Below are positions 1-64,000 of a DNA stretch of 64,000 nucleotides, piece after piece. A program made the translations under genes and the position numbers. Source of the stretch: Pseudochryseolinea flava (GTDB taxonomy: Bacteria > Bacteroidota > Bacteroidia > Cytophagales > Cyclobacteriaceae); the NCBI RefSeq assembly GCF_003286915.1, contig NZ_QMFY01000007.1, forward strand, positions 1 through 64,000. Direction: 5' to 3'. Below the pieces are notes generated by a model. It made no database searches and had not been told where the DNA came from. It worked only from the letters and a program-made list of their open reading frames with translations. Position 1 is the stretch's first letter; each line of letters opens with the position of its first letter.

Positions 1-50
1 AGCCCTGAATTCTTCCACTCATTTATCGTGGCTTGCATTTGTTCTGGTGA

Positions 51-305
51 ATGCTTCATGTTTTTTTTTATCACAAAGCAATACCTAATTTATGCGCCGG
101 TAAAGATGTAGTTGGTCGGGTGGATACCATGAACTACAGTTCAACGTTGAAAGTTTTCTTTAGTACTGTTAATTGGGTGAAGCGTGATAATGGCTCGATT
201 GTAATGTCCACTGAAATTGGTTTTGATCGAGATTGGTTTGAAGAACGGCTTGTGAATGTTGATACGGGTGAATTTGGTCAGTGTATTAGTGGTGGGCTCA
301 GATAA
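51..305 (+). CDS. hypothetical small protein, possibly a fragment
   Basis: This is a short open frame of 84 codons that I do not recognise. It opens immediately after an in-frame stop at 48-50, so nothing upstream in this frame belongs to it. A second Met at 129 would give a 58-residue protein (MNYSSTLKVFF...) and may be the real start. No signal peptide, membrane segment or domain motif is visible. It lies among short orphan frames at the window edge, so it could also be the end of a decayed gene. Coding status is uncertain. Confidence 0.3.
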   Translation: MLHVFFYHKAIPNLCAGKDVVGRVDTMNYSSTLKVFFSTVNWVKRDNGSIVMSTEIGFDRDWFEERLVNVDTGEFGQCISGGLR

Positions 306-520
306 ATGAACAGGCTTGATCTAACCATTGTTTGAGTAGAGCAGGGCGGAAGGAATGCACGACATGATAAATCCAGAAATATCAATTTGAAACTTCTGTT
401 TGCATCGATATCCGGCTCTTCAAATGACAGGTGAACCCTGGATGAACTTCATGATTGAAGACTTTATGAAAGTTATACTTGCAGAGGTTTCTGCAGCGAA
501 AAAGAAATGACTATTTAAAC

Positions 521-838
521 ATGACTGGCGATATTCCAGATTGGGTTAAAGATCTGTTGGATGATGAGGATCACTTTTGGAAAAGTATTTATCCATCCTA
601 TAGCTTTGACGAACGCGTGTTACACTGGTCGGGATCGCTACACCGACGGATGCGCTGGCAGGAGGAAAGTGGTTATGATCCGTATGCGATTTACAGCAAG
701 ACGTGGCACATGCAAGCGAAGGAACGCGAACCTCAAATCGATCTGATCATGGACAATGTCTTCGAAAAATATTGGAGCGGCACTGGCGGAAATTGGGATA
801 AATCAGAATATTTGAAGCGTATTGAAAAGAAATGGTAA
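521..838 (+). CDS. hypothetical acidic/aromatic-rich protein
   Basis: Orphan protein of 105 residues starting MTGDIPDWVKDLLDDED. I chose the ATG at 521 rather than the in-frame TTG at 479, because the TTG would add 14 residues that overlap another short frame (MTGEPWMNFM..., 424-510) ending just upstream. The protein is rich in Trp, Tyr, Asp and Glu, with no signal peptide or transmembrane segment, so it is probably cytosolic. I see no family motif. The company of other short orphan genes suggests an accessory region, for example a toxin-immunity type locus, but this is a guess from size and context only. Confidence 0.5.
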   Translation: MTGDIPDWVKDLLDDEDHFWKSIYPSYSFDERVLHWSGSLHRRMRWQEESGYDPYAIYSKTWHMQAKEREPQIDLIMDNVFEKYWSGTGGNWDKSEYLKRIEKKW

Positions 839-971
839 TGGAATAGTATTGGGCGATGCCCCGAAGAAGGTGGTTACAATCCGAAGAGAAGCGATACGTC
901 ACCGTTTATTACGAAAAAAAATGATTTGATCTTAACCACGGAAATCCAAATCGAAATGGAAGAATGGTACC

Positions 972-1394
972 ATGAAAACGGTTAACGAAGACCCGGCGCA
1001 AAACATAACGATGCTCATCATTATTATCAGTATTAATGTTATCAACGTTGTACTGATAATGGTAAAGGATCTTTCATTCCTTATCTTCACAATCTCTTTC
1101 CTGAGCATAAATATTTTCTACTATCTCGTATACGCAGGGCGGTTTCACAAATTTGCTTACGACGATAAGGATTTCATTGTAACAAACTCCTGGAACCCAT
1201 TTTCGCGAAATGAATTTAAGATCCATGAAATGAAAGATATCAAAATTGCCTACCACAATCGGGTAGGCCATGCGATAGAGTTTAACTATCGCCATGATCA
1301 TTTCATTTATCATTGTGCCTACATCCACCGTAGCGAACTGGAAAATATGATCACAGAACTAACAAGCCCAAGCACAAAACTAACTTCGAAGTGA
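972..1394 (+). CDS. two-helix membrane protein with soluble C-terminal domain
   Basis: Protein of 140 residues. Residues about 12-32 and 36-55 form two closely spaced hydrophobic helices, followed by a soluble region of about 80 residues ending in a basic helix. This layout (N-terminal hairpin plus a short beta-rich domain with an IKI...F.Y.....I.HCAYI pattern) resembles small bacterial PH-like/YcxB-type membrane proteins, but I see no diagnostic motif, so the family is a guess. Predicted to sit in the inner membrane with the soluble part in the cytoplasm. It stands alone, upstream of the convergent xylose regulator. Confidence 0.6.
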   Translation: MKTVNEDPAQNITMLIIIISINVINVVLIMVKDLSFLIFTISFLSINIFYYLVYAGRFHKFAYDDKDFIVTNSWNPFSRNEFKIHEMKDIKIAYHNRVGHAIEFNYRHDHFIYHCAYIHRSELENMITELTSPSTKLTSK

Positions 1395-1425
1395 GTGAAT
1401 TGGGAATTGTTATAGCATTCTAACC

Positions 1426-2121
1426 CTACAACTCAAACGTGAATCCCTTCTCTGTCAACTTATCGTAGATTTTTTTATCGAACCGATACAGACCCGCCGC
1501 GCGATGTGATACCGCAGTCTGCTTTTCCTTCAGGGGCTCAAGTAAGTTCATCTTCATGAGCTTTCGTCTGAAGTTGGGCTTATCAAGTTTTTGGTCTAGA
1601 ATTGCTTCGTACAATTCTTGCAGTTGAAGCAATGTGAATTTTTTCGGTAATAAATTAAAACCGATAGGTTCGTGTCGAACCTTATGTTTTAAGTAGGAGA
1701 GTCCGGCATCAAGAATGGTTCTGTGATCATACGGAAGTTCCGGAACCTCGCTGATCTTGAACCACTGTGCATCGGCAGCGGTAAAGCCTGGAAGCAGTGT
1801 GTAGTTCTCAGGTTTTACCAATGCATAGTAGGCAATCGTAATAACGCGTTTATCAGGATAACGATCAACGGTACCAAAACTTCTAAGTTGTTCGAGATAA
1901 ATATTCGATACGCCGGTAAGATCACTTAATAATCTGCCCGCAGCATCATCCGTACTTTCATTATACCGAATCCATCCGCCGGGAAGTGCCCACTTTCCTT
2001 TGCTGATACCCTCGCCGTGTTGTACAAGCAGGATGTCAAGCTCATTTTTCTTAAAGCCGAAAATCAGACAGTCAATGGAAAGGGCATCGATAATGGTTTC
2101 AGGAAAAGAATTTTTCTTCAT
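1426..2121 (-). CDS. Nudix-fold transcriptional regulator (NrtR/AraR type), likely xylose regulator
   Basis: Protein of 231 residues: an N-terminal Nudix-like domain (about 10-145) and a C-terminal winged-helix domain (about 150-231; LPKKFTLLQLQELYEAIL...NFRRKLMKM is the typical HTH of this family). The Nudix box is degenerate. The G-x5-E and the conserved Arg are present (GGWIRYNE...GR), but the following REUXEE glutamates are Leu, Asp and Leu, so it probably binds an effector rather than hydrolysing nucleotides. Such Nudix-related regulators control arabinose, xylose and NAD genes in Bacteroidota. It is divergent from xylB-xylA, with a 23-bp imperfect palindrome at 2161-2183 between them. 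Inferred role: local, autoregulated regulator of xylBA. Confidence 0.85.
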   Translation of the reverse strand: MKKNSFPETIIDALSIDCLIFGFKKNELDILLVQHGEGISKGKWALPGGWIRYNESTDDAAGRLLSDLTGVSNIYLEQLRSFGTVDRYPDKRVITIAYYALVKPENYTLLPGFTAADAQWFKISEVPELPYDHRTILDAGLSYLKHKVRHEPIGFNLLPKKFTLLQLQELYEAILDQKLDKPNFRRKLMKMNLLEPLKEKQTAVSHRAAGLYRFDKKIYDKLTEKGFTFEL

Positions 2122-2135
2122 AGGGCGGTCGATAG

Positions 2136-2165
2136 TTGACTGGAATAAAAAATGTGTTACCTTGT
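2136..2165 (+). promoter_or_regulatory. candidate xylBA promoter
   Basis: TTG at 2136-2138 and TACCTTGT at 2158-2165 are separated by 19 bp, the usual spacing of Bacteroidota promoters, although the -7 element departs from TAnnTTTG in its last positions. The operator palindrome overlaps its downstream edge, where a bound repressor would block initiation. Confidence 0.35.
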
Positions 2166-2183
2166 AGTCAAATTTACTATAAG
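2161..2183. promoter_or_regulatory. palindromic operator between regulator and xylBA
   Basis: Imperfect inverted repeat of 23 bp centred on 2172. The left arm CTTGTAGTCAA and right arm TTTACTATAAG pair at 9 of 11 positions. It overlaps candidate promoters for both divergent genes. Operators of Nudix-type sugar regulators in this phylum are long palindromes of similar size, so this is the best candidate site for the neighbouring regulator. Direct binding is inferred. Confidence 0.55.
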
Positions 2184-2200
2184 TTCGTTGGAAGTACCAA
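2169..2200 (-). promoter_or_regulatory. candidate promoter of the Nudix regulator
   Basis: On the reverse strand, TAAATTTG (2169-2176) matches the Bacteroidota -7 consensus TAnnTTTG, with TTG (2198-2200) 21 bp upstream. The -7 element lies inside the palindromic operator, which would allow autoregulation. Confidence 0.35.
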
Positions 2201-2222
2201 GCGGGCTTGAAATTAATAAACT

Positions 2223-3731
2223 ATGTCACAATACCTGCTAGGGTACGATCTCGGAAGTTCGTCAATTAAGGCTTCGTTGGTGGAAGTGTCTACCGGATTA
2301 ACGGTTGCGTCAGCGCAATCGCCGAATGAAGAAATGCCAATGATGGCGGTGCAACCTGGCTGGGCTGAACAAGATCCTGAGATGTGGTGGGAGCACGTTC
2401 AAAAAAGTACGCACGCGTGTTTGAAGAAAGCTAACGTGAATGGGTTGGACGTGCAAGCGATTGGCATCTCGTATCAGATGCATGGTTTGGTATGCGTTGA
2501 CAAAGATCAGCAGGTGTTGCGTCCTTCGATTATTTGGTGTGATAGCCGCGCCGTTAGCATTGGAAATGAAGCATTTAAATTACTCGGCGAACAATTTTGT
2601 TTAGAGCGATTATTGAACTCACCGGGAAATTTTACCGGTTCAAAATTGCGTTGGGTAAAACAAAACGAACCTCACGTTTTCGCAAAGGTTGATAAGATGA
2701 TGCTGCCAGGAGACTACCTTGCCATGAAATTGTCGGGTGATGTGGTAACTACTGCCAGCGGTCTTTCCGAAGGTGTCCTCTGGGATTATAGTCAAGAATC
2801 GCCTGCGGAGAAATTACTCGATCATTACGGTATATCGAAAGGACAACTGCCAACCATCGCTCCAACGTTTGGCATTCAAGGTAAACTTGCAACATCGGCG
2901 GCAACGCTCCTGGGGTTGAAAGCGGGGACACCAATCAGTTATCGGGCAGGAGATCAACCTAATAATGCATTCTCACTAAATGTTTTGAATCCAGGAGAAA
3001 CTGCTGCGACGGCAGGTACGTCAGGTGTGATTTATAGCGTGACGGATAAAAATGCGTTTGATCAGAAGTCGCGCGTGAATACGTTTGTTCACGTCAACAA
3101 TAAGTCGGTTGGAACGTCAAACAGTATTCGCAATGGTGTATTGCTTTGCATCAACGGAACAGGAATTCAGAATTCTTGGCTGAGGAAGAATTCAACAGGT
3201 GCTGGCGCCGCTTACGATTATGACAAAATCAATTCGATTGCAGCCACTGCGCCCATAGGATCGGACGGCTTAGTTGTTTTGCCTTTTGGAAATGGCGCAG
3301 AACGCGTGCTCGAAAATAGAAACATTGACGGCTCGTTCCATGGATTAAATTTCAACAGACACGGGCAGCCGCACTTGTTCCGCGCAGTGCAGGAAGGAAT
3401 TGTGTTTGCGCTGAAGTATGGCTTCGATGTGCTTCAAGAGATGGGTTTAAAAACAAATGTGATCCGCGCAGGAAATGCAAATATGTTTTTGAGTCCGTTG
3501 TTCCGAGAGGCCTTTGTCAATACAATAGGCGCGCAATTGGAATTATACGATACGGACGGAGCGAAGGGTGCTGCGTTAGGCGCTGGCGTAGGCGCGGGGA
3601 TCTATCAGTCATTCGAAGAAGCATTCAAAGGGTTGAAGAAGATTCGTACTGAGGAAGTGGACGCATCAAAGGCAGAGCAATATCAATCAGCATATAATAC
3701 TTGGTTAAATCAACTGAATAAACAATTATGA
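2223..3731 (+). CDS. xylB: xylulokinase
   Basis: FGGY-family kinase of 502 residues, the usual length for xylulokinase; it phosphorylates D-xylulose to xylulose 5-phosphate in the cytoplasm. The N-terminal FGGY domain begins with the phosphate-binding loop [13 protein letters not shown]. Substrate-side residues follow in [10 protein letters not shown] and IIWCDSRA. The C-terminal FGGY domain starts near [14 protein letters not shown] and carries TAGTSGVIY and a glycine-rich adenine-binding stretch ([11 protein letters not shown]). Its stop overlaps the xylA start by four bases (ATGA at 3728-3731), implying translational coupling. Pairing with xylose isomerase makes xylulose the expected substrate over other FGGY sugars. 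Confidence 0.95.
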
Positions 3732-5056
3732 AGTTAACACTCGGCGACAAGGAATACTTTAAAGGCATTGGCCAGATAAAGTTTGAAGGAAAAGAGTCCG
3801 ACAATCCTTTTGCATTTAAATTTTATGATGCAAAGCGTAAGGTAGGAAAGAAGACAATGGAAGAACACTTCCGTTTTGCGATTGCCTACTGGCACACGTT
3901 CTGCGGTACTGGCGGCGATCCATTCGGGCCGGGTACTAAAAACTTTGCGTGGAATGAAAGCGATGATGCGATGCAACGCGCTTACGACAAAATGGATGCT
4001 GCGTTTGAATTTTACACAAAATTAGGTACGCCGTTCTATTGCTTTCACGACTATGACCTTGTCGATGAAGCTGCTACATTAAAGGAGTCCGAGGCACGTC
4101 TTGATAAAATTGTTGAGTACGCAAAGAAGAAACAAAAAGCATCAGGTGTAAAACTTCTTTGGGGCACGGCAAACTTGTTTTCAAATCCACGCTATATGAA
4201 TGGCGCGGCGACAAACCCCGACTTTAATGTTGTGGCTTGGGCAGGTGCGCAAGTAAAAAATGCGATCGACGCAACGATAGCGCTAGGCGGTTCAAACTAT
4301 GTGTTCTGGGGTGGTCGTGAAGGTTATATGTCGCTCTTGAATACTGATATGAAGCGTGAGCTTGAGCACATGGCAAAATTCTTGACTGCAGCACGTGACT
4401 ATGCAAGAGCAAATGGTTTCAAAGGCACATTCCTCATCGAACCGAAACCGATGGAACCTTCGAAACATCAATATGATTTTGATTCTGCAACCTGTATTGG
4501 GTTCTTGCGTGAATTTGGATTGATGGATGATTTCAAACTCAACATCGAAGTCAATCACGCAACACTTGCGCAGCATACTTTTGAGCATGAACTCCAGGTT
4601 GCAGCGGACTCAAACATGCTTGGCTCTATCGATGCTAACCGCGGTGATTACCAAAACGGTTGGGATACAGATCAATTCCCGAATAACCTGAACGAGCTTA
4701 CAGAAGCGATGCTCGTAATCCTTCAAGCTGGAGGTTTCAAAAACGGCGGTGTGAACTTCGATGCGAAGACGAGAAGAAATTCGACGGACATGGAAGATGT
4801 ATTCCATGCGCACATCGGCGGTATGGATAATTTTGCACGTGCGTTGCTCACAGCACAAGCAATTCTCGATCATGGAGAGTACCAAGAAATTCGTAAACAG
4901 CGTTATGCTTCTTTCGATTCTGGAAAAGGAAAATCATTTGAGCAAGGTAAAGTTGGGCTTGAAGATTTGAGAAACCTCGCACACAAGAATGGCGAGCCTG
5001 CGCAAATTTCTGGTAAACAGGAATACCTCGAGAATTTGATCAATCGTTTCATCTAA
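3728..5056 (+). CDS. xylA: xylose isomerase
   Basis: Class II-length xylose isomerase of 442 residues; it converts D-xylose to D-xylulose. Visible active-site segments: CFHDYDL (catalytic His and Asp), the WGGREGY loop, the metal ligands in the IEPKP segment and [18 protein letters not shown], and the [17 protein letters not shown] loop. Start overlaps the xylB stop, so both enzymes come from one transcript. The operon ends at a strong hairpin terminator at 5084. No xylose transporter or xylanase is visible next to it, so import must be encoded elsewhere. Confidence 0.97.
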
Positions 5057-5083
5057 GCGTTTTTGCTTTTTAATAAATGAGTG

Positions 5084-5113
5084 GCCGTCGGATTAAGTTC
5101 TGACGGCTTTTTT
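5084..5113 (+). terminator. rho-independent terminator of xylBA
   Basis: Stem GCCGTCGGA / TCTGACGGC (9 bp with one G-T wobble) with a 6-nt loop, followed by six T. It sits 28 bp after the xylA stop. Confidence 0.85.
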
Positions 5114-5211
5114 GCTTAATACGTCTTTCCATCTCTTCGCCGCGCGGTGGTGCAATAGCTGCATTTAAGGCATTCGGACGGAGCAACAGCGCCCATTTTT
5201 GTGTAATTGTC

Positions 5212-5219
5212 TACCTTTG
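5212..5219 (+). promoter_or_regulatory. -7 promoter element, TACCTTTG
   Basis: Exact match to the Bacteroidota TAnnTTTG -7 element, 19 bp before the ATG at 5238. It places transcription start near 5226, which rules out the longer in-frame start at 5199 for the gene that follows. No clear -33 TTG at ideal spacing. Confidence 0.45.
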
Positions 5220-5237
5220 GACAAGAATTATACCGAC

Positions 5238-5789
5238 ATGAAATCACTTTTCACACTGGCCCTCGCGGTCATCACAACAGCGGCTGTTGCTCAAACAACC
5301 ACATACGGAAGTTTTAAACTCGTTGACCAGGAATTGATCTATCAAAAAGTATTTACACAAGATTCCATTACGGTGGCCAAACTTTCTGAGTACTATCAAA
5401 CATTACCGTACTTGTCCAACGTTGCTCAGCAAGGCGAAGAGGTGAACTTTGAGTTTAATGATCTGATCGTTGACTATAAGAAATTTCAGTTTGCACAAGT
5501 TGGTGTACCGCCCATCATTCAAACCGGAAAATACAGCGGTAAAGCGTACGTGAATGTAAAGGACGGCAAGTATCGCTTGACGATTACGAATATTCAGATG
5601 ACGGGAAACATCGGCTATAAGAATATCAACGCAAAGGAAAATCTCACCAACTATGCTTGCAAAAACAATGGAACGTTTATCGATCAAAACTGGTGCAAGC
5701 CAAATACATTAGGATTGCTGGAGAAAGCTTTCACCGATAAATTTCAATTCGTTGAAGTGGCGAAAAAGAAAAACGACGGCGACTGGTAG
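5238..5789 (+). CDS. exported DUF4468-like protein
   Basis: Protein of 183 residues with a signal peptide (MKSLFTLALAVITTAAVAQ, cleavage after AQ) and a mature domain of about 160 residues with alternating beta strands. The pattern, a TYGSF..VDQELIYQKVF opening and a central YSGKAYVNVKDGKYRLTITNI strand pair, resembles the DUF4468 family of Bacteroidota exported proteins with a TBP-like fold. Function unknown; probably periplasmic. The ATG at 5238 is chosen because the upstream promoter element at 5212 excludes the longer frame. It converges with the Rieske oxygenase gene. Confidence 0.7.
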   Translation: MKSLFTLALAVITTAAVAQTTTYGSFKLVDQELIYQKVFTQDSITVAKLSEYYQTLPYLSNVAQQGEEVNFEFNDLIVDYKKFQFAQVGVPPIIQTGKYSGKAYVNVKDGKYRLTITNIQMTGNIGYKNINAKENLTNYACKNNGTFIDQNWCKPNTLGLLEKAFTDKFQFVEVAKKKNDGDW

Positions 5790-5813
5790 CGGATAGATGT
5801 TTTGAATCGCTCT

Positions 5814-5848
5814 ACCGATAACGAATAACAGATAACCGATAACTAACC
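5814..5848. repeat. heptamer array between convergent genes
   Basis: Five consecutive 7-bp units: ACCGATA, ACGAATA, ACAGATA, ACCGATA, ACTAACC. They fill the gap between two convergent genes. The 7-bp period is shared with the arrays around the four-helix-bundle gene at 8453. Confidence 0.7.
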
Positions 5849-6886
5849 CTAAGTTATCCAATGCAACGTCTGTGCTTTCACTGGGTTCTCAAAGGGAGTT
5901 TTGTTTTGTTGCGATAGATCCCACTGACGCTTCAACTCATGATACCAGCGCGCCTGAAGATCAGGTTCACCCAATAACATCAGTGTTGGTTTACTCTTTA
6001 ATCCTTCTTCAAGTTTTCTAAAAATACCAAGGTCTTGGTGAATGAATTGTTTTCCAAGGTGACGCAACGGCCACCAGATAAATTTCACAAAGCCTAGTGT
6101 TGTAAAGAAAATGTGATTTAGTTCTGTTTCATTTTCATTAATGGGGGTGAGGCAAGTGATTGATACGATCTCGTTGTTCCCTACTTGAATATGTTCAAAA
6201 CGATTTCCTGGGAGTTGGAAATTAATTTCGGTTGATGTTCCTCCTTTTAAAATGGAATAACCTTTAGAGTTCGATGACGGCGCATGACGTACCATCTTAA
6301 AGCCCAAGTCAACAGGTTCAAATTGTTTCTCCTTGATTTTAAGCTTCTTCGCCGATCGCCAATACCATGACTGATGGACAAAAGTTACGTGCGCCGGATC
6401 GATGAGTCCAATCACCGAATGATCAATGTTGGATGGCATCGTTACCTTCTCAACAAAGAGAAATTTTTTGTCCGCTGGAATGAGAAGGTTGGGAAGTCGA
6501 TCTTCTGCACCTTGCAATTGAGTTTTATTCTGAGGAATGTAAATCCAAATAGTGCCGTTGATCTCTTTACACGGATACTTGAAAACTTTGATTTTTGAGC
6601 GATCAAATTTGTCATCAGCCAGCGCCGGTATAGCGGTACAGGTGCCGGAATGATTGAACTTCCATCCATGGTAAGCACATTGCAATTCTTTTCCATCATA
6701 CCATCCTTTCGAAAGCGGTACGCCGCGATGAGGACAGTTATCTTTTAAAGCAAAAGGCTGATCATTTTCATCGCGACCAAAGACGATTTTTTCACCGAGA
6801 ATCTCCTTGCCAACAAGTTTGCCACGTTTTAAAAATGAACCGTGCATAGCGAAGTACCAGAGATTTTTCAAGAACAGAGATTCCAT
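5849..6886 (-). CDS. Rieske [2Fe-2S] oxygenase, pheophorbide a oxygenase-like
   Basis: Protein of 345 residues from the ATG at 6886 (MESLFLKNLWYFAMHGS, the usual family N-terminus); a longer non-ATG frame reaches 6997 but adds an uncharacteristic stretch. The Rieske domain (about 5-105) has CPHRG...CAYHGW, i.e. C-x-H and C-x2-H ligands of a 2Fe-2S cluster. The catalytic domain has the mononuclear iron motif D-PAH-x4-H (LIDPAHVTFVHQSW). This architecture fits oxygenases of the PAO/vanillate-demethylase/TIC55 type, which hydroxylate aromatic or polycyclic substrates using electrons from a reductase not seen here. Substrate unknown. Divergent from the Gfo/Idh gene. Confidence 0.85.
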   Translation of the reverse strand: MESLFLKNLWYFAMHGSFLKRGKLVGKEILGEKIVFGRDENDQPFALKDNCPHRGVPLSKGWYDGKELQCAYHGWKFNHSGTCTAIPALADDKFDRSKIKVFKYPCKEINGTIWIYIPQNKTQLQGAEDRLPNLLIPADKKFLFVEKVTMPSNIDHSVIGLIDPAHVTFVHQSWYWRSAKKLKIKEKQFEPVDLGFKMVRHAPSSNSKGYSILKGGTSTEINFQLPGNRFEHIQVGNNEIVSITCLTPINENETELNHIFFTTLGFVKFIWWPLRHLGKQFIHQDLGIFRKLEEGLKSKPTLMLLGEPDLQARWYHELKRQWDLSQQNKTPFENPVKAQTLHWIT

Positions 6887-7075
6887 CAGATGGTTATTTT
6901 TTGGGACGTTAAAGTACGCGTTTACGTAGCCCGTTTCCAAATGCGAAAACAGCATCGAAATGCCTGGAAAAATTACTACCGTAAAGCATAGCTGCAATCG
7001 ATTTCGATAACTTTTTATGCGTAATTTTCAATATCAAACCTTTGAAATTCTGAACGTAGACCTATTTTTAACCTC

Positions 7076-8233
7076 ATGAGCAAAAAGTTACGCATGGGCA
7101 TGATCGGCGGAAGCACAGAAGCTTTCATCGGCGCCGTTCACCGCAAAGCAGCTGCCCTCGATGGAGAGATCGAACTCGTCTGTGGAGCATTCAGCAGTGA
7201 TCCAAAAAAATCAAAAGCCACCGGTCAAGCATTATACATCGATCCAAAAAGGGTGTATGCCAGCTACGCCGAAATGATCGAACAGGAAAAGTTGCTGCCT
7301 GAAAATGAACGCATGCAGTTCGTGTCGATCGTTACACCGAACCACGTTCATCTTGCCCCCGCACAAATGGCACTTGAAAATGGATTCCATGTTATCATTG
7401 ATAAACCGCTTGCGTTCTCTCTAGCGGAAGCAAAGACACTTCGTAAAGTCGTTGAAAAATCAGGATTGGTTTTAGCCTTGACCCATACCTACACGGGTTA
7501 CCCCATGGTGAAAGAAGCAAGACAGCTTGTGAAGCAGGGTAAAATTGGAAAGGTCCGTAAGGTATACGTCGAGTATCACCAAGGGTGGCTCACAAATTTC
7601 ATCGAAGGAAATAATAAGCAAGCCAGTTGGAGAACTGATCCGAAGCGATCTGGACTGGGTGGTGCAATAGGCGATATTGGAACACATGCCGCAAACTTAG
7701 CGGAATACATTTCAGGACTAGAAATTGCAGAGATTAGCGCAGATCTCAATATTGTGGTGAAAGGACGCCAATTGGATGATGATAGCGCGATGTTACTTCG
7801 TTTCAACAACGGCGCAACGGGGATCCTATCCGCAACACAAATTGCAGCAGGTGAAGAAAATAATCACAACATCAGAATTTACGGTGACAAAGGCGCGATC
7901 GTTTGGCGTCAAGAAGAACCGAACACACTTTTGGTGCGCGTCTACGGCAAGCCGAATGAAGTTTATCGCACAGGCTGGGATTATCTATCCGACGCCGCGA
8001 AACTGAATACGCGTACGCCTTGGGGACATCCTGAAGGATACCTTGAAGCATTCGCCAATCTCTACCTTGCTTTTGGTCGCGCTGTTCGTGCATGGAAACC
8101 TGGCAAAAAAATCGATCCTGTAAAATTCGACTTTCCAGATGTAAACGATGGCGTTCGCGGAATGGCCTTTGTCGAAACGGTGATCAAGTCTGCAAACTCC
8201 AATAGAAAGTGGACGAAGTTTAAGGGAGAATAA
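7076..8233 (+). CDS. Gfo/Idh/MocA family oxidoreductase
   Basis: NAD(P)-dependent sugar or inositol dehydrogenase of 385 residues. The N-terminal Rossmann fold begins LRMGMIGGSTEAFIGAVHR, and the family motif appears as IIDKPLAFS with the Lys of the E/DKP signature. The C-terminal alpha/beta domain contains the GGAIGDIGTHAANLAEY segment with the catalytic Asp-x3-His. Expected to oxidise a sugar hydroxyl in the cytoplasm. It is followed, across an inserted four-helix-bundle gene, by a sugar phosphate isomerase/epimerase, a common operon partner. The exact sugar is not predictable. Confidence 0.9.
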   Translation: MSKKLRMGMIGGSTEAFIGAVHRKAAALDGEIELVCGAFSSDPKKSKATGQALYIDPKRVYASYAEMIEQEKLLPENERMQFVSIVTPNHVHLAPAQMALENGFHVIIDKPLAFSLAEAKTLRKVVEKSGLVLALTHTYTGYPMVKEARQLVKQGKIGKVRKVYVEYHQGWLTNFIEGNNKQASWRTDPKRSGLGGAIGDIGTHAANLAEYISGLEIAEISADLNIVVKGRQLDDDSAMLLRFNNGATGILSATQIAAGEENNHNIRIYGDKGAIVWRQEEPNTLLVRVYGKPNEVYRTGWDYLSDAAKLNTRTPWGHPEGYLEAFANLYLAFGRAVRAWKPGKKIDPVKFDFPDVNDGVRGMAFVETVIKSANSNRKWTKFKGE

Positions 8234-8265
8234 ATTACGAGGCAATGGGAGTGGGGTATTGGGAA

Positions 8266-8349
8266 TTAGGACTTGGGAATTAGGACTTGGGTATTAGGAC
8301 TTGGGTATTAGGACTTGGGTATTAGGACTTGGGTATTAGGACTTGGGCA
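8266..8349. repeat. left heptamer array, six 14-bp units
   Basis: Six tandem copies of TTAGGACTTGGGTA (first with AA in place of TA, last with CA), preceded by an imperfect GGGGTATTGGGAA lead from about 8252. Each unit is two heptads, TTAGGAC and TTGGGTA, so a GG or GGG run recurs every 7 bases on the + strand, like telomeric repeats. It ends about 100 bp before the four-helix-bundle gene. Confidence 0.95.
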
Positions 8350-8452
8350 TAGGCAATATTTGTCGGGATGTAGTATGCTGAGTTAAGTATTTAGGACTGA
8401 TTTGCAAATCTGTCCACCGTTATAAGTTTATTTTTACATAAACCGTTGTGTT

Positions 8453-8854
8453 ATGATTTCAAGACTAGAAGATTTTAGAGCTTACAATTGTGCTATGGAG
8501 CTAGGAGAAAATGTTTGGCAAGTTGTTACGAAGTGGAAGTACTTTGACAAAAGTACAATCGGACAACAACTCGTAACTGCGGTTGATTCCGTAGCAGCAA
8601 ACCTTTCTGAAGGACTAGGGAGATATCATTTTAGAGAGACAAAGAATCTAACGTATTATTCACGCGGATCTCTTTTCGAAACAAAAACGTGGCTTACCAA
8701 AGCTCACACCAGACAATTGATCAGTGACGACCAATTCGTGAAATTCATCGAAACCATCGAACTCCTAGGTAAGATGATCAATAGCTACATCAAAACGCTA
8801 GGAAATTTTAAGGAATCTAGTTTAAACGATAGAACCATCGAACCCTATACCTAA
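8453..8854 (+). CDS. four-helix bundle protein (23S rRNA intervening-sequence / Avd-like family)
   Basis: Protein of 133 residues, helical throughout, with the signatures of the S23/four-helix-bundle family: an initial DFRAY..A.EL...VW segment, IGQQLVTAVDSVAANLSEGLGRYHF in the second helix, and a C-terminal helix pair with DDQFVKFIETIELLGKMINSYI. Relatives are encoded in 23S rRNA intervening sequences and, as Avd, accompany diversity-generating retroelements, where they bind reverse transcriptase and nucleic acid. No reverse transcriptase is visible here. The gene interrupts a sugar-oxidation operon and is bracketed by G-rich heptamer arrays in opposite orientation, which suggests that gene and arrays form one inserted unit. 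Confidence 0.9.
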   Translation: MISRLEDFRAYNCAMELGENVWQVVTKWKYFDKSTIGQQLVTAVDSVAANLSEGLGRYHFRETKNLTYYSRGSLFETKTWLTKAHTRQLISDDQFVKFIETIELLGKMINSYIKTLGNFKESSLNDRTIEPYT

Positions 8855-8866
8855 CACCACATACCT

Positions 8867-8929
8867 AATACCTAAAGCCCAATGCCGAATACCTAAAGCC
8901 CAATACCGAATACCTAAAGCCCAATACCA
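8867..8929. repeat. right heptamer array, three 21-bp units
   Basis: Three tandem 21-bp units, each made of heptads AATACCT, AAAGCCC and AATACCG (the first unit has AATGCCG as its third heptad, the last AATACCA), with trailing partial copies to about 8940. Read on the - strand the units are G-rich (GGGCTTT, AGGTATT, CGGTATT). The array is therefore roughly an inverted counterpart of the one at 8266. Confidence 0.95.
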
Positions 8930-8951
8930 AATACCAAACAATAGAACATCA

Positions 8952-10010
8952 ATGAGTTTAAAAACAATAAAAGGCCCTGGGATTTTCCTGGCGCAATTCA
9001 TGGGAGATCAACCTCCGTTCGACAATCTCAAAACGATTTGCAAGTGGGCGAAGTCACTCGGCTTTGTTGGTGTACAACTACCAACTTGGGATAGCCGCGT
9101 AATCGACTTGAAAAAAGCCGCTGAAAGCAAAGACTACTGCGAAGATCTGAAGGGGACGATTGAGTCTGCAGGACTTCAAATCACAGAACTTTCAACGCAC
9201 CTTCAAGGGCAGCTTGTGGCGTCGCATCCGGCCTACAACGAGTTGTTCGATGGGTTTGCACCGAAAGCAATTCGCGGAAATTATAAGGAGAGAACGGCCT
9301 GGGCTGTTGAACAATTAAAGTATGCTGCAAAGGCAAGTAAGAATCTTGGATTAAATGCGCATGCTACTTTTTCCGGTGCGCTCATGTGGCATACGGTGTA
9401 CCCTTGGCCACAACGTCCTGCGGGGCTAGTAGATGATGGCTTTAAGGAACTCGCGAAACGTTGGCTTCCAATACTAAATGCGTTCGATAAAGCCGGTGTT
9501 GATGTTTGCTATGAAATTCATCCGGGTGAAGATCTTCATGACGGTATCACCTTCGAAAGATTCTGGGAAGCAACAGGAAAGCATACGCGTGCAAATATTC
9601 TGTACGATCCGAGTCACTTTGTACTGCAGCAACTTGATTACTTACAATATATCGACTTCTATCATTCATTCATCAAGATGTTCCATGTGAAGGATGCTGA
9701 ATTTAATCCTTCAGGAAAATCTGGCGTCTACGGCGGGTATCAAGATTGGATCAATCGTCCAGGGAGATTCCGGTCGCTTGGCGATGGACAAGTTGATTTC
9801 AAATCGATCTTTAGTAAATTAACGCAGTACGGATATGACGGATGGGCTGTGCTGGAGTGGGAGTGTTGCATCAAACATCCAGAGCAAGGCGCGGCAGAAG
9901 GAGCTCCTTTTATCAAGGATCACATCATTCGCGTAACGGAAAAAGCATTCGATGATTTTGCGTCAGCTGGTGTTGATCAAAAGCTCAATAAGCGCGTGCT
10001 TGGCTTGTAA
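8952..10010 (+). CDS. sugar phosphate isomerase/epimerase (AP endonuclease 2 / IolE-like TIM barrel)
   Basis: TIM-barrel protein of 352 residues. Metal and substrate ligands are visible in order: Glu in CYEIHPGED, Asp and His in LYDPSHF, His in KMFHVKDAEF, and the C-terminal Glu in AVLEWECC. This family isomerises or epimerises sugars and inositols using a divalent metal, or hydrates/dehydrates keto-sugars. It likely acts on the product of the Gfo/Idh dehydrogenase upstream; the two would be neighbours if the four-helix-bundle insertion were absent. It is followed by a cytochrome c gene 37 bp downstream. Confidence 0.88.
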   Translation: MSLKTIKGPGIFLAQFMGDQPPFDNLKTICKWAKSLGFVGVQLPTWDSRVIDLKKAAESKDYCEDLKGTIESAGLQITELSTHLQGQLVASHPAYNELFDGFAPKAIRGNYKERTAWAVEQLKYAAKASKNLGLNAHATFSGALMWHTVYPWPQRPAGLVDDGFKELAKRWLPILNAFDKAGVDVCYEIHPGEDLHDGITFERFWEATGKHTRANILYDPSHFVLQQLDYLQYIDFYHSFIKMFHVKDAEFNPSGKSGVYGGYQDWINRPGRFRSLGDGQVDFKSIFSKLTQYGYDGWAVLEWECCIKHPEQGAAEGAPFIKDHIIRVTEKAFDDFASAGVDQKLNKRVLGL

Positions 10011-10047
10011 CTAACTTCGAAAACCAAAATACAACTAACTAACAACA

Positions 10048-10470
10048 ATGAGAAAACTATTTGTACTAATCGCAGTCGTGGGAATGACGAGCTTCGTCCT
10101 GACTTCATGTGGAAAAAAGGAAGAAGCAAAGCAGGAAGAGGCATCCTCGGATGAGTATGAAACTGCGGAGCCGGCAAAAGCATCTGACGATGATTTGATC
10201 GCACAAGGGTCTGCATTGATAGATGGAAGCGATTGTAAAACTTGCCATCATCCAACAAACAAAATCGTTGGACCATCACACACGGAAGTAGCAAAGAAGT
10301 ACGACTTCACGCGCGCCAATGTGAGCATGCTTGCTGATAAAATTATCAATGGCGGAAGTGGCGTATGGGGTGAAGTACCGATGACGGCCCACAGCGATAT
10401 CACAAAAGCAGACGCTGAAAAAATGGCGATGTATGTACTATCGCTCGATGGTGAGAAACCAAAAGACTAA
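10048..10470 (+). CDS. lipoprotein cytochrome c, class I
   Basis: Protein of 140 residues with a lipoprotein signal peptide (lipobox LTSC near residue 21), an acidic linker of about 25 residues, and a small cytochrome c domain of about 90 residues. The haem motif is CKTCH; the distal Met ligand is probably in EVPMTAH. Located in the periplasm, anchored by lipid. Placed between two sugar isomerase-like genes, it is a plausible electron acceptor for a periplasmic sugar dehydrogenase such as the GMC enzyme at 55110, but no such dehydrogenase is adjacent. Confidence 0.88.
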   Translation: MRKLFVLIAVVGMTSFVLTSCGKKEEAKQEEASSDEYETAEPAKASDDDLIAQGSALIDGSDCKTCHHPTNKIVGPSHTEVAKKYDFTRANVSMLADKIINGGSGVWGEVPMTAHSDITKADAEKMAMYVLSLDGEKPKD

Positions 10471-10527
10471 ACCAATATGCGCAGCATGGCATCAACCTTG
10501 CTGACCCCAAACCAAATAAACAGTATT

Positions 10528-11379
10528 ATGAAAAGAAGAGAATTCATACAGTCATCGTCTCTGGCAGCTGTGGGCATGCTCACGCTACCTTCCTTTTTGA
10601 TGAAGAAGGAAAAGAAAGGTCAGATCGGTCTTCAGCTGTATACTTTACGCAGCACCATTGGACAAGATCCTAAAGGTGTACTGAAAAAAGTGTCTGAGTT
10701 TGGATATAAGAACCTGGAGACTTATGGCTATGGTGACGGCAAAATCTTTGGCATGGGCTTCAAAGAATTTAATGACTATGTAAAGAGTCTCGGCATGAAG
10801 GTGACGAGTGGTCACTACGGTCTTGATATGATCAAGGGTGACAAATGGAAAAAAGCTGTCGATGATGCAAAAGCGAATGGACAGAAATTCATGGTTGTCC
10901 CTTACATCAATGAAGATCAGCGCAAAACTATCGATGATTATAAACGAATCATTGCTGACTTAAATGCAGCGGGAGAAGTTTGTAACGCGGCTGGCATTCG
11001 TTTTGGATACCACAACCACGCCTTTGAATTTGATACCGTTGATGGACAAATTCCTTACGACGTGATGTTGAAAGAACTTGATCCGAAGAACGTCGGAATG
11101 GAGATGGATATTTTCTGGGTAGTGAACGCAGGAAGAGATCCTTTGAAGTATTTCGAGCAATATCCAGGACGTTTCGAGCAGTGGCACGTAAAAGATATGG
11201 ACAAGAGCGATAAAAACCGTAATGCAAACATTGGCTCAGGTACGATCGATTGGAAACCAATCTTCGCCAAAGCAAAGCAGTCCGGTCTAAAACATTTCTA
11301 TGTAGAGCAAGAATCTTATCCAGGTGAGCCGATCAACAGCGTTGAAGAAGGTGCAAAATACCTGAAAACGATCCTATAG
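10528..11379 (+). CDS. exported sugar phosphate isomerase/epimerase
   Basis: TIM-barrel protein of 283 residues. I start at the ATG at 10528 (MKRREFIQSSSLAAVGMLTL), which gives a twin-arginine-like signal sequence; the longer frame from 10477 adds residues without family character. Metal-site segments: GLQLYTLR at the N-terminus, FGYHNHAFEF, Glu and Asp in MEMDIFWVV, WHVKDMD, and the final FYVEQESYPG. Homologues occur with Gfo/Idh/MocA oxidoreductases and act on keto-sugars. The Tat-like leader implies a periplasmic location, in line with the lipoprotein cytochrome c gene before it. The operon ends at the hairpin at 11410. Confidence 0.88.
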   Translation: MKRREFIQSSSLAAVGMLTLPSFLMKKEKKGQIGLQLYTLRSTIGQDPKGVLKKVSEFGYKNLETYGYGDGKIFGMGFKEFNDYVKSLGMKVTSGHYGLDMIKGDKWKKAVDDAKANGQKFMVVPYINEDQRKTIDDYKRIIADLNAAGEVCNAAGIRFGYHNHAFEFDTVDGQIPYDVMLKELDPKNVGMEMDIFWVVNAGRDPLKYFEQYPGRFEQWHVKDMDKSDKNRNANIGSGTIDWKPIFAKAKQSGLKHFYVEQESYPGEPINSVEEGAKYLKTIL

Positions 11380-11409
11380 CGTTGTGTAATTTTTGTTTTG
11401 TTTACAATG

Positions 11410-11442
11410 GATGTCGGGTTAAAGGCCCGACATCTCTTTTTT
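11410..11442 (+). terminator. rho-independent terminator
   Basis: Perfect 9-bp stem GATGTCGGG / CCCGACATC with a 7-nt loop, then a T-rich run to 11442. It ends the sugar-isomerase operon. Confidence 0.9.
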
Positions 11443-11465
11443 AAGAAATCCCAAATAAATATTCT

Positions 11466-11840
11466 ATGCGCATTGTCAACTTCCTGCTTGCCATCATGTT
11501 CTTAGGTTTTGCATTCCTACAATTAAATGATCCCGATCCCATTATCTGGATACTCATTTATGGAGTGATGTCAGTTTTTTGTGTGATGGCAATTTTTGAA
11601 TTCTATCCACAGAAATTTCTAATCGCTACAACGGCGATATACATCCTGTATAGTCTGGTTTTTGTCCCTGGTGTAATCGATTGGTTTAACTCCGGTAATC
11701 GCTCTGCATTGTTCGACGATGTAGCGAAGATGGAGTACTACTATATCGAGGAAGCACGTGAATTTTTAGGGCTCTTCATTTGTATCGTGGTGCTGGTATT
11801 TTATTGCGTTCGTTCACGGAAAGTACGAACCGTACGGTAA
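11466..11840 (+). CDS. TMEM220-family membrane protein
   Basis: Integral membrane protein of 124 residues with about four hydrophobic helices. The LQLNDPDPIIWILIYG segment after the first helix is the hallmark of the transmembrane-220 family, found from bacteria to animals and of unknown function. It is separated from the upstream operon by a terminator and precedes the amylase gene by about 60 bp, so it may be a single-gene unit. Confidence 0.85.
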   Translation: MRIVNFLLAIMFLGFAFLQLNDPDPIIWILIYGVMSVFCVMAIFEFYPQKFLIATTAIYILYSLVFVPGVIDWFNSGNRSALFDDVAKMEYYYIEEAREFLGLFICIVVLVFYCVRSRKVRTVR

Positions 11841-11903
11841 TTCATTTCTATTTGATGATCCAATAAAGACAAACCCCTCTTTTCTTGTTATATTAAGGTT
11901 CCT

Positions 11904-13703
11904 ATGAGAAAAATTGTATTCATGATAGCGTCGGTAGCCATTGCCATCAGCTGCTCTCGGCCTAAAGAAATTATTCCGCCTACCAACTCTATGCAAAAAG
12001 CATCAAACAAAGTAGTGATCTACCAAGCCTTTACACGGCTCTTTGGAAATAAAAATACGACGAATAAAAGTTACGGCACCGTTGAAGAAAATGGTGTAGG
12101 TAAATTCAACGACATTAATGATGCTGCTCTGCGATCAATCAAAGCGCTCGGCGTATCTCACATTTGGTTTACCGGGGTTATTGAGCATGGCGTTTTAACA
12201 GATTATACTCAGTACGGCATTCCCCTCGACGACGCCGACGTTGTAAAAGGTCGTGCAGGATCACCTTACGCAATTAAAGATTATTACGATGTTAATCCTG
12301 ATCTCGCACAAGATGTAAAAAATCGAATGAAAGAATTCGAACAACTGATTGAGCGTACACATCGCAATAACCTGAAAGTGATTATTGATTTTGTTCCTAA
12401 CCACGTGGCGCGCGGTTACAAGTCGGATGTAAAACCAGCGGGTGTAAAAGATCTTGGTGAAACAGATGATAAAACAAAAGCATTTAGCGCGAGCAACAAC
12501 TTCTATTATTTGGTGGGCGAATCATTTAAGGTTCCTAAAGGATTTAAGCCGCTCGGATCAAACACATTCCCGACGCTAGACGGACTCTTTGAAGAAACGC
12601 CGGCGAAAGTTACCGGCAACGATCAATTTACAGCTTCGCCTGGTATCAACGAATGGTTCGAAACGGTTAAGCTAAATTACGGTGTGGACTATCAACAAAA
12701 TCGTGCAAAACATTTTGAACCTGTTCCGGATACGTGGAATAAAATGCGCGATATCTTGCTGTTCTGGGCTAACAAAAAAGTTGATGGATTTCGCTGCGAT
12801 ATGGCAGAGATGGTGCCTGTTGAATTTTGGCATTGGGTCATTCCGCAGATCAAAGCCGTAAATGATGAATTGGTTTTCATTGCGGAAATTTATAATCCTA
12901 ATGAGTATCGTAACTATATCGAGACAGGCAAATTTGATTTTCTATATGACAAAGTATTGTTATATGATACGCTTCGTGGAGTGATTAATGGTGATCGTAA
13001 AACCAGCGACATCGCCACGGTTCAACAAAATCTATCGGATGTTAATCCACACATGCTGCATTTTTTAGAGAACCATGACGAGCAACGTGCAGCGTCAAAA
13101 TTCTTTGCGGGTGATCCCTGGCGCGCATTCCCGGCGATGGTGGTCAGTGCTACCGTCGATAAAGGCCCTGTTATGATTTACTTCGGGCAGGAAGTAGGAG
13201 AGCCCGGACTGGGGAATGAAGGATTCCAAGGTGAAGATGGCCGAACAACAATTTTTGATTATTGGGGGGTACCGGAGCACCAGAAGTGGGTGAACAACGG
13301 AAAGTACGATGGCGAATTGTTATCGCCGGAACAAAAACTCCTCAGGCAATCCTATGGTACGCTGTTGACGATTGCATCGACCAATCCTGCTATTGTGTTA
13401 GGGGAATATCGTGATATCACCAAAGCGAATGTCGCGAATGGAAATTTTGGTAATGATGTTCATGCATTCGTTCGCTTCGCAGACGAAGAAAGATTAATTG
13501 TCGTGACAAGTTACAATGTCGCGGAACAAGCCGTGAAAGTACAACTGCCGCGTGATCTCGTGGAAGAGCTTGGCATGAGTTCTTCAGGCGCTTATAGTGC
13601 AAAGGATATCCTTGCGAATAATGTTGAAGTGACTTTCGACAACAATTTAACTTTTGAAGTTAAGTTGAAGCCGAATAGCGCATTCATCTTTAGAATCAAG
13701 TAA
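11904..13703 (+). CDS. alpha-amylase family (GH13) lipoprotein
   Basis: GH13 enzyme of 599 residues with a lipoprotein-type leader (MRKIVFMIASVAIAISC) and therefore probably anchored in the periplasm or outer membrane. GH13 regions are intact: IDFVPNHV (region I), GFRCDMAE with the nucleophile Asp (II), FIAEIYNP with the acid/base Glu (III), and FLENHDEQ (IV). Expected to cleave alpha-1,4 glucans or maltodextrins outside the cytoplasm. It begins a run of alpha-glucan genes, 26 bp before glgE, and could supply maltose to the maltokinase two genes downstream. Confidence 0.9.
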   Translation: MRKIVFMIASVAIAISCSRPKEIIPPTNSMQKASNKVVIYQAFTRLFGNKNTTNKSYGTVEENGVGKFNDINDAALRSIKALGVSHIWFTGVIEHGVLTDYTQYGIPLDDADVVKGRAGSPYAIKDYYDVNPDLAQDVKNRMKEFEQLIERTHRNNLKVIIDFVPNHVARGYKSDVKPAGVKDLGETDDKTKAFSASNNFYYLVGESFKVPKGFKPLGSNTFPTLDGLFEETPAKVTGNDQFTASPGINEWFETVKLNYGVDYQQNRAKHFEPVPDTWNKMRDILLFWANKKVDGFRCDMAEMVPVEFWHWVIPQIKAVNDELVFIAEIYNPNEYRNYIETGKFDFLYDKVLLYDTLRGVINGDRKTSDIATVQQNLSDVNPHMLHFLENHDEQRAASKFFAGDPWRAFPAMVVSATVDKGPVMIYFGQEVGEPGLGNEGFQGEDGRTTIFDYWGVPEHQKWVNNGKYDGELLSPEQKLLRQSYGTLLTIASTNPAIVLGEYRDITKANVANGNFGNDVHAFVRFADEERLIVVTSYNVAEQAVKVQLPRDLVEELGMSSSGAYSAKDILANNVEVTFDNNLTFEVKLKPNSAFIFRIK

Positions 13704-13729
13704 TGTTCAACTGAAGACGATAACGAAGC

Positions 13730-15673
13730 ATGACAAACAATGGACAGGTTAGGGTAATCATCGAAAATGTACAACCACAAGTTGATGGAGGTTTATACCC
13801 ATCAAAAAGAACGGTGGGCGAGCGCGTAGATGTAACGGCTGATATTTTCGGTGATGGGCATGATCATATTCGCGCACATTTGCTTTTCAAGAAGGAAGGC
13901 GAGAAGCAATGGCGGTCGCATGAACTTCACCACATTGGTAACGACAGTTGGCACGGTTCATTTACAGTGCATGAGAAGGGTTACTATTCATTCACGGTTA
14001 TTGCTTGGGTAGATCATTTCGAGACATGGTATGATGGCTTTAAGAAAAAAGCAGCCGCTGGTGTTGACGTGAAGGTTGAACTACAAGAAGGTATTCTTTT
14101 TCTGAAGAAGTTGTCAGGAGGAAAAATCGACGAGCTTGAAAAAGCTATTAAGGCTTTGGACACCACCTATGAACGCGCCATCGAGTACGTCGTAGATGAA
14201 CCGTTTGCAAAACTCGTGCACCACTTCCCGTTGATTGAATTTGAAGCACGTTATGAAAAAGAACTGAAGGTTTTTGTCGAACATAAGAAAGCAAACTATT
14301 CAACCTGGTACGAACTCTTTCCAAGATCTGCTTCGCTCGATGATAAGCATGGCACTTTCAAAGATGTCATGCGATTGCTCCCACGTATCGAATCGATGGG
14401 CTTTGATGTACTCTATCTTCCGCCGATTCATCCAATAGGAAAGCTTAATCGCAAGGGAAAGAACAACGCCGTAACGGCAAAACCGGGAGAGCCTGGATCG
14501 CCCTGGGCCATTGGTAGCGACGAAGGAGGACACAAGGCCATTCATCAAGAACTCGGAACACTCGACGATTACAAAATGTTGATCACGCAAGCTAAGAAGC
14601 ACGGCATCGATATCGCGCTCGATCTCGCATTTCAGTGTGCGCCAGATCATCCTTACGTGAAAGAACATCCGGAGTGGTTTAAACAGCGCCCCGATGGATC
14701 AATTCAATACGCAGAAAATCCTCCCAAAAAATATCAAGATATCTATCCTTTCAATTTTGAAACCACGGCGTGGAAAGAATTGTGGGAAGAGTTGAAGTCG
14801 GTGATATTCTTTTGGATCGATCAAGGTGTCAAAATTTTCCGCGTCGATAATCCGCATACCAAACCAATTCCGTTTTGGCAGTGGGCAATTGCTGAAGTAA
14901 ATAAGAAGTATGAGGATATCATCTTTCTGTCTGAGGCATTTACAAAGCCTAAAGTGATGGCGTCATTGGGAAAAATTGGATACACCCAAGGTTACACATA
15001 CTTTACATGGCGCGTCTCGAAGCACGAGATTATTGAATACATGAATGAACTCGTGAATGGACCTTCACGAAATTATTTCCGTCCGAACTTTTGGTCGAAT
15101 ACACCCGATATTCTACCGTATCATCTGCAGCATCAGGGCGAAAATATTTTTATTATAAGACTCGCGCTTGCAGCAACACTTTCTTCAAGCTACGGCGTGT
15201 ATGGCCCACCGTATGAGACTTATGAAAATATCCCGGTGCAAGGAAAAGAAGAATATTTCGATTCTGAAAAGTATGAAATTAAGACCTACGATTGGAAGCG
15301 TACAAATCGGATGACTGACATTTTTACGTTGATCAATGGCGCGCGAAAAAAACATCCGGCGCTTCAATCAACATGGAATATTCAGTTTTGTCAGATTGAG
15401 AATCCTAATCTTATCGCTTACCTAAAAGCAACGGACGACCTATCCGACGTTGTATTGGTTGTTGTGAATCTTGATCCCCATAGTCGTCACTCAGGTTACG
15501 TGCAGATTCCGAAGTGGCGATTGAAACTTGGTGACAAAATGAATTTAAAACTTCACGACTTAATGACCGATGAGCATTACACCTGGACGCAAGAATGGAA
15601 TTACGTGGAGATTGATCCGTTCAGAATGCCCTTCCATTTATTTAAAGTAGATATCCACGAATCCTACATGTAA
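13730..15673 (+). CDS. glgE: alpha-1,4-glucan:maltose-1-phosphate maltosyltransferase
   Basis: GH13_3 enzyme of 647 residues; it adds maltose from maltose 1-phosphate to growing alpha-1,4 glucan. The N-terminal beta domain (about 1-110) is the DUF3416 type specific to GlgE, followed by a helical insert and the catalytic barrel. Key segments: YELFPRS, YLPPIHPIG, FRVDNPHTKP with the nucleophile Asp, FLSEAFTKP with the acid Glu, and NTPDILPYHL. Cytoplasmic. The next gene, 2 bp downstream, encodes the TreS-maltokinase fusion that makes its substrate, so the two are almost certainly co-translated. Confidence 0.96.
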   Translation: MTNNGQVRVIIENVQPQVDGGLYPSKRTVGERVDVTADIFGDGHDHIRAHLLFKKEGEKQWRSHELHHIGNDSWHGSFTVHEKGYYSFTVIAWVDHFETWYDGFKKKAAAGVDVKVELQEGILFLKKLSGGKIDELEKAIKALDTTYERAIEYVVDEPFAKLVHHFPLIEFEARYEKELKVFVEHKKANYSTWYELFPRSASLDDKHGTFKDVMRLLPRIESMGFDVLYLPPIHPIGKLNRKGKNNAVTAKPGEPGSPWAIGSDEGGHKAIHQELGTLDDYKMLITQAKKHGIDIALDLAFQCAPDHPYVKEHPEWFKQRPDGSIQYAENPPKKYQDIYPFNFETTAWKELWEELKSVIFFWIDQGVKIFRVDNPHTKPIPFWQWAIAEVNKKYEDIIFLSEAFTKPKVMASLGKIGYTQGYTYFTWRVSKHEIIEYMNELVNGPSRNYFRPNFWSNTPDILPYHLQHQGENIFIIRLALAATLSSSYGVYGPPYETYENIPVQGKEEYFDSEKYEIKTYDWKRTNRMTDIFTLINGARKKHPALQSTWNIQFCQIENPNLIAYLKATDDLSDVVLVVVNLDPHSRHSGYVQIPKWRLKLGDKMNLKLHDLMTDEHYTWTQEWNYVEIDPFRMPFHLFKVDIHESYM

Positions 15674-15675
15674 AC

Positions 15676-18600
15676 ATGAACGCGCCATTAAAAAGCGGAG
15701 ATTCTCAATGGTTTAAAGATGCGATCATCTATGAAGTTGCTGTCCGTGCTTTCAACGATAGCAATGGCGATGGTATAGGCGATTTTCCGGGGTTGATTCA
15801 GAAATTGGATTACCTGGAAGACCTTGGTATCAATACCATTTGGCTTTTACCATTCTATCCATCACCGCTCAAAGACGATGGCTTCGACATGACTGATCAC
15901 ACGGATGTCCATCCTGACTACGGGACGCTTTCCGATTTCAAACAATTTCTGAAAGAAGCGCATCGTCGTGGCATACGTGTAATCATCGAACTGATCCTTA
16001 ATCATACATCCGATCAGCATCCGTGGTTTAAACGTTCGCGTAAAGCAAAAGCCGGGTCACGCTATCGTGACTTATACGTGTGGAGTGATACAGCCGAGAA
16101 GTACAAGGATGCGCGCATCATGTTCACCGATGCAGAACCTTCGAATTGGACGTGGGACACCGAAGCGAAAGCTTACTACTGGCATCGATTCTATCGACAT
16201 CAGCCAGAGTTAAACTTTGAAAACCCGGAAGTGCAGATGGAGACGATTAAAATTGTCGACTTCTGGATGAAGATGGGCGTCGACGGTTTCAGACTTGGAT
16301 CAGTGGCATTTCTTTTTGAGGAAGAAGGAACAAGCTGCGAGAACTTGCCGCAGACACACGTATTCCTGAAAAAACTGAGAGCGCACATTGATAAATATTA
16401 TAAAAACAAAGTTCTGATTGCCGAAGCGAACCTTTGGCCTGAAGATGCTGCAACATACTTTGGTGATGGCGACGAATGCCACATGAATTTCAATTTCCCC
16501 TTGATGCCAAGGATGTTTCTTGCGCTGCGAACGGAAGACAGTTACCCGATTGTAGACATCATCGAGCAAACGCCTGCGACGCCTGCGAATTGTCAGTGGG
16601 TTCTGTTCCTCAGAAATCACGATGAACTCGGTCTTGAGATGGTTACGGAGGAAGAAAAAGATTACTTGCTCAAGGCTTATGCAAACGATGTTCATTCGAA
16701 AGTCAATACAGGTATTCGACGTCGGCTAGCACCGATGCTTAATAACGACCGTCGAAAAATTGAACTACTCTATACCATTTTACTTTCGCTGCCAGGCACG
16801 CCTGTCATTTACTATGGCGACGAGATTGGTATGGGCGATAACATTTATTTGGGTGATCGCTTTGGTGTGCGCACGCCAATGCAATGGAACATGAATCTTA
16901 ATGCAGGATTCTCAAACGCCAACCCCCAGCGGCTGTATCTTCCGATCATTACCGATCCGGTCTATCGTCATGAGTCGGTGAATGTATCGACACAAGAGGA
17001 AAATCCATCGTCACTATTATGGTGGATGAAACATGTAATCGCAATGCGCAAGCGGCTCAATATTTTTGGGCAAGGCTCTATGAAAGTGATTGAGTCTTCC
17101 AATGCAAAGGTTCTTGCATTTGCGCGCACATGGGAAAAGCAACGCATCATTGTTGTGGCTAACCTTTCTCAATTTTCTCAGGCTGCTACATTAAATTTAT
17201 CGGCTTATAAAGATTGCGACATAACAGAAGCGTTCAGCCAAAATCGCTTCATGAATGTGGAAGAAGGGGAGTACACCATTACCATTGGTCCCTACGGATA
17301 TTTTTGGTTTCAAGCAGACACAGCCGAGAAGAAAGAAAAGTCGGATGCCAGTGGCGAACTACACTTGCTGAAGACTGACGTTTCATGGGAAAGACTGTTC
17401 GATAATTATAATGAGGTGCGAGACTTTGAAAGAAAGATTCTCCCGCCATTTATGAAAAAGTGTCGATGGTTTGGTGGAAAAGCAAAAGTGATTAGCAAGA
17501 TTGCAATTCATAAAACCATCCCGTTAAAGGTTGAAGGTGATTCTCATTTTCTTACAATCATAGAAGTTCACTACGTTCAACGACTACCAGAATTCTATTT
17601 TCTGCCATTGGCATTCGTTCCTTCCGACAGTATTCTCGAACGTGTTGAATACACTGTGCAAAGTGTGGTGTGTCGTGCTGAAATTCAAGGCAAAGCAGGT
17701 TTCATTATGGACAGTAGTTATGATAAACTGTTCCGAGATTACCTCTTCCAAGCAATGGAGAAAGAAGTTCGTCTGCGTGATGACGATGGAGGCGAATTGA
17801 TGTTTAACTCCAGCGTGTATGCAAAGCTCGACAAGAATCGACAAGTTGATTCAAAAATTCTGAAGTCAGATCAAAGCAATACGGCAATCATCTACAATGA
17901 TAAATTTTTCTTCAAGTTCTATCGTAAGCTAGAGAAAGAGATTAATCCAGATCTTGAGTTGGTACGATTTCTCACCGAACACACAACTTTTAGGAATAGC
18001 CCGAAATATGCTGGCAGTGTGGAGTATCATGATGCTGAAGGAAAAACCATCGTGTTTGGGTTGCTCCAAGAGAAAGTTGAAAACCAAGGTGAGGCATGGA
18101 CGATGTCAGTCGACTCAGTGGGACGTTTTTATGAACGTGTGATGGCAAAAGCAAAAACGATAAAGTTGCCTAAGATGATTAACAAACCTGCCATTCGATT
18201 TGAAGAGGCTCCGGAGATCATCCAGGAATTTATCGGCCGGGGATTTTATGAACGGATTGTTCGCTTAGGACAACGCACGGCTGAGATGCACTTGGCCCTG
18301 GCAACAGATACGTCAAGTCAACCTTTTGCACCCGAGAACTTTACAGCCAACTATCAACGCTCACTATATTCTTCTCTGCGTAAGCTCGTTCGCGACCGAT
18401 TTGGTTTGCTGGAAACTACAATGAGCAAACTTAACACTGATGTACAAGCGGTAGGAAAGAAAGTTTTGGCGCTTGAAGACAAAATTCTGGAAGCATTTAG
18501 CGAAGTGCATCAAGTTAAAATAAGTGCGCTTAAAACGAGAATACATGGTGACTACCACCTTGGGCAAGTACTATTCACAGGAAATGATTTTGTGATCATT

Positions 18601-19014
18601 GACTTTGAAGGAGAGCCCGGTTTGTCGTTTAGTGAACGGCGATTGAAGAAAAGTCCTTTGAAAGATGTTGCCGGGATGATGCGATCGATTCATTACGCAG
18701 CATTTGGAAAAATATTGTTGAATGAAAATTACCGTGATCGAGACCTTGAGTTTCTCGAATCATGGGGCGACCAATGGCAACACTATGTCACGCGATTCTA
18801 CCTCGGTGCCTATATGGAAAAGATGGGTATGGGCAACACACTAACACCCGACAATGATGTGTTGATCAGAACATTCCTCCTGGAGAAGGCTATTTATGAA
18901 CTCGGCTATGAACTAAATGGACGCCCCGATTGGACGATCATTCCGTTGAGAGGAATCTTGTATCTGATGAAAGGATATCAGGAGAAAACGGACAACAAAA
19001 AACAGAAGGGTTAA
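15676..19014 (+). CDS. treS: trehalose synthase-maltokinase fusion; TreS domain lacks the catalytic nucleophile
   Basis: Fusion of 1112 residues. Residues about 10-550 are a GH13_16 trehalose synthase: ILNHTSDQHPWF, IAEANLWPED with the acid Glu, FLRNHDELGLEMV, and GDEIGMGDNIYLGDR are all present. Residues about 570-1110 form the Pep2-type maltokinase, with the catalytic loop RIHGDYHLGQ and the metal-binding IIDFEGEP. Normally TreS isomerises trehalose to maltose and Pep2 phosphorylates it for GlgE. The nucleophile segment, normally GFRLDAV, reads GFRLGSV: codon 208 (16297-16299) is GGA, Gly. The TreS half is therefore expected to be inactive as an isomerase, leaving maltokinase activity. The gene starts 2 bp after glgE. 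Confidence 0.95.
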   Translation: MNAPLKSGDSQWFKDAIIYEVAVRAFNDSNGDGIGDFPGLIQKLDYLEDLGINTIWLLPFYPSPLKDDGFDMTDHTDVHPDYGTLSDFKQFLKEAHRRGIRVIIELILNHTSDQHPWFKRSRKAKAGSRYRDLYVWSDTAEKYKDARIMFTDAEPSNWTWDTEAKAYYWHRFYRHQPELNFENPEVQMETIKIVDFWMKMGVDGFRLGSVAFLFEEEGTSCENLPQTHVFLKKLRAHIDKYYKNKVLIAEANLWPEDAATYFGDGDECHMNFNFPLMPRMFLALRTEDSYPIVDIIEQTPATPANCQWVLFLRNHDELGLEMVTEEEKDYLLKAYANDVHSKVNTGIRRRLAPMLNNDRRKIELLYTILLSLPGTPVIYYGDEIGMGDNIYLGDRFGVRTPMQWNMNLNAGFSNANPQRLYLPIITDPVYRHESVNVSTQEENPSSLLWWMKHVIAMRKRLNIFGQGSMKVIESSNAKVLAFARTWEKQRIIVVANLSQFSQAATLNLSAYKDCDITEAFSQNRFMNVEEGEYTITIGPYGYFWFQADTAEKKEKSDASGELHLLKTDVSWERLFDNYNEVRDFERKILPPFMKKCRWFGGKAKVISKIAIHKTIPLKVEGDSHFLTIIEVHYVQRLPEFYFLPLAFVPSDSILERVEYTVQSVVCRAEIQGKAGFIMDSSYDKLFRDYLFQAMEKEVRLRDDDGGELMFNSSVYAKLDKNRQVDSKILKSDQSNTAIIYNDKFFFKFYRKLEKEINPDLELVRFLTEHTTFRNSPKYAGSVEYHDAEGKTIVFGLLQEKVENQGEAWTMSVDSVGRFYERVMAKAKTIKLPKMINKPAIRFEEAPEIIQEFIGRGFYERIVRLGQRTAEMHLALATDTSSQPFAPENFTANYQRSLYSSLRKLVRDRFGLLETTMSKLNTDVQAVGKKVLALEDKILEAFSEVHQVKISALKTRIHGDYHLGQVLFTGNDFVIIDFEGEPGLSFSERRLKKSPLKDVAGMMRSIHYAAFGKILLNENYRDRDLEFLESWGDQWQHYVTRFYLGAYMEKMGMGNTLTPDNDVLIRTFLLEKAIYELGYELNGRPDWTIIPLRGILYLMKGYQEKTDNKKQKG

Positions 19015-19117
19015 GGAAATATGCCCGGATGTTAACACGTAATAAAAATGACTTTTTAAAACCTTACTGCTTCAATTAACCAGCATAGAAGTAGTAAGTA
19101 TAACCAGGATACATCAC

Positions 19118-21067
19118 ATGAAAAAAAATAACGACACTCCCGAATCATTCAGTCTACTCACGGACTTTGATATTTACTTATTCAAGAGTGGACGACATTA
19201 TAAGTTGTATGAAAAATTAGGATCGCATGCTGTGCGTGAGAAATCAGGCACTTACTTCGCGGTGTGGGCCCCGAATGCGCGTGAAATTTCTGTGATTGGA
19301 AATTTTAACGGTTGGAAAGCCAGCCAACATAAGCTTAGTGCCCGATGGGATCAATCGGGAATATGGGAAGGTTTCTTTGCAGATGTAAAACATGGAGAAG
19401 CATACAAATATGCAATTCATTCCAACACAGGTGAATACCTGGAGAAAGCAGATCCCTTTGCATTCTTTGCAGAGAAGCCGCCACAAACGGCGTCGATAGT
19501 ATGGAAGTCTCACTATGAATGGAAGGATGCACAATGGCTAGAAGAGCGGAAAAGTAATGCAGGCAAACCAAAACCATATTCGGTATACGAAGTACACTTC
19601 GGGTCGTGGCGTAAAAAAGTTGAAGAGGATCGATCGCTGACTTATCCAGAAATGGCGCATGAACTCGTCGACTATGTACATGAGCTTGGATTCACGCACG
19701 TAGAATTCTTGCCCTTAATGGAGCATCCGTTTTATGGTTCGTGGGGATATCAGTTGACGGGGTACTTTGCGCCAACAAGTCGTTATGGTAGCCCTGAAGA
19801 TTTTATGTACCTCGTAGATTGTTTTCACCGTGCTGGAATTGGTGTGATCTTGGATTGGGTGCCGTCTCATTTCCCAGGTGATGCGCATGGGTTATACAAA
19901 TTTGATGGAACGTTCCTCTATGAACACGAGGATCCGCGGAAGGGCTTTCACCCGGATTGGAAGAGTTACATTTTCAACTACGGGCGTAGCGAAGTGAGAT
20001 CGTTTTTGATTAGCAATGCGCTGTTCTGGCTCGATAGATTTCACATCGATGGATTGCGTGTTGATGCCGTTGCGTCAATGCTTTATCTAGACTACTCGAG
20101 GAAGGCCGGAGAGTGGATTCCGAATCATCACGGTGGTAATGAAAACATCGAAGCGATTAGTTTCTTGAAAGAACTAAATGAAGTAGTGTATGCCAACTTT
20201 CCGGATGCCATTACCATTGCTGAAGAATCGACGTCATGGACAGGCGTATCGAGACCAACTTATCTTGGCGGATTAGGCTTCGGTCAAAAGTGGATGATGG
20301 GTTGGATGCACGATACGTTGCATTACTTTCAACTTGATCCGGTGCATAGAAGGCATCATCAAAATGAAATTACGTTTAGTATCATGTATGCATTCACGGA
20401 AAATTTCATGTTGCCGTTGTCGCATGACGAAGTCGTCCATGGAAAAGGATCTTTGCTTGGACGAATGCCTGGCGATGAATGGAAAAAATTCGCCAATCTG
20501 CGATTGCTTTACGCATACATGTTTACTCATCCTGGAAGTAAACTGATATTTATGGGCGGCGAATTTGGGCAAAGCGCTGAATGGAATCACGATAAAAGTT
20601 TAGATTGGCACCTGCTCGACTACAACGTTCACAAAGGTGTACAAACTGTTATCAAAGATCTCAATGCGCTATATGGTCAAGAGCCTGCGCTATTTCAGTA
20701 TTCGTTTGAACCGCGTGGATTTCAATGGATAGACTACGGCGATCACGAAAACAGCGTAATTGCTTTCCAGCGACTTGCAGAAAACAAAGAAGATTTGCTT
20801 ATTGTCATTGGTAACTTTACGCCAGAAGTCAGATATCATTATCGCATAGGGGTACCGTATCGGGGGCAGTGGAAAGAGATTTTTAATTCCGACGATGAGA
20901 AATACGCAGGCAGTGGCGTTCGTAATCAAGGACTCATGATGACCTCGCCGGTAAAATATCATAGTCGCGATTATTCAATTTCATTAACGCTACCGCCGCT
21001 TGCGCTCGTGGTGCTGAAGCTTGAAAGAGAGCTGAATGAATTTGATCTTAAGAATATTGGAACGTAG
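19118..21067 (+). CDS. glgB: 1,4-alpha-glucan branching enzyme
   Basis: GH13_9 branching enzyme of 649 residues; it introduces alpha-1,6 branches into glycogen-like glucan. A CBM48 domain (about 35-125; YFAVWAPNAREISVIGNFNGW) precedes the barrel. Active-site segments: DWVPSHF, GLRVDAVASMLYLDYSR with the nucleophile Asp, IAEESTSW with the acid Glu, and LPLSHDEVVHGKGSL. The C-terminal beta domain ends at about 630. It lies about 100 bp after the TreS-maltokinase fusion, completing the GlgE-route glucan synthesis set in the same direction. Confidence 0.97.
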   Translation: MKKNNDTPESFSLLTDFDIYLFKSGRHYKLYEKLGSHAVREKSGTYFAVWAPNAREISVIGNFNGWKASQHKLSARWDQSGIWEGFFADVKHGEAYKYAIHSNTGEYLEKADPFAFFAEKPPQTASIVWKSHYEWKDAQWLEERKSNAGKPKPYSVYEVHFGSWRKKVEEDRSLTYPEMAHELVDYVHELGFTHVEFLPLMEHPFYGSWGYQLTGYFAPTSRYGSPEDFMYLVDCFHRAGIGVILDWVPSHFPGDAHGLYKFDGTFLYEHEDPRKGFHPDWKSYIFNYGRSEVRSFLISNALFWLDRFHIDGLRVDAVASMLYLDYSRKAGEWIPNHHGGNENIEAISFLKELNEVVYANFPDAITIAEESTSWTGVSRPTYLGGLGFGQKWMMGWMHDTLHYFQLDPVHRRHHQNEITFSIMYAFTENFMLPLSHDEVVHGKGSLLGRMPGDEWKKFANLRLLYAYMFTHPGSKLIFMGGEFGQSAEWNHDKSLDWHLLDYNVHKGVQTVIKDLNALYGQEPALFQYSFEPRGFQWIDYGDHENSVIAFQRLAENKEDLLIVIGNFTPEVRYHYRIGVPYRGQWKEIFNSDDEKYAGSGVRNQGLMMTSPVKYHSRDYSISLTLPPLALVVLKLERELNEFDLKNIGT

Positions 21068-21124
21068 GTCATGTACATCAAAGTGTAGCGTGCTTACTGA
21101 CATCTAAAAACAAAACAGACCGCT

Positions 21125-23530
21125 TTGGAAAAATATATCTGCATTCATGGACATTTTTATCAGCCACCGCGGGAGAATGCATGGCTAGAAGTCATTGAAG
21201 TACAAGATTCAGCACATCCCTATCATGATTGGAATGAGCGGATTACAGCAGAGTGTTATGGCCCGAACACCGCTTCTCGAATCCTGAATGAGAAGGGCGT
21301 CATCAAAAATATTATTAACAATTATTCTCGCATCAGTTTCAACTTTGGTCCGACGTTGATGTCATGGATGGAAGCCAATGATCGAGAATCTTATGACGCC
21401 ATAATTGACGCCGATCGGGAGAGTGTGGCTACATTCAGCGGCCATGGCTCGGCGTTGGCTCAGGTTTACAATCACATCATCCTTCCCCTGGCAAGCACGC
21501 GAGATAAAGAAACTCAGATTATCTGGGGAATTCGGGATTTTGAATATCGATTTAATCGAAAGCCCGAAGGAATGTGGCTCGCAGAAACTGCGGTAGATGT
21601 TGAGTCGCTCGAGCTCCTCGCGAAACACAATATCAAGTTCACAGTACTCGCCCCGAGACAAGCAAAGGCAGTTCGCAAAATCGGTGAGGATGGTGAGTGG
21701 CTGCCGGTAGATACAGGCACGCTCGACACCAAGAAACCATATCGTTATCAGCTTCCTTCAGGCAGCACAATATCCCTATTCTTCTACGACGGCGATATTT
21801 CGCAAGGGGTGGCTTTTAGTGGTTTGCTGAACGATGGAAGAAAATTCGCACACCGCTTGATTGATGCTTTTGACCTAGAATCGTCGGAGCCTCAATTAGT
21901 ACACATTGCCACAGATGGTGAAACGTATGGTCATCATCACAAACACGGCGACATGGCGTTGGCCTATTGCTTGGATTATATCGAGCGCCAAAAGAATTAT
22001 AGGCTAACAAATTATGGTGAATATCTCGAAAAATTTTCTCCGACATATGAGGCAGAGATTCACGAGAACAGTTCGTGGAGTTGTGTTCATGGCGTAGAGC
22101 GTTGGCGCGCTGATTGCGGCTGCAATTCTGGAGGTACACCAGGGTGGCATCAACAGTGGCGAGCTCCGTTGCGTGAAGCGCTGGATTGGCTCAGAGATGA
22201 ATTAGTTACGCTCTACGAGAACGAGACGTCGAAATTCATCAAAGATCCTTGGAAGGCACGCGACGAGTATATTCACGTTATACTGCGACGCAACGATGAC
22301 ACTATACGCAAGTTCCTCAAAGAACATTGTTATGCCGGCGTTGAACAAAAAAGGGTACTTCGACTAATGGAGGTACAACGTAATGCCTTGCTGATGTATA
22401 CAAGCTGCGGATGGTTCTTTGATGAGTTATCGGGTATTGAAACCACGCAGATTATGCAGTATGCCTGCAGGTCGATACAATTGATGACGCAGATTTTTCC
22501 TGACAACGAGCTTGAGATTAAATTTCTGGACCGCTTGTCGAATGCCCCAAGCAACGTACACGAATTGGAAAACGGAGCGTTGATTTATCATCGTTATGTA
22601 TTGCCATCGTTAACCAACTTACAGCGTGTTGGTATGCACTATGCAGTTGCTTCTATTTTCGAGGAAGATCCTGAGTCGTTTCCCGTGTTTAACTACACGA
22701 CGCAGAATGAAATATTTGTTCGCAAGGAGGCTGGGGAACAAAGGATAGCGCTGGGCGTAACGAAGGTAAGATCGAATGTGACGCGTTCTGAAAAACGGTT
22801 TGCATTCGCCGTGATCTACATGGGCCAGCATAACATCATCGGCAATATTTCTTTGGATATGGAGGACGATCGTTTTGAGTCTATGCAGTTGCAGATGATC
22901 AACGCTTTTGAAGAAGGACGACTTGGTGATATTATATGGCTCATGCAAGCGTACTTTGGTCCAGAGAAGTACACCATATGGCAACTATTCCAGGATGAAA
23001 AACGAAAGGTATTTAATCTCATCACGCTGAAAAGTATGCGTGCCCTCGAAGATTCATTTCGAAAGATATACAACAGCGACTACCCATTGGTAAACGCGCT
23101 GGCAAACAACGGCCTGCCTATCCCTACAGCATATCGCACGACGTTCGAATATATCCTCAACGCAGATTTGATCCGCTGTTTTGAAGTTGAAAAAATCAAC
23201 ATCAGTAAAGTGGAGCGAATTATGAACGAGTTGGTAAAATGGGATTTGAAAGTAGAGGACACTGGCAAGCTGGAGCGGTTGGCAGGAGAAAGTATTTTCA
23301 AGGAATTGAAACGCATCAGTGCCGAGGGGGAGAATCATCGTAGACTCGAGCGGCTAAATCGGTTGTTCCCGCTGCTGCGAAAGTTCAATATCAATCCATA
23401 CCTGTACAAGACACAGAACCTCTATTTTGAGATCTCCGTCGATAACCGCGAGCACGATGGACATTCTACGGAGTGGTTGAAACATTTCAACGGGCTGGGA
23501 GAGAACCTCGGGATAATTGTTGAAGCGTAA
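21125..23530 (+). CDS. GH57-type glycoside hydrolase with DUF3536
   Basis: Protein of 801 residues. It starts at TTG (21125), since no ATG lies near and the family begins exactly KYICIHGHFYQPPRENAWLE. The N-terminal half is a GH57 (beta/alpha)7 barrel: HGHFYQPPR is motif 1, MWLAETAVD carries the presumed nucleophile Glu, and IATDGETYGHHHKHGD the acid Asp. The C-terminal half matches DUF3536. GH57 enzymes include amylases, branching enzymes and 4-alpha-glucanotransferases; with glgE and glgB upstream, a cytoplasmic alpha-glucan processing role is likely. Specific activity is unknown. Confidence 0.88.
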   Translation: MEKYICIHGHFYQPPRENAWLEVIEVQDSAHPYHDWNERITAECYGPNTASRILNEKGVIKNIINNYSRISFNFGPTLMSWMEANDRESYDAIIDADRESVATFSGHGSALAQVYNHIILPLASTRDKETQIIWGIRDFEYRFNRKPEGMWLAETAVDVESLELLAKHNIKFTVLAPRQAKAVRKIGEDGEWLPVDTGTLDTKKPYRYQLPSGSTISLFFYDGDISQGVAFSGLLNDGRKFAHRLIDAFDLESSEPQLVHIATDGETYGHHHKHGDMALAYCLDYIERQKNYRLTNYGEYLEKFSPTYEAEIHENSSWSCVHGVERWRADCGCNSGGTPGWHQQWRAPLREALDWLRDELVTLYENETSKFIKDPWKARDEYIHVILRRNDDTIRKFLKEHCYAGVEQKRVLRLMEVQRNALLMYTSCGWFFDELSGIETTQIMQYACRSIQLMTQIFPDNELEIKFLDRLSNAPSNVHELENGALIYHRYVLPSLTNLQRVGMHYAVASIFEEDPESFPVFNYTTQNEIFVRKEAGEQRIALGVTKVRSNVTRSEKRFAFAVIYMGQHNIIGNISLDMEDDRFESMQLQMINAFEEGRLGDIIWLMQAYFGPEKYTIWQLFQDEKRKVFNLITLKSMRALEDSFRKIYNSDYPLVNALANNGLPIPTAYRTTFEYILNADLIRCFEVEKINISKVERIMNELVKWDLKVEDTGKLERLAGESIFKELKRISAEGENHRRLERLNRLFPLLRKFNINPYLYKTQNLYFEISVDNREHDGHSTEWLKHFNGLGENLGIIVEA

Positions 23531-23669
23531 TACCGTGTCGTGTAATCTAGGGTCGTGGTAACAGTAAATACGGGATGTAAAGCCATTGAAATGCTCAGCC
23601 GTGTATGATTTTGATGTAGGTTGCCCGAAATTCTCATGTCGGTGCCTTAAGGAATTATGCATAAACATT

Positions 23670-23677
23670 TATATTTG
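23670..23677 (+). promoter_or_regulatory. possible -7 promoter element, TATATTTG
   Basis: Exact TAnnTTTG match about 100 bp before the TM2 gene, in the 248-bp gap after the DUF3536 gene. No TTG at the expected spacing, so this is tentative. Confidence 0.25.
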
Positions 23678-23778
23678 ATGGCTTTGTCTACGCCTATCTT
23701 ATCGCTTTCGTTGGTGATCAGTTGGATGACATATTAAGCATTTATACCTTAATTTATTAACCCTATTTAACCACTACT

Positions 23779-24117
23779 ATGGAAGCTCAAAAAGTGGACA
23801 TGTTCATGATGGCTAATGCCAAATTTTTCGAAAGCCACCACCTCAATTCAATTCGTGATCGCCTCATTGCGTTAGATGATGCAAAGTGGGGCCAAGTTCA
23901 AACGTTGCAATTTAAAGATCCTACAACCAGTCTTATCGTGTCTATCATCGCTGGTACACTCGGTATCGATCGTTTTATGATTGGTGATACAGGACTAGGA
24001 ATTGGTAAGCTACTCACATGTGGTGGTTTTTATGTTTGGGCTATCGTGGATTGGTTCTTGATCCAAGGCGCAACACGTGAGAAGAACTTAGAGAAACTGC
24101 AAACAGCAATCTATTAA
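23779..24117 (+). CDS. TM2 domain-containing protein
   Basis: Protein of 112 residues with a soluble N-terminal half and a TM2 domain (about 50-100): two transmembrane helices joined by the characteristic GxLGIDRFMIGDTGLGIGKLLT segment. TM2 proteins are small inner-membrane proteins of unclear role. First gene of a four-gene operon with only 11 bp to the next. Confidence 0.88.
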   Translation: MEAQKVDMFMMANAKFFESHHLNSIRDRLIALDDAKWGQVQTLQFKDPTTSLIVSIIAGTLGIDRFMIGDTGLGIGKLLTCGGFYVWAIVDWFLIQGATREKNLEKLQTAIY

Positions 24118-24128
24118 ACTATAACAAC

Positions 24129-24542
24129 ATGTTACGAAACAGGAAAAATGTCCATTACCTGTTCGTGATGATAGCATGTACGGCAGGGTATGTTTGGCTC
24201 TTCTTTCAACTGTGGAGTGAAGAAAGTTCTGCTGTCGGAGTGTGTATGTTTAAGCACGCTACGGGCATACCCTGTCCTTCTTGTGGCGCTACCAGGTCGG
24301 TATTGTCAATACTCGACGGTAAGGTACTTGAAGCTTTATATTGGAATCCCATAGGATTTATCGTTATGTCGATCATGATAGCATGCCCATTATGGATTTG
24401 CTTTGACTGGATTACACATCGGGAAACATTCTACAAATTCTATATAGCAGCGGAGAAGCGCTTGCGTCAAAAGAAGGTAGCAATACCATTAGTGTTGCTC
24501 ATTGTATCAAATTGGATTTGGAATATTTATAAAGACGTTTAA
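24129..24542 (+). CDS. DUF2752 membrane protein
   Basis: Protein of 137 residues with three predicted transmembrane helices. The motif TGIPCPSCGATRSVLSIL followed by YWNPIGFI is the DUF2752 signature; the CPxCG pair suggests metal or disulfide chemistry, but the function is unknown. Second gene of the TM2 operon; the next gene starts 2 bp after its stop. Confidence 0.88.
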   Translation: MLRNRKNVHYLFVMIACTAGYVWLFFQLWSEESSAVGVCMFKHATGIPCPSCGATRSVLSILDGKVLEALYWNPIGFIVMSIMIACPLWICFDWITHRETFYKFYIAAEKRLRQKKVAIPLVLLIVSNWIWNIYKDV

Positions 24543-24544
24543 TA

Positions 24545-24970
24545 ATGTCAACACCTTTCCCTAACGAACCCGGAGAACACGAAGCGGAACGCGCATCCAA
24601 TAGTTACCTGATGTCTCTCGTTGCGCACATTGTGGGCCTTCCTTTGCCTATTGTCAATCTTGTAGCAACCTTGATCTTTTTCCTCGGAAATCGAAACGGT
24701 ACTTATTTCACACGCTGGCACTGCACGCAAGCGCTACTTTCACAAGCTTCACTGTTGTTTGTAAATAGTTATGGTTTTTGGTGGACCATCGGCATCATCT
24801 TTCGTGACAACACCGTGACAAATGAGTACATCGCTTATATGATTACCGTATTTCTAATTAACGTCGCTGAAGTAATCGCAACAATGTATGCCGCCATCGT
24901 GACGCGTAAGGGCAAGCACGTTGAACTGTGGTTTTATGGGGATATCACAAACGCGATCTGCAAACCTTAA
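24545..24970 (+). CDS. DUF4870-like membrane protein
   Basis: Protein of 141 residues with about three to four transmembrane helices and the segment LIFFLGNRNGTYFTRWHCTQALLSQ, close to the DUF4870/Tic20-like consensus (K/R-x3-P..H-x2-QA). Function unknown; inner membrane. Third gene of the operon, 6 bp before the M48 peptidase. Confidence 0.75.
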   Translation: MSTPFPNEPGEHEAERASNSYLMSLVAHIVGLPLPIVNLVATLIFFLGNRNGTYFTRWHCTQALLSQASLLFVNSYGFWWTIGIIFRDNTVTNEYIAYMITVFLINVAEVIATMYAAIVTRKGKHVELWFYGDITNAICKP

Positions 24971-24976
24971 ACGTTT

Positions 24977-25759
24977 ATGACAAGAGCATTTTTACAGCTG
25001 GCGGCAATGATCGCCGTATTCTTCGGACTTTGGTTTGGGTTAAGCCAAATTGATTGGGTAGGAATTCTGAGGATCGAAAGTGGCAAAGAGGCAACGGAAG
25101 AGAAATTAGGTGATTTGTTGTGGGATACATTCAAGCAACAAGATGAAGAGTTAAGGTCCTCTGAAGTTACTTCTAGACTTGATTCATTGATCCAGTTCGT
25201 CTGCAAGGAGAATAATATCGATGCAAAAGAAATCAAATTACACGTGCTACAGAATGATGATGTAAACGCTGTAACACTTCCAGATCATCACCTGGTTGTC
25301 TATTCGGGCCTGATCAAGGCTTCCGATAGTGAAGCGGAACTTGTCGGTGTGATTTGCCACGAGATCGCGCACATGCAAAAGAATCATGTGATGAAAAAGT
25401 TGGTAAAAGAAATTGGTTTGTCTGCACTGATCGGCATGACTAGCGGTGGAAACACAGGCCGTATTATCAAACTCATTTCGTCCTCTGCATATGATCGTGA
25501 GTTAGAAACAGAAGCTGATCTCACCGCAGCAGATTACATGCTGAAGGCTGACCTGGACCCTGAGGCACTCGCTAACTTCCTTTACAAACTGTCTTCAGAT
25601 GACGTCCCGAGTCAAGTATATTGGGTATCTACTCACCCTGAATCAAAGGAACGCGCAAAAGCGATCATCGAATACATTGAAGGAAAGGACATCACCAAAA
25701 ATCAAATCCTTAGTGCTGACAGCTGGAAAAGTTTGAAAGCTGCCGCCTCGGAGAACTAA
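24977..25759 (+). CDS. M48-family metallopeptidase
   Basis: Zinc metallopeptidase of 260 residues with one N-terminal membrane anchor (about 6-24) and a catalytic domain facing the periplasm. The zinc motif is HEIAHMQKNH (HExxH), and the third ligand is in RELETEADLTAADYML. A Gly-rich loop follows (GMTSGGNTG). Related to the BepA/HtpX/Oma1 group of quality-control proteases. Last gene of the TM2-DUF2752-DUF4870 operon, so it may process or control these small membrane proteins; that link is inference. Confidence 0.9.
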   Translation: MTRAFLQLAAMIAVFFGLWFGLSQIDWVGILRIESGKEATEEKLGDLLWDTFKQQDEELRSSEVTSRLDSLIQFVCKENNIDAKEIKLHVLQNDDVNAVTLPDHHLVVYSGLIKASDSEAELVGVICHEIAHMQKNHVMKKLVKEIGLSALIGMTSGGNTGRIIKLISSSAYDRELETEADLTAADYMLKADLDPEALANFLYKLSSDDVPSQVYWVSTHPESKERAKAIIEYIEGKDITKNQILSADSWKSLKAAASEN

Positions 25760-25856
25760 TCAGCATATTTTTCATATTTCCCGGGAAGTGTGGTTCCCGA
25801 ATATCGGGTATTTCCAAGGTAATGTTTGGAATTACATATGCGCGCGCATAGATTGA

Positions 25857-25868
25857 ACAATCGTTTGC
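25857..25868. promoter_or_regulatory. upstream LacI-like operator copy
   Basis: ACAATCGTTTGC, 10 of 12 identical to the perfect palindrome at 25943, in the same flanking context (TTGA before, ATT after). The two are 86 bp apart, about eight helical turns. Confidence 0.4.
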
Positions 25869-25942
25869 ATTGAACATGATTAAACTTAGCGAACCGGTAG
25901 CTAATATGAGGCATAAAGGCCTCTTTTTTTAACGATGTTTGA

Positions 25943-25954
25943 GCAATCGATTGC
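25943..25954. promoter_or_regulatory. LacI-like operator, perfect 12-bp palindrome
   Basis: GCAATCGATTGC, perfectly palindromic with a central CG, like operators of LacI-family sugar regulators. It lies 30 bp before the pectate lyase start. No LacI-family gene is in the window. Confidence 0.5.
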
Positions 25955-25983
25955 ATTAATTCACCAAACCTTAACCATTACCT

Positions 25984-28455
25984 ATGAAAAGCGCATGGCT
26001 CTTATCGATCCTGTTATTGTTGATGGTATGTTCAACGAATGCCCAGTCAACACTCTATATTTCTCCCAGCGGCTCGGACAGTAATCCGGGTACAATCACT
26101 TTCCCAACGACGCTCGCAAAAGCGATTACGCTCGTCTCCGCCGGTGGCACCATTTACGCCCGCGGTGGTACTTATAATCTTTCCGCCACTATCCTCATCG
26201 CCCGTGGAAATGATGGCAGCAGTGGGGCGTTAAAAAAGATTTTCGCCTTCAATGGAGAAATTCCTATTCTGAACTTTTCTTCACAAACAGTATCAACGTC
26301 CAATCGAGGAATTGTTCTCGATGCCCTCTACTGGCATTTAAAAGGTCTCATTATCGAACGCGCCGGAGATAACGGAATATTACTCTCCGGAAATAACAAT
26401 ATCATCGAATCTTGTGTCTTCCGAAGTAACAATGATAGTGGCTTACAACTGAGCCGTTACAACACATCGTTCAATTCGATTAGTCAATGGCCAGCCGGAA
26501 ATCTTATTCTGAATTGTGAAGCTTATGATAACAAAGATCCTGACAATGAAGATGCAGATGGATTTGCCGCGAAGCTTACCTGTGGCAATAACAACGTGTT
26601 TAGAAACTGTGTTGCTCACCACAACATCGATGATGGCTGGGATCTGTATACAAAGTCGGATACAGGTCCGATTGGTGCCATCCTGTTAGAAAATTGCATC
26701 GCGCACAGTAACGGAACACTCACCAGCGGTGGCACGTCGGGCAACGGTGATAAGAACGGATTTAAACTCGGAGGAGAAGATATCGGCGTAAATCACATGG
26801 TTCGCCGTTGTATTGCATTTAACAATGGAAAGCACGGCTTTACCTACAATCGAAATTTGGGGACCATCGAAATGACTAACAACACCGCATTCGGTAATAC
26901 AGAACGTAATTTCAATTTTGACGGCGGTACTTCGATTTTCAAAAACAACCTCTCGTTTTATACGTCGAGTCATACGAACGATAAATTTATCGGTACGGCG
27001 AGTGGTGCAACGAATGCGTTTTGGGTAAACAACGCGTCGTCAAATTTTTCGGTGACAGCTGGCGATTTTGTTACGTTAACACCAGGTTCAAACACATCAC
27101 CAACGTCTAATGGTTTTTTGAATCTTGCATCCGGATCAGATCTTATCAACGCAGGTGTTGCCTCCTCTGGCATAAGCTACAATGGGTCGGCACCTGACAT
27201 CGGTGCTGTCGAATCGGGAGGAACGACACCATCAACGTATACCCTTACCGTTGCGTCGTCACCGTCGAATGGCGGTGTGGTAACGCGAAGTCCAAATAGT
27301 ACGGCGTATGCAGCGGGCACGGTTGTAACACTCACGGCACAGCCAGCCTCAGGCTACGTTTTCTCGGGATGGAGCGGCGCGGCATCAGGCAATGCTAATC
27401 CTATAACAGTTACCATGAATTCGAATCTCACCATTACCGCGACGTTCACGACTACCAACAATCCAGGTGCAATCAATTTAAATGCGACGGCAGGAGATGC
27501 GCAAGTGTCATTAAGTTGGACAGTAGCCAACGTTACATTGACAGGTCAGGAGGTCTACCGTGATACTGATTCAGACCCCACTGGACGAGTTCGTATTGCT
27601 ACACCGTCAACAACTGCGCGCGCATACACAGATATGACGGCAGTGAATGGCACAACCTATTTCTATTGGATAAAAGGTGTCGATGCAACGACAACATATA
27701 ACTCGAATGTAGCACAAGCAACCCCGCAAGGGCAAGGCACAGGGGCAACGATTAGGCTTGAAGAGTCGGCGACACCAACGTCCGGATATTGCAGCGCGGA
27801 GGGATCACGACAGAGTAGCTATGCAGGTGCCAATAACGGATACTATATCAACATCTCAAACTCAACCGCGAAGGGCATTAACTGGCGCGTGAGTAGTGCT
27901 GGCGGAACGTGTACACTCGTGTGGCGTTATGCGAATGCGGGATCCTCAAGTTCAACGACTGCGAAAGTGCTCGTCAACGGTGCGACAGCAGTAGCGAGTG
28001 TATCATTTCCAAAAACAACTTCTTGGACAACTTGGGTAACCACCAGTGCGACCGTTGTGTTGACTTCAGGCATCAACACCATTCGTTTGGAAACGACAAG
28101 TGGAAATGAGTTTGCAAATATCGATTGGATGGAGGTTACTGGAAATAGCTTAAGTGCTGCATCGTGTGGAAATGCGAGACCAGCTACTGATGAATTTTCG
28201 ACCGAGAATGAAATGGTCGTATACCCGAATCCGTCCGAGGGAAATTTTTATTTGTCATTCGATTTACAGTCACCAGGGAATGTTGACATCGTAACCATGA
28301 ACCTGCTCGGGCAACGTCTTCAATCTGACCGTAAATATTTTGCACACGCAGGAAGGCACGCTGTAAACTTTGATCTTTCAGCGTGCAAAGGTATTCACCT
28401 AATCGTTATTAATGATGGCTTTACGAAACGTGTCACTAAAGTTTTCTTGAAATAA
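25984..28455 (+). CDS. secreted pectate lyase, PL9-like, T9SS type A substrate
   Basis: Multidomain protein of 823 residues with a signal peptide (about 1-21). A right-handed parallel beta-helix (about 25-400) contains DADGFAAKL and DDGWDLYTKS, matching the calcium-binding Asp residues and catalytic Lys region of PL9 pectate lyases. Next come an InlB/Listeria-Bacteroides-like repeat (about 415-490, ending FSGWSGAASG...ITATFT), a fibronectin III domain (about 495-580), and a carbohydrate-binding module of CBM6/35 type (about 590-715). The end (about 745-823, VVYPNPSEGNFYL...) is a type A sorting domain. Cleaves pectic polymers outside the cell. Two LacI-like sites upstream suggest sugar-responsive control. 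Confidence 0.88.
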   Translation: MKSAWLLSILLLLMVCSTNAQSTLYISPSGSDSNPGTITFPTTLAKAITLVSAGGTIYARGGTYNLSATILIARGNDGSSGALKKIFAFNGEIPILNFSSQTVSTSNRGIVLDALYWHLKGLIIERAGDNGILLSGNNNIIESCVFRSNNDSGLQLSRYNTSFNSISQWPAGNLILNCEAYDNKDPDNEDADGFAAKLTCGNNNVFRNCVAHHNIDDGWDLYTKSDTGPIGAILLENCIAHSNGTLTSGGTSGNGDKNGFKLGGEDIGVNHMVRRCIAFNNGKHGFTYNRNLGTIEMTNNTAFGNTERNFNFDGGTSIFKNNLSFYTSSHTNDKFIGTASGATNAFWVNNASSNFSVTAGDFVTLTPGSNTSPTSNGFLNLASGSDLINAGVASSGISYNGSAPDIGAVESGGTTPSTYTLTVASSPSNGGVVTRSPNSTAYAAGTVVTLTAQPASGYVFSGWSGAASGNANPITVTMNSNLTITATFTTTNNPGAINLNATAGDAQVSLSWTVANVTLTGQEVYRDTDSDPTGRVRIATPSTTARAYTDMTAVNGTTYFYWIKGVDATTTYNSNVAQATPQGQGTGATIRLEESATPTSGYCSAEGSRQSSYAGANNGYYINISNSTAKGINWRVSSAGGTCTLVWRYANAGSSSSTTAKVLVNGATAVASVSFPKTTSWTTWVTTSATVVLTSGINTIRLETTSGNEFANIDWMEVTGNSLSAASCGNARPATDEFSTENEMVVYPNPSEGNFYLSFDLQSPGNVDIVTMNLLGQRLQSDRKYFAHAGRHAVNFDLSACKGIHLIVINDGFTKRVTKVFLK

Positions 28456-28471
28456 ATTTGTATCAGTAACA

Positions 28472-28501
28472 AAAAAGGACAGCTCGTCACTGTCCTTTTT
28501 T
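28472..28501. terminator. bidirectional terminator
   Basis: Stem AAAAAGGACAG / CTGTCCTTTTT with a 7-nt loop lies between the convergent pectate lyase and glucokinase genes. The A-run on one side and the T-run on the other let it serve both strands. Confidence 0.85.
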
Positions 28502-28521
28502 TAATTTGATAAAGCTATTGA

Positions 28522-29508
28522 TCAATATACTTCTTCTTTAAGTGTAGTCTTGTTGTCGAGGTAGTTCCAAACCAAGCTGCTTGCACCGAGGATTGGTGCG
28601 GCTTGATTTTGTAATCCTGACGGAAGAACTTTTACTTTTCCTCTGAACAAAGGCATCAAGTTAGCTTCCATGTGTTTGATCGTCGGTTTGAAGATGAGAT
28701 CACCAGCTAGTGATAAACCACCAAACAAGAAGATCGCTTCAGGATCCGTATGAACAACTGTTTCAGCGAGCTTCATACCGAGAATACGTCCGGTGTATTC
28801 GAAGGCAGCAAGTGCCACAACGTCTCCTCGAACGGCCGACTCGGTAATCATCTTTGTTGTGAGGTTGTCGAAGCTAATGCCGCGCAATTCACTAGGCTCA
28901 AGATGGTCGGCAAGAAGTTTATAAACAGTGCGCTTAATACCTGTTGCTGATACATACGTTTCAAGGCAACCGCGTTTACCGCAATTGCAATAACGACCTG
29001 CGGGGTTAACAGACGTGTGTCCTACTTCACCGGCAATACCGTGTTTACCGTTGAGCAGTTGGCCGTTGCAAACGAATCCACTACCAAGTCCTGTACCTAG
29101 CGTGATCACGACGAAATCCTTCATGCCTTTCGCAGAACCATAGACCATTTCGCCTACAGCAGCAGCGTTAGCATCGTTGGTTACGATAGCCGGAATGTCG
29201 AATTCTTCCTTAAACATGTCAGCCAAAGGAATAATACCTTTCCACTTTAGGTTCGTAGCGCGTTCGATAGTGCCCTTATAATAGTTTCCATTTGCAGCAC
29301 CTACACCGACACCAATAATCTTATGCTCGAAGCCGATACCTTTTATCCCGACACGCAATGCTTTTGCAAGGCCATCAAAGTAATCTTTGAACTCTTCGTA
29401 TTGGGTAGTCGAGATGCTTCCCTGATGCACTACATTTCCATCGCGATCAACAATACCATATTTGGTGTTTGTTCCGCCGATGTCGATGCCAATGGTCAAT
29501 TCTTTCAT
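28522..29508 (-). CDS. ROK-family glucokinase
   Basis: Sugar kinase of 328 residues; probably glucose to glucose 6-phosphate. The N-terminal ATP-binding motif is DIGGTNTKYGIVD, the active-site region contains NDANAAAVGE, and the ROK zinc site is CNCGKRGCLE. Last gene of a reverse-strand operon, 17 bp after pfkA. Position downstream of pgi and pfkA supports a glycolytic role over an N-acetyl sugar kinase or a regulator; the protein has no N-terminal HTH. Confidence 0.9.
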   Translation of the reverse strand: MKELTIGIDIGGTNTKYGIVDRDGNVVHQGSISTTQYEEFKDYFDGLAKALRVGIKGIGFEHKIIGVGVGAANGNYYKGTIERATNLKWKGIIPLADMFKEEFDIPAIVTNDANAAAVGEMVYGSAKGMKDFVVITLGTGLGSGFVCNGQLLNGKHGIAGEVGHTSVNPAGRYCNCGKRGCLETYVSATGIKRTVYKLLADHLEPSELRGISFDNLTTKMITESAVRGDVVALAAFEYTGRILGMKLAETVVHTDPEAIFLFGGLSLAGDLIFKPTIKHMEANLMPLFRGKVKVLPSGLQNQAAPILGASSLVWNYLDNKTTLKEEVY

Positions 29509-29525
29509 GGTGGACCGTATTAAGT

Positions 29526-30509
29526 TTAGATAGATAATATTTTTGCAATTCGACGTGACTCTTCATCGATTTCATGGTGACTTGCCATGATCACATCAAA
29601 ATTGTTGTACACGATCTTGTTGTCCTTTATGCCGACCATTACGTCGTACTTGCCTTCCTGCAAACCCTCTACGGCGGCAACACCCATTCTGCTCGCAAGC
29701 ACGCGATCAAAATAAGTAGGAGAGCCCCCACGTTGAAGGTGACCGAGTACGGTAACTTTAATGTCGAAATATGAAGAACGTTCCGCTACTTGTTTTGCAA
29801 GCGAGTGTGCATCACCAATCTTCGACCCTTCAGCAACCACCACGAGATTAGATTTTTTACTGGTGTCTTTATCAGCACCAAGTATCTTGTACAAGTCATC
29901 GAAGCTCATGTTCTCCTCCGGAATAATGATGGCCGCAGCACCTCCGGCGATACCGCTATTGATCGCGATATATCCAGAATTTCTACCCATCACTTCAACA
30001 AAGAAAAGGCGGTTATGAGATAACGCAGTATCTCTGATCTTGTCAATTGCCTCCACGGCAGTGTTAGTAGCCGTGTCATAGCCAATCGTGTAGTCCGTGC
30101 CGCTTAAGTCGTTGTCAATTGTTCCAGGGATACAGATCGATGGAATCTGATACTCTTGGTAAAACTTATGGAGACCTGTAAACGTTCCATCACCACCAAT
30201 AGCGACAAGTGCTTCGATTCCGAGTTTCGTCAGGTTATCATATGCTTTCTTTCTTCCTTCTGGTGTTCTGAACTCGGCGCTTCTTGCGGACTTGAGCACC
30301 GTTCCACCGCGTTGTAAAATGTTACCCACAGAGCGAGCACCCAACTTCACGATGTCGCCTTCGATCATCCCTTCGTACCCGCGCATAATGCCGTAACATT
30401 CCTTCTTATAATAAGTGCAGGCGCGCACCACAGCCCGGATGGCAGCGTTCATTCCTGGCGCATCTCCACCCGAAGTAAACACGCCGATCTTCGAAATTTT
30501 ATTGTTCAT
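29526..30509 (-). CDS. pfkA: ATP-dependent 6-phosphofructokinase
   Basis: PfkA of 327 residues, the typical bacterial length. GVFTSGGDAPGMNAAIR is the nucleotide loop; GGDGTFTG has Gly where PPi-dependent enzymes carry Asp, so ATP use is expected. PGTIDNDLSGTDYTIGYDTA contains the catalytic Asp, and MGRNSGYIA and HLQRGGSPT bind substrate. Middle gene of pgi-pfkA-glucokinase. Confidence 0.96.
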   Translation of the reverse strand: MNNKISKIGVFTSGGDAPGMNAAIRAVVRACTYYKKECYGIMRGYEGMIEGDIVKLGARSVGNILQRGGTVLKSARSAEFRTPEGRKKAYDNLTKLGIEALVAIGGDGTFTGLHKFYQEYQIPSICIPGTIDNDLSGTDYTIGYDTATNTAVEAIDKIRDTALSHNRLFFVEVMGRNSGYIAINSGIAGGAAAIIIPEENMSFDDLYKILGADKDTSKKSNLVVVAEGSKIGDAHSLAKQVAERSSYFDIKVTVLGHLQRGGSPTYFDRVLASRMGVAAVEGLQEGKYDVMVGIKDNKIVYNNFDVIMASHHEIDEESRRIAKILSI

Positions 30510-30568
30510 CTGGTTGATAAATCCATCAAAAATAACGGACAGTTAATATTTTACAATCAATTAATTAA

Positions 30569-32221
30569 TCATTTAGATTTCAAACGTTTGAAATAGTTGA
30601 TTAGCCCGTTCGTCGAACCGTCGTGTGATGTGATTTCATCTGCACTACTCAATTCTGGTAAGATTTTCTTCGCTAATACTTTTCCTAGTTCAACGCCCCA
30701 CTGATCGAAACTGAAGATATTCCAGATCACACCCTGTACGTAAATCTTGTGTTCATACATCGCGATCAAACTCCCCAGCGTATGTGGTGTGAGTTGTTTA
30801 AATAAGATTGTGTTGCTCGGCTTATTGCCTTCAAATACACGGAAAGGTGTATGAAATACGATTGACTCTTCATCGAATCCTGCGGCTTTCAGTTCTGCAG
30901 TCACTTCGTCGGCGGTCTTTCCTTTCATCAACGCCTCTGTTTGCGCGAAGAAGTTAGATAACAATTTATCGTGGTGATCGCTCAATGGATTTTGGCTAAT
31001 CGCTGGCGCCAAGAAATCACAAGGGATCATTTTCGTTCCTTGGTGAATTAATTGGTAGAAGGCGTGCTGTCCATTCGTGCCTGGCTCACCCCAGATAACC
31101 GGACCGGTCTGATACTCTACAGGATCACCATTGCGATCAGTAGACTTACCGTTGCTTTCCATATTGCCTTGTTGAAAGTACGCAGCAAAACGGTGCAAGT
31201 ACTGATCGTAGGGAAGAATTGCCTCCGATGCAGCGCCAAAGAAATTGTTATACCAAATGCCAATCAATGCGAGAATAACCGGAACGTTTTTTTCAAGTGG
31301 TGCTTTTCTGAAATGATTATCCATCGCATGAGCGCCATCTAATAGTCGTTCGAAGTTATCGTAGCCGATAGTTGCGGCGATTGAAAGTCCGATAGACGAC
31401 CAAAGCGAGTAACGACCACCAACCCAATCCCAGAATACGAACATGTTTTCTGGCGCGATACCAAACTTGGTAACTTCTTTTTGATTGGTTGATACTGCAA
31501 CAAAATGTTTGGCAACTTCTCCTTTATTTCCCGTCTTCTCTAAAAACCAATTTCTTGCCGATTCTGCATTCGTCATGGTTTCCTGAGTCGTAAATGTCTT
31601 CGACGCAATGATGAACAAAGTAGTTTCTGGGTTGAGCTTTTTAACCGTCTCAGCGATATGCGTTCCATCGACGTTTGAAACGAAATGAGGCGTAATGTTT
31701 TTCCAATATGGACGGAGTGCTTCAGTCACCATATAAGGACCTAAATCAGATCCACCAATACCAATGTTGACAATATCCGTAATGGCTTTTCCGGTGTAGC
31801 CCTTCCAAACTCCGCTCTGTAGATCGTCGGAAAACTTCTTCATTTGCGCGAGCACGCGATTCACTTCCGGCATCACATCTGCACCATCAGCAAGGATGGC
31901 TGTATTTGATCGATTACGCAATGCAGTATGAAGTACCGCACGGTTTTCTGTTTGATTGATTTTCTCGCCAACAAACATAGATGCAATCGCGCCTTCAAGC
32001 TCCATCTCTTTCGCGAGGTCGATGAGTGTTTGCATCACTTCCGAGGTGATTAAGTTTTTCGAGTAATCAACAAGAATGTCTTCAAATTGAGCACTGAACT
32101 TTGAGAATCGATCCGGATCTTCTTGGAAGAGTTCGCGCATGTGTGTCGCTTGAAGCGTCATAAAATGAACTTCAAGTTTTTGCCACGCTGCGGTCGTCGT
32201 AGGGTTTTGGTTTGGTAGCAT
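30569..32221 (-). CDS. pgi: glucose-6-phosphate isomerase
   Basis: Pgi of 550 residues; interconverts glucose 6-phosphate and fructose 6-phosphate. Signature segments: [30 protein letters not shown] (signature 1), and [12 protein letters not shown] (signature 2). First gene of a three-gene reverse-strand glycolytic operon; pfkA starts 59 bp downstream. A TATTTTTG promoter element lies 17 bp before its ATG. Confidence 0.97.
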
Positions 32222-32237
32222 AGTTCAAAAATTTTGG

Positions 32238-32245
32238 CAAAAATA
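32238..32245 (-). promoter_or_regulatory. -7 promoter element of the glycolytic operon
   Basis: TATTTTTG on the reverse strand, an exact TAnnTTTG match. It would give a very short leader before pgi. No TTG at ideal spacing, so moderate confidence. Confidence 0.4.
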
Positions 32246-32527
32246 AGATTTCAACCACAGAAGTGGCCTTTTTATTCGGAATTTGAAGAAAATTCATATT
32301 CTAGAACCTTCTACATGCTTCGTTGCAAATTTCGGCGCATTCGTGCGGCAAAAGCGGAACATTTGCTAAGTAGAAACGTCAGTCGATACGTGATCGATAT
32401 CGAAAGGAAAATTCACATATGGCAAATGAACCGTTGAACCAAATCCAATAAAAAAATCGCCAGGAAAATGATTACATTCGCCCGATTGACTGTATTCAAC
32501 CCTGAATTATCCTTAACCATCAGTAGA

Positions 32528-35500
32528 ATGCTGAGCCCCCTGAAGTTTTTCGCGTTCGTAGCGCTCGTTATTGCTAGTCATTTTGCAACCGCACAACGCA
32601 TTTTTTGGAATGAACCCAACAATGATCGAATCCGATTTGGTACTTTATCTAATACATCGCTGACGACGCCAGTTAATTTACTGAGCCACCCCAACATTGC
32701 GAAGGAAATCACTTTCGATCCGGGATATAACTATGCTTTCTTTACCGACAATAGTGGCGCATCTTTCTATCAATCTACATATGCTGGCGAAAACCCGGTT
32801 GAAATTGAGTACTTCGCGCCCATGGCAGAAGCTTTGGATATTGACTATAGCGTGAATGCCGGTGGTGTGTATGTTGTAAAATTTTATGAAGACGGAGGTA
32901 TTGATTTCACACTTGAAAACGGTGGCGGCACAAACTCTGTAAACATGGGTACTAGGTCGGGCAACGTCTACAACTGCGTTGCGGTCGACGATGGTAATGA
33001 ACGTATTTTTACGTATGATGTCAATTCTAATTTAATCTGCGCAGTCAATTTCTCTGGTGGTGAGCCCGAAGACCTCATATCAGCTGACATTGTCACGGCG
33101 ATGGATTACAGTGAGAGTTCCGGAACACTTGTTTACGCAACCGAAACGGGAGATATCGCATACTATAAAAGCGCGAGTGATCTTGATGTAATCATCACCG
33201 TAGCAGAGGCCGGTACTATTACATCAATAGCGTACTATGCCGCCTACAATAAAATCTACTACGTTATCAACGAGAAAATTTTTAGCGTAAACTTCGATGG
33301 TTCGGGAACCACGCAGCTCATGAACCTAGCAGGAACGGGTGTTACCGACCTTTGGGTTGAGCCTGATCAAACTTTGCCGACCGTGACTTCTCGTTACCCG
33401 GCTGTTGGGCAGACGGGGATCACTGCAGGTTCAACATTCTCCTTAGATTTTACAGAAGCAATTCGTGTTTCCAGCGATGCCGGATTAGGAACTCAAATAC
33501 AGATTAGATTAATAGAAACAGCAACGGGTACACCCATCGCGACTTATGATCGAAGCGATGCGAAAATATTGGTGACAGGTTCAAGTGTCACGATCTCGGG
33601 TTTGCCTTTTGAAGACGGGTCAAAAGAATATCACATTCTGATCGGCAACCGTGTGTTCGAAGATATGGCCGGCAATAACTACGTCGGCATTACCACTGCG
33701 ACAGGTTGGAATTTTACTTCAGCCGTTGATAATACGAAGTTCTATTCTATTAAGAGTGGTACATGGAATGATCCCACCATCTGGTCACACGACGGGCACA
33801 ACGGTACCCCTGCTGGTAGCGCACCTGGCACAGGCGACGTGTTTATTGGCGCTGGGCATACCGTGACGATGACGGCCAATGAATTTGTCTGGGGAGATAA
33901 TAACGGGCTTGTTATCGAGACTGGCGGTGCACTGGATATGGCCAACTTTAATTTAGAAGTGCTTGGTAACGAATTCAGAATCAACGGCACCTTGCGTAAC
34001 GCAGGAAATATCTCTGGCTCGTTCGATCTATACGCCGTTGAATTACCTGTCTTTGTTCAAATTTTGCCCGGGGTGGCTTCTTCAGTTGGTGAAGAGATCA
34101 CCCTGCACACCAATGTCGTGTCATATGTTTCCCCGTCAACAATCAACGGTGGCGCGATTAACACCAATGGCTTCGAAGTCTGCACACCACCAACGATTCC
34201 TGTCTCGCCCGTCGTTACAAACATCAATGGTAGCTCCATTAACCTCGCATGGACACCGGGTAGCGGTACTGCATTCATCTTAATTCGCGACGAAGGAAAC
34301 TCATCGACGAAGCCCAAATTTGAAATGACATACACACCGAATGTAAACTTTGGCACTGGTACGGATGTGGGCAATAGTAATTTTGCACTTTATCAAGGCA
34401 CAGCTAACAACGTTACGGTTACTGGTTTAAGTCCAGCTACCGCATACGTTGTTGATATGTATGGATTTAACACCAGTATTGGCGGCTGTTACTCGTTGAA
34501 TAATTATCAAACATGGAACTTCGTTACTTGCCCAACACTGGCAGCGCCGACGAATCCCGTAGGCGCAACGTATTGCACAGGTGATACAAAGCCAGCGCTA
34601 GTCGTTGATGATCCAGGTATTGGTAGAAATATTGATTGGTATGATGCAGCAACAGGTGGAAACTTGGTGACCGGTAATACGTCTGGTGGAAACGCCCGTG
34701 GTGAAGTTTTTATTCCAACTGCGACATCTGGAACGTTCTATGCACAACTTTATGATGGTGTTTCTGGATGTGCCAGTACAACGCGTACGGCTGTGACACT
34801 CACAATGAATCCTGCGATTACACCCGGTACCGCGTCAGCAACTCAGAACTTATGTACCGGTGGTGACCCTACGGTAATTACGGGCGGAACAGCCACTGGC
34901 GGAACAGGAACATTCACCTATCAATGGATGACTTCGTTAACCGCTGGCGGACCTTACAACGCGTTGATGGGTGCAACGTCTGCAACCTATGATCCACCAG
35001 CAGGTGTAACACAATCTGCATACTATGTGCGTACCGTAATATCCGGTGTATGTTCACGTGATGGAAGTGAAATTGCCGTGAATGTGGTGTCATCACCCAT
35101 TATAACGGCGCAACCCGCTGCCGAAATTGTCTGCGCTGGCGAAGCAGCATCGTTTAATGTGGTCGCTACTGGTGTGCTATTAACATACCAATGGCAACTT
35201 GATAATGGTAGTGGTTTTACCAACGTGAGCAATGGCGGGGTGTATAGTGGCGCGACAGCAACAACGTTGAGTATCTCGAATACCACCGGACTTAACGGCG
35301 TCCGTTATCGTTGCATCGTTACGTCTACAGCGACTTGCTCAACACCATCTGGAGGCGCGTTGCTAACCGTAAATACACGACCAAGCGCAGTCGATGTTCC
35401 TGTTGCTGTTTGTGAAATTACATCAGGCTCCGGCGGTGCAAATATCAATCTCCTCGACTACAATGATGAAGTAACCGGCAACGACGCCACCGCGAGTGTG

Positions 35501-36964
35501 GTTTGGTATGAATCGGATACATATTTGACGCCGCTTACAAATCCTAATCTTGTGTTTGCTTCAACAGGGCGCACGTATTATCCGCGCGTTTCTAGTACCA
35601 ATACGTGCACAGACGATGCCGTGCTCACAGTCACGGTGAAATATAAACCAGAAGTCACGCCGCTGCCTACAGAGCGCTTGATGTGCAGTGGAACGCAAAC
35701 CAATCTTTCCTATGAGTCACAACCAAACGGTGCGACGTATAGCTGGACCGTTAGTTCGAACGGCTCAATTAGTGGCGCGTCGAACGGCAACGGAACGACC
35801 ATCAACCATACTTTGAATAACAGTGCATCAACACAACAACGAATCAGCTACACCGTCACACCGACGTTAGATGGTTGTACTGGTGCACCATTCGCGCAAA
35901 GTGTTGCGGTAGACCCAGTGCCAACGATCTTCAATGTGACAGGTGGTGGCGGCTACTGCGCTGGCGGTACTGGTGTTGAAATAAAATTGAGTGGATCACA
36001 GACAGGGGTGAAATACACATTAATGAAAGATAACGTGCCAACAAGCATGACATCAGATGGAAACAATGGTGCGATAACGTTTAGCAATGTCACTGCCGCA
36101 GGATCCTATACAATTCGTGCGACAACGGCAGCGACTTGTAATGGGAATATGAACGGCGCTGTTGTCGTAGCCATCAACGCGGCTCCAACCGGAACAGCGG
36201 TGATTGACGGCGCTTCACTTTTATGTATTGGCGAAGAACAGCCATATAATGTGAAAGGCATCTTTAATGCAACGAGCTACACCTGGACGCTCCCGAATGG
36301 AGCCGAAGCAGTAACGCCGAGTACGACGGCGTCGATCACGATTCGCGCAATAGGAACAATCGATGGGCCGATTAGAGTTGAACCTTCAAATGCATGCGGT
36401 GTAGGTGCACCCACAACAATTGGGTCACTTGCGTTGACAAGTCGCCCAGAAACGGTAGTCAACATTCAGACCGCTGATGAAATTTATGCGGGTGAAGCTA
36501 CCTCATTCTCTTACAGTACGACAGCAGTTGATGCGATTGCCGTCTGGAATTTCGGCGATGGAAATGGTACTGGGAACGGAATGATTGTGGAACATACCTA
36601 TGAAGCTGAAGGTAATTACACTGTGACCGTTGTTGTGTCGCCACAAAGCGGATGTGCTGGTTCTGCAACAGCTGATGTTACCGTAAAACCGAAAGCATCA
36701 TTGGGCACGCTTGCCATTAAAAATGTTGTAACGGCTAACGGTGACCAAAGCAACGACATGCTTTACATTGATTTGCTCGAAAAATTTGGAGACAATGAAG
36801 TGATCGTGATTGACCGCTGGGGTACAGAAGTGTTCCGCCAAAAGAACTATCAGAACGATTGGGACTTTAAAAAAGGTGGAGAATATCTACCGGCGGGTAA
36901 CTATGTCTGCATTTTGAAGAGTGGAGACAAAACATTTTCAAGAGTAGTAACAGTTATTAAATAG
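32528..36964 (+). CDS. giant secreted multidomain protein with type B (CHU_C/gliding-type) T9SS domain
   Basis: From the ATG at 32528 (MLSPLKFFAFVALVIASHFATAQ, a clear signal peptide) the protein has 1478 residues; a frame from 32468 adds 20 residues before the signal and is less likely. Order: a YWTD-like propeller region (about 25-280), an SbsA-type Ig-like domain (about 283-390, LPTVTSRYPAVGQTGI), a G8-like segment (SGTWNDPTIWSHDG), a fibronectin III domain (about 556-650), several Ig-like and PKD-like repeats with paired Cys, and a final type B sorting domain (about 1397-1478, VVTANGDQSNDML...IDRWGTEVF...LPAGNYVC). Exported by the type IX system and probably an adhesin or matrix protein. 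The gene is followed by its likely PorP/SprF partner. Confidence 0.88.
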   Translation: MLSPLKFFAFVALVIASHFATAQRIFWNEPNNDRIRFGTLSNTSLTTPVNLLSHPNIAKEITFDPGYNYAFFTDNSGASFYQSTYAGENPVEIEYFAPMAEALDIDYSVNAGGVYVVKFYEDGGIDFTLENGGGTNSVNMGTRSGNVYNCVAVDDGNERIFTYDVNSNLICAVNFSGGEPEDLISADIVTAMDYSESSGTLVYATETGDIAYYKSASDLDVIITVAEAGTITSIAYYAAYNKIYYVINEKIFSVNFDGSGTTQLMNLAGTGVTDLWVEPDQTLPTVTSRYPAVGQTGITAGSTFSLDFTEAIRVSSDAGLGTQIQIRLIETATGTPIATYDRSDAKILVTGSSVTISGLPFEDGSKEYHILIGNRVFEDMAGNNYVGITTATGWNFTSAVDNTKFYSIKSGTWNDPTIWSHDGHNGTPAGSAPGTGDVFIGAGHTVTMTANEFVWGDNNGLVIETGGALDMANFNLEVLGNEFRINGTLRNAGNISGSFDLYAVELPVFVQILPGVASSVGEEITLHTNVVSYVSPSTINGGAINTNGFEVCTPPTIPVSPVVTNINGSSINLAWTPGSGTAFILIRDEGNSSTKPKFEMTYTPNVNFGTGTDVGNSNFALYQGTANNVTVTGLSPATAYVVDMYGFNTSIGGCYSLNNYQTWNFVTCPTLAAPTNPVGATYCTGDTKPALVVDDPGIGRNIDWYDAATGGNLVTGNTSGGNARGEVFIPTATSGTFYAQLYDGVSGCASTTRTAVTLTMNPAITPGTASATQNLCTGGDPTVITGGTATGGTGTFTYQWMTSLTAGGPYNALMGATSATYDPPAGVTQSAYYVRTVISGVCSRDGSEIAVNVVSSPIITAQPAAEIVCAGEAASFNVVATGVLLTYQWQLDNGSGFTNVSNGGVYSGATATTLSISNTTGLNGVRYRCIVTSTATCSTPSGGALLTVNTRPSAVDVPVAVCEITSGSGGANINLLDYNDEVTGNDATASVVWYESDTYLTPLTNPNLVFASTGRTYYPRVSSTNTCTDDAVLTVTVKYKPEVTPLPTERLMCSGTQTNLSYESQPNGATYSWTVSSNGSISGASNGNGTTINHTLNNSASTQQRISYTVTPTLDGCTGAPFAQSVAVDPVPTIFNVTGGGGYCAGGTGVEIKLSGSQTGVKYTLMKDNVPTSMTSDGNNGAITFSNVTAAGSYTIRATTAATCNGNMNGAVVVAINAAPTGTAVIDGASLLCIGEEQPYNVKGIFNATSYTWTLPNGAEAVTPSTTASITIRAIGTIDGPIRVEPSNACGVGAPTTIGSLALTSRPETVVNIQTADEIYAGEATSFSYSTTAVDAIAVWNFGDGNGTGNGMIVEHTYEAEGNYTVTVVVSPQSGCAGSATADVTVKPKASLGTLAIKNVVTANGDQSNDMLYIDLLEKFGDNEVIVIDRWGTEVFRQKNYQNDWDFKKGGEYLPAGNYVCILKSGDKTFSRVVTVIK

Positions 36965-36971
36965 CAACAAT

Positions 36972-38075
36972 TTGAGAAAGATTCTACTGGTATTAGTCGT
37001 ATTCGCATTGCTAAGTTCTTGGGAGGCGAAGGCTCAAGATGCACCGCTGTTTACACAAAAGCTTACCAATTCATTTCTGTATAATCCTTCGGTTGCAGGA
37101 AATACCTTTGGCTCCATTACTTTATCACACCGAAAGTTTTGGTCTGGCGTGGAAGGATCGCCGAGTACTACATTCTTCAGTGCACATACGCCGTTCGCGC
37201 AACATCGATTCGGAACTGGATTAAATTTCTATCAAGACAAAGTCGGAATTACCACTTCGATCTATGCATCGGCGGCATTCGCCTATCACATCCGCATCAA
37301 CGACAACAATATGCTTTCATTTGGTGTATCGGGTGAGTACAATAATATGAAACTTGGAGGAGCAGATGTTATTCACGAGAACGATCCGCTGCTGATGACC
37401 GATAGCAGAAGTGCATTTGATTTCTCCTTCGGGACAAGCTATAAGTCGAAGTACTTTCAACTTGGTGCCGCTGCAAATCGACTCAACGCATTGACTGGCG
37501 TGATCGATACCGTTACACAGTTTCCTGCCTTTTACTCAGGGTTCTTTCAGTTGAACTTACCTTTCGCTGATGAAAAATTCTTGTTTGAGCCCATGGTAAC
37601 GGTGAGAAGTTTTGCAAAGAGTTCTCCCCAAGTTGATGCTGGCGCTTATCTAACAGGATATAATACAGTAATGGTAGGAGGGAGTTATCGCACGGGCGGA
37701 ACGATCAATGCGAGTGCTGCTTTTAGGTGGAAAAATGTCATGATTGGCTACAGTCGCGATATCGTGACTGGCGATTACCGACAAGGATTAGGGGCGACGA
37801 ATGAAATTTCTTTACGCTTTGATTTTAATGATCAAAGCTACTACATGAAGCAACGCAATGCCCGGGCTATCAATAGCAAGGCCATGAGTATTCGAAGGAA
37901 AACGTTAGGAACGTATAGCCGCAATGGTTCGTCTTTTCAGCAAAGTCAACGGTATAAGAAATCAGTTAAGCGTAAACAATTCATGTCGCCAAACTATCGG
38001 ATGAATGCAAGTAAAAAATTAATGACGCGAAAAGTAAGTGGCCGTAAGCCAAGCTATAAGCGCAGAAGAAGATAA
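36972..38075 (+). CDS. PorP/SprF-family type IX secretion outer-membrane protein
   Basis: Protein of 367 residues starting at TTG (36972), 7 bp after the adhesin stop; the signal peptide LRKILLVLVVFALLSSWEAKAQ supports that start. The PorP/SprF barrel opens with DAPLFTQKLTNSFLYNPSVAGN and ends near ISLRFDFND (about residue 293). SprF-like proteins anchor or export type B substrates, and the gene order substrate-then-SprF is standard. Unusual is a tail of about 70 residues after the barrel, very rich in Lys and Arg and ending KPSYKRRRR, which is not part of the usual fold. Confidence 0.88.
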   Translation: MRKILLVLVVFALLSSWEAKAQDAPLFTQKLTNSFLYNPSVAGNTFGSITLSHRKFWSGVEGSPSTTFFSAHTPFAQHRFGTGLNFYQDKVGITTSIYASAAFAYHIRINDNNMLSFGVSGEYNNMKLGGADVIHENDPLLMTDSRSAFDFSFGTSYKSKYFQLGAAANRLNALTGVIDTVTQFPAFYSGFFQLNLPFADEKFLFEPMVTVRSFAKSSPQVDAGAYLTGYNTVMVGGSYRTGGTINASAAFRWKNVMIGYSRDIVTGDYRQGLGATNEISLRFDFNDQSYYMKQRNARAINSKAMSIRRKTLGTYSRNGSSFQQSQRYKKSVKRKQFMSPNYRMNASKKLMTRKVSGRKPSYKRRRR

Positions 38076-38101
38076 CCCTATACCAACAAGGAAACTCCAC
38101 C

Positions 38102-38881
38102 ATGCAAGCTAGACTAATAAAATTCGATACATACTTATCACTGTTGAAAAAACACCTCGTGCCATTCGTGGCCGGTATCGTGATTTGTGGCATATCACTT
38201 TACATCTTCGTGCTTTTTTCATTCATGTCACTGACGCTCTCACAAGAATCATTAGACGTGGACTATGAGAAGATCGAGAAGGAGGGAACGTCTACACAAG
38301 GCGTTGTTACAGACATATCCACCATTTACAGCGCGTCGATCAATGGCCGACATCCGTCAGATATATCTTACGATTACGTAGTCGACGGAGATACGCTCTA
38401 TGGGCAATTTCGCACGATCGATCCCGATGTATTTGATCTGTATGTCGGCGATGAAGTGGACGTGAGATATCTTGGATCAAATTCCATGTTGACCGATTTC
38501 GAGACGTTTAGCTTTCCATTTCAAATCATTCAATATGTCTGCTTAATATTTTTAGGCATAGGCGTTACACTCATGTTGTACGCGGTCATTCGTGTCGTCG
38601 TGAAGTCACAGCTTCTTAAATATGGTAAGATCGTCGAAGCTACGTTTGTAAAAACAGACCCGATGTTAAGTGTGGCGTTCTCAACAAAGGGTGTCGTGTT
38701 TTATCAATACACAACGAGCACGGGAAGGGTGATTAATGCCAAATGTAAAACCGATGATTTATTTCTATTCCGCGAAGTAAAGCCAGGCGATCCGATCAAG
38801 ATCTTCGTCGGAACAAAAAATGAAAACAATTCATCCTTAATTCCGGCCGTCGAAGCTCAACGAAATCGTTGGGTGATCTAG
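38102..38881 (+). CDS. DUF3592-like membrane protein
   Basis: Protein of 259 residues with one transmembrane helix near 22-45 and a second near 138-165. Between them is a beta-rich soluble domain (TQGVVTDISTIY...SYDYVVDGDTLYGQF...GDEVDVRYLGSNS) resembling DUF3592; a second, similar strand set follows the second helix (VFYQYTTSTGRVINAKC...GDPIKIFVG). Function unknown. Not obviously tied to the T9SS pair upstream, though only 26 bp separate them. Confidence 0.65.
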   Translation: MQARLIKFDTYLSLLKKHLVPFVAGIVICGISLYIFVLFSFMSLTLSQESLDVDYEKIEKEGTSTQGVVTDISTIYSASINGRHPSDISYDYVVDGDTLYGQFRTIDPDVFDLYVGDEVDVRYLGSNSMLTDFETFSFPFQIIQYVCLIFLGIGVTLMLYAVIRVVVKSQLLKYGKIVEATFVKTDPMLSVAFSTKGVVFYQYTTSTGRVINAKCKTDDLFLFREVKPGDPIKIFVGTKNENNSSLIPAVEAQRNRWVI

Positions 38882-38906
38882 TTCTCCGAGCGGTCTTGGG
38901 AGAGCA

Positions 38907-39398
38907 TCAGTGTTTGGGAGTTGGATCTTTTGCACAATTATCCTGCACATACTGAAAGTTTATCCCATGCTCCTGCAGTAACGTATTGAATTCTGACTTG
39001 GTCAACTCTTTAGTCTTCCCATTGCCATTGTAATAGTAGTTACAGCATTTTTTATCGTAATGATAGAATGCAGTTAATGTAATGACACTGTCACCTTCCA
39101 GATAGTCAAAATGATCACTTTCAATTTTGATCGCATAGTTTGCAAATAAGGCATCTTGAATTTGAATGTCTTTCAAGCTGTGGCGTGGGTAGGCGTTAGA
39201 CGGATTGGTCCACCAAAGACTACTTTGACTTTCTATAAAAGTTGATTCAAGTAAGGGGAGTTGAAGGGCCTTACGTTCACTGTTAAACGACTGGTCGTAG
39301 TTAGAAATCTTGATCGACTTGTATAGATATGGTCCGCCGATTATAACGATCAGCGCAATGGATATCAGAATTTCTTTTCGCGTAAATTTAAGGCGCAT
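38907..39398 (-). CDS. hypothetical membrane-anchored protein
   Basis: Protein of 163 residues with one N-terminal transmembrane helix (about 10-27) and a soluble part of about 135 residues containing a Cys-Cys pair (YDKKCCNYYY) and a further Cys near the C-terminus. I do not recognise the family. Probably inner-membrane anchored with its domain in the periplasm. It lies downstream of tex on the same strand but is separated from it by a terminator hairpin. Confidence 0.6.
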   Translation of the reverse strand: MRLKFTRKEILISIALIVIIGGPYLYKSIKISNYDQSFNSERKALQLPLLESTFIESQSSLWWTNPSNAYPRHSLKDIQIQDALFANYAIKIESDHFDYLEGDSVITLTAFYHYDKKCCNYYYNGNGKTKELTKSEFNTLLQEHGINFQYVQDNCAKDPTPKH

Positions 39399-39440
39399 GG
39401 TAGTTGTCGTTTGTGAGTTACGATGATGGTATCAAATAAA

Positions 39441-39469
39441 AAAGGTTCAGAACGATTGCCTGAACCTTT
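39441..39469 (-). terminator. rho-independent terminator of tex
   Basis: Perfect 10-bp stem AAAGGTTCAG / CTGAACCTTT with a 9-nt loop. On the reverse strand it is followed by a T-rich run. Confidence 0.85.
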
Positions 39470-39489
39470 GTGAATATCCTTAATTCAAA

Positions 39490-41772
39490 TTACTTCTTAA
39501 ACTTATTAACGAGCATCGCGAGTTTGTCTTCCATGCTCATTTCCTTTTCCTTCGGTTTATTGTCGCGACGATTGTCTTTGGAGCGATTTCCTCCCCCTGT
39601 GTTTGTCGTGGGTTGTGCATCTGCAAACGGGTTGCTCTTCATAGAAAGACCAATACGTTTACGCGGTACATCCACTTCAACAACAGTGACATTCACCTTT
39701 TGTGCCACAGAGACTGCCTCCTTAGGATCTTTAATGAATTTGTCCGAAAGGTGACTGATGTGAACAAGCCCATCTTGGTGAACACCGATATCGACGAAAG
39801 CACCAAAGTTGGTTACGTTCGTTACAATCCCAGGAAGTCTCATTCCGATTTTGAGATCACCAATCGTGTTAACACCATCGGTGAAGCTGAAAATTTCGAA
39901 TACCTGACGAGGGTCGCGTCCTGGTTTCTCTAATTCTGATACGATATCCGTAAGTGTAGGAAGCCCCACCTTATCGTTTACATATTTCTTTAGGTCAAGT
40001 TGTCTCCTCAGGTCAGCGCTTGACATGAGTTCCTTCACTGAGCAATTTAGGTCTGCCGCCATTTGTTGCACGATAGCATAGCTTTCAGGGTGAACAGCGC
40101 TTGCATCCAACGGATTTTGTGAATCACCGATGCGTAAAAATCCCGCGGCCTGCTCAAATACTTTTTCACCTAAGCGCGGTACTTTCATCAGCTCTGCACG
40201 TTCCTTAAACGGACCGTTTTGATTTCTGAATTCTACAATATTCTTCGCGAGTGCGGGACTCAATCCCGAGACGTAGGAGAGGAGTTCTTTACTGGCCGTG
40301 TTTACTTCAACGCCAACGGAGTTCACGCAGCTCATTACAACATCGTCGAGACCAGCCTTGAGTTTAGTCTGATCAACATCATGCTGATATTGACCAACCC
40401 CGATAGATTTGGCATCGATCTTCACCAGTTCCGCCAGCGGATCCATCAATCTTCTTCCGATCGATACTGCGCCCCGAACCGTCACATCTTTGTCTGGGAA
40501 TTCTTCACGTGCAACGTCAGAGGCTGAATAAACTGATGCACCGCTTTCGTTAACCATCACCACAATAATCTTATTGCTCAGGCCGATAGACTTTACAAAA
40601 GATTCCGTTTCACGACTCGCAGTACCATTACCAATCGCGATCGCTTCAATGTCGAATTGGGTGCAAAGCTGTTTGATCAAAGCACCAGACTTAGCCGTTT
40701 CCCGTTGAGGGTCGTTGGGATAGATCACGTCATAGTGAAGCAATTTTCCCTGTCGATCGAGACACACAACTTTACATCCAGTTCTAAATCCAGGATCGAG
40801 AGCAAGAACGTTTTTCTGTCCGAGTGGTGCAGCGAGGAGCAACTCTTTCAAGTTTGACGCAAATACTTTAATCGCTTCTTCATCGGCACGCATTTTCGTT
40901 TCCATACGGATTTCCGTCTCAAGTGACGGACGAAGTAAACGTTTATAAGAGTCTTTAATAGCAAGACTTACTTGTTCAGCCGCTGGATTTTCAGCCTTCA
41001 CAAATTGGCGTTCCATTGACGAGATTGCCATTTCTTCCGGTGGAAAAATATCCAATGCAAGAATGCCTTCCTTTTCCCCACGACGCATCGCCAAAAGTCT
41101 GTGTGAAGGTGTCTTGGCTATTGGTTCGTTCCACTCAAAGTAGTCTTTGTATTTTTGGCCCTCAGTTTCCTTGCCTTTCATCACACGTGACTCTACGTTG
41201 CCTTCGCTCCAGAAAAGTTCGCGTACATTCTTCCGAGTGTCCTGGTTTTCAGCAACCCATTCTGCGATGATGTCGCGCGCGCCGTCGAGTGCTTCTTGCT
41301 GATTTGCAACACCTTTTTCAGTATTAATAAAGGTGGATGAGAAAGAATCGAGGTCAAATTTTTCTTGTTCAAAAAGTCGCTGTGCCAAAGGCTCGAGGCC
41401 TTTCTCTTTTGCAACACTCGCGCGTGTTTTACGCTTCGGCTTGTATGGCAGATAGATATCTTCCAGTTCTGCTAATGTTTCGGCATTGACAACAGAACCC
41501 AGCAACTCTGGCGTTAATTTTCCTTGTTTCTCGATGGAGCTGATGATCGCTTCACGACGTTTATCCAATTCACGCAATTGCTCAATTCGATCACGAATGT
41601 TGGCTACCATAACCTCATCCATGCTGCCGGTCATTTCCTTGCGATAACGCGAAATGAAAGGAATTGTAGCGCCTTCCGCCAACAAATCGGCCACAGCCTT
41701 AACATTTTTGAGAGGCAAGGAGAACTCCTTTGCCATCTGATCAACCCACCTAGAAAGATTTTCTTGCTCCAT
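39490..41772 (-). CDS. tex: Tex transcription accessory / RNA-binding protein
   Basis: Protein of 760 residues from the ATG at 41772 (MEQENLSRWVDQMAKEF). The longer frame to 41814 is excluded because the promoter at 41792-41821 would lie inside it. Domain order matches Tex: N-terminal helical domain with PFISRYRKEMTGSMDE, YqgF-like domain (VLALDPGFRTGCKVV), helix-hairpin-helix pair (GLSPALAKNIVEFRNQNGPF...LMKVPRLG), and S1 RNA-binding domain (GIVTNVTNFGAFVDIGVHQDGLVHISHL), then a charged tail. Tex is a cytoplasmic nucleic-acid binding factor linked to transcription and ribosomes. Confidence 0.96.
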   Translation of the reverse strand: MEQENLSRWVDQMAKEFSLPLKNVKAVADLLAEGATIPFISRYRKEMTGSMDEVMVANIRDRIEQLRELDKRREAIISSIEKQGKLTPELLGSVVNAETLAELEDIYLPYKPKRKTRASVAKEKGLEPLAQRLFEQEKFDLDSFSSTFINTEKGVANQQEALDGARDIIAEWVAENQDTRKNVRELFWSEGNVESRVMKGKETEGQKYKDYFEWNEPIAKTPSHRLLAMRRGEKEGILALDIFPPEEMAISSMERQFVKAENPAAEQVSLAIKDSYKRLLRPSLETEIRMETKMRADEEAIKVFASNLKELLLAAPLGQKNVLALDPGFRTGCKVVCLDRQGKLLHYDVIYPNDPQRETAKSGALIKQLCTQFDIEAIAIGNGTASRETESFVKSIGLSNKIIVVMVNESGASVYSASDVAREEFPDKDVTVRGAVSIGRRLMDPLAELVKIDAKSIGVGQYQHDVDQTKLKAGLDDVVMSCVNSVGVEVNTASKELLSYVSGLSPALAKNIVEFRNQNGPFKERAELMKVPRLGEKVFEQAAGFLRIGDSQNPLDASAVHPESYAIVQQMAADLNCSVKELMSSADLRRQLDLKKYVNDKVGLPTLTDIVSELEKPGRDPRQVFEIFSFTDGVNTIGDLKIGMRLPGIVTNVTNFGAFVDIGVHQDGLVHISHLSDKFIKDPKEAVSVAQKVNVTVVEVDVPRKRIGLSMKSNPFADAQPTTNTGGGNRSKDNRRDNKPKEKEMSMEDKLAMLVNKFKK

Positions 41773-41791
41773 AAAATTAAAAACAGGGAGG

Positions 41792-41821
41792 CAAAAATAT
41801 AAGATCGGAAACAACCTGCAA
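41792..41821 (-). promoter_or_regulatory. tex promoter
   Basis: On the reverse strand TTG (41819-41821), a 19-bp spacer and TATTTTTG (41792-41799) match the Bacteroidota promoter consensus well. The predicted start of transcription near 41785 leaves a short leader before the ATG at 41772. Confidence 0.6.
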
Positions 41822-41910
41822 GGGTTTTGCGACGATGTGGTGCACTGTTTTACCAGACAGTGTCATCTTTTGTCGCAATTCAGAAACCAGCGTTAAAAAA
41901 GCCGCAATTA

Positions 41911-41992
41911 GTCTCACGATGGGTAGACACATAACGAAAAAGACAGCGTTCTTGCTGTCTTTTTTGTAGCGCGAGGAGAGTTGAACCCCCGT
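41911..41992 (-). repeat. decayed second copy of the tRNA 3' end, terminator and GIY-YIG start
   Basis: This stretch repeats, with deletions, the sequence at 42232-42338. 41967-41992 copies the T-arm and 3' acceptor strand of tRNA-Met, one base shorter. 41937-41965 copies the terminator hairpin (stem AAAAAGACAGC / GCTGTCTTTTT). 41911-41936 keeps GTCTcACGATGGG and CATAACG from the start of the GIY-YIG gene. It is the remnant of a tandem duplication. Confidence 0.75.
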
Positions 41993-42014
41993 CCGCCTAT
42001 GGCAGATATGAGTT

Positions 42015-42275
42015 TCAATGCTCTTGTTGGTATTTTTCTATTAACTGTTTGATGAGCACTCTTCCCATCCAGACTTCAATTCCTTTTCTCTTTTTATTGC
42101 ATCGGCTTTCGAGATGTACTGCTCCGTGTACAATACGATCCATGGTCGGTATCGCCAGCGTTTATCCTTTGGTAGACAGTTCATTGTGAGATGCCAAGCG
42201 TGATTCAAGATCACTTGTATAACCCACATAAGTCTTACGATGGGGAATGCTGTAAAGTACGTAAACATGATGCAT
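42015..42275 (-). pseudogene. GIY-YIG nuclease, doubly frameshifted
   Basis: A small GIY-YIG endonuclease of the UPF0213/homing type can be followed in two frames. It starts MHHVYVLYSIPHRKTYVGYTSDL (ATG at 42275) and runs to SHNELSTKG before a stop. The next frame continues RWRYRPWIVLYTEQYISKADAIKREKELKSG, and the first frame resumes as MGRVLIKQLIEKYQQEH to a TGA at 42015. The two shifts compensate, and the total length of 261 bp is a multiple of three, as for an intact 86-residue protein. The catalytic GIY...YIG-equivalent (YVLYS...YVGYT), the Arg in the helix and the conserved Glu region remain visible. It sits directly downstream of tRNA-Met. Confidence 0.75.
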
Positions 42276-42279
42276 AACG

Positions 42280-42309
42280 AAAAAAGACAGCGTTCATGCT
42301 GTCTTTTTT
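42280..42309 (-). terminator. tRNA-Met terminator
   Basis: Perfect stem AAAAAAGACAGC / GCTGTCTTTTTT with a 6-nt loop directly after the tRNA 3' end on the reverse strand. Confidence 0.85.
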
Positions 42310-42310
42310 G

Positions 42311-42384
42311 TAGCGCGGGGGAGAGTTGAACCCCCGACCTTTGGGTTATGAATCCAACGCTCTAACCACCTGAGCTACCGCGCC
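42311..42384 (-). tRNA. tRNA-Met (CAT anticodon)
   Basis: A 74-nt cloverleaf on the reverse strand. Acceptor stem GGCGCGG pairs with CCGCGCT (one G-U). The D-arm contains TAGCTCAGGTGGTTAGAGC. The anticodon loop is TTCATAA (anticodon at 42348-42350). The T-arm is GGGGGTTCAACTCTCCCCC, and the discriminator is A. CCA is not encoded. CAT could also be tRNA-Ile2 with lysidine; the stem sequences resemble elongator Met. A partial second copy of its 3' end lies about 345 bp downstream. Confidence 0.95.
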
Positions 42385-42575
42385 GTTTTAATCTAAAATT
42401 CAACTATTTACTATCAAATTATTGAAATTCAGAAGACTATATGCGAGAAGTGAATCACAATTCCCGATTTAGGAGCGCAAACTTACGAAGTTGATTATAA
42501 TATTCAACTGATGATCAAAAATAAATATGTCTAAATATCCTTTAGCATGTGAAACTCACTGACGATACCTTACCA

Positions 42576-43328
42576 TCACACCACCGAATATCCCGGCATA
42601 ACCACTTCCAAGAATAATTGCTTTCTATTTCGCGCCACGTCGAGATAATCATTATTGCTCATTTGCACCTGACCACCACGACCTTTTACGTACGACTTCA
42701 CATGTTCAATGTTGATCAGATAGGAATTATGGATTCTAACAAATTGTGGCAACTGCAGGATGGTCTCGAACTCCTTCAGATTTTTTGACACCAATATCTT
42801 TTGGTCATTCGTCAAAATAAAGGAAGTGTAGTTGCCTTCCGCCTTACAATAAAGAATGCGTGTCAATGCGATGATCTGCAGGCCATGTGAGTCTGCGATA
42901 GCTATTCGACCATTCATCGGTCCTTGTGGGTGTCGATTGTCGCCTCGAACCAACGCGCGAAGTTGTTCCCCTTTTTTCTTCGACACTTTCACAACAGCGT
43001 CCTTCAATTCATCCCCAACCAACGGCTTCACCAGGTAGTCGATGGCGGCATATTTAATGGCTTTGATCGCGTAGTTGTTGTATCCCGTGGTGAAAATGAT
43101 TTCAAAATCAATCTGTGAAAGACGTTGCAGCAAATCAAAACCATCACCGTCGTTTAGGTGAACATCGAGAAACACGATGTCTGGTGAATCGTGATTTGAG
43201 AGATATTCAAATGCCGCATTTACGGAATCACATTCATGATCGATTACCACATCAGGGCAGTGTATCGAGAGAAGTTTCCGAAGTGTAGTGCGAGCACTTT
43301 GTTCATCGTCTATTATTACAACATTCAT
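42576..43328 (-). CDS. LytTR-family response regulator
   Basis: Protein of 250 residues: receiver domain (about 1-120) with acidic pocket IIDDE, phospho-acceptor Asp55 in VFLDVHL, and Lys in LVKPL; then a LytTR DNA-binding domain (about 140-240; ILYCKAEGNYTSFIL...FVRIHNSYLINIEHVKSY). It acts in the cytoplasm as the output partner of the sensor kinase encoded just upstream (9 bp gap on the same strand). Targets unknown. Confidence 0.95.
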   Translation of the reverse strand: MNVVIIDDEQSARTTLRKLLSIHCPDVVIDHECDSVNAAFEYLSNHDSPDIVFLDVHLNDGDGFDLLQRLSQIDFEIIFTTGYNNYAIKAIKYAAIDYLVKPLVGDELKDAVVKVSKKKGEQLRALVRGDNRHPQGPMNGRIAIADSHGLQIIALTRILYCKAEGNYTSFILTNDQKILVSKNLKEFETILQLPQFVRIHNSYLINIEHVKSYVKGRGGQVQMSNNDYLDVARNRKQLFLEVVMPGYSVV

Positions 43329-43337
43329 AGGAGTCCT

Positions 43338-46316
43338 TTATTCGTAGTAGGTATACGGAAATGCAAGGGAGACGCGCGTTCCACTTCTGTCATTATAGTC
43401 ACTGCCGATGTCTTCGATTTGCACACTCAAATAGGTATTATTCTGTTGTTTGATAACCTCTAACCGATCCATGATCAACTTGGTGCCATACGATTTCCGT
43501 GCCGTTGTTCTTTTACTTAACAGGGATGCATTAACACCAATGCCGTTGTCTTCAATCACTATTTTAAAGAACGCGTCGAAGGGCGAAATCGTCAGCGTAA
43601 CAAGGCCGTGTTCTTTCATCGGGATGATGCCATGCCAGATTGCATTTTCGATAAAGGGTTGCAACGTAAGCGATGGAATCAACAGGCGACTTGTATTGAG
43701 TTGCTCATGACAAGCGACGGACATAGAAAAACGTGGGCCAAGCCGAAGTTGTTCGATATCGCAATACAATTGAATATACTCTAACTCGGCAGCGAGTGTG
43801 ATCATTTGGCGGTCGGAGTGCTCCAAAGTAAGTCTCATGAGTTTGCTAAATTTCCCGATGTACTGGTCAACATTGTTTCCTGTGAACAACATTCCTTGTA
43901 AAGAATTGAAAGCATTCGACATGAAATGGTAGTTCATTTGTGAATGCAGCGTTTTTAATTCGGCGAGCTGAAGTTTTCTCTTTTCTGCTTTTCTATTCCG
44001 GCGATACCGTTGATAGACGCGCGTCAAGTATATTGTCAATAATGTCGCGGCGATCGTTATCAAAACAAGAAAACCACTCGTCTTCCAAAACGGCGTTGCA
44101 ATAGCAAGGTGATAGGTGACAGGATCGCTCCATTGACCGTCTTTATCCGATCGCGCCATCACGGCGAAGGTGTAGTGCCCGGGTAGCAACGAAGGAAAAT
44201 CAACGGAAGTATTATGCGTCTCTTGCCATTCAATGGATGATTGTTCGGGCAGATGATCGCCGCTTGTTAGTGCGTATCGATAAATTCTCTCATTTGTTTT
44301 ATAGGTAATCCCGACAAAGGAAATTTTGAAATTATTTTGTTTGTGATGGAATTCATCAGCAGTGCCGATAGCGATGTTTTGATGGTTGACTGCAACTCCG
44401 GTGATGTAAACCAGTGGTGCAGGTGATGGATGTGAGACTACGTTTTTGTCGATGACACTCAACCCATTGGATGTACCAACCCAAACGCGCTGCTCGTCAA
44501 CAAGGAGTGCATTGACGAAATTGGACGGTAGCCCTGCCGTTGCGTTGATGTGCTGGACAGCCGCTGGTGCATAGTTGTGAGCCAGTGTAATACGATGTAG
44601 CCCAGCGTTTGTTCCGACCCAAAGCGTTTTTCCATCGATCTGAATTTTGTTGCAGAGGTTTGATGGAAGTCCGTTGTGTTGGTTGATTTTTCTGACTTCT
44701 TGATTGGGTAAAACGATGAAGACGCCCTTGTTGCTGGTCGCGATGAATACTGCGCCTGCCGAATCTGTTTTGACGTCAACGACGCGTTCGCTGAGTTGTG
44801 GAATTTTGTCGTGTAGGTTGACTAGTGTATCGCCGTTAAAGAATGCAATACCGACATCGAGCCCCACCCAAAATTTATTTTCTCCCTGCTTGTGCACGAC
44901 ATTCACGGGCGTGGCACAGTGTTGAATGATATCAAATCGTTTGTAAGCTTCGCGAAATATTGGGAGCTCGTGACTTGCGCGATGGCGCTTTTCACGGTCA
45001 AGAAGTTTCTTCGAGAATGAGCTCAGCCCATGGTATCGCCCGGCGACAAGGTATCGGTCGTCGTTCACTTTCACAACGCCGCGTCCATGTAGGTTACTAA
45101 CCAAAGTAACGTCTTCTCCACTGGCGTAGCACAGGCCATATTGCGACGAGATAAGCATCGATGTCGGTTCGATGTGGATGTCGTAAATTAAAGGTTTGCT
45201 ATACCGTATGTAAGAGGGAAGGTACGTCAGAAACTTATGCTTCGAGATTTTATTCTGCTGATCTATTTTAGACAGCGTGAAGTTATCATGACCAAGATAA
45301 ATCTGACCATCATACTTCTTTATCGCATAGACGTTGTTCGAGCTAAGGCCATCGGCAGTGGTAAAATTCCGAATATTTTTATGTGTGATCAGTAGGATTC
45401 CATTCTTTAACGTGGTGAACCAGATGTTCCCTTCATGATCTTCCATCACGTGAGAGATGTGATTCCCTTTTAGAAAGTGCTGGCGTTGACGTGTGATTGG
45501 ATCGAAATGCACCGTTCCGTCTTCTGTGCAAACCCATATTGAGCCACCGCTTCCCTTCGCGAAATTGAGCACGAGACTGCCAGTAGAAATCCAATGGTTG
45601 AATTTTCCGCTGCCTTTAGGCGAGGATCCGAATTGATCCTCCTGACCTAACCACAGGGAATCACCAATGATTCGGTTTGCAAAACTTGTAAAGGCAAACG
45701 TGTCGCGCGAAAGAATTGTCTTGTTGTTCGCAAGGCAAACGAGTTCACCTGTTCGCACAATGCTATACGATCCGTCGTGGTGTTGGTAGCCACCGATGTA
45801 TGCGCCGGCCGATTTGTCAATTTTGTGATAGATGTTTTCCGTTTGAAAATCTGGCGTACATCGTACCACACCTTCTAGATAATAGGTAATCATGAACGCA
45901 CTATCCGGTGTCTCCACGATCTTCATGATTTGAGATGAACGATCTATTTTTTTAAGAACTGGCGTATTCTCACTGTTAAATATTTTCCCATGATGAATGT
46001 AGGAGATTTTTCCATTCATGGATCGCAGCCAGATTCTGCCGCTATGGTCTTCATAAAATCCAAAGATGTCGTTATCAGGAAGCCCATCTTCTAACGTATA
46101 ATTGGTGAACTCGTAGCCATCATAACGACTGATACCAGCTGACGTGGCAAACCACATGAATCCTTGACGATCTTGTAATGCCTCATACACTGTTTGCGAT
46201 GGTAATCCATCAAGTGTAGTGAAATGTTTGAATGGTAAGTTTTGCGCTGAAACATACGTTCCAATGTGAAAGAGTAATAACAACAACGTGGCTCGAAAAT
46301 AATTTCTGTTCGCCAT
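43338..46316 (-). CDS. reg_prop/Y_Y_Y sensor histidine kinase, LytS type
   Basis: Sensor of 992 residues. Signal peptide (about 1-24), then a periplasmic beta-propeller of two-component-regulator repeats (for example TLDGLPSQTVYEALQDRQGFMWFATSAGI) to about 640, a Y_Y_Y Ig-like domain (about 655-740), a transmembrane helix (about 742-767), and a His_kinase/HATPase pair. The phospho-acceptor segment reads HSQMNYHFMSNAFNSLQ (His797), with Tyr where this family nearly always has Pro (N-P-H-F). The ATP site contains LQPFIENAIWHGI and IEDNGIGV. Pairs with the LytTR regulator 9 bp downstream. Confidence 0.93.
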   Translation of the reverse strand: MANRNYFRATLLLLLFHIGTYVSAQNLPFKHFTTLDGLPSQTVYEALQDRQGFMWFATSAGISRYDGYEFTNYTLEDGLPDNDIFGFYEDHSGRIWLRSMNGKISYIHHGKIFNSENTPVLKKIDRSSQIMKIVETPDSAFMITYYLEGVVRCTPDFQTENIYHKIDKSAGAYIGGYQHHDGSYSIVRTGELVCLANNKTILSRDTFAFTSFANRIIGDSLWLGQEDQFGSSPKGSGKFNHWISTGSLVLNFAKGSGGSIWVCTEDGTVHFDPITRQRQHFLKGNHISHVMEDHEGNIWFTTLKNGILLITHKNIRNFTTADGLSSNNVYAIKKYDGQIYLGHDNFTLSKIDQQNKISKHKFLTYLPSYIRYSKPLIYDIHIEPTSMLISSQYGLCYASGEDVTLVSNLHGRGVVKVNDDRYLVAGRYHGLSSFSKKLLDREKRHRASHELPIFREAYKRFDIIQHCATPVNVVHKQGENKFWVGLDVGIAFFNGDTLVNLHDKIPQLSERVVDVKTDSAGAVFIATSNKGVFIVLPNQEVRKINQHNGLPSNLCNKIQIDGKTLWVGTNAGLHRITLAHNYAPAAVQHINATAGLPSNFVNALLVDEQRVWVGTSNGLSVIDKNVVSHPSPAPLVYITGVAVNHQNIAIGTADEFHHKQNNFKISFVGITYKTNERIYRYALTSGDHLPEQSSIEWQETHNTSVDFPSLLPGHYTFAVMARSDKDGQWSDPVTYHLAIATPFWKTSGFLVLITIAATLLTIYLTRVYQRYRRNRKAEKRKLQLAELKTLHSQMNYHFMSNAFNSLQGMLFTGNNVDQYIGKFSKLMRLTLEHSDRQMITLAAELEYIQLYCDIEQLRLGPRFSMSVACHEQLNTSRLLIPSLTLQPFIENAIWHGIIPMKEHGLVTLTISPFDAFFKIVIEDNGIGVNASLLSKRTTARKSYGTKLIMDRLEVIKQQNNTYLSVQIEDIGSDYNDRSGTRVSLAFPYTYYE

Positions 46317-46513
46317 GAATGTATCGTGATGATAGCAAGGTTAAAGTAGCAGATCACCATCACTTAATGAATAGATACCTGGATTATACCCTCGAATATT
46401 ATAGACCCGTGAATTTTCCCGATGCAACGGGCTGTTATGCCAATGTTGCACGCATGAATTTTGTGTTATCGATCAACGAAAACATCCAGCCAGTACGTTG
46501 TGTGCATAAAAAT

Positions 46514-46545
46514 GAAGAGACCGTCAATCCAATGACAGTCTCTTC
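46514..46545 (-). terminator. terminator of the FG-GAP lipoprotein gene
   Basis: Stem GAAGAGAC / GTCTCTTC extended by GTCA / TGAC with one mismatch, followed on the reverse strand by ATTTTTAT. Confidence 0.65.
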
Positions 46546-46575
46546 TTATACTAAGTTCTTAAAGGCTGGTAGCGA

Positions 46576-47511
46576 TTATTGTTCTGGATAAGTATTGATC
46601 GTAGACCAGCTGGACGTTCCATTGTAAGAAACTTGCCAGAGGCTTCCTGTAGGATTGAATACATCAGAAATGCCATCATTATTGAAGTCCCCTGGCTCGA
46701 GGTTTATACCAATAGACGATTCAGGGTTTCTTACGATAGTCCAGTTGTTAACGGCATCGTAAGAAATTTGCCACCAGTTGCCCGTACCTACAAGCACGTC
46801 TGATTTGCCGTTGCCATCGTAGTCACCGATAACCATGTCTTTAGCAGTAGCCACTGAATAAGGGCCAAGCACCCACGAAGATGCAGCGCCATAAGAAAAC
46901 TGCCAGCGTGATCCAGTGCCGACTAATACGTCGTCTTTGCCATCGCCATTGTAGTCACCGATTGCCATGTCATAAGCTACGGCTGCAGAGTACGGACCGA
47001 GTACCCATGACGATGTAGCACTGTAAGAAATTTGCCAACGCGATCCAGTACCCACCAGTACGTCGTCTTTTCCATCGCCGTTGTAGTCACCGATTGCCAT
47101 ATCTTTTGCAACAGACACGGTGTAAGGACCGAGTACCCATGATGACGTCGCACTGTAAGAAATCTGCCAACGTGATCCTGTGCCCACGATCACATCGTCT
47201 TTTCCATCGCCGTTGAAATCTCCGATGGCCATGTCTTTCGCACGTGCCGATGTATAGGTCGTGTATACGTAAGGTGTGTTGCCGCCGTAAGAAATTCTCC
47301 AGCGTGAACCAGTGGCATGGAGAACGTCTGTGTAACCATCACCATTAAAGTCGCCGAGCTTGAGATTACTGCTCGTTCCGAAACGCGCTAACGTTTCCGC
47401 ATTGGCTACTTCCTTTGGTGTTTCTTTTTTCACAACCGCTGGTTCTTCTTCAGAACATGACCAAGCCACGGATGCTAAGAGCGCGAACGCAACAACTTTT
47501 AGATTTTTCAT
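46576..47511 (-). CDS. FG-GAP/VCBS repeat lipoprotein
   Basis: Protein of 311 residues with a lipoprotein leader ending SVAWSC followed by SEEEP; acidic residues right after the lipid Cys resemble the Bacteroidota surface-export signal, so it is probably on the cell surface. The body consists of about six copies of a 44-residue repeat built round DYNGDGKDDVLVGTGSRW, a calcium-binding FG-GAP/integrin-alpha-like blade, each followed by QISYSATSSWVLGPY. Central copies are almost identical at the DNA level with a 132-bp period, suggesting recent tandem duplication or gene conversion. Possible adhesin; ligand unknown. Confidence 0.85.
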   Translation of the reverse strand: MKNLKVVAFALLASVAWSCSEEEPAVVKKETPKEVANAETLARFGTSSNLKLGDFNGDGYTDVLHATGSRWRISYGGNTPYVYTTYTSARAKDMAIGDFNGDGKDDVIVGTGSRWQISYSATSSWVLGPYTVSVAKDMAIGDYNGDGKDDVLVGTGSRWQISYSATSSWVLGPYSAAVAYDMAIGDYNGDGKDDVLVGTGSRWQFSYGAASSWVLGPYSVATAKDMVIGDYDGNGKSDVLVGTGNWWQISYDAVNNWTIVRNPESSIGINLEPGDFNNDGISDVFNPTGSLWQVSYNGTSSWSTINTYPEQ

Positions 47512-47680
47512 TTTATAAGGGTTTTGTGATTAATAAATCCTCTGCGTTGATTCAATCTGATATTTCAGTCAGATCGTGTTCAAAGGTTGTCACAAAACAT
47601 GCAGGTCTGTACTCATACTTCACGAACAGGCCGGTTCACTAAACAGCCTGGACGAAAGTGATGATCGTTGGACAAAAAAA

Positions 47681-47709
47681 ATGGCTGATCAGTTAATCCG
47701 ATCAGCCAT
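47681..47709 (-). terminator. terminator of the chitinase gene
   Basis: Perfect 10-bp stem ATGGCTGATC / GATCAGCCAT with a 9-nt loop, followed by a run of T on the reverse strand. Confidence 0.85.
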
Positions 47710-47734
47710 TCTATGCGTCAATGAAGTTACTACC

Positions 47735-48820
47735 TTATTTTTTCGCTAACTTATCAATCTCTTCCAGCAGTCCATCCGTCATGGTATCGGAATTCAGTTC
47801 CCAGAACATAATGCCGTCTAGTTTCTGATCGATAACATACTGCGTTTTAATGCGCATCGATTTCTTATCATCGAACGTGATGTAATGCTGTTTTGTAGCG
47901 TTATAACCATACGGCGCTTTGGCGACATCGTCCCAGAAAAGTTCGTAACCTTGCGCTGGCGTGATTTCTTTTGCAAAACGATGATAGTCTACAAACGAAA
48001 GAAATTTACCCGGCTGATATAATCCATTGTTCTTATCAGGCACATTCTCCCAGATGCGGCCATAGAAAGCAGCACCGAGAACAAGCTTATCGCGCGGTAC
48101 GCCAATCTTGATTAAATATTGAATACAATTATCAGTCGATTCTTTTTGCTCAGGCCTTGAATACAATGCCGTATGATGCCCCGTTTCAGTTGAGAATCCG
48201 TTGATAAGATCATACGTCATGAGGTTTACGCGATCCACATGCGGCATAACCGCTTTCCAATCAACTGACTCCTCAAGAAACTTTTGGAACCCGCCCGCAG
48301 CGAAACTCACTTCATACTTAGAACCTAGTGTTGACTTTAAAATTTTTACAAGTTCCGTGAAGTTGTTCTTATCAGCGGCCTGATATTTATGTCCAGGATG
48401 ACCTTCAATGGTTGGATACTCCCAATCGAGATCGATCCCATCAGACTTAAAGTATTGATTCAATTTTAGGACAGACTTTGCGAATTGTGTGCGTGCAGCG
48501 CTCGTGGAGAATACATCAGAGCACGGCGCACAGCCACCCCAACCACCAAGTGAAAGAATTACCTTCAGGTCAGGGTTTCGTTTTTTTAGCCCGACGAGTT
48601 TTTTGATGGTAACAGAGTCGCGCGAATTATCTACGGCAAGTTCATTGCCTTTCAAATGGCAAAAGCTGAAAATGATGTGCGTTAATTTTTCAGCTGCAAG
48701 GCTATCGACCTTTTCCGGTCCGCCGGAATAGTAAGCAATCACAGTGATTTTCTTTTTGTACTGCGCCTGCGCAAAAAAACAAGCACAGCAGGTTAAGACT
48801 GTTAATAGGATAATTCGCAT
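47735..48820 (-). CDS. glycoside hydrolase family 18 chitinase-like
   Basis: Protein of 361 residues with signal peptide MRIILLTVLTCCACFFAQAQ and a single GH18 barrel. ILSLGGWGG is the SxGG motif, and DGIDLDWEYP is the catalytic DxxDxDxE motif with the acid Glu. A YDLINGF loop and the final GIMFWELNSD strand complete the fold. Expected to hydrolyse beta-1,4-linked GlcNAc polymers (chitin or related) in the periplasm or outside. No sorting domain or binding module is present, so the periplasm is likely. Confidence 0.93.
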   Translation of the reverse strand: MRIILLTVLTCCACFFAQAQYKKKITVIAYYSGGPEKVDSLAAEKLTHIIFSFCHLKGNELAVDNSRDSVTIKKLVGLKKRNPDLKVILSLGGWGGCAPCSDVFSTSAARTQFAKSVLKLNQYFKSDGIDLDWEYPTIEGHPGHKYQAADKNNFTELVKILKSTLGSKYEVSFAAGGFQKFLEESVDWKAVMPHVDRVNLMTYDLINGFSTETGHHTALYSRPEQKESTDNCIQYLIKIGVPRDKLVLGAAFYGRIWENVPDKNNGLYQPGKFLSFVDYHRFAKEITPAQGYELFWDDVAKAPYGYNATKQHYITFDDKKSMRIKTQYVIDQKLDGIMFWELNSDTMTDGLLEEIDKLAKK

Positions 48821-48940
48821 AGTTGAATTTGTAAATTGAAAAACTAAAGATCTTCAGTTCACCTAAAGTCAGGTGATTTTTGTGATGAAGGGATGAAAAT
48901 TTATTTGCTTCCCGTGGTGTGCGGTGTGGGATTTTAAGTG

Positions 48941-48972
48941 TGTTCAAGTGTTCGCGTGTTAAAGTATTCAAG
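48941..48972. repeat. octamer array
   Basis: Four consecutive 8-bp units: TGTTCAAG, TGTTCGCG, TGTTAAAG, TATTCAAG. Rotated to AAGTGTTC it closely resembles the reverse complement of the units at 52963 (AAGTGTTG). Confidence 0.7.
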
Positions 48973-49279
48973 AAATCCACGAGGTGATCTTCGCGCGTAA
49001 AAAAACTTAATCCTAAATACCTTGGCCAGAGACGCCCAGTATTCCAAAGTCTAACGCATTGCTTGTAACTTGTAGCTACTAGTGTCCTGGGAATTTTTAG
49101 TTTGGTAAATAACGCGCGCTTTTAATCAGTAATCGATGGTTTTTGAAGTCCGTAAAAAAGAGGGGTTTGTTTTGAGAGAATCAGTTTAATAGAACGTATG
49201 CGCGGCGGCCCAACTTAAACGCGGGGGAGCCCCGGCATGTGCGATGGGTAGCATGTCTAAGTTTCCCCTTATTCTTTTG

Positions 49280-49315
49280 TTACTTTTCTATTTGGGGAAG
49301 CAAAAAGAAAAGTAA
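49280..49315. repeat. intergenic hairpin
   Basis: Perfect 10-bp inverted repeat TTACTTTTCT / AGAAAAGTAA separated by 16 bp. Lacks a T-tail and is not next to a gene end, so it is not an evident terminator; it may be a dispersed palindromic element. Confidence 0.55.
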
Positions 49316-49546
49316 GAAGAGGCTGATGCATGAACGAATCAGGCAGACTCAGTAGAACATTCAAAAAGTTGATAAGGGTAAGTGCGATCCGGCTTTGGGG
49401 CCGCTATGAAAACTTTCTCCGGACACGAATAGCTCGTAGCTCGCAGCTCTCTACCGTGACCCTCCTGTGTAGCCTCCCTATTTGCTTCATAAACGACCCA
49501 TTCTATAGAACAAACACCGCATCTTCCTAGGGGCGATAGCCAGAAT

Positions 49547-49692
49547 AATGAGAGCGCAATGAACGGACATCTGGAGAAACATGCGAATTAATGAGAGAAC
49601 AATGAACGCGCGATGAGAGAAAAATGAACCAAACATCGGAATTTATGCTACGTCATCTATAGCGCGATGAAACAACATCTATAGAACGATGA
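49547..49692. repeat. degenerate 21-22 bp direct repeats
   Basis: AATGAGAGCGCAATGAACG (49547) recurs as AATGAGAGAACAATGAACG (49590) and in weaker form at 49612. CATCTATAGCGCGATGA (49654) recurs 22 bp later as CATCTATAGAACGATGA (49676). Purine-rich and non-coding. Confidence 0.6.
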
Positions 49693-49935
49693 TAGAAGTA
49701 CTGGACACGTATGGAGAACATATGGAGAAAATGAAAGGATGTCTATAGCTTCTCTAGAGGATCAAGCCAGGAAGAGGCTTCTGAGCGCAGTTGATGTTTA
49801 CGCCTTCGCGCACCTTTCATGCCTAGGGGGGCATCACACATGAACATTATTGAAATAGTTTTCCCCTCTAGGGCTGGAATATTTTTTTAAGTAGTTTACA
49901 CTGCAAATACCGCGAACGTTGTAGACAATGCAAAA

Positions 49936-50517
49936 ATGGCAAGATTGACAATCGTGTTGATATTTTTATCGTACCATACATCGGCACAGAATACGCTTCG
50001 TGAGTCAACGAAATGGACAGATACTACCTACACATCCGTAAACCTGCAAGCGATTCCCTTCGGCGAAAGGATCATACACTATGACTACGGTAAGGTGGCC
50101 TCAATATATTTGAGCTATGACAATGTGCAGGACGTTTGCAAAAAATGGACAAAGATGGGTTGGGGACATCGCTATAAAGACCTACTAAAGACGGTGAAGT
50201 CCATGGCCACTAAATCAGATACCATTAAGGTGTACGAATGCTCAAAAGAACTTGACTACGTTACGGCCGAATTGCTATCTAGCGGAAGTGGCCAAGTGTA
50301 CGATAAATTTCATGGACAGTCTGTTAGTCTAATTGCACACCGACTAGAAAGGTATGGTTCGCAGGCGCATCGGTTTTACTATTTACCTGACGGAAGAGCA
50401 TTCTTTGCCGTCTGCGAGCTTACTGCTATTCTCGATCCAGACCCAATTCAAGCTTTACAAAAGAACTATCATGAGTATATTGGGTTGGGTGATAGACTAC
50501 AAGAAATAGGCAAGTAG
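49936..50517 (+). CDS. hypothetical exported protein
   Basis: Protein of 193 residues with a short signal peptide (MARLTIVLIFLSYHTSAQ). The mature part has mixed alpha/beta character and three Cys, with no motif I recognise. Probably periplasmic. First of a group of small accessory genes following the repeat-rich stretch; each appears to be its own unit, with 50-130 bp gaps. Confidence 0.6.
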   Translation: MARLTIVLIFLSYHTSAQNTLRESTKWTDTTYTSVNLQAIPFGERIIHYDYGKVASIYLSYDNVQDVCKKWTKMGWGHRYKDLLKTVKSMATKSDTIKVYECSKELDYVTAELLSSGSGQVYDKFHGQSVSLIAHRLERYGSQAHRFYYLPDGRAFFAVCELTAILDPDPIQALQKNYHEYIGLGDRLQEIGK

Positions 50518-50569
50518 ATTTAACCAATTTGAATTCCTTGAGCACTAATATTATTGAACAGTTTGCGAT

Positions 50570-51217
50570 ATGATTTTTATTTTTGGAAGAAAAAGGGCTA
50601 AAATCAAAAAAGCGTTTGATCACGTAGGAAGTTGTACAAGTTGCAATTCGATCGGCGTTCAATTTGAAATATTCAGAGACTATTATCATTTGTTTTGGAT
50701 CCCGATTTTTCCCGTCGGTGACAAGGAAACAGAAGGTCGCTGCACGCAATGTGGAAAGCCAAATAACTACAATCCACGTGCAAAGCATTTCGAGTCTGTC
50801 ACTAGAACGCCGATTTATCTATACGCAGGGGTTTTGTTTTTTTTGATATTAATTGGATCACTCGTAGTTGGAAATATTAATACCCAAAAGGAAAAGGCAC
50901 TTTTCATTGCCGATCCCAAAGCTGGAGATGTTTATCTGATGCGGAAAGACGTAAATGATAGTACCTACTACTTCTTTTTGAGAGTTGCTCGCATTCAGAG
51001 CGATACCGTAATAGTTTACCCGAATGTTTTCCAATACTTTGGTTTCATTACTAAAATGGATGATCAAGACCATTTTATAGCGCAAGAATTCTACTACACC
51101 AAAAATGAATTGAGTGAGTTGCTGGAAAAAGGCGAAATTAATTCAGTTGAAAGAGACTACGGTGATTATAAAGGATTCAATAGGATAGTCGACTTGAAAG
51201 TAGATTCAGTGAAATAA
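50570..51217 (+). CDS. zinc-ribbon membrane protein
   Basis: Protein of 215 residues. The N-terminal 75 residues contain two Cys pairs (SCTSC and RCTQCGKP), a zinc-ribbon arrangement, with a YYHLFWIPIFPVG segment between them as in zinc-ribbon/DUF-type small membrane proteins of Bacteroidota. One transmembrane helix (about 83-103) is followed by a soluble domain of about 110 residues (GDVYLMRKDVNDSTYYFFLRV...) with beta character. Predicted inner-membrane protein with the ribbon in the cytoplasm. Function unknown. Confidence 0.65.
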   Translation: MIFIFGRKRAKIKKAFDHVGSCTSCNSIGVQFEIFRDYYHLFWIPIFPVGDKETEGRCTQCGKPNNYNPRAKHFESVTRTPIYLYAGVLFFLILIGSLVVGNINTQKEKALFIADPKAGDVYLMRKDVNDSTYYFFLRVARIQSDTVIVYPNVFQYFGFITKMDDQDHFIAQEFYYTKNELSELLEKGEINSVERDYGDYKGFNRIVDLKVDSVK

Positions 51218-51271
51218 ACAAGGCAGTACCTGCTAACGACAAGTTGTTGCGCGTCATTCAAACAAAAAGAT

Positions 51272-51712
51272 ATGGGTTATTATGCAGACTGTTATGTTCT
51301 GACGAATGACAGAACAAAGAAATTCGTCGACAAGTTTTTAAATACGTTCGTTCCTCACAGAAAAGAACAGGTCGACATATATGAAGTGCCACAATATAAG
51401 GGCGACACTGAAATGGAATTTTATCTTGCTGACCAGGTAATTCAGTACTTGGAAATCAATGTAAATATTCCATATACAATTTATTGGGAGAATTTGCACG
51501 ACGCGGAGCCTCGTTTCGCAAACTGTTTTTTTACAGATGATAACAATTTAATCGTTGGACTCGGCTGCAACACGGACGATATTACGGAGAATGATTTGTT
51601 AGCTAAACTCATGAAATTTTGTGGAACGGAGTTCGGCTATATCACCTACGAACAACCTGCGCCTAGAAATTCAACTGCATTTATCGCAATAGCAAAAAGC
51701 GCAATGGAGTAG
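51272..51712 (+). CDS. hypothetical protein
   Basis: Soluble protein of 146 residues starting MGYYADCYVLTNDR. Aromatic and acidic, with no signal peptide or membrane segment. The spacing of strands and helices looks like an intact globular domain, but I do not recognise the family. Lies just upstream of the palindromes that precede the SRPBCC gene; the gap of about 130 bp argues against one operon. Confidence 0.55.
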   Translation: MGYYADCYVLTNDRTKKFVDKFLNTFVPHRKEQVDIYEVPQYKGDTEMEFYLADQVIQYLEINVNIPYTIYWENLHDAEPRFANCFFTDDNNLIVGLGCNTDDITENDLLAKLMKFCGTEFGYITYEQPAPRNSTAFIAIAKSAME

Positions 51713-51772
51713 ACGGTCCACCGAATGTTTAGCACGATGAGGTTTACGAAAAAGAATCATTAAAATACTTGC

Positions 51773-51788
51773 GCAACTATATAGTTGC
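51773..51788. promoter_or_regulatory. perfect 16-bp palindrome upstream of the SRPBCC gene
   Basis: GCAACTATATAGTTGC, perfectly palindromic, 58 bp before the SRPBCC ATG. ArsR-type repressors paired with SRPBCC genes bind sites of this sort. No ArsR gene is adjacent here. Confidence 0.55.
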
Positions 51789-51797
51789 AATTATATT

Positions 51798-51815
51798 CGC
51801 AATCATGTAGTTGCG
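51798..51815. promoter_or_regulatory. second, imperfect palindrome upstream of the SRPBCC gene
   Basis: CGCAATCATGTAGTTGCG, inverted CGCAA/TTGCG arms, centred 26 bp (about 2.5 turns) from the first palindrome and sharing its GTTGC/GCAA arms. Probably a second site for the same protein. Confidence 0.4.
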
Positions 51816-51845
51816 GATATATATCATTAAACCTAAAAAAACAAA

Positions 51846-52349
51846 ATGAATAGCCAATTGCTGTTTGACTTTACCGTTGACAAAGCTGCTAAGACGGTAT
51901 ACATCACAAGAGAATTTGATGCGGACTTGTCGCTGGTTTGGGATGCTTTTACGAAAGCCGAAATCCTAGATCAGTGGGTCGCTCCCAAACCGTTCGTATC
52001 GAAAACTAAAGTGATGGACTTCCGCGTAGGAGGCCGACGATTTTATGCCATGGTAAGTCCTGATGGGCAGGAGTATTGGGCGCTTCAGAAATTCACCTCC
52101 ATTACCCCGAAAACGAATTTCAAGATGTTCAATTCATTTGCCGACAAAGATGAAAATCCTCAATTGCCAGGTTCCGATTGGGATTACAAATTCAGCGAAG
52201 AAAATTCAACAACAAAAGTAAATATCACCATCTACAATGAGTCTCTCGAACGAATGGAGAAGCTGATTGAGATGGGCTTCACAGAAGGGTTTAAAATGTC
52301 GATGGTGAACTTAGAAAATCTATTGGCTACGTTATCGAAGCGCAGTTAA
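51846..52349 (+). CDS. SRPBCC / AHSA1-like protein
   Basis: Protein of 167 residues of the START/Bet v1-like superfamily: [28 protein letters not shown] is the typical AHSA1 opening, followed by the [12 protein letters not shown] strands and a long C-terminal helix ([18 protein letters not shown]). These domains bind hydrophobic ligands in a central cavity. Cytosolic. In many genomes such genes sit beside an ArsR repressor; here only operator-like palindromes precede it. Confidence 0.88.
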
Positions 52350-52479
52350 AATTTGCAACCGATATCTTTCATACAAGGCGGAAACGCGGGGAGCGATCAT
52401 AAAAATTGATAACTTGCAGTCGATTAGAATGGTCGCACTTCAAGACACGCACAGGTCTGGCCGCCGATGAGAAAGACAG

Positions 52480-52863
52480 ATGATTAAATCAAAGTACATA
52501 GCAGACATACTTGACTTGTTGTTAGACGGCGACGAATTGGGTCAACAAGCAAGGGCGCAAATTGCGTTCTTAACGGAGAAAAACTTTGATTACACAGGCG
52601 TTGGGCTTTTTGTGAAATTTGATCATGCCGAAGAAATTGAAAACCATCGATTAGTCACAGACAAAACCGCCATCAATGGTCTTGAGATTAAGTCAACAAG
52701 CCTGGAAATTGCCGCCGAAGCAATCGTTCATCTCGTCGATGGACTCGTAGACCATTTAGAAATATGGTCGTATAGTGGCGAGTATCCAACCACGGAATTA
52801 GCGGATTATAAATTGCGCCAGGCTTGGCTAAATGGACAAGGACGCGAAATCGAAGTGAACTAG
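52480..52863 (+). CDS. hypothetical protein
   Basis: Soluble acidic protein of 127 residues (MIKSKYIADILDLLLDGDELGQQ...). It has an alpha-helical N-terminus and a central beta region with GVGLFVKFDHAEEI. No membrane segment or known motif. It ends near the octamer array upstream of the ABC-F gene. Coding quality looks good, but I cannot assign a function. Confidence 0.55.
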   Translation: MIKSKYIADILDLLLDGDELGQQARAQIAFLTEKNFDYTGVGLFVKFDHAEEIENHRLVTDKTAINGLEIKSTSLEIAAEAIVHLVDGLVDHLEIWSYSGEYPTTELADYKLRQAWLNGQGREIEVN

Positions 52864-52962
52864 CGGAAACAATCACATAGTTGTCGGTAGGTGCTTGCGT
52901 AACGGTGCTAGTGACGCCAAAAGTAGAGGTTGTTCGCCATTACATTTCCAACTTGACGACCT

Positions 52963-52986
52963 CAACACACCAACACTTCAACACAT
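52963..52986. repeat. octamer array next to the ABC-F promoter
   Basis: Three 8-bp units: CAACACAC, CAACACTT, CAACACAT. The array ends 6 bp before the TACCTTTG promoter element and covers the position where a -33 element would lie. Confidence 0.7.
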
Positions 52987-52992
52987 TTTGCC

Positions 52993-53000
52993 TACCTTTG
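52993..53000 (+). promoter_or_regulatory. -7 promoter element of the ABC-F gene
   Basis: TACCTTTG, an exact TAnnTTTG match 22 bp before the TTG start at 53022. Supports the TTG start. Confidence 0.5.
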
Positions 53001-53021
53001 CCGCCTTAAACACTTTTCATT

Positions 53022-54896
53022 TTGAACTACTTATCAGCAGAATCGATTGGCAAAACCTACAACGACAAATGGTTATTTCGGGACGTGACCCTGGGCATTT
53101 CGCAGGGAGAGAAGTTTGCATTTGTCGGAAACAATGGCGTGGGGAAATCAACGCTTCTTCGGATCTTAACCGGTGAAATTCAGCCAGATGGCGGACGGGT
53201 TAGTCTTCGTCAAGGTATTCGTTTAGGCTTCCTCACACAACAGCCATCAGTACCTGAAGACACGATCATTAAAGACGTGTTATTCAGCGAGTCAAACGAA
53301 ATTGCTAAAGTAGTAAAGGAATATGAGTACTGTCTTCAGCATCCGGAATCAACTGGCGATCGCATGCAGGTCGTACTTGAGCGTATGGAGGAACTTAAGG
53401 CCTGGGATTACGAAGCGAAAGTTCATGAGGTGATCGGTAAATTGGGTGTGCCAGACTTGGATAAAAAGTTTGGACAACTCTCTGGAGGTCAGAAGAAAAG
53501 AATATTCTTAGCACAACTCTTACTTCAAGAGCCAGACCTATTGATCATGGATGAGCCCACCAACCATTTGGACCTTACGGCAATTGAATGGCTGGAGAAT
53601 TACTTGTCGGGGCAAAATATCACGTTGATCATGGTGACTCACGATCGCTACTTCCTTGACAGTGTGGCGACAGAAATCATTGAACTCGACCGTGGTCAGC
53701 TTTTCCGGTACAAGGGCAACTATGCGTACTACCTCGAAAAGAAGGAGCAACGCGAAGAAATCCTGAAAGCGGAAGTATCGAAAGCGCGCAACTTATTGAA
53801 GAAAGAACTCGATTGGATGCGTCGTCAGCCGAAGGCACGCGGTACAAAGGCGAAGTATCGTATTGAAGCGTTTTATGATCTCCAAGAAAAGGCGTCTCAA
53901 GATTTAAGAAAGGAAAAGTTAGAACTTGATATTAAAGAAGCGCGTCAAGGCGGAAAGATTTTGGAAGTAGAACATATCACGAAAGGTTACGGCTCACTTC
54001 CCATTGTCTCCGATTTCTCGTACGTGTTTAAAAAGAACGATCGTATCGGCGTTGTTGGAAAAAATGGTGTCGGTAAATCAACGTTCCTGGATATGCTTAC
54101 CGGAAAACTGCAACCCGATAGTGGTGAAGTGATCCGCGGTGTTACAACAAAATTCGGATACTTTACACAGGAGGCAATCAGTCTTAATTTGAATAATCGT
54201 TTGATCGAAGAGGTGAAAGAGATTGCTGAATTCATTACACTCTCCGATGGATCACAAGTTTCCGCGTCGAAATTTCTAGACTCATTCCTATTTCCACCGG
54301 AGAAGCAATACAACTACATCAACAAGTTAAGCGGGGGGGAGAAGAAGCGACTGCAATTGCTTAAGCTGTTGGTTACGAATCCAAACTTTTTGATCTTGGA
54401 TGAGCCTACCAATGATTTTGATATTGATACCCTCAACGTGCTGGAAGACTTCCTGGATAAATTTACGGGCTGTCTACTGCTTGTATCGCACGATCGTTAC
54501 TTCATGGATCATCTGGTTAATCAGCTTTTTGTATTTGAAGGTGATGGGCAAATCAGATTATTCAACGGAAACTATTCTGACTACCGCGATTGGCTCGAGG
54601 AGAATGAGCAAGTAGAAGCGCCTGTTAAAAAACAGGATGCACCCGCTGAAAAGAAAGCAGAGACGACCGAAAAGCGTAAAGCATCTTTCAAAGAGAAAGA
54701 GGAATACGGAAAGCTTCAGGGCGAGATCGACAAACTTGAACGTGAGAAGAAGGACGTGATTGAAAAACTCAACGGAGGGTCTACTGATCACAAGCAACTT
54801 CAAGCGTGGTCGGCGGAAATAGAACGCATTGGTAACGCGATCGACGAGAAGACCTTGCGCTGGATCGAGCTTTCTGAGTTGATCGAAGCGAATTAG
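53022..54896 (+). CDS. ABC-F family ATPase, Uup-like
   Basis: Protein of 624 residues with two ABC domains and no transmembrane segments. Domain 1: Walker A GNNGVGKST, signature LSGGQKKR, Walker B LLIMDEPTNHLD. Domain 2: GKNGVGKST, LSGGEKKR, FLILDEPTNDFD. A charged linker (KKELDWMRRQPKARGTKAKYR) joins them, and a C-terminal coiled coil (about 555-620) follows a Lys/Glu-rich spacer, as in Uup. ABC-F proteins act on the ribosome or, for Uup, on DNA/ribosome stress. Starts with TTG at 53022, directly behind a TACCTTTG element. Confidence 0.92.
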   Translation: MNYLSAESIGKTYNDKWLFRDVTLGISQGEKFAFVGNNGVGKSTLLRILTGEIQPDGGRVSLRQGIRLGFLTQQPSVPEDTIIKDVLFSESNEIAKVVKEYEYCLQHPESTGDRMQVVLERMEELKAWDYEAKVHEVIGKLGVPDLDKKFGQLSGGQKKRIFLAQLLLQEPDLLIMDEPTNHLDLTAIEWLENYLSGQNITLIMVTHDRYFLDSVATEIIELDRGQLFRYKGNYAYYLEKKEQREEILKAEVSKARNLLKKELDWMRRQPKARGTKAKYRIEAFYDLQEKASQDLRKEKLELDIKEARQGGKILEVEHITKGYGSLPIVSDFSYVFKKNDRIGVVGKNGVGKSTFLDMLTGKLQPDSGEVIRGVTTKFGYFTQEAISLNLNNRLIEEVKEIAEFITLSDGSQVSASKFLDSFLFPPEKQYNYINKLSGGEKKRLQLLKLLVTNPNFLILDEPTNDFDIDTLNVLEDFLDKFTGCLLLVSHDRYFMDHLVNQLFVFEGDGQIRLFNGNYSDYRDWLEENEQVEAPVKKQDAPAEKKAETTEKRKASFKEKEEYGKLQGEIDKLEREKKDVIEKLNGGSTDHKQLQAWSAEIERIGNAIDEKTLRWIELSELIEAN

Positions 54897-54962
54897 TGTC
54901 CGCACACACAACGCTTAGGCGCATCATTTTTCATTAGTATTATTTTATTGTACAGGATCAAG

Positions 54963-55003
54963 GCAGCGTTTCGAAATAACGTTGCCGATGATTTTATTTT
55001 TCG
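54963..55003 (+). terminator. probable terminator of the ABC-F gene
   Basis: Stem GGCAGCGTT / AACGTTGCC (one G-U pair) with a 7-nt loop, then the T-rich stretch GATGATTTTATTTTTC. Confidence 0.65.
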
Positions 55004-55109
55004 CGGTGTAATAAATCGTGCCGAATCGATTGTAATTATATTTCACCGTTAATATAAATTGCGCCATTAGAATTGTGGATATCCTAACTTTAAGGAATTT
55101 AATTCGGCT

Positions 55110-56813
55110 ATGAACCTAAACACGGAAGCAGCAAAGAACAACACATACGACGCCATTGTGGTCGGTACTGGTATTAGCGGGGGCTGGGCCGCGATGGAGC
55201 TCACCAAGAATAATTTGAAAACGCTCGTACTAGAGCGGGGTAGAATGGTGAAACATCCTGAATACCCAACAGCGACAAAAGATCCATGGCAACTACCTTA
55301 TGCTGGTCAAGCAACACGCGAAGATCTAAAGCAGCAGCCAAAACAAGCACGGACTGGTTACACCGTTCGTCAAGATATTAAACACTGGTTTGTAAACGAC
55401 TTAGAAAATCCATACACCGAAGTAAAACGCTTCGACTGGATGAGAGGCTATCACGTTGGCGGTCGCTCAATCATGTGGGGCCGACAAAGTTACAGACTTG
55501 GCGCGATGGACTTTGAAGCAAACGCCAAAGATGGTATCGCAGTTGATTGGCCTATACGATATGAAGATCTTGCACCTTGGTACGATAAAGTAGAGAAGTG
55601 GATCGGTGTTAGTGGCAGCAAAGATGGTATTGAACATCTTCCTGATGGACATTTTCTTCCGCCGATGGAATTGAACTGTGTAGAGCTCGACCTCAAAGGA
55701 AAAGTTAAAGACAAATTTGGTCGTCCTGTTACAATAGGACGCACGGCGCATGCTACAGCGAAACTAGATCACAGTCCACAACGCGGTACATGTCAGTTCC
55801 GAAATCTGTGCTCAAGAGGTTGTCCTTATGGTGGATACTTTAGTAGCGTGTCATCAACATTACCGGAGGCTGAAAAGACCGGCAACATGACGCTCCGCCC
55901 GAACTCCATTGTTTATGAATTGATTTACGATGAGAAGAAGGGTAAAGCTACCGGCGTAAAAGTATTAGATGCTGAAACTGGGGAACAAACTGAGTTCTAT
56001 GCAAAAGTGATATTCCTTTGTGCATCTACTTTCGGATCTACATTCATTATGATGAACTCAATCTCCAATCGCTTCCCGAATGGTTTCGGCAATGATAGTG
56101 GAGAGCTTGGTCACAACATCATGGATCACCATCTCAGCGTTGGTGCCGGTGCTTCTGTAGAGGGTTTTGAAGACCAATATTACTTCGGACGTCGCGCCAA
56201 TGGTTTCTACATTCCTCGATATCGAAATATGGGAGGTGACAAGCGTGATTACTTGCGCGGCTTTGGCTATCAAGGTGGTGCTAGTCGTCAAGGCTGGACC
56301 AGCCTCGTATCTGAATTAAGTCTCGGTGCACAACTCAAAGAAACCGTAAGCAAGCCAGGACAGTGGTCTATCGGTATGGGTGGATTCGGTGAGATATTGC
56401 CTTACCACGAAAACAAGGTGACACTCAACAAAGAACTTAAAGATAAGTACGGATTGCCCACGCTTACGTTCGATGCAGATTTACGTGAGAACGAATACAA
56501 GATGCGTAAAGATATGGCTAACGACGCGGCAGAAATGTTGGAGGCCGCAGGCTATAAGAACGTTCATACATTCGATAACAAAATCGGTGTTGGTTTAGGT
56601 ATCCACGAGATGGGCACCGCGCGGATGGGTAAAGATCCGAAGACCTCAGTGTTGAACAAGTGGAATCAAGTTCATGCATGCAAGAATGTGTTCGTGACTG
56701 ATGGTTCTGCCATGACGTCTTCAGCCTGTCAAAATCCGTCATTAACGTACATGGCCTTGACGGCGCGAGCGGTAGATTATGCGGTGAAAGAACTTAACCG
56801 TCAGAACTTGTAA
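55110..56813 (+). CDS. GMC family oxidoreductase
   Basis: FAD-dependent glucose-methanol-choline oxidoreductase of 567 residues. The N-terminal dinucleotide-binding motif is AIVVGTGISGGWAAMEL. The RSIMWGRQSYRL loop binds FAD. The C-terminus has HEMGTARMG and VTDGSAMTSSACQNPSLTYMALTARA, the catalytic His/Asn region. Two Cys-rich turns (GTCQFRNLCSRGCPYGG) are typical of the membrane gluconate/sugar dehydrogenase subgroup. Pairs with the subunit-3 gene 49 bp downstream, which acts as its export partner. Probably oxidises a sugar or sugar acid in the periplasm, passing electrons to a cytochrome c. Confidence 0.93.
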   Translation: MNLNTEAAKNNTYDAIVVGTGISGGWAAMELTKNNLKTLVLERGRMVKHPEYPTATKDPWQLPYAGQATREDLKQQPKQARTGYTVRQDIKHWFVNDLENPYTEVKRFDWMRGYHVGGRSIMWGRQSYRLGAMDFEANAKDGIAVDWPIRYEDLAPWYDKVEKWIGVSGSKDGIEHLPDGHFLPPMELNCVELDLKGKVKDKFGRPVTIGRTAHATAKLDHSPQRGTCQFRNLCSRGCPYGGYFSSVSSTLPEAEKTGNMTLRPNSIVYELIYDEKKGKATGVKVLDAETGEQTEFYAKVIFLCASTFGSTFIMMNSISNRFPNGFGNDSGELGHNIMDHHLSVGAGASVEGFEDQYYFGRRANGFYIPRYRNMGGDKRDYLRGFGYQGGASRQGWTSLVSELSLGAQLKETVSKPGQWSIGMGGFGEILPYHENKVTLNKELKDKYGLPTLTFDADLRENEYKMRKDMANDAAEMLEAAGYKNVHTFDNKIGVGLGIHEMGTARMGKDPKTSVLNKWNQVHACKNVFVTDGSAMTSSACQNPSLTYMALTARAVDYAVKELNRQNL

Positions 56814-56862
56814 TTCAGCAACTAAAACGAAAGCATTTACTCACGCTATAAAAAATTATAAC

Positions 56863-57447
56863 ATGGATCGTCGCGAAGCATTAAAGCGTACAGCATGGAT
56901 TATGGGCGGTGTTATTTCAGCACCTGCCTTGGCTGGAATACTCAAAGGATGCACAGCTAAACCAAGCATCAACTGGAAGCCAGCATATTTATCACAAGAA
57001 CAAGCTACACTCATATCGCAGGTATCTGAAATCATTATTCCGAAAACAGATACACCTGGCGCAAAAGAAGTTGGTGTTCCTGAATTTATCGACTTGATGT
57101 TGAAAGACGTTTACAGCGAAGAAGATCAGAAGCGCTTCATGGATGGTTTGAAGAAATTTGATGAAGACGCCAATACCGAGTATGGTGATCCATTCATTGA
57201 ACTGAGCGCCGATGATCAAGCTGCCTTTGTAAAGAAAGTTCACGACGAAGCAATTGCCACAGAGCACAGCGAAAATCGTCCGGCGAAGAGACCCTTTATA
57301 TTGATGACCAAAGAGCTGACCTTGTTAGGTTTCTTTACGTCGAAAGCAGGAGCGACGCAAGTATTGCAATACGAAGCCGTACCTGGCGCATACAAAGGCT
57401 GCGTTCCTCTGAAAGAAGCTGGTAACGGAAAGACATGGGCGACTTAG
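56863..57447 (+). CDS. gluconate 2-dehydrogenase subunit 3 family protein
   Basis: Protein of 194 residues with a twin-arginine-like leader (MDRREALKRTAWIMGGV) and a possible lipid Cys (LKGC). The domain contains LISQVSEIIIPKTDTPGAKEVGVPEFIDLML, the family signature, and a C-terminal LTLLGFFTSKAGATQVLQYEAVPGAYKGC. Subunit 3 escorts the GMC dehydrogenase, which lacks its own signal, through the Tat pathway. Operon with the GMC gene. Confidence 0.92.
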   Translation: MDRREALKRTAWIMGGVISAPALAGILKGCTAKPSINWKPAYLSQEQATLISQVSEIIIPKTDTPGAKEVGVPEFIDLMLKDVYSEEDQKRFMDGLKKFDEDANTEYGDPFIELSADDQAAFVKKVHDEAIATEHSENRPAKRPFILMTKELTLLGFFTSKAGATQVLQYEAVPGAYKGCVPLKEAGNGKTWAT

Positions 57448-57482
57448 ATCGCATGCAGTAAGCCTGTTAATAATTTAACTTG

Positions 57483-57525
57483 TGGCTATTGTTTGTGTTG
57501 ATGTTGAATCGACAAGCAATAGCCA
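57483..57525. terminator. terminator-like hairpin between convergent genes
   Basis: Stem TGGCTATTG / CAATAGCCA with additional inner TTGT / ACAA pairing and a loop of about 15 nt, between the convergent GMC operon and response regulator. Confidence 0.6.
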
Positions 57526-57551
57526 TTTGCTTTTTGATGTGAGCTATCCGA

Positions 57552-57971
57552 TTACTTCGTTTGTATTGTCCGTTCGGATGTATATTTTCCTTCCGCTACT
57601 TCAATAATAGCAGATACGGTTTCTTTAAATCCGTCAACCGTGTAAGGTTTGGTGATAAACGAATTGGCACCAGCTTTTAAACACGATTCTATGTCTTCTT
57701 TCGAAGAAGAGGTGGTCAGAATAACCACAGGAATATCTTTAAAACTATGCGAAGATTTAATGGAATCGAGTATCTCTCTTCCGTGAATTTTGGGCAGGTT
57801 CAAGTCCAAGAGAATCACGTCGGGGAATTTTTTACACGATTCAAGGTAAGGGATTGCCTTATCGCCTTGCTTGATCACCATTATAGAACAATCAACGCTG
57901 TTATCGTTCAGCGCATCTTGCATCAGATCGATGTCATCTTGATCGTCTTCAATCAAAAGTATGTTAAGCAT
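57552..57971 (-). CDS. single-domain response regulator (CheY/Rcp1-like)
   Basis: Receiver-only protein of 139 residues from the ATG at 57971 (a GTG two codons upstream is possible). Acidic pocket IEDDQDD, phospho-acceptor Asp56 in VILLDLNLP, Thr in VILTTSS, and Lys in FITKPY. No output domain, as in Rcp1-type regulators that serve phytochrome-like and hybrid kinases. Divergent from the CheB-CheR-kinase fusion with a 68-bp gap, so it is the likely phosphorylation partner of that kinase, which has no receiver of its own. Confidence 0.9.
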   Translation of the reverse strand: MLNILLIEDDQDDIDLMQDALNDNSVDCSIMVIKQGDKAIPYLESCKKFPDVILLDLNLPKIHGREILDSIKSSHSFKDIPVVILTTSSSKEDIESCLKAGANSFITKPYTVDGFKETVSAIIEVAEGKYTSERTIQTK

Positions 57972-58039
57972 ATTCACAATTTAAATATTGGCAATTAGAA
58001 ATTAAAACGTGGCATAGCATACGTTGAAATGAATTTAGA

Positions 58040-61000
58040 ATGAGTCGAAAATCAAATTTTCAGAAAAATAGTAGCGCTCAATACGTAGTGGGTATCGGAG
58101 CGTCAGCCGGTGGGATGGAGGCGATTCACGATCTTTTTGATTACATGCCTACCAACACGGGGTTCGCATTTGTTGTTATCCAACATTTATCGCCTGACCA
58201 CAAGAGCATGATGGGTGAATTGCTCGCCAAGCACACCGACATGAAAGTGCTGGAAGCAGTCGATGGTACGGCCTTAGAAGCAAATTGCATTTATGTCATT
58301 CCCAGCAAAAAGTTGATAACCATTCGCGATGGCAAGCTTGTTGTCGACGAAAAACTCAAGACGAAAATTCCCAATAACGCGATTGACGTTTTTTTTGAAT
58401 CGCTTGCAGAAGATTGCGAGAGTAAAGCTGTGGGAATAGTTTTGTCCGGCACCGGAAGCGATGGTACGCGCGGTCTTCAAGCGATTAAGGAGAAGAAAGG
58501 CGTAGTTGTTATACAAGATCCCCTTACTGCCGCGTTCGACGGCATGCCAAACAGCGCAGTCAATGGCGTAACATGCGATCTTATTCTTCCCCCAGAGATC
58601 ATTGGTGAAGAGCTTGTAGAATATCTGCAAGAAACTCCATTAGTACGTTCATTGAATGAGCAGAACCAACTCAATGAAGGAATCTTAAAAGGTATACTGG
58701 CTGAAATACAACGCAAGACACGCCACGACTTCAATCACTATAAAAGGCCAACGTTGTTTAGGAGACTTGCCAAACGGATGTCGGAGTTGGGCATAAATGA
58801 TGCGTCGGACTATCAAAACTATCTCCAACAGAACGAAGAGGAAGTAACTCGTTTAAGCAAGGAGTTCTTGATCAATGTAACCAAATACTTCCGCGACCCT
58901 GAAGCATTCAGACTGTTAAAAAGTACTGTTATTCCGGAGATCGTAGACAAGAAGGGTAAGGAAGACGTCATCAAAGTTTGGATCGTTGCGTGTAGCAGTG
59001 GCGAAGAAGCATATTCGATTGTGATTCAATTCCTGGAGTACTTCGCGGCGAAGCAACGTTCAACGCAATACCTAAAAGTGTTTGCAACAGATATCGATAC
59101 CGACGCGTTGGAAATTGCCTCTCGAGGAGTGTATTCAAAAACAATTGAGAAAGATATTCCTGCAGACCTGCTTAAAAAATATTTCACGTCCGATGGTACT
59201 TACTATCGGGTAACAGCTGATCTGAGAAAGTACGTTGTATTTGCAAATCATAATGTACTCAAAGATCCGCCATTCAACCACCTCGATCTAGTGAGTTGCA
59301 GAAACATGTTCATTTATCTGAACGCTACGCTGCAACGAAATATCTTAAAGAAATTCCATTTCGCGCTCGACCTTGAGGGATTCCTAATGCTCGGTCCAAG
59401 CGAAAGCATCGGACCACTTCAACCTGCCATGCACGAAGTAAGCAGGAAGTGGAAAATATATCGTTGCACTTCAAAGTCAGGTGTTATTGATCACGAGATG
59501 ATCATGGGCACACCAGACTTTAAGCAGCTGCAATTAAAACCACAGTTAAAAACGATATCCTCGAATTTAAGCGACATCTTCCGCGATACGTTACTGGAAG
59601 AGCGTAAGCTCGCAGGGATCTTTATTGATAAAGAATTCAACGTGAAACAAGCCATTGGTAGCTACAAGGCTTTCCTCACATTTCCTGAAGACAATTTTAA
59701 TTTCAACATACTGAAATTAGTACCACCTGATCTTGCCGTAGCATTAGGGGTAGGAGTGCGAAAAGTTATCGCTACAAATGAACGTTTCGTGATGCGACGT
59801 GTGATTGTTCACGAGTATAACCAGGTGCGCCTCGTTAATATTATCATCAAACCATATCTAACGCAAAATGAATTTCGTCAGCCCTTCATCTCAATCATAT
59901 TAGAAGAAGAACATACAGAACCGCGAAGTGTAAGGCCTTCAACGGATCACATTGAAGCAAATGCAGAACAGTTTGAACAACTAGAGCGCGAGCTTATTGA
60001 CACGCGTGAAAACTTGCAAGCCGTCATTGAAGAACTGGAAACAGCGAATGAAGAGCTTCAGTCTAGCAATGAGGAGATGATCTCTACGAACGAAGAACTT
60101 CAAAGTACTAACGAAGAATTGCAATCACTCAACGAAGAACTTCATACGGTAAGTGCGGAACACCAGGCCAAAATAAAAGAGCTTCATAGTCTTAATGATG
60201 ATCTTAATAACTATTTTAAGAATTCGGATATAGGACAGATACTCATCGACGGAAACTTTTGCATTCGCAGGTTCACGCCATCGGCCACAGCGATGGTGAA
60301 TCTCATTGAATCAGATATTGGCAGATCAATCCTAGATATCACCAACAATATTCCCAAGTTGAATTTAAGTGAAGACATTAAGCAAGTGATGGCGACGCAA
60401 AGTTCCATTGATCGGGAAGTACAAGTGAGAAACGAGAAGTTCTACCTGATGCGCATCAGCCCCTTCATTAGAAAGGAAAATAAATCGGATGGTGTTGTAA
60501 TCACATTCGTAGACGCTACCGAATCGAAGAGATTGAGTAGCATCATCGAAGGCGTGTTTCAATCATCCATTAGCGGCATAACGGCGAAACGCGCCATTCG
60601 CAACAGTGATCAAGAGATTGTAGACTTTGAATACCTCGCCGTGAATCATGCAGCTGAAAAATTCTTCAATGTCCGCCAGGGATCATTAACGGGAAAAACG
60701 ATGATGGAGGCTTTTCCCGCGTTCCCGTTACAATATTTCCAACAGTATATAGAGGTAGTTGAACGAGGCACTACAAAGACATTTGAATTTTACCATGAGG
60801 GACAAGACCGTTGGTATGAGGTGACGCTCATTAAAATGCTCGATGGATTAATTTCAACACACACCGATATTACGGACCGTAAAAAAGATGCAACACTCAT
60901 TGCCAAAAATTACGAAGACCTACAGCATACATCGCGGCGTCTTATAGAAAGCAATACACAGCTCGAACGTTCTAACTTCGATCTACTTCAATTTGCTTCT

Positions 61001-61729
61001 GTTGCGTCACATGATTTGAAAGAGCCATTGCGAAAGATCCAGGCATTTGGAAACATTCTGCATTCAAAAGTAGAAGATAAGTTGACAGGCGGAGAGATCG
61101 CATATTTACAGAAAATGATCTCTGCATCGAACCGTATGCAGACCTTAATCGAAGACGTGTTAACATTATCACGGTTGTCGAATAATGGCGTACCGAAAGA
61201 GCACGTCGATCTTGCTAAAGTTATTCGTCGTATCAGTGAAGATTTAGAGATTACGATTAAAGAAAAGAATGCCGTAATTAAGATTGATCATTTGCCAGTG
61301 ATCGAGGGAGTTCCTGGGCAAATGCGCCAATTGTTTCAAAACCTCATCAGCAATTCATTGAAGTTTTCAGGAGATCGAACCCCTGAAATAACAATTCGTC
61401 AGAAACCAGTTTCATCTTACGAGTTGGATGGACAACTTACCTTGCCTCATGAAGACTATGCTTGCATAGAATTCGCTGACAACGGCATCGGCTTCGAGAA
61501 TCAGTACCGCGACAAGATTTTTGGTGTATTCCAGCGCTTGCATGGAAGAAATTTTGAAGGAACAGGTATTGGATTAGCGATAGTCAAAAAGATCGTTGAA
61601 AACCACGGCGGGCTTATTTCTGCGCATGGTCAGTTAGAAAACGGGGCGACCTTCAAGATTTTCCTTCCGTTAGCGAAACAATCCGTTCGTTCTAAGGTTA
61701 ATCACACCAGCGCAGTCAGCAAGGAGTAG
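58040..61729 (+). CDS. CheB-CheR-PAS-histidine kinase fusion
   Basis: Protein of 1229 residues. CheB methylesterase (about 15-195) has GASAGG with the catalytic Ser, the His in VIQHLSPDHKSMM, and the Asp in LSGTGSDGTRG. CheR methyltransferase (about 215-475) has VACSSGEEAYSI and the CRNMFIY motif. Then come PAS-like regions, a long coiled coil (about 650-720) made of NEELQ-type heptads, two further PAS domains (about 725-950), HisKA (about 980-1047, SVASHDLKEPLRK), and HATPase (about 1083-1213, DNGIGF, GTGIGLAIVKKIV). Senses a signal in the cytoplasm. No receiver domain; the divergent response regulator at 57552 probably takes the phosphate. Confidence 0.94.
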   Translation: MSRKSNFQKNSSAQYVVGIGASAGGMEAIHDLFDYMPTNTGFAFVVIQHLSPDHKSMMGELLAKHTDMKVLEAVDGTALEANCIYVIPSKKLITIRDGKLVVDEKLKTKIPNNAIDVFFESLAEDCESKAVGIVLSGTGSDGTRGLQAIKEKKGVVVIQDPLTAAFDGMPNSAVNGVTCDLILPPEIIGEELVEYLQETPLVRSLNEQNQLNEGILKGILAEIQRKTRHDFNHYKRPTLFRRLAKRMSELGINDASDYQNYLQQNEEEVTRLSKEFLINVTKYFRDPEAFRLLKSTVIPEIVDKKGKEDVIKVWIVACSSGEEAYSIVIQFLEYFAAKQRSTQYLKVFATDIDTDALEIASRGVYSKTIEKDIPADLLKKYFTSDGTYYRVTADLRKYVVFANHNVLKDPPFNHLDLVSCRNMFIYLNATLQRNILKKFHFALDLEGFLMLGPSESIGPLQPAMHEVSRKWKIYRCTSKSGVIDHEMIMGTPDFKQLQLKPQLKTISSNLSDIFRDTLLEERKLAGIFIDKEFNVKQAIGSYKAFLTFPEDNFNFNILKLVPPDLAVALGVGVRKVIATNERFVMRRVIVHEYNQVRLVNIIIKPYLTQNEFRQPFISIILEEEHTEPRSVRPSTDHIEANAEQFEQLERELIDTRENLQAVIEELETANEELQSSNEEMISTNEELQSTNEELQSLNEELHTVSAEHQAKIKELHSLNDDLNNYFKNSDIGQILIDGNFCIRRFTPSATAMVNLIESDIGRSILDITNNIPKLNLSEDIKQVMATQSSIDREVQVRNEKFYLMRISPFIRKENKSDGVVITFVDATESKRLSSIIEGVFQSSISGITAKRAIRNSDQEIVDFEYLAVNHAAEKFFNVRQGSLTGKTMMEAFPAFPLQYFQQYIEVVERGTTKTFEFYHEGQDRWYEVTLIKMLDGLISTHTDITDRKKDATLIAKNYEDLQHTSRRLIESNTQLERSNFDLLQFASVASHDLKEPLRKIQAFGNILHSKVEDKLTGGEIAYLQKMISASNRMQTLIEDVLTLSRLSNNGVPKEHVDLAKVIRRISEDLEITIKEKNAVIKIDHLPVIEGVPGQMRQLFQNLISNSLKFSGDRTPEITIRQKPVSSYELDGQLTLPHEDYACIEFADNGIGFENQYRDKIFGVFQRLHGRNFEGTGIGLAIVKKIVENHGGLISAHGQLENGATFKIFLPLAKQSVRSKVNHTSAVSKE

Positions 61730-61928
61730 GTTTAAACATCGATCTAGCATTTGGGAAATTAAAAGGAAAACATGTAAATTCTGTTGTGTGAATTCCTCAT
61801 TGCCCAGTGTGTGGCTATTATACACAAGTTGTAGCAGATAACGCCTTCCAGGGAGGCGGCATAGTTTTTTAGCCACACCGACAAAACCGAGATTAACTAA
61901 ATTTTCGATCAACCTAAACGTTAATTGT

Positions 61929-62279
61929 ATGGCAAGAAAAGACCAAAACCCTAGTAAAGAAACATCAAACCGTGGTTTTGCCTCCATGGATCCTGAACAA
62001 CAAAGAATGATCGCTCGCAAAGGTGGTGAAGCGGTTAGTCATGATCGGCAGCATATGGCAGCCATCGGGAGAAAAGGAGGAGAGGCCGTTAGCAACAATC
62101 GTGAGCACATGGCTGCAATCGGAAGAAAAGGAGGACAAGTTGTAAGCGAAAATCGCGAACACATGGCCATGATCGGTAGAAAAGGCGGCGAAAACAGCGG
62201 ACATAGCCGAAGCTTAAAGAGCCAGGCTAAAAACAATAACGCCAATAATACCAGCAACAATAATGGTTCATCATTGTAG
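61929..62279 (+). CDS. KGG-repeat stress protein
   Basis: Hydrophilic, probably disordered protein of 116 residues with four repeats of about 21 residues ending in RKGGE/Q (for example REHMAAIGRKGG). This is the GsiB/YciG-type KGG motif of stress-induced bacterial proteins, comparable to plant LEA proteins. The C-terminus is Asn-rich. Cytosolic; probably a protectant under osmotic or starvation stress. It ends at the terminator at 62313. Confidence 0.88.
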   Translation: MARKDQNPSKETSNRGFASMDPEQQRMIARKGGEAVSHDRQHMAAIGRKGGEAVSNNREHMAAIGRKGGQVVSENREHMAMIGRKGGENSGHSRSLKSQAKNNNANNTSNNNGSSL

Positions 62280-62312
62280 TGGCATGTATTGTTGACATTC
62301 GTCATTAAAAGA

Positions 62313-62339
62313 AGCTGTCCTCCATGGGCGGCTTTTTTT
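62313..62339 (+). terminator. terminator of the KGG gene
   Basis: Stem AGCTGTCC / GGGCGGCT with two G-U pairs and a 5-nt loop, running directly into seven T. Confidence 0.8.
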
Positions 62340-62352
62340 ATAGTGTCATGGT

Positions 62353-63300
62353 ATGGCAAAACTGTGGAATAAAATCAAATCCTTCTCAAGACATTTCAAA
62401 AGAGCTTTCACCATTTGGAATGATCATGAGCCTTTCAACAACAGCATCATTATCTCTTACTACACGATTTTTTCGCTACCAGGATTACTGGTAATCATCA
62501 TCAACCTCGCAGGCTACTTCTTTGGATACGAAGCGGTAACCGATCAAATTGCAACACAAATTCAAGGACTTGTCGGCGGCGACACAGCGGAAGATGTTCA
62601 AGAAATTGTTGCCAATGCAAGCGCGAGTAAAGAATCGACGATCGCATCCGTTATTGGCATTGGAACATTACTCTTTGGAGCAACAGGTGTTTTTTATCAA
62701 CTCCAGCAAATACTCAATAAGATTTGGAACGTAAAACCTAAACCGAAACAAAAATTATTGAGACTCATTCGCGATCGCTTCTTTTCATTCGGGCTTATAC
62801 TCGCAATCGGCTTTTTGCTTTTGGTGTCTCTTGTGATCTCGGCAGGACTTACTGCGCTCAGTGATTGGGTAGCCGTCCATATTTCCGAAGCACTTTTAAT
62901 TGTTTTTAGAGGAGCAGACCTACTGGTATCCGCTGGTGTTATTACCCTACTATTCGCCGCGATTTACAAATTTCTTCCCGACGCGACGATTCGCTGGCGA
63001 GAGGTTTGGCCTGGAGCGCTAGTAACTGCCGTGCTGTTCGTGATCGCAAAATTTGCACTCGGTCTCTACTTCGGAAAGAGCGACCCCGCGTCAACGTATG
63101 GTGCTGCAGGCTCTGTCATTCTCATTATGTTATGGGTATCTTATTCCGGACTCATTTTATTATACGGGGCCGCATTTACCTACGCGTATGCAACACGAAA
63201 TGGTCGCGAGATAAAACCAACGCCAGGCGCAGAAAAAATCTCAGACACAGACAACGGCGCATCAAAGAAGCAAGAAACTCAGCAAAGAAATTTAGATTAG
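62353..63300 (+). CDS. YihY/virulence factor BrkB family membrane protein
   Basis: Inner-membrane protein of 315 residues with about six transmembrane helices. Family marks: SIIISYYTIFSLPGLLVIIIN, the FYQLQQILNKIWNVKPKP loop, YKFLPDATIRWREVWPGALV, and the final GAAGSVILIMLWVSYSGLILLYGAAFT. Function is not established despite the old RNase BN name. Hydrophilic tail of about 30 residues. Starts 13 bp after the KGG terminator; likely its own transcript or readthrough. Confidence 0.92.
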   Translation: MAKLWNKIKSFSRHFKRAFTIWNDHEPFNNSIIISYYTIFSLPGLLVIIINLAGYFFGYEAVTDQIATQIQGLVGGDTAEDVQEIVANASASKESTIASVIGIGTLLFGATGVFYQLQQILNKIWNVKPKPKQKLLRLIRDRFFSFGLILAIGFLLLVSLVISAGLTALSDWVAVHISEALLIVFRGADLLVSAGVITLLFAAIYKFLPDATIRWREVWPGALVTAVLFVIAKFALGLYFGKSDPASTYGAAGSVILIMLWVSYSGLILLYGAAFTYAYATRNGREIKPTPGAEKISDTDNGASKKQETQQRNLD

Positions 63301-63392
63301 ATCAACGCGATTTTACTCCCATGCGCTGCCTCCAATATGGAAGCAGTGTCATGGGGTATAGAGAGAGGGTATAAAAGTCTAAGGTGCTTGGT

Positions 63393-63860
63393 CTACCGTT
63401 CCGCAATTGCATCGTGGCGCATTGAGTCGCCAGACAACAGCGTTGTAAAACTGTTGTATACATTCAAGAACTCGTGCTCAAGCGTATCTTCAAAGGAATG
63501 AATTACTTTCTTATGATTATATAGATAGGTAAGCTTCTCAGCGTTGAATAACGCAGCCCAACCTGTAACAACAAAATCCTTTTTACTAAGTAAGTTCTGA
63601 TAGATTTCGTCGACACAGATTTGATAAGGCCCTAAATCATTTCGACGAAGAGAAGGTAATGTCAAGAGTCGGGAGAGTATGAGCTCTACTTGTTCTTCGT
63701 TCAGATCAGGCTTGAGCATTTTTATTTTCTCCTGGGAACAAAGTACCACAAACGACAGGTCTATCTGACTCTTTACAAACTCTGCTACCGCTTCTCGTGT
63801 GTTGCCGCTGATGGGAAACATTCGCTCCGTGTCTGTATCGATAAAAATAGTCGAGATCAT
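63393..63860 (-). CDS. hypothetical protein
   Basis: Soluble protein of 155 residues (MISTIFIDTDTERMFPISGNTREAV...). The N-terminal half looks like an alpha/beta domain with a FVVLCSQEKI strand-turn; the C-terminal half is helical with DTLEHEFLNVYNSFTTLL. No signal peptide, membrane segment or recognised motif. Convergent with the YihY gene. About 140 bp from its start to the window end hold nothing I can assign. Confidence 0.55.
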   Translation of the reverse strand: MISTIFIDTDTERMFPISGNTREAVAEFVKSQIDLSFVVLCSQEKIKMLKPDLNEEQVELILSRLLTLPSLRRNDLGPYQICVDEIYQNLLSKKDFVVTGWAALFNAEKLTYLYNHKKVIHSFEDTLEHEFLNVYNSFTTLLSGDSMRHDAIAER

Positions 63861-64000
63861 ACCTTACCAATTTCACACAAAGGTTCGTATTTGCGCTACG
63901 TAAACCTAGTGATCGACCGGATCAGGATGTTATTAAACGATGAAAATGAAAAATGCACCGGACTTTTCAGGTAACACGATGTACTATTCCTTCGATACAC

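Follow-up and report, generated by a model that had tools for sequence, protein, structure and literature searches.

Described systems closest to the element

The intervening sequence (IVS) in the 23S rRNA of Coxiella burnetii has heptameric repeats 5′ of its S23p ORF, and its 28-bp inverted-repeat stem closes a loop with this ORF, with excision by RNase III, according to Warrier 2016 (PMC4990558). A mobile origin of rRNA-resident IVSs has likewise been proposed, and PMC11270868 reports the bundle family in rRNA insertions of CPR bacteria. The element described here shares with the Coxiella IVS the protein family, the terminal inverted repeats round the ORF, and the heptamers (PMC4990558). The Coxiella IVS lies in 23S rRNA, as does one collected element (L202), whereas the window copy lies between two protein genes and not within an rRNA gene. 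The window element also differs from the Coxiella IVS (PMC4990558) in its long arrays at both ends and in its element-specific heptad. The anatomy of heptads and inverted repeats is already in print for an rRNA-resident element, namely the Coxiella IVS. Complementary ends that close a loop with an S23p-type ORF, which mark an IVS, are present in the window element by flank match and predicted fold.

RAYTs are Y1/HUH transposases, and REPs are palindromic repeats. In contrast, the window element has a four-helix bundle instead of a Y1/HUH transposase and 7-bp tandem arrays instead of palindromic REPs. The likeness to REPIN/RAYT systems (PMC3116915, PMC8049555) is a gene within inverted repeats that recur ORF-less genome-wide, some as close inverted pairs. 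This ORF-less recurrence of flanking repeats is seen in the window's own genome and in one proteobacterial genome (G411), and is weak in another bundle-bearing genome (G023).

Dispersed heptamers such as GGGAATC of Xanthomonas (PMC4692102) and TAACTGA of Beggiatoaceae (PMC4679880) are intergenic 7-bp arrays as found here. Rehm et al. 2015 (PMC4692102) give 186 GGGAATC arrays and 70 close convergent array pairs in Xanthomonas campestris; for two Xanthomonas genomes the counts of such pairs are 70 and 75. Heptad over-representation in bacteria is reported, and slippage proposed for it, in PMC4679880. No bundle protein is named as four helix, S23 or 23S in PMC4692102, or as four helix or 23S in PMC4679880. 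Exact-term searches of the open-access literature gave no account of operon bundle genes with inverted heptad arms, of element-specific heptads, or of a link between bundle genes and dispersed heptamers.

Layout of the window locus

The window is a stretch of 64,000 nucleotides of Pseudochryseolinea flava (contig NZ_QMFY01000007.1). Its element occupies a 718-bp gap between two host genes on one strand, beginning after the stop codon (8233) of a Gfo/Idh/MocA dehydrogenase gene (7076–8233, + strand; Pfam PF01408, PF02894, PF22725) and finishing before the start codon (8952) of an AP_endonuc_2-type sugar isomerase gene (8952–10010, + strand; PF01261, E 4e-38). The left array (8259–8347) is G-rich on the + strand and has a 14-bp unit of two heptads (TTGGGTA TTAGGAC), with 6.4 copies, 98% matches and a score of 164 in TRF. 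A spacer or 5′ untranslated stretch (8348–8452, + strand) ends with ACCGTTGTGTT at 8442–8452, immediately 5′ of the ATG of the four-helix-bundle gene (8453–8854, + strand), a member of the 23S rRNA-intervening sequence protein family. The right array (8847–8935) is G-rich on the − strand, has a 21-bp unit of three heptads with a 7-bp sub-period (TRF: 4.2 copies, 88% matches, score 129), and covers the last ORF codons (overlap 8847–8854). Among 500 block-shuffles of this gap, none scored above 58 in TRF, against 164 and 129 observed. The right array is the inverted partner of the left one: their local match scores 34, and the 99% level of mismatched pairs is 17.5.

These values, together with the sets of loci described below, agree with a sequence-only reading of the window in which strict 7-bp arrays, with 14-bp units on the left, form a degenerate inverted repeat that belongs to the bundle gene. 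Its three 21-bp units on the right have to be corrected to about four, reaching into the last ORF codons. The G-rich orientation that it described is general, left arms of 56 elements containing 708 G vs 273 C. Its term "telomere-like" was rejected because the heptads differ between elements.

The 14-bp unit, with at most one mismatch, has eight genome hits, six of them in the window array and two lone elsewhere (reversed control 3). The sequence-only reading had suggested this genome search; related heptad arrays occur elsewhere in the genome. By eye, most of the other bundle elements with arrays in this genome also have a near-copy of ACCGTTGTGTT a short distance 5′ of the gene. The 11-mer has no genome-wide enrichment (120 and 110 hits vs 110 and 115 for reversed controls), and Rfam gives no family at E 1 for window positions 8000–9200. 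Elsewhere in the window, a unit of 132 bp is repeated in tandem at 46804–47242 (3.3 copies, 79%); this array may lie inside a coding region.

The bundle protein

The window ORF encodes 133 amino acids and matches PF05635 (E 4e-22, 78.8 bits vs a curated cut-off of 33.8) and TIGR02436 "four helix bundle protein" (E 2e-22, 79.4 bits vs a cut-off of 24). The AlphaFold2 model consists of four helices with a pLDDT of 92.5, in line with the identity first assigned from the letters alone. It matches 2GSC (XCC0516) and 2RLD (BT_0352) with a TM-score (target) of 0.84–0.92 for the ten chains listed. These two homologous entries comprise five chains apiece, and by homology the window protein may be pentameric. 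PF05635 is the sole domain in the ORF, which has no transposase domain and no Y1/HUH. The dN/dS values are 0.01–0.16 in the 10 of 15 hand-picked gene pairs with finite dS, which points to purifying selection on the bundle gene. No match to one bundle protein used as query was found in phages.

The fold is shared with Avd of diversity-generating retroelements, to which the model has a weaker resemblance (4DWL, 8UB7; Foldseek E 0.01–0.2). With the NCBIfam Avd model, the window protein gives no match at E 0.001, and three relatives score under the cut-off of the model. The Avd-like fold and the presence of three Y1_Tnp and two RVT_1 matches in the same genome speak for an element moved by another enzyme, either a Y1/HUH transposase or a reverse transcriptase, with the bundle protein as cargo or as an accessory like Avd. 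However, on inspection of the counts, genomes with more Y1_Tnp matches do not visibly have more bundle genes, as one genome (G019) has 28 Y1 with 2 bundle genes and another (G009) has 0 Y1 with 5. The two RVT_1 matches lie on contigs C45 and C14, and the window lies on C46, where no RVT_1 match was found, as the sequence-only reading had stated. Movement by such an enzyme is considered improbable. As candidates in their own right, a Y1 transposase as driver was rejected on the copy numbers, and a diversity-generating retroelement on the lack of a reverse transcriptase on the contig.

Avd-like matches were also noticed in a 1.5 Mb proteobacterial genome (G369), which has ten that are near-identical (C1:6182–88316 and 1415307–1422824). 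The seven loci fetched from it (L425–L431) share identical stretches of 0.5–2.3 kb. By eye, these genes are located 3′ of a gene ending like the variable protein of a diversity-generating retroelement and 5′ of an apparent reverse transcriptase start. They look like Avd genes of a multiplied diversity-generating retroelement, and inspection of four of their flanks revealed no heptads.

Recurrence of heptad-armed bundle genes

The own genome (G000) contains eight PF05635 genes. Reading of their flanks shows that seven have heptad arms, every one with a different heptad, and all seven exceed the 95% level of an inverted-arm test. This test compares a left flank with the reverse-complemented right flank of the same gene, and its levels come from mismatched pairs within each set (95% levels 14.0, 17.0 and 14.5 for sets 1, 2 and 3). 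Set 1 comprises 97 loci of the own genome and its relatives with 98 genes, 95 of them usable; 64/95 are above the 95% level and 46 above the 99% level in inverted orientation, and the median self-match is 17.5 vs 9.5 in mismatched pairs. Set 2 comprises 88 named loci, of which 8 come from plasmids and 80 from the genome collection, the latter all being the best hits of a single query protein; of the 101 usable genes (of 105), 60 pass the 95% level and 27 also the 99% level. Set 3 comprises 39 loci, the best-scoring ones of a proteobacterial class sample and those of six named genomes, with 30 of the 40 usable genes (of 42) above the 95% level and 17 above the 99% level. The sets partly overlap, as at least five set-3 genes repeat set-2 genes (L388, L390–L393) and the protein of L210 is the same as that of L021. 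About a third of the bundle genes fail the test, for example those beside tRNA genes.

The flanks of set 1 have an autocorrelation at lag 7 of 0.332 upstream and 0.344 downstream, vs 0.251 in DNA at least 500 bp off. Peaks occur at lags 7, 14 and 21, and are absent from the genes and from DNA 500 bp away; sets 2 and 3 behave likewise. The window element is one case of a general element that recurs across several bacterial phyla, and each element has its own heptad, matched at both ends. Heptad arrays repeatedly flank bundle genes, a point that the sequence-only reading had put forward for checking.

The same tests bear on a passive origin, in which slippage-born heptads accumulate in intergenic DNA, template switching homogenises the arms, and the bundle gene merely happens to be among them. 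A slippage proposal for bacterial heptads is in print (PMC4679880) and lends this account some support. Against it, the control family PF00903 has no flank signal, with 0/27 usable genes (of 30 loci) above the level and a top score of 12.5 vs 14.0. Arms are inverted far more often than direct, 64 vs 16 of 95 at the 95% level (11 direct ones pass the 99% level), and period 7 dominates both the flanks and the own-genome arrays. A purely passive origin is improbable.

Several minor features accompany these loci. In some arrays the period is 8 bp instead of 7 bp (L289:2827–2922, L043), e.g. in the inverted pair AGTGTTCA/TGAACACT. Flank lags 8 and 15 are slightly raised, lag 8 in set 1 to 0.297 and 0.294. 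The eighth own-genome gene, L016, lies apparently between two tRNA genes and is without arrays. Together with L044, L045 and L104 it represents, in several genomes of the window's genus, a bundle gene that lies by eye 3′ of a tRNA gene, with tRNA genes on both sides in three of the four printed flanks, and that is without arrays and strongly conserved. This tRNA-linked gene is perhaps a domesticated copy. Two contigs titled Limnohabitans and Methanophagales (L228, L271) have bundle genes very like those of Bacteroidota, and are perhaps misbinned MAG contigs.

Joint change of the arms and RNA pairing

The two arms of an element change together, even among elements that share one site. At fadB|fadA, own arms match better than those of same-site others in 31/32 usable elements (of 35; Wilcoxon p 1e-9), at fadA|acd in 18/19 (of 20; p 8e-6), and at metH|metF in 5/6 (of 7; p 0.06), these p-values being not of independent draws because the elements share descent and L258 is counted twice at fadA|acd. 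The corresponding count at mraZ|rsmH is 3/3, and at the agmatine-deiminase site none of 4 is usable.

In the predicted RNA fold of the window element, the two arrays are base-paired with each other along most of their extent, with the ORF enclosed between them, at an MFE of −198.6 kcal/mol and z −9.4 (20 shuffles). Self-duplexes average −52.9 kcal/mol vs −39.4 kcal/mol for swapped arms, and 31/96 are under the 5% level of the swapped ones. Arm mismatches of 56 elements have no pooled G-U-tolerant bias (110 vs 96, p 0.37). Counted by element, G-U-tolerant mismatches prevail in 28 and the opposite in 13. Sense duplexes of arm pairs are no stronger than antisense duplexes. The candidate processes for keeping the arms alike are RNA pairing, cruciform DNA, gene conversion, and copying in transposition.

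Proposed mode of action

The preferred reading, at a probability of about one half, is that the window unit belongs to the IVS-type insertion elements and works in the manner of REPIN/RAYT, with a bundle protein that recognises the heptads and arms that form an RNA stem. The element would consist of a single four-helix-bundle gene with an array of its own heptad on either side, the two arrays being inverted. By analogy with RAYT and REPINs, the pentamer would recognise these heptads and act in trans to maintain and spread both the elements and the ORF-less arrays. In RNA, the arms may pair as a long stem that separates the insert from the host transcript, and RNase III may excise the insert in the way reported for the 23S IVS of Coxiella (PMC4990558). 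With such a stem and excision by RNase III, an element would cost its host little in an operon or an rRNA gene. Movement of the DNA is probably due to a host enzyme.

A wider and more tentative proposal is that bundle proteins of the IVS-protein family are the missing partners of scattered heptamers, with one heptad family per gene, one subunit per heptad, and ORF-less heptad hairpins maintained in trans. Such elements would be a transposase-free counterpart of REPIN/RAYT, and the 23S IVSs their rRNA-resident members. Three separate puzzles would thereby be linked: a protein family that is widespread but has no known function, rRNA IVSs of unsettled origin, and unexplained 7-bp repeats, which are abundant in Xanthomonas, cyanobacteria and Bacteroidota. 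A predicted binding site for each bundle gene can be read from its own flanks, so that the function of the family is directly testable.

Host sites and empty sites

Both neighbours were identified mechanically for 191/203 bundle genes. The sites include nuoF|nuoG and mraZ|rsmH, as well as metH|metF, fadB|fadA and fadA|acyl-CoA dehydrogenase, names that are presumed from the translations. In two cyanobacterial plasmids (L196, L200), heptad-flanked bundle genes are located at cas6|cas4 of type I-D CRISPR-Cas operons. Another site is the gap 3′ of a gene for a TraM-recognition-domain protein, and in a Nostoc plasmid the bundle gene lies between two ribonucleotide reductase genes, opposite to their direction. 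The relation to rRNA IVS proteins that was assumed for the window gene is strengthened by L202 on the Azospirillum lipoferum plasmid AZO_p2, where a related bundle gene (about 1501–1836) lies inside a 23S rRNA gene (Rfam match 286–3336). Inverted heptads were seen by eye in L202, and its automatic self-match of 10.0 is under the 95% level.

At gfo|isomerase, the two genes form an adjacent pair in 22/30 fetched loci (one pair twice, L191 and L194), and the bundle gene is present in the window only. The gaps, measured between tblastn match ends, are at most 54 bp in 10 of the 22 and 81–289 bp in the rest. Two same-genus genomes have gaps of 30–31 bp and no bundle gene. Four others have gaps of 156–203 bp, which are too short for the gene and in which an inverted remnant with a different heptad can be recognised by eye. 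At mraZ|rsmH, the gene is present in 4/30 loci, the gap is 1–57 bp in 22 and 89 and 102 bp in two, and the remaining 2/30 have a remnant of 183–186 bp, part of which is similar to the gene's end. Elements are thus gained or lost at orthologous gaps.

The unit separates Gfo/Idh from the isomerase as an insertion would, in agreement with the sequence-only reading. Of the comparison that it proposed, empty loci were found in relatives; a target duplication is not definable at the compared loci because the gaps do not align by eye. Conservation at an orthologous position, which it had named as evidence against an insertion, occurs in part, as six genomes of one family hold the gene at metH|metF.

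The retention of the gene in these six genomes also favours a domesticated operon regulator, in which bundle protein and inverted arrays are a post-transcriptional device for the host, with a stem, an RNase III site and autoregulation through heptad binding, and in which selection for pairing keeps the arms matched. Further points for it are the strong purifying selection on the protein, the stable predicted stem, the by-element prevalence of G-U-tolerant mismatches, and the position of 150/191 genes between two genes of their own direction, vs co-directional neighbours in 128/191 ordinary gaps sampled in the own genome. In contrast, the sites are unrelated host operons, rRNA and plasmids, once with the gene opposite to its neighbours, and the gene is absent in same-genus members with gaps of 14 or 30–31 bp. 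There is also no pooled G-U bias, and pairing has no strand preference. Regulation for the benefit of the host is considered a rather unlikely function of the unit.

Probable repeated origins at shared sites

A FastTree analysis of all 194 usable proteins, with site groups fixed before the trees, gives 19 label changes for fadB|fadA (34 rows), 12 for fadA|acd (16 rows), 2 for metH|metF (7 rows), 2 for mraZ|rsmH (3 rows) and 1 for the agmatine-deiminase site (3 rows). A subset of 63 rows for AU tests includes 22/34 fadB|fadA rows, 10/16 fadA|acd rows and 24 hand-picked others, one long row having been dropped. In this subset, AU tests chosen after seeing the trees reject a single origin for metH|metF (p 0.0043) and for fadB|fadA (p 1.4e-5). 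The starred branches taken by themselves are compatible with a single origin at every site; 27/59 inner branches are open, and site labels are clustered, with 8 changes vs 13.0 shuffled for fadB|fadA and 2 vs 6.5 for metH|metF. Gene conversion between paralogues could also obscure the branching. At metH|metF, the copy in Mucilaginibacter has as its tree neighbour a bundle gene located at a different site (SH-aLRT 98); its heptad is different as well, and its 33-bp arms are near-perfect. The tree tests speak for separate insertions at a shared gap, and together with the empty gfo|isomerase gaps they suggest that the insertion reading stands despite shared sites. Against the preferred reading, the own genome has no near-identical element copies, the best pair having 46% identity.

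ORF-less arrays and their heptads

A 400 kb sample of the own genome contains none of the eight bundle genes. A strict array detector gave few period-7 arrays (G000 8, G033 2, G023 3, G018 0, G016 0), and TRF was used instead. It finds 29 arrays of the 7-bp family in the own-genome sample vs 1–10 for other base periods. Without a length floor there are 31, of which 29/31 are intergenic although the DNA is 88% coding, a distribution that also agrees with passive slippage in intergenic DNA. Nine have an inverted copy and seven a direct copy within 600 bp. Among the other genomes with bundle genes, G023 has 21 arrays and G033 has 7; without the length floor, 11/22 arrays of G023 overlap ORFs and 2 have an inverted copy. 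Where no PF05635 gene was found, G018 has 1 array and G016 has 7 per 400 kb. A link between array density and gene presence is only suggestive, because G016 has as many arrays as G033.

The 29 own-genome arrays match the arms of the seven own bundle elements with a mean of 16.8, vs 10.7 (sd 1.1) for equal-sized foreign arm sets, the top of 40 sets being 12.9. The own genome's dispersed ORF-less arrays have heptads similar to those of its own bundle elements. In G033 (7 arrays; 3 elements of 5 fetched), own arms give 11.7 vs 9.4 for foreign ones (sd 0.84, highest 11.0). In G023 (21 arrays, 6 elements) there is no clear difference, with 11.05 vs 10.15 (sd 0.59, highest 11.81). Arrays occurring mostly without the gene, which the sequence-only reading had counted against a mobile unit, are found in part, as the 29 lie in gene-free DNA, but their heptads resemble those of the own bundle elements.

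PF05635 matches occur in 77 of 369 genomes of a proteobacterial class, 71 of them above the cut-off. The exact 19-base GGGAATC pattern occurs in 1/369 genomes, G411, with 8 hits in about five arrays that include a close inverted pair. The PF05635 match of G411 has GGGAATC-type arms on both sides, and its neighbours are presumed from their translated ends to be accB and accC. This match covers profile positions 1–64 of 106, and the gene may therefore be broken. The reversed control pattern by luck hit G199 seven times, and the bundle gene of that genome is flanked by heptads similar to this pattern, AAGGGCC/GAGGGCT; G411 and G199 are two cases and not a statistic. The agreement of dispersed heptads with own bundle arms in G000 and G411 argues against passive repeats and is consistent with upkeep of ORF-less arrays by the bundle protein of an IVS-type element. 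An ORF-less inverted array pair with heptads like those of the window element, its arrays 21 bp apart, is present in the own genome at L303:17149–17285.
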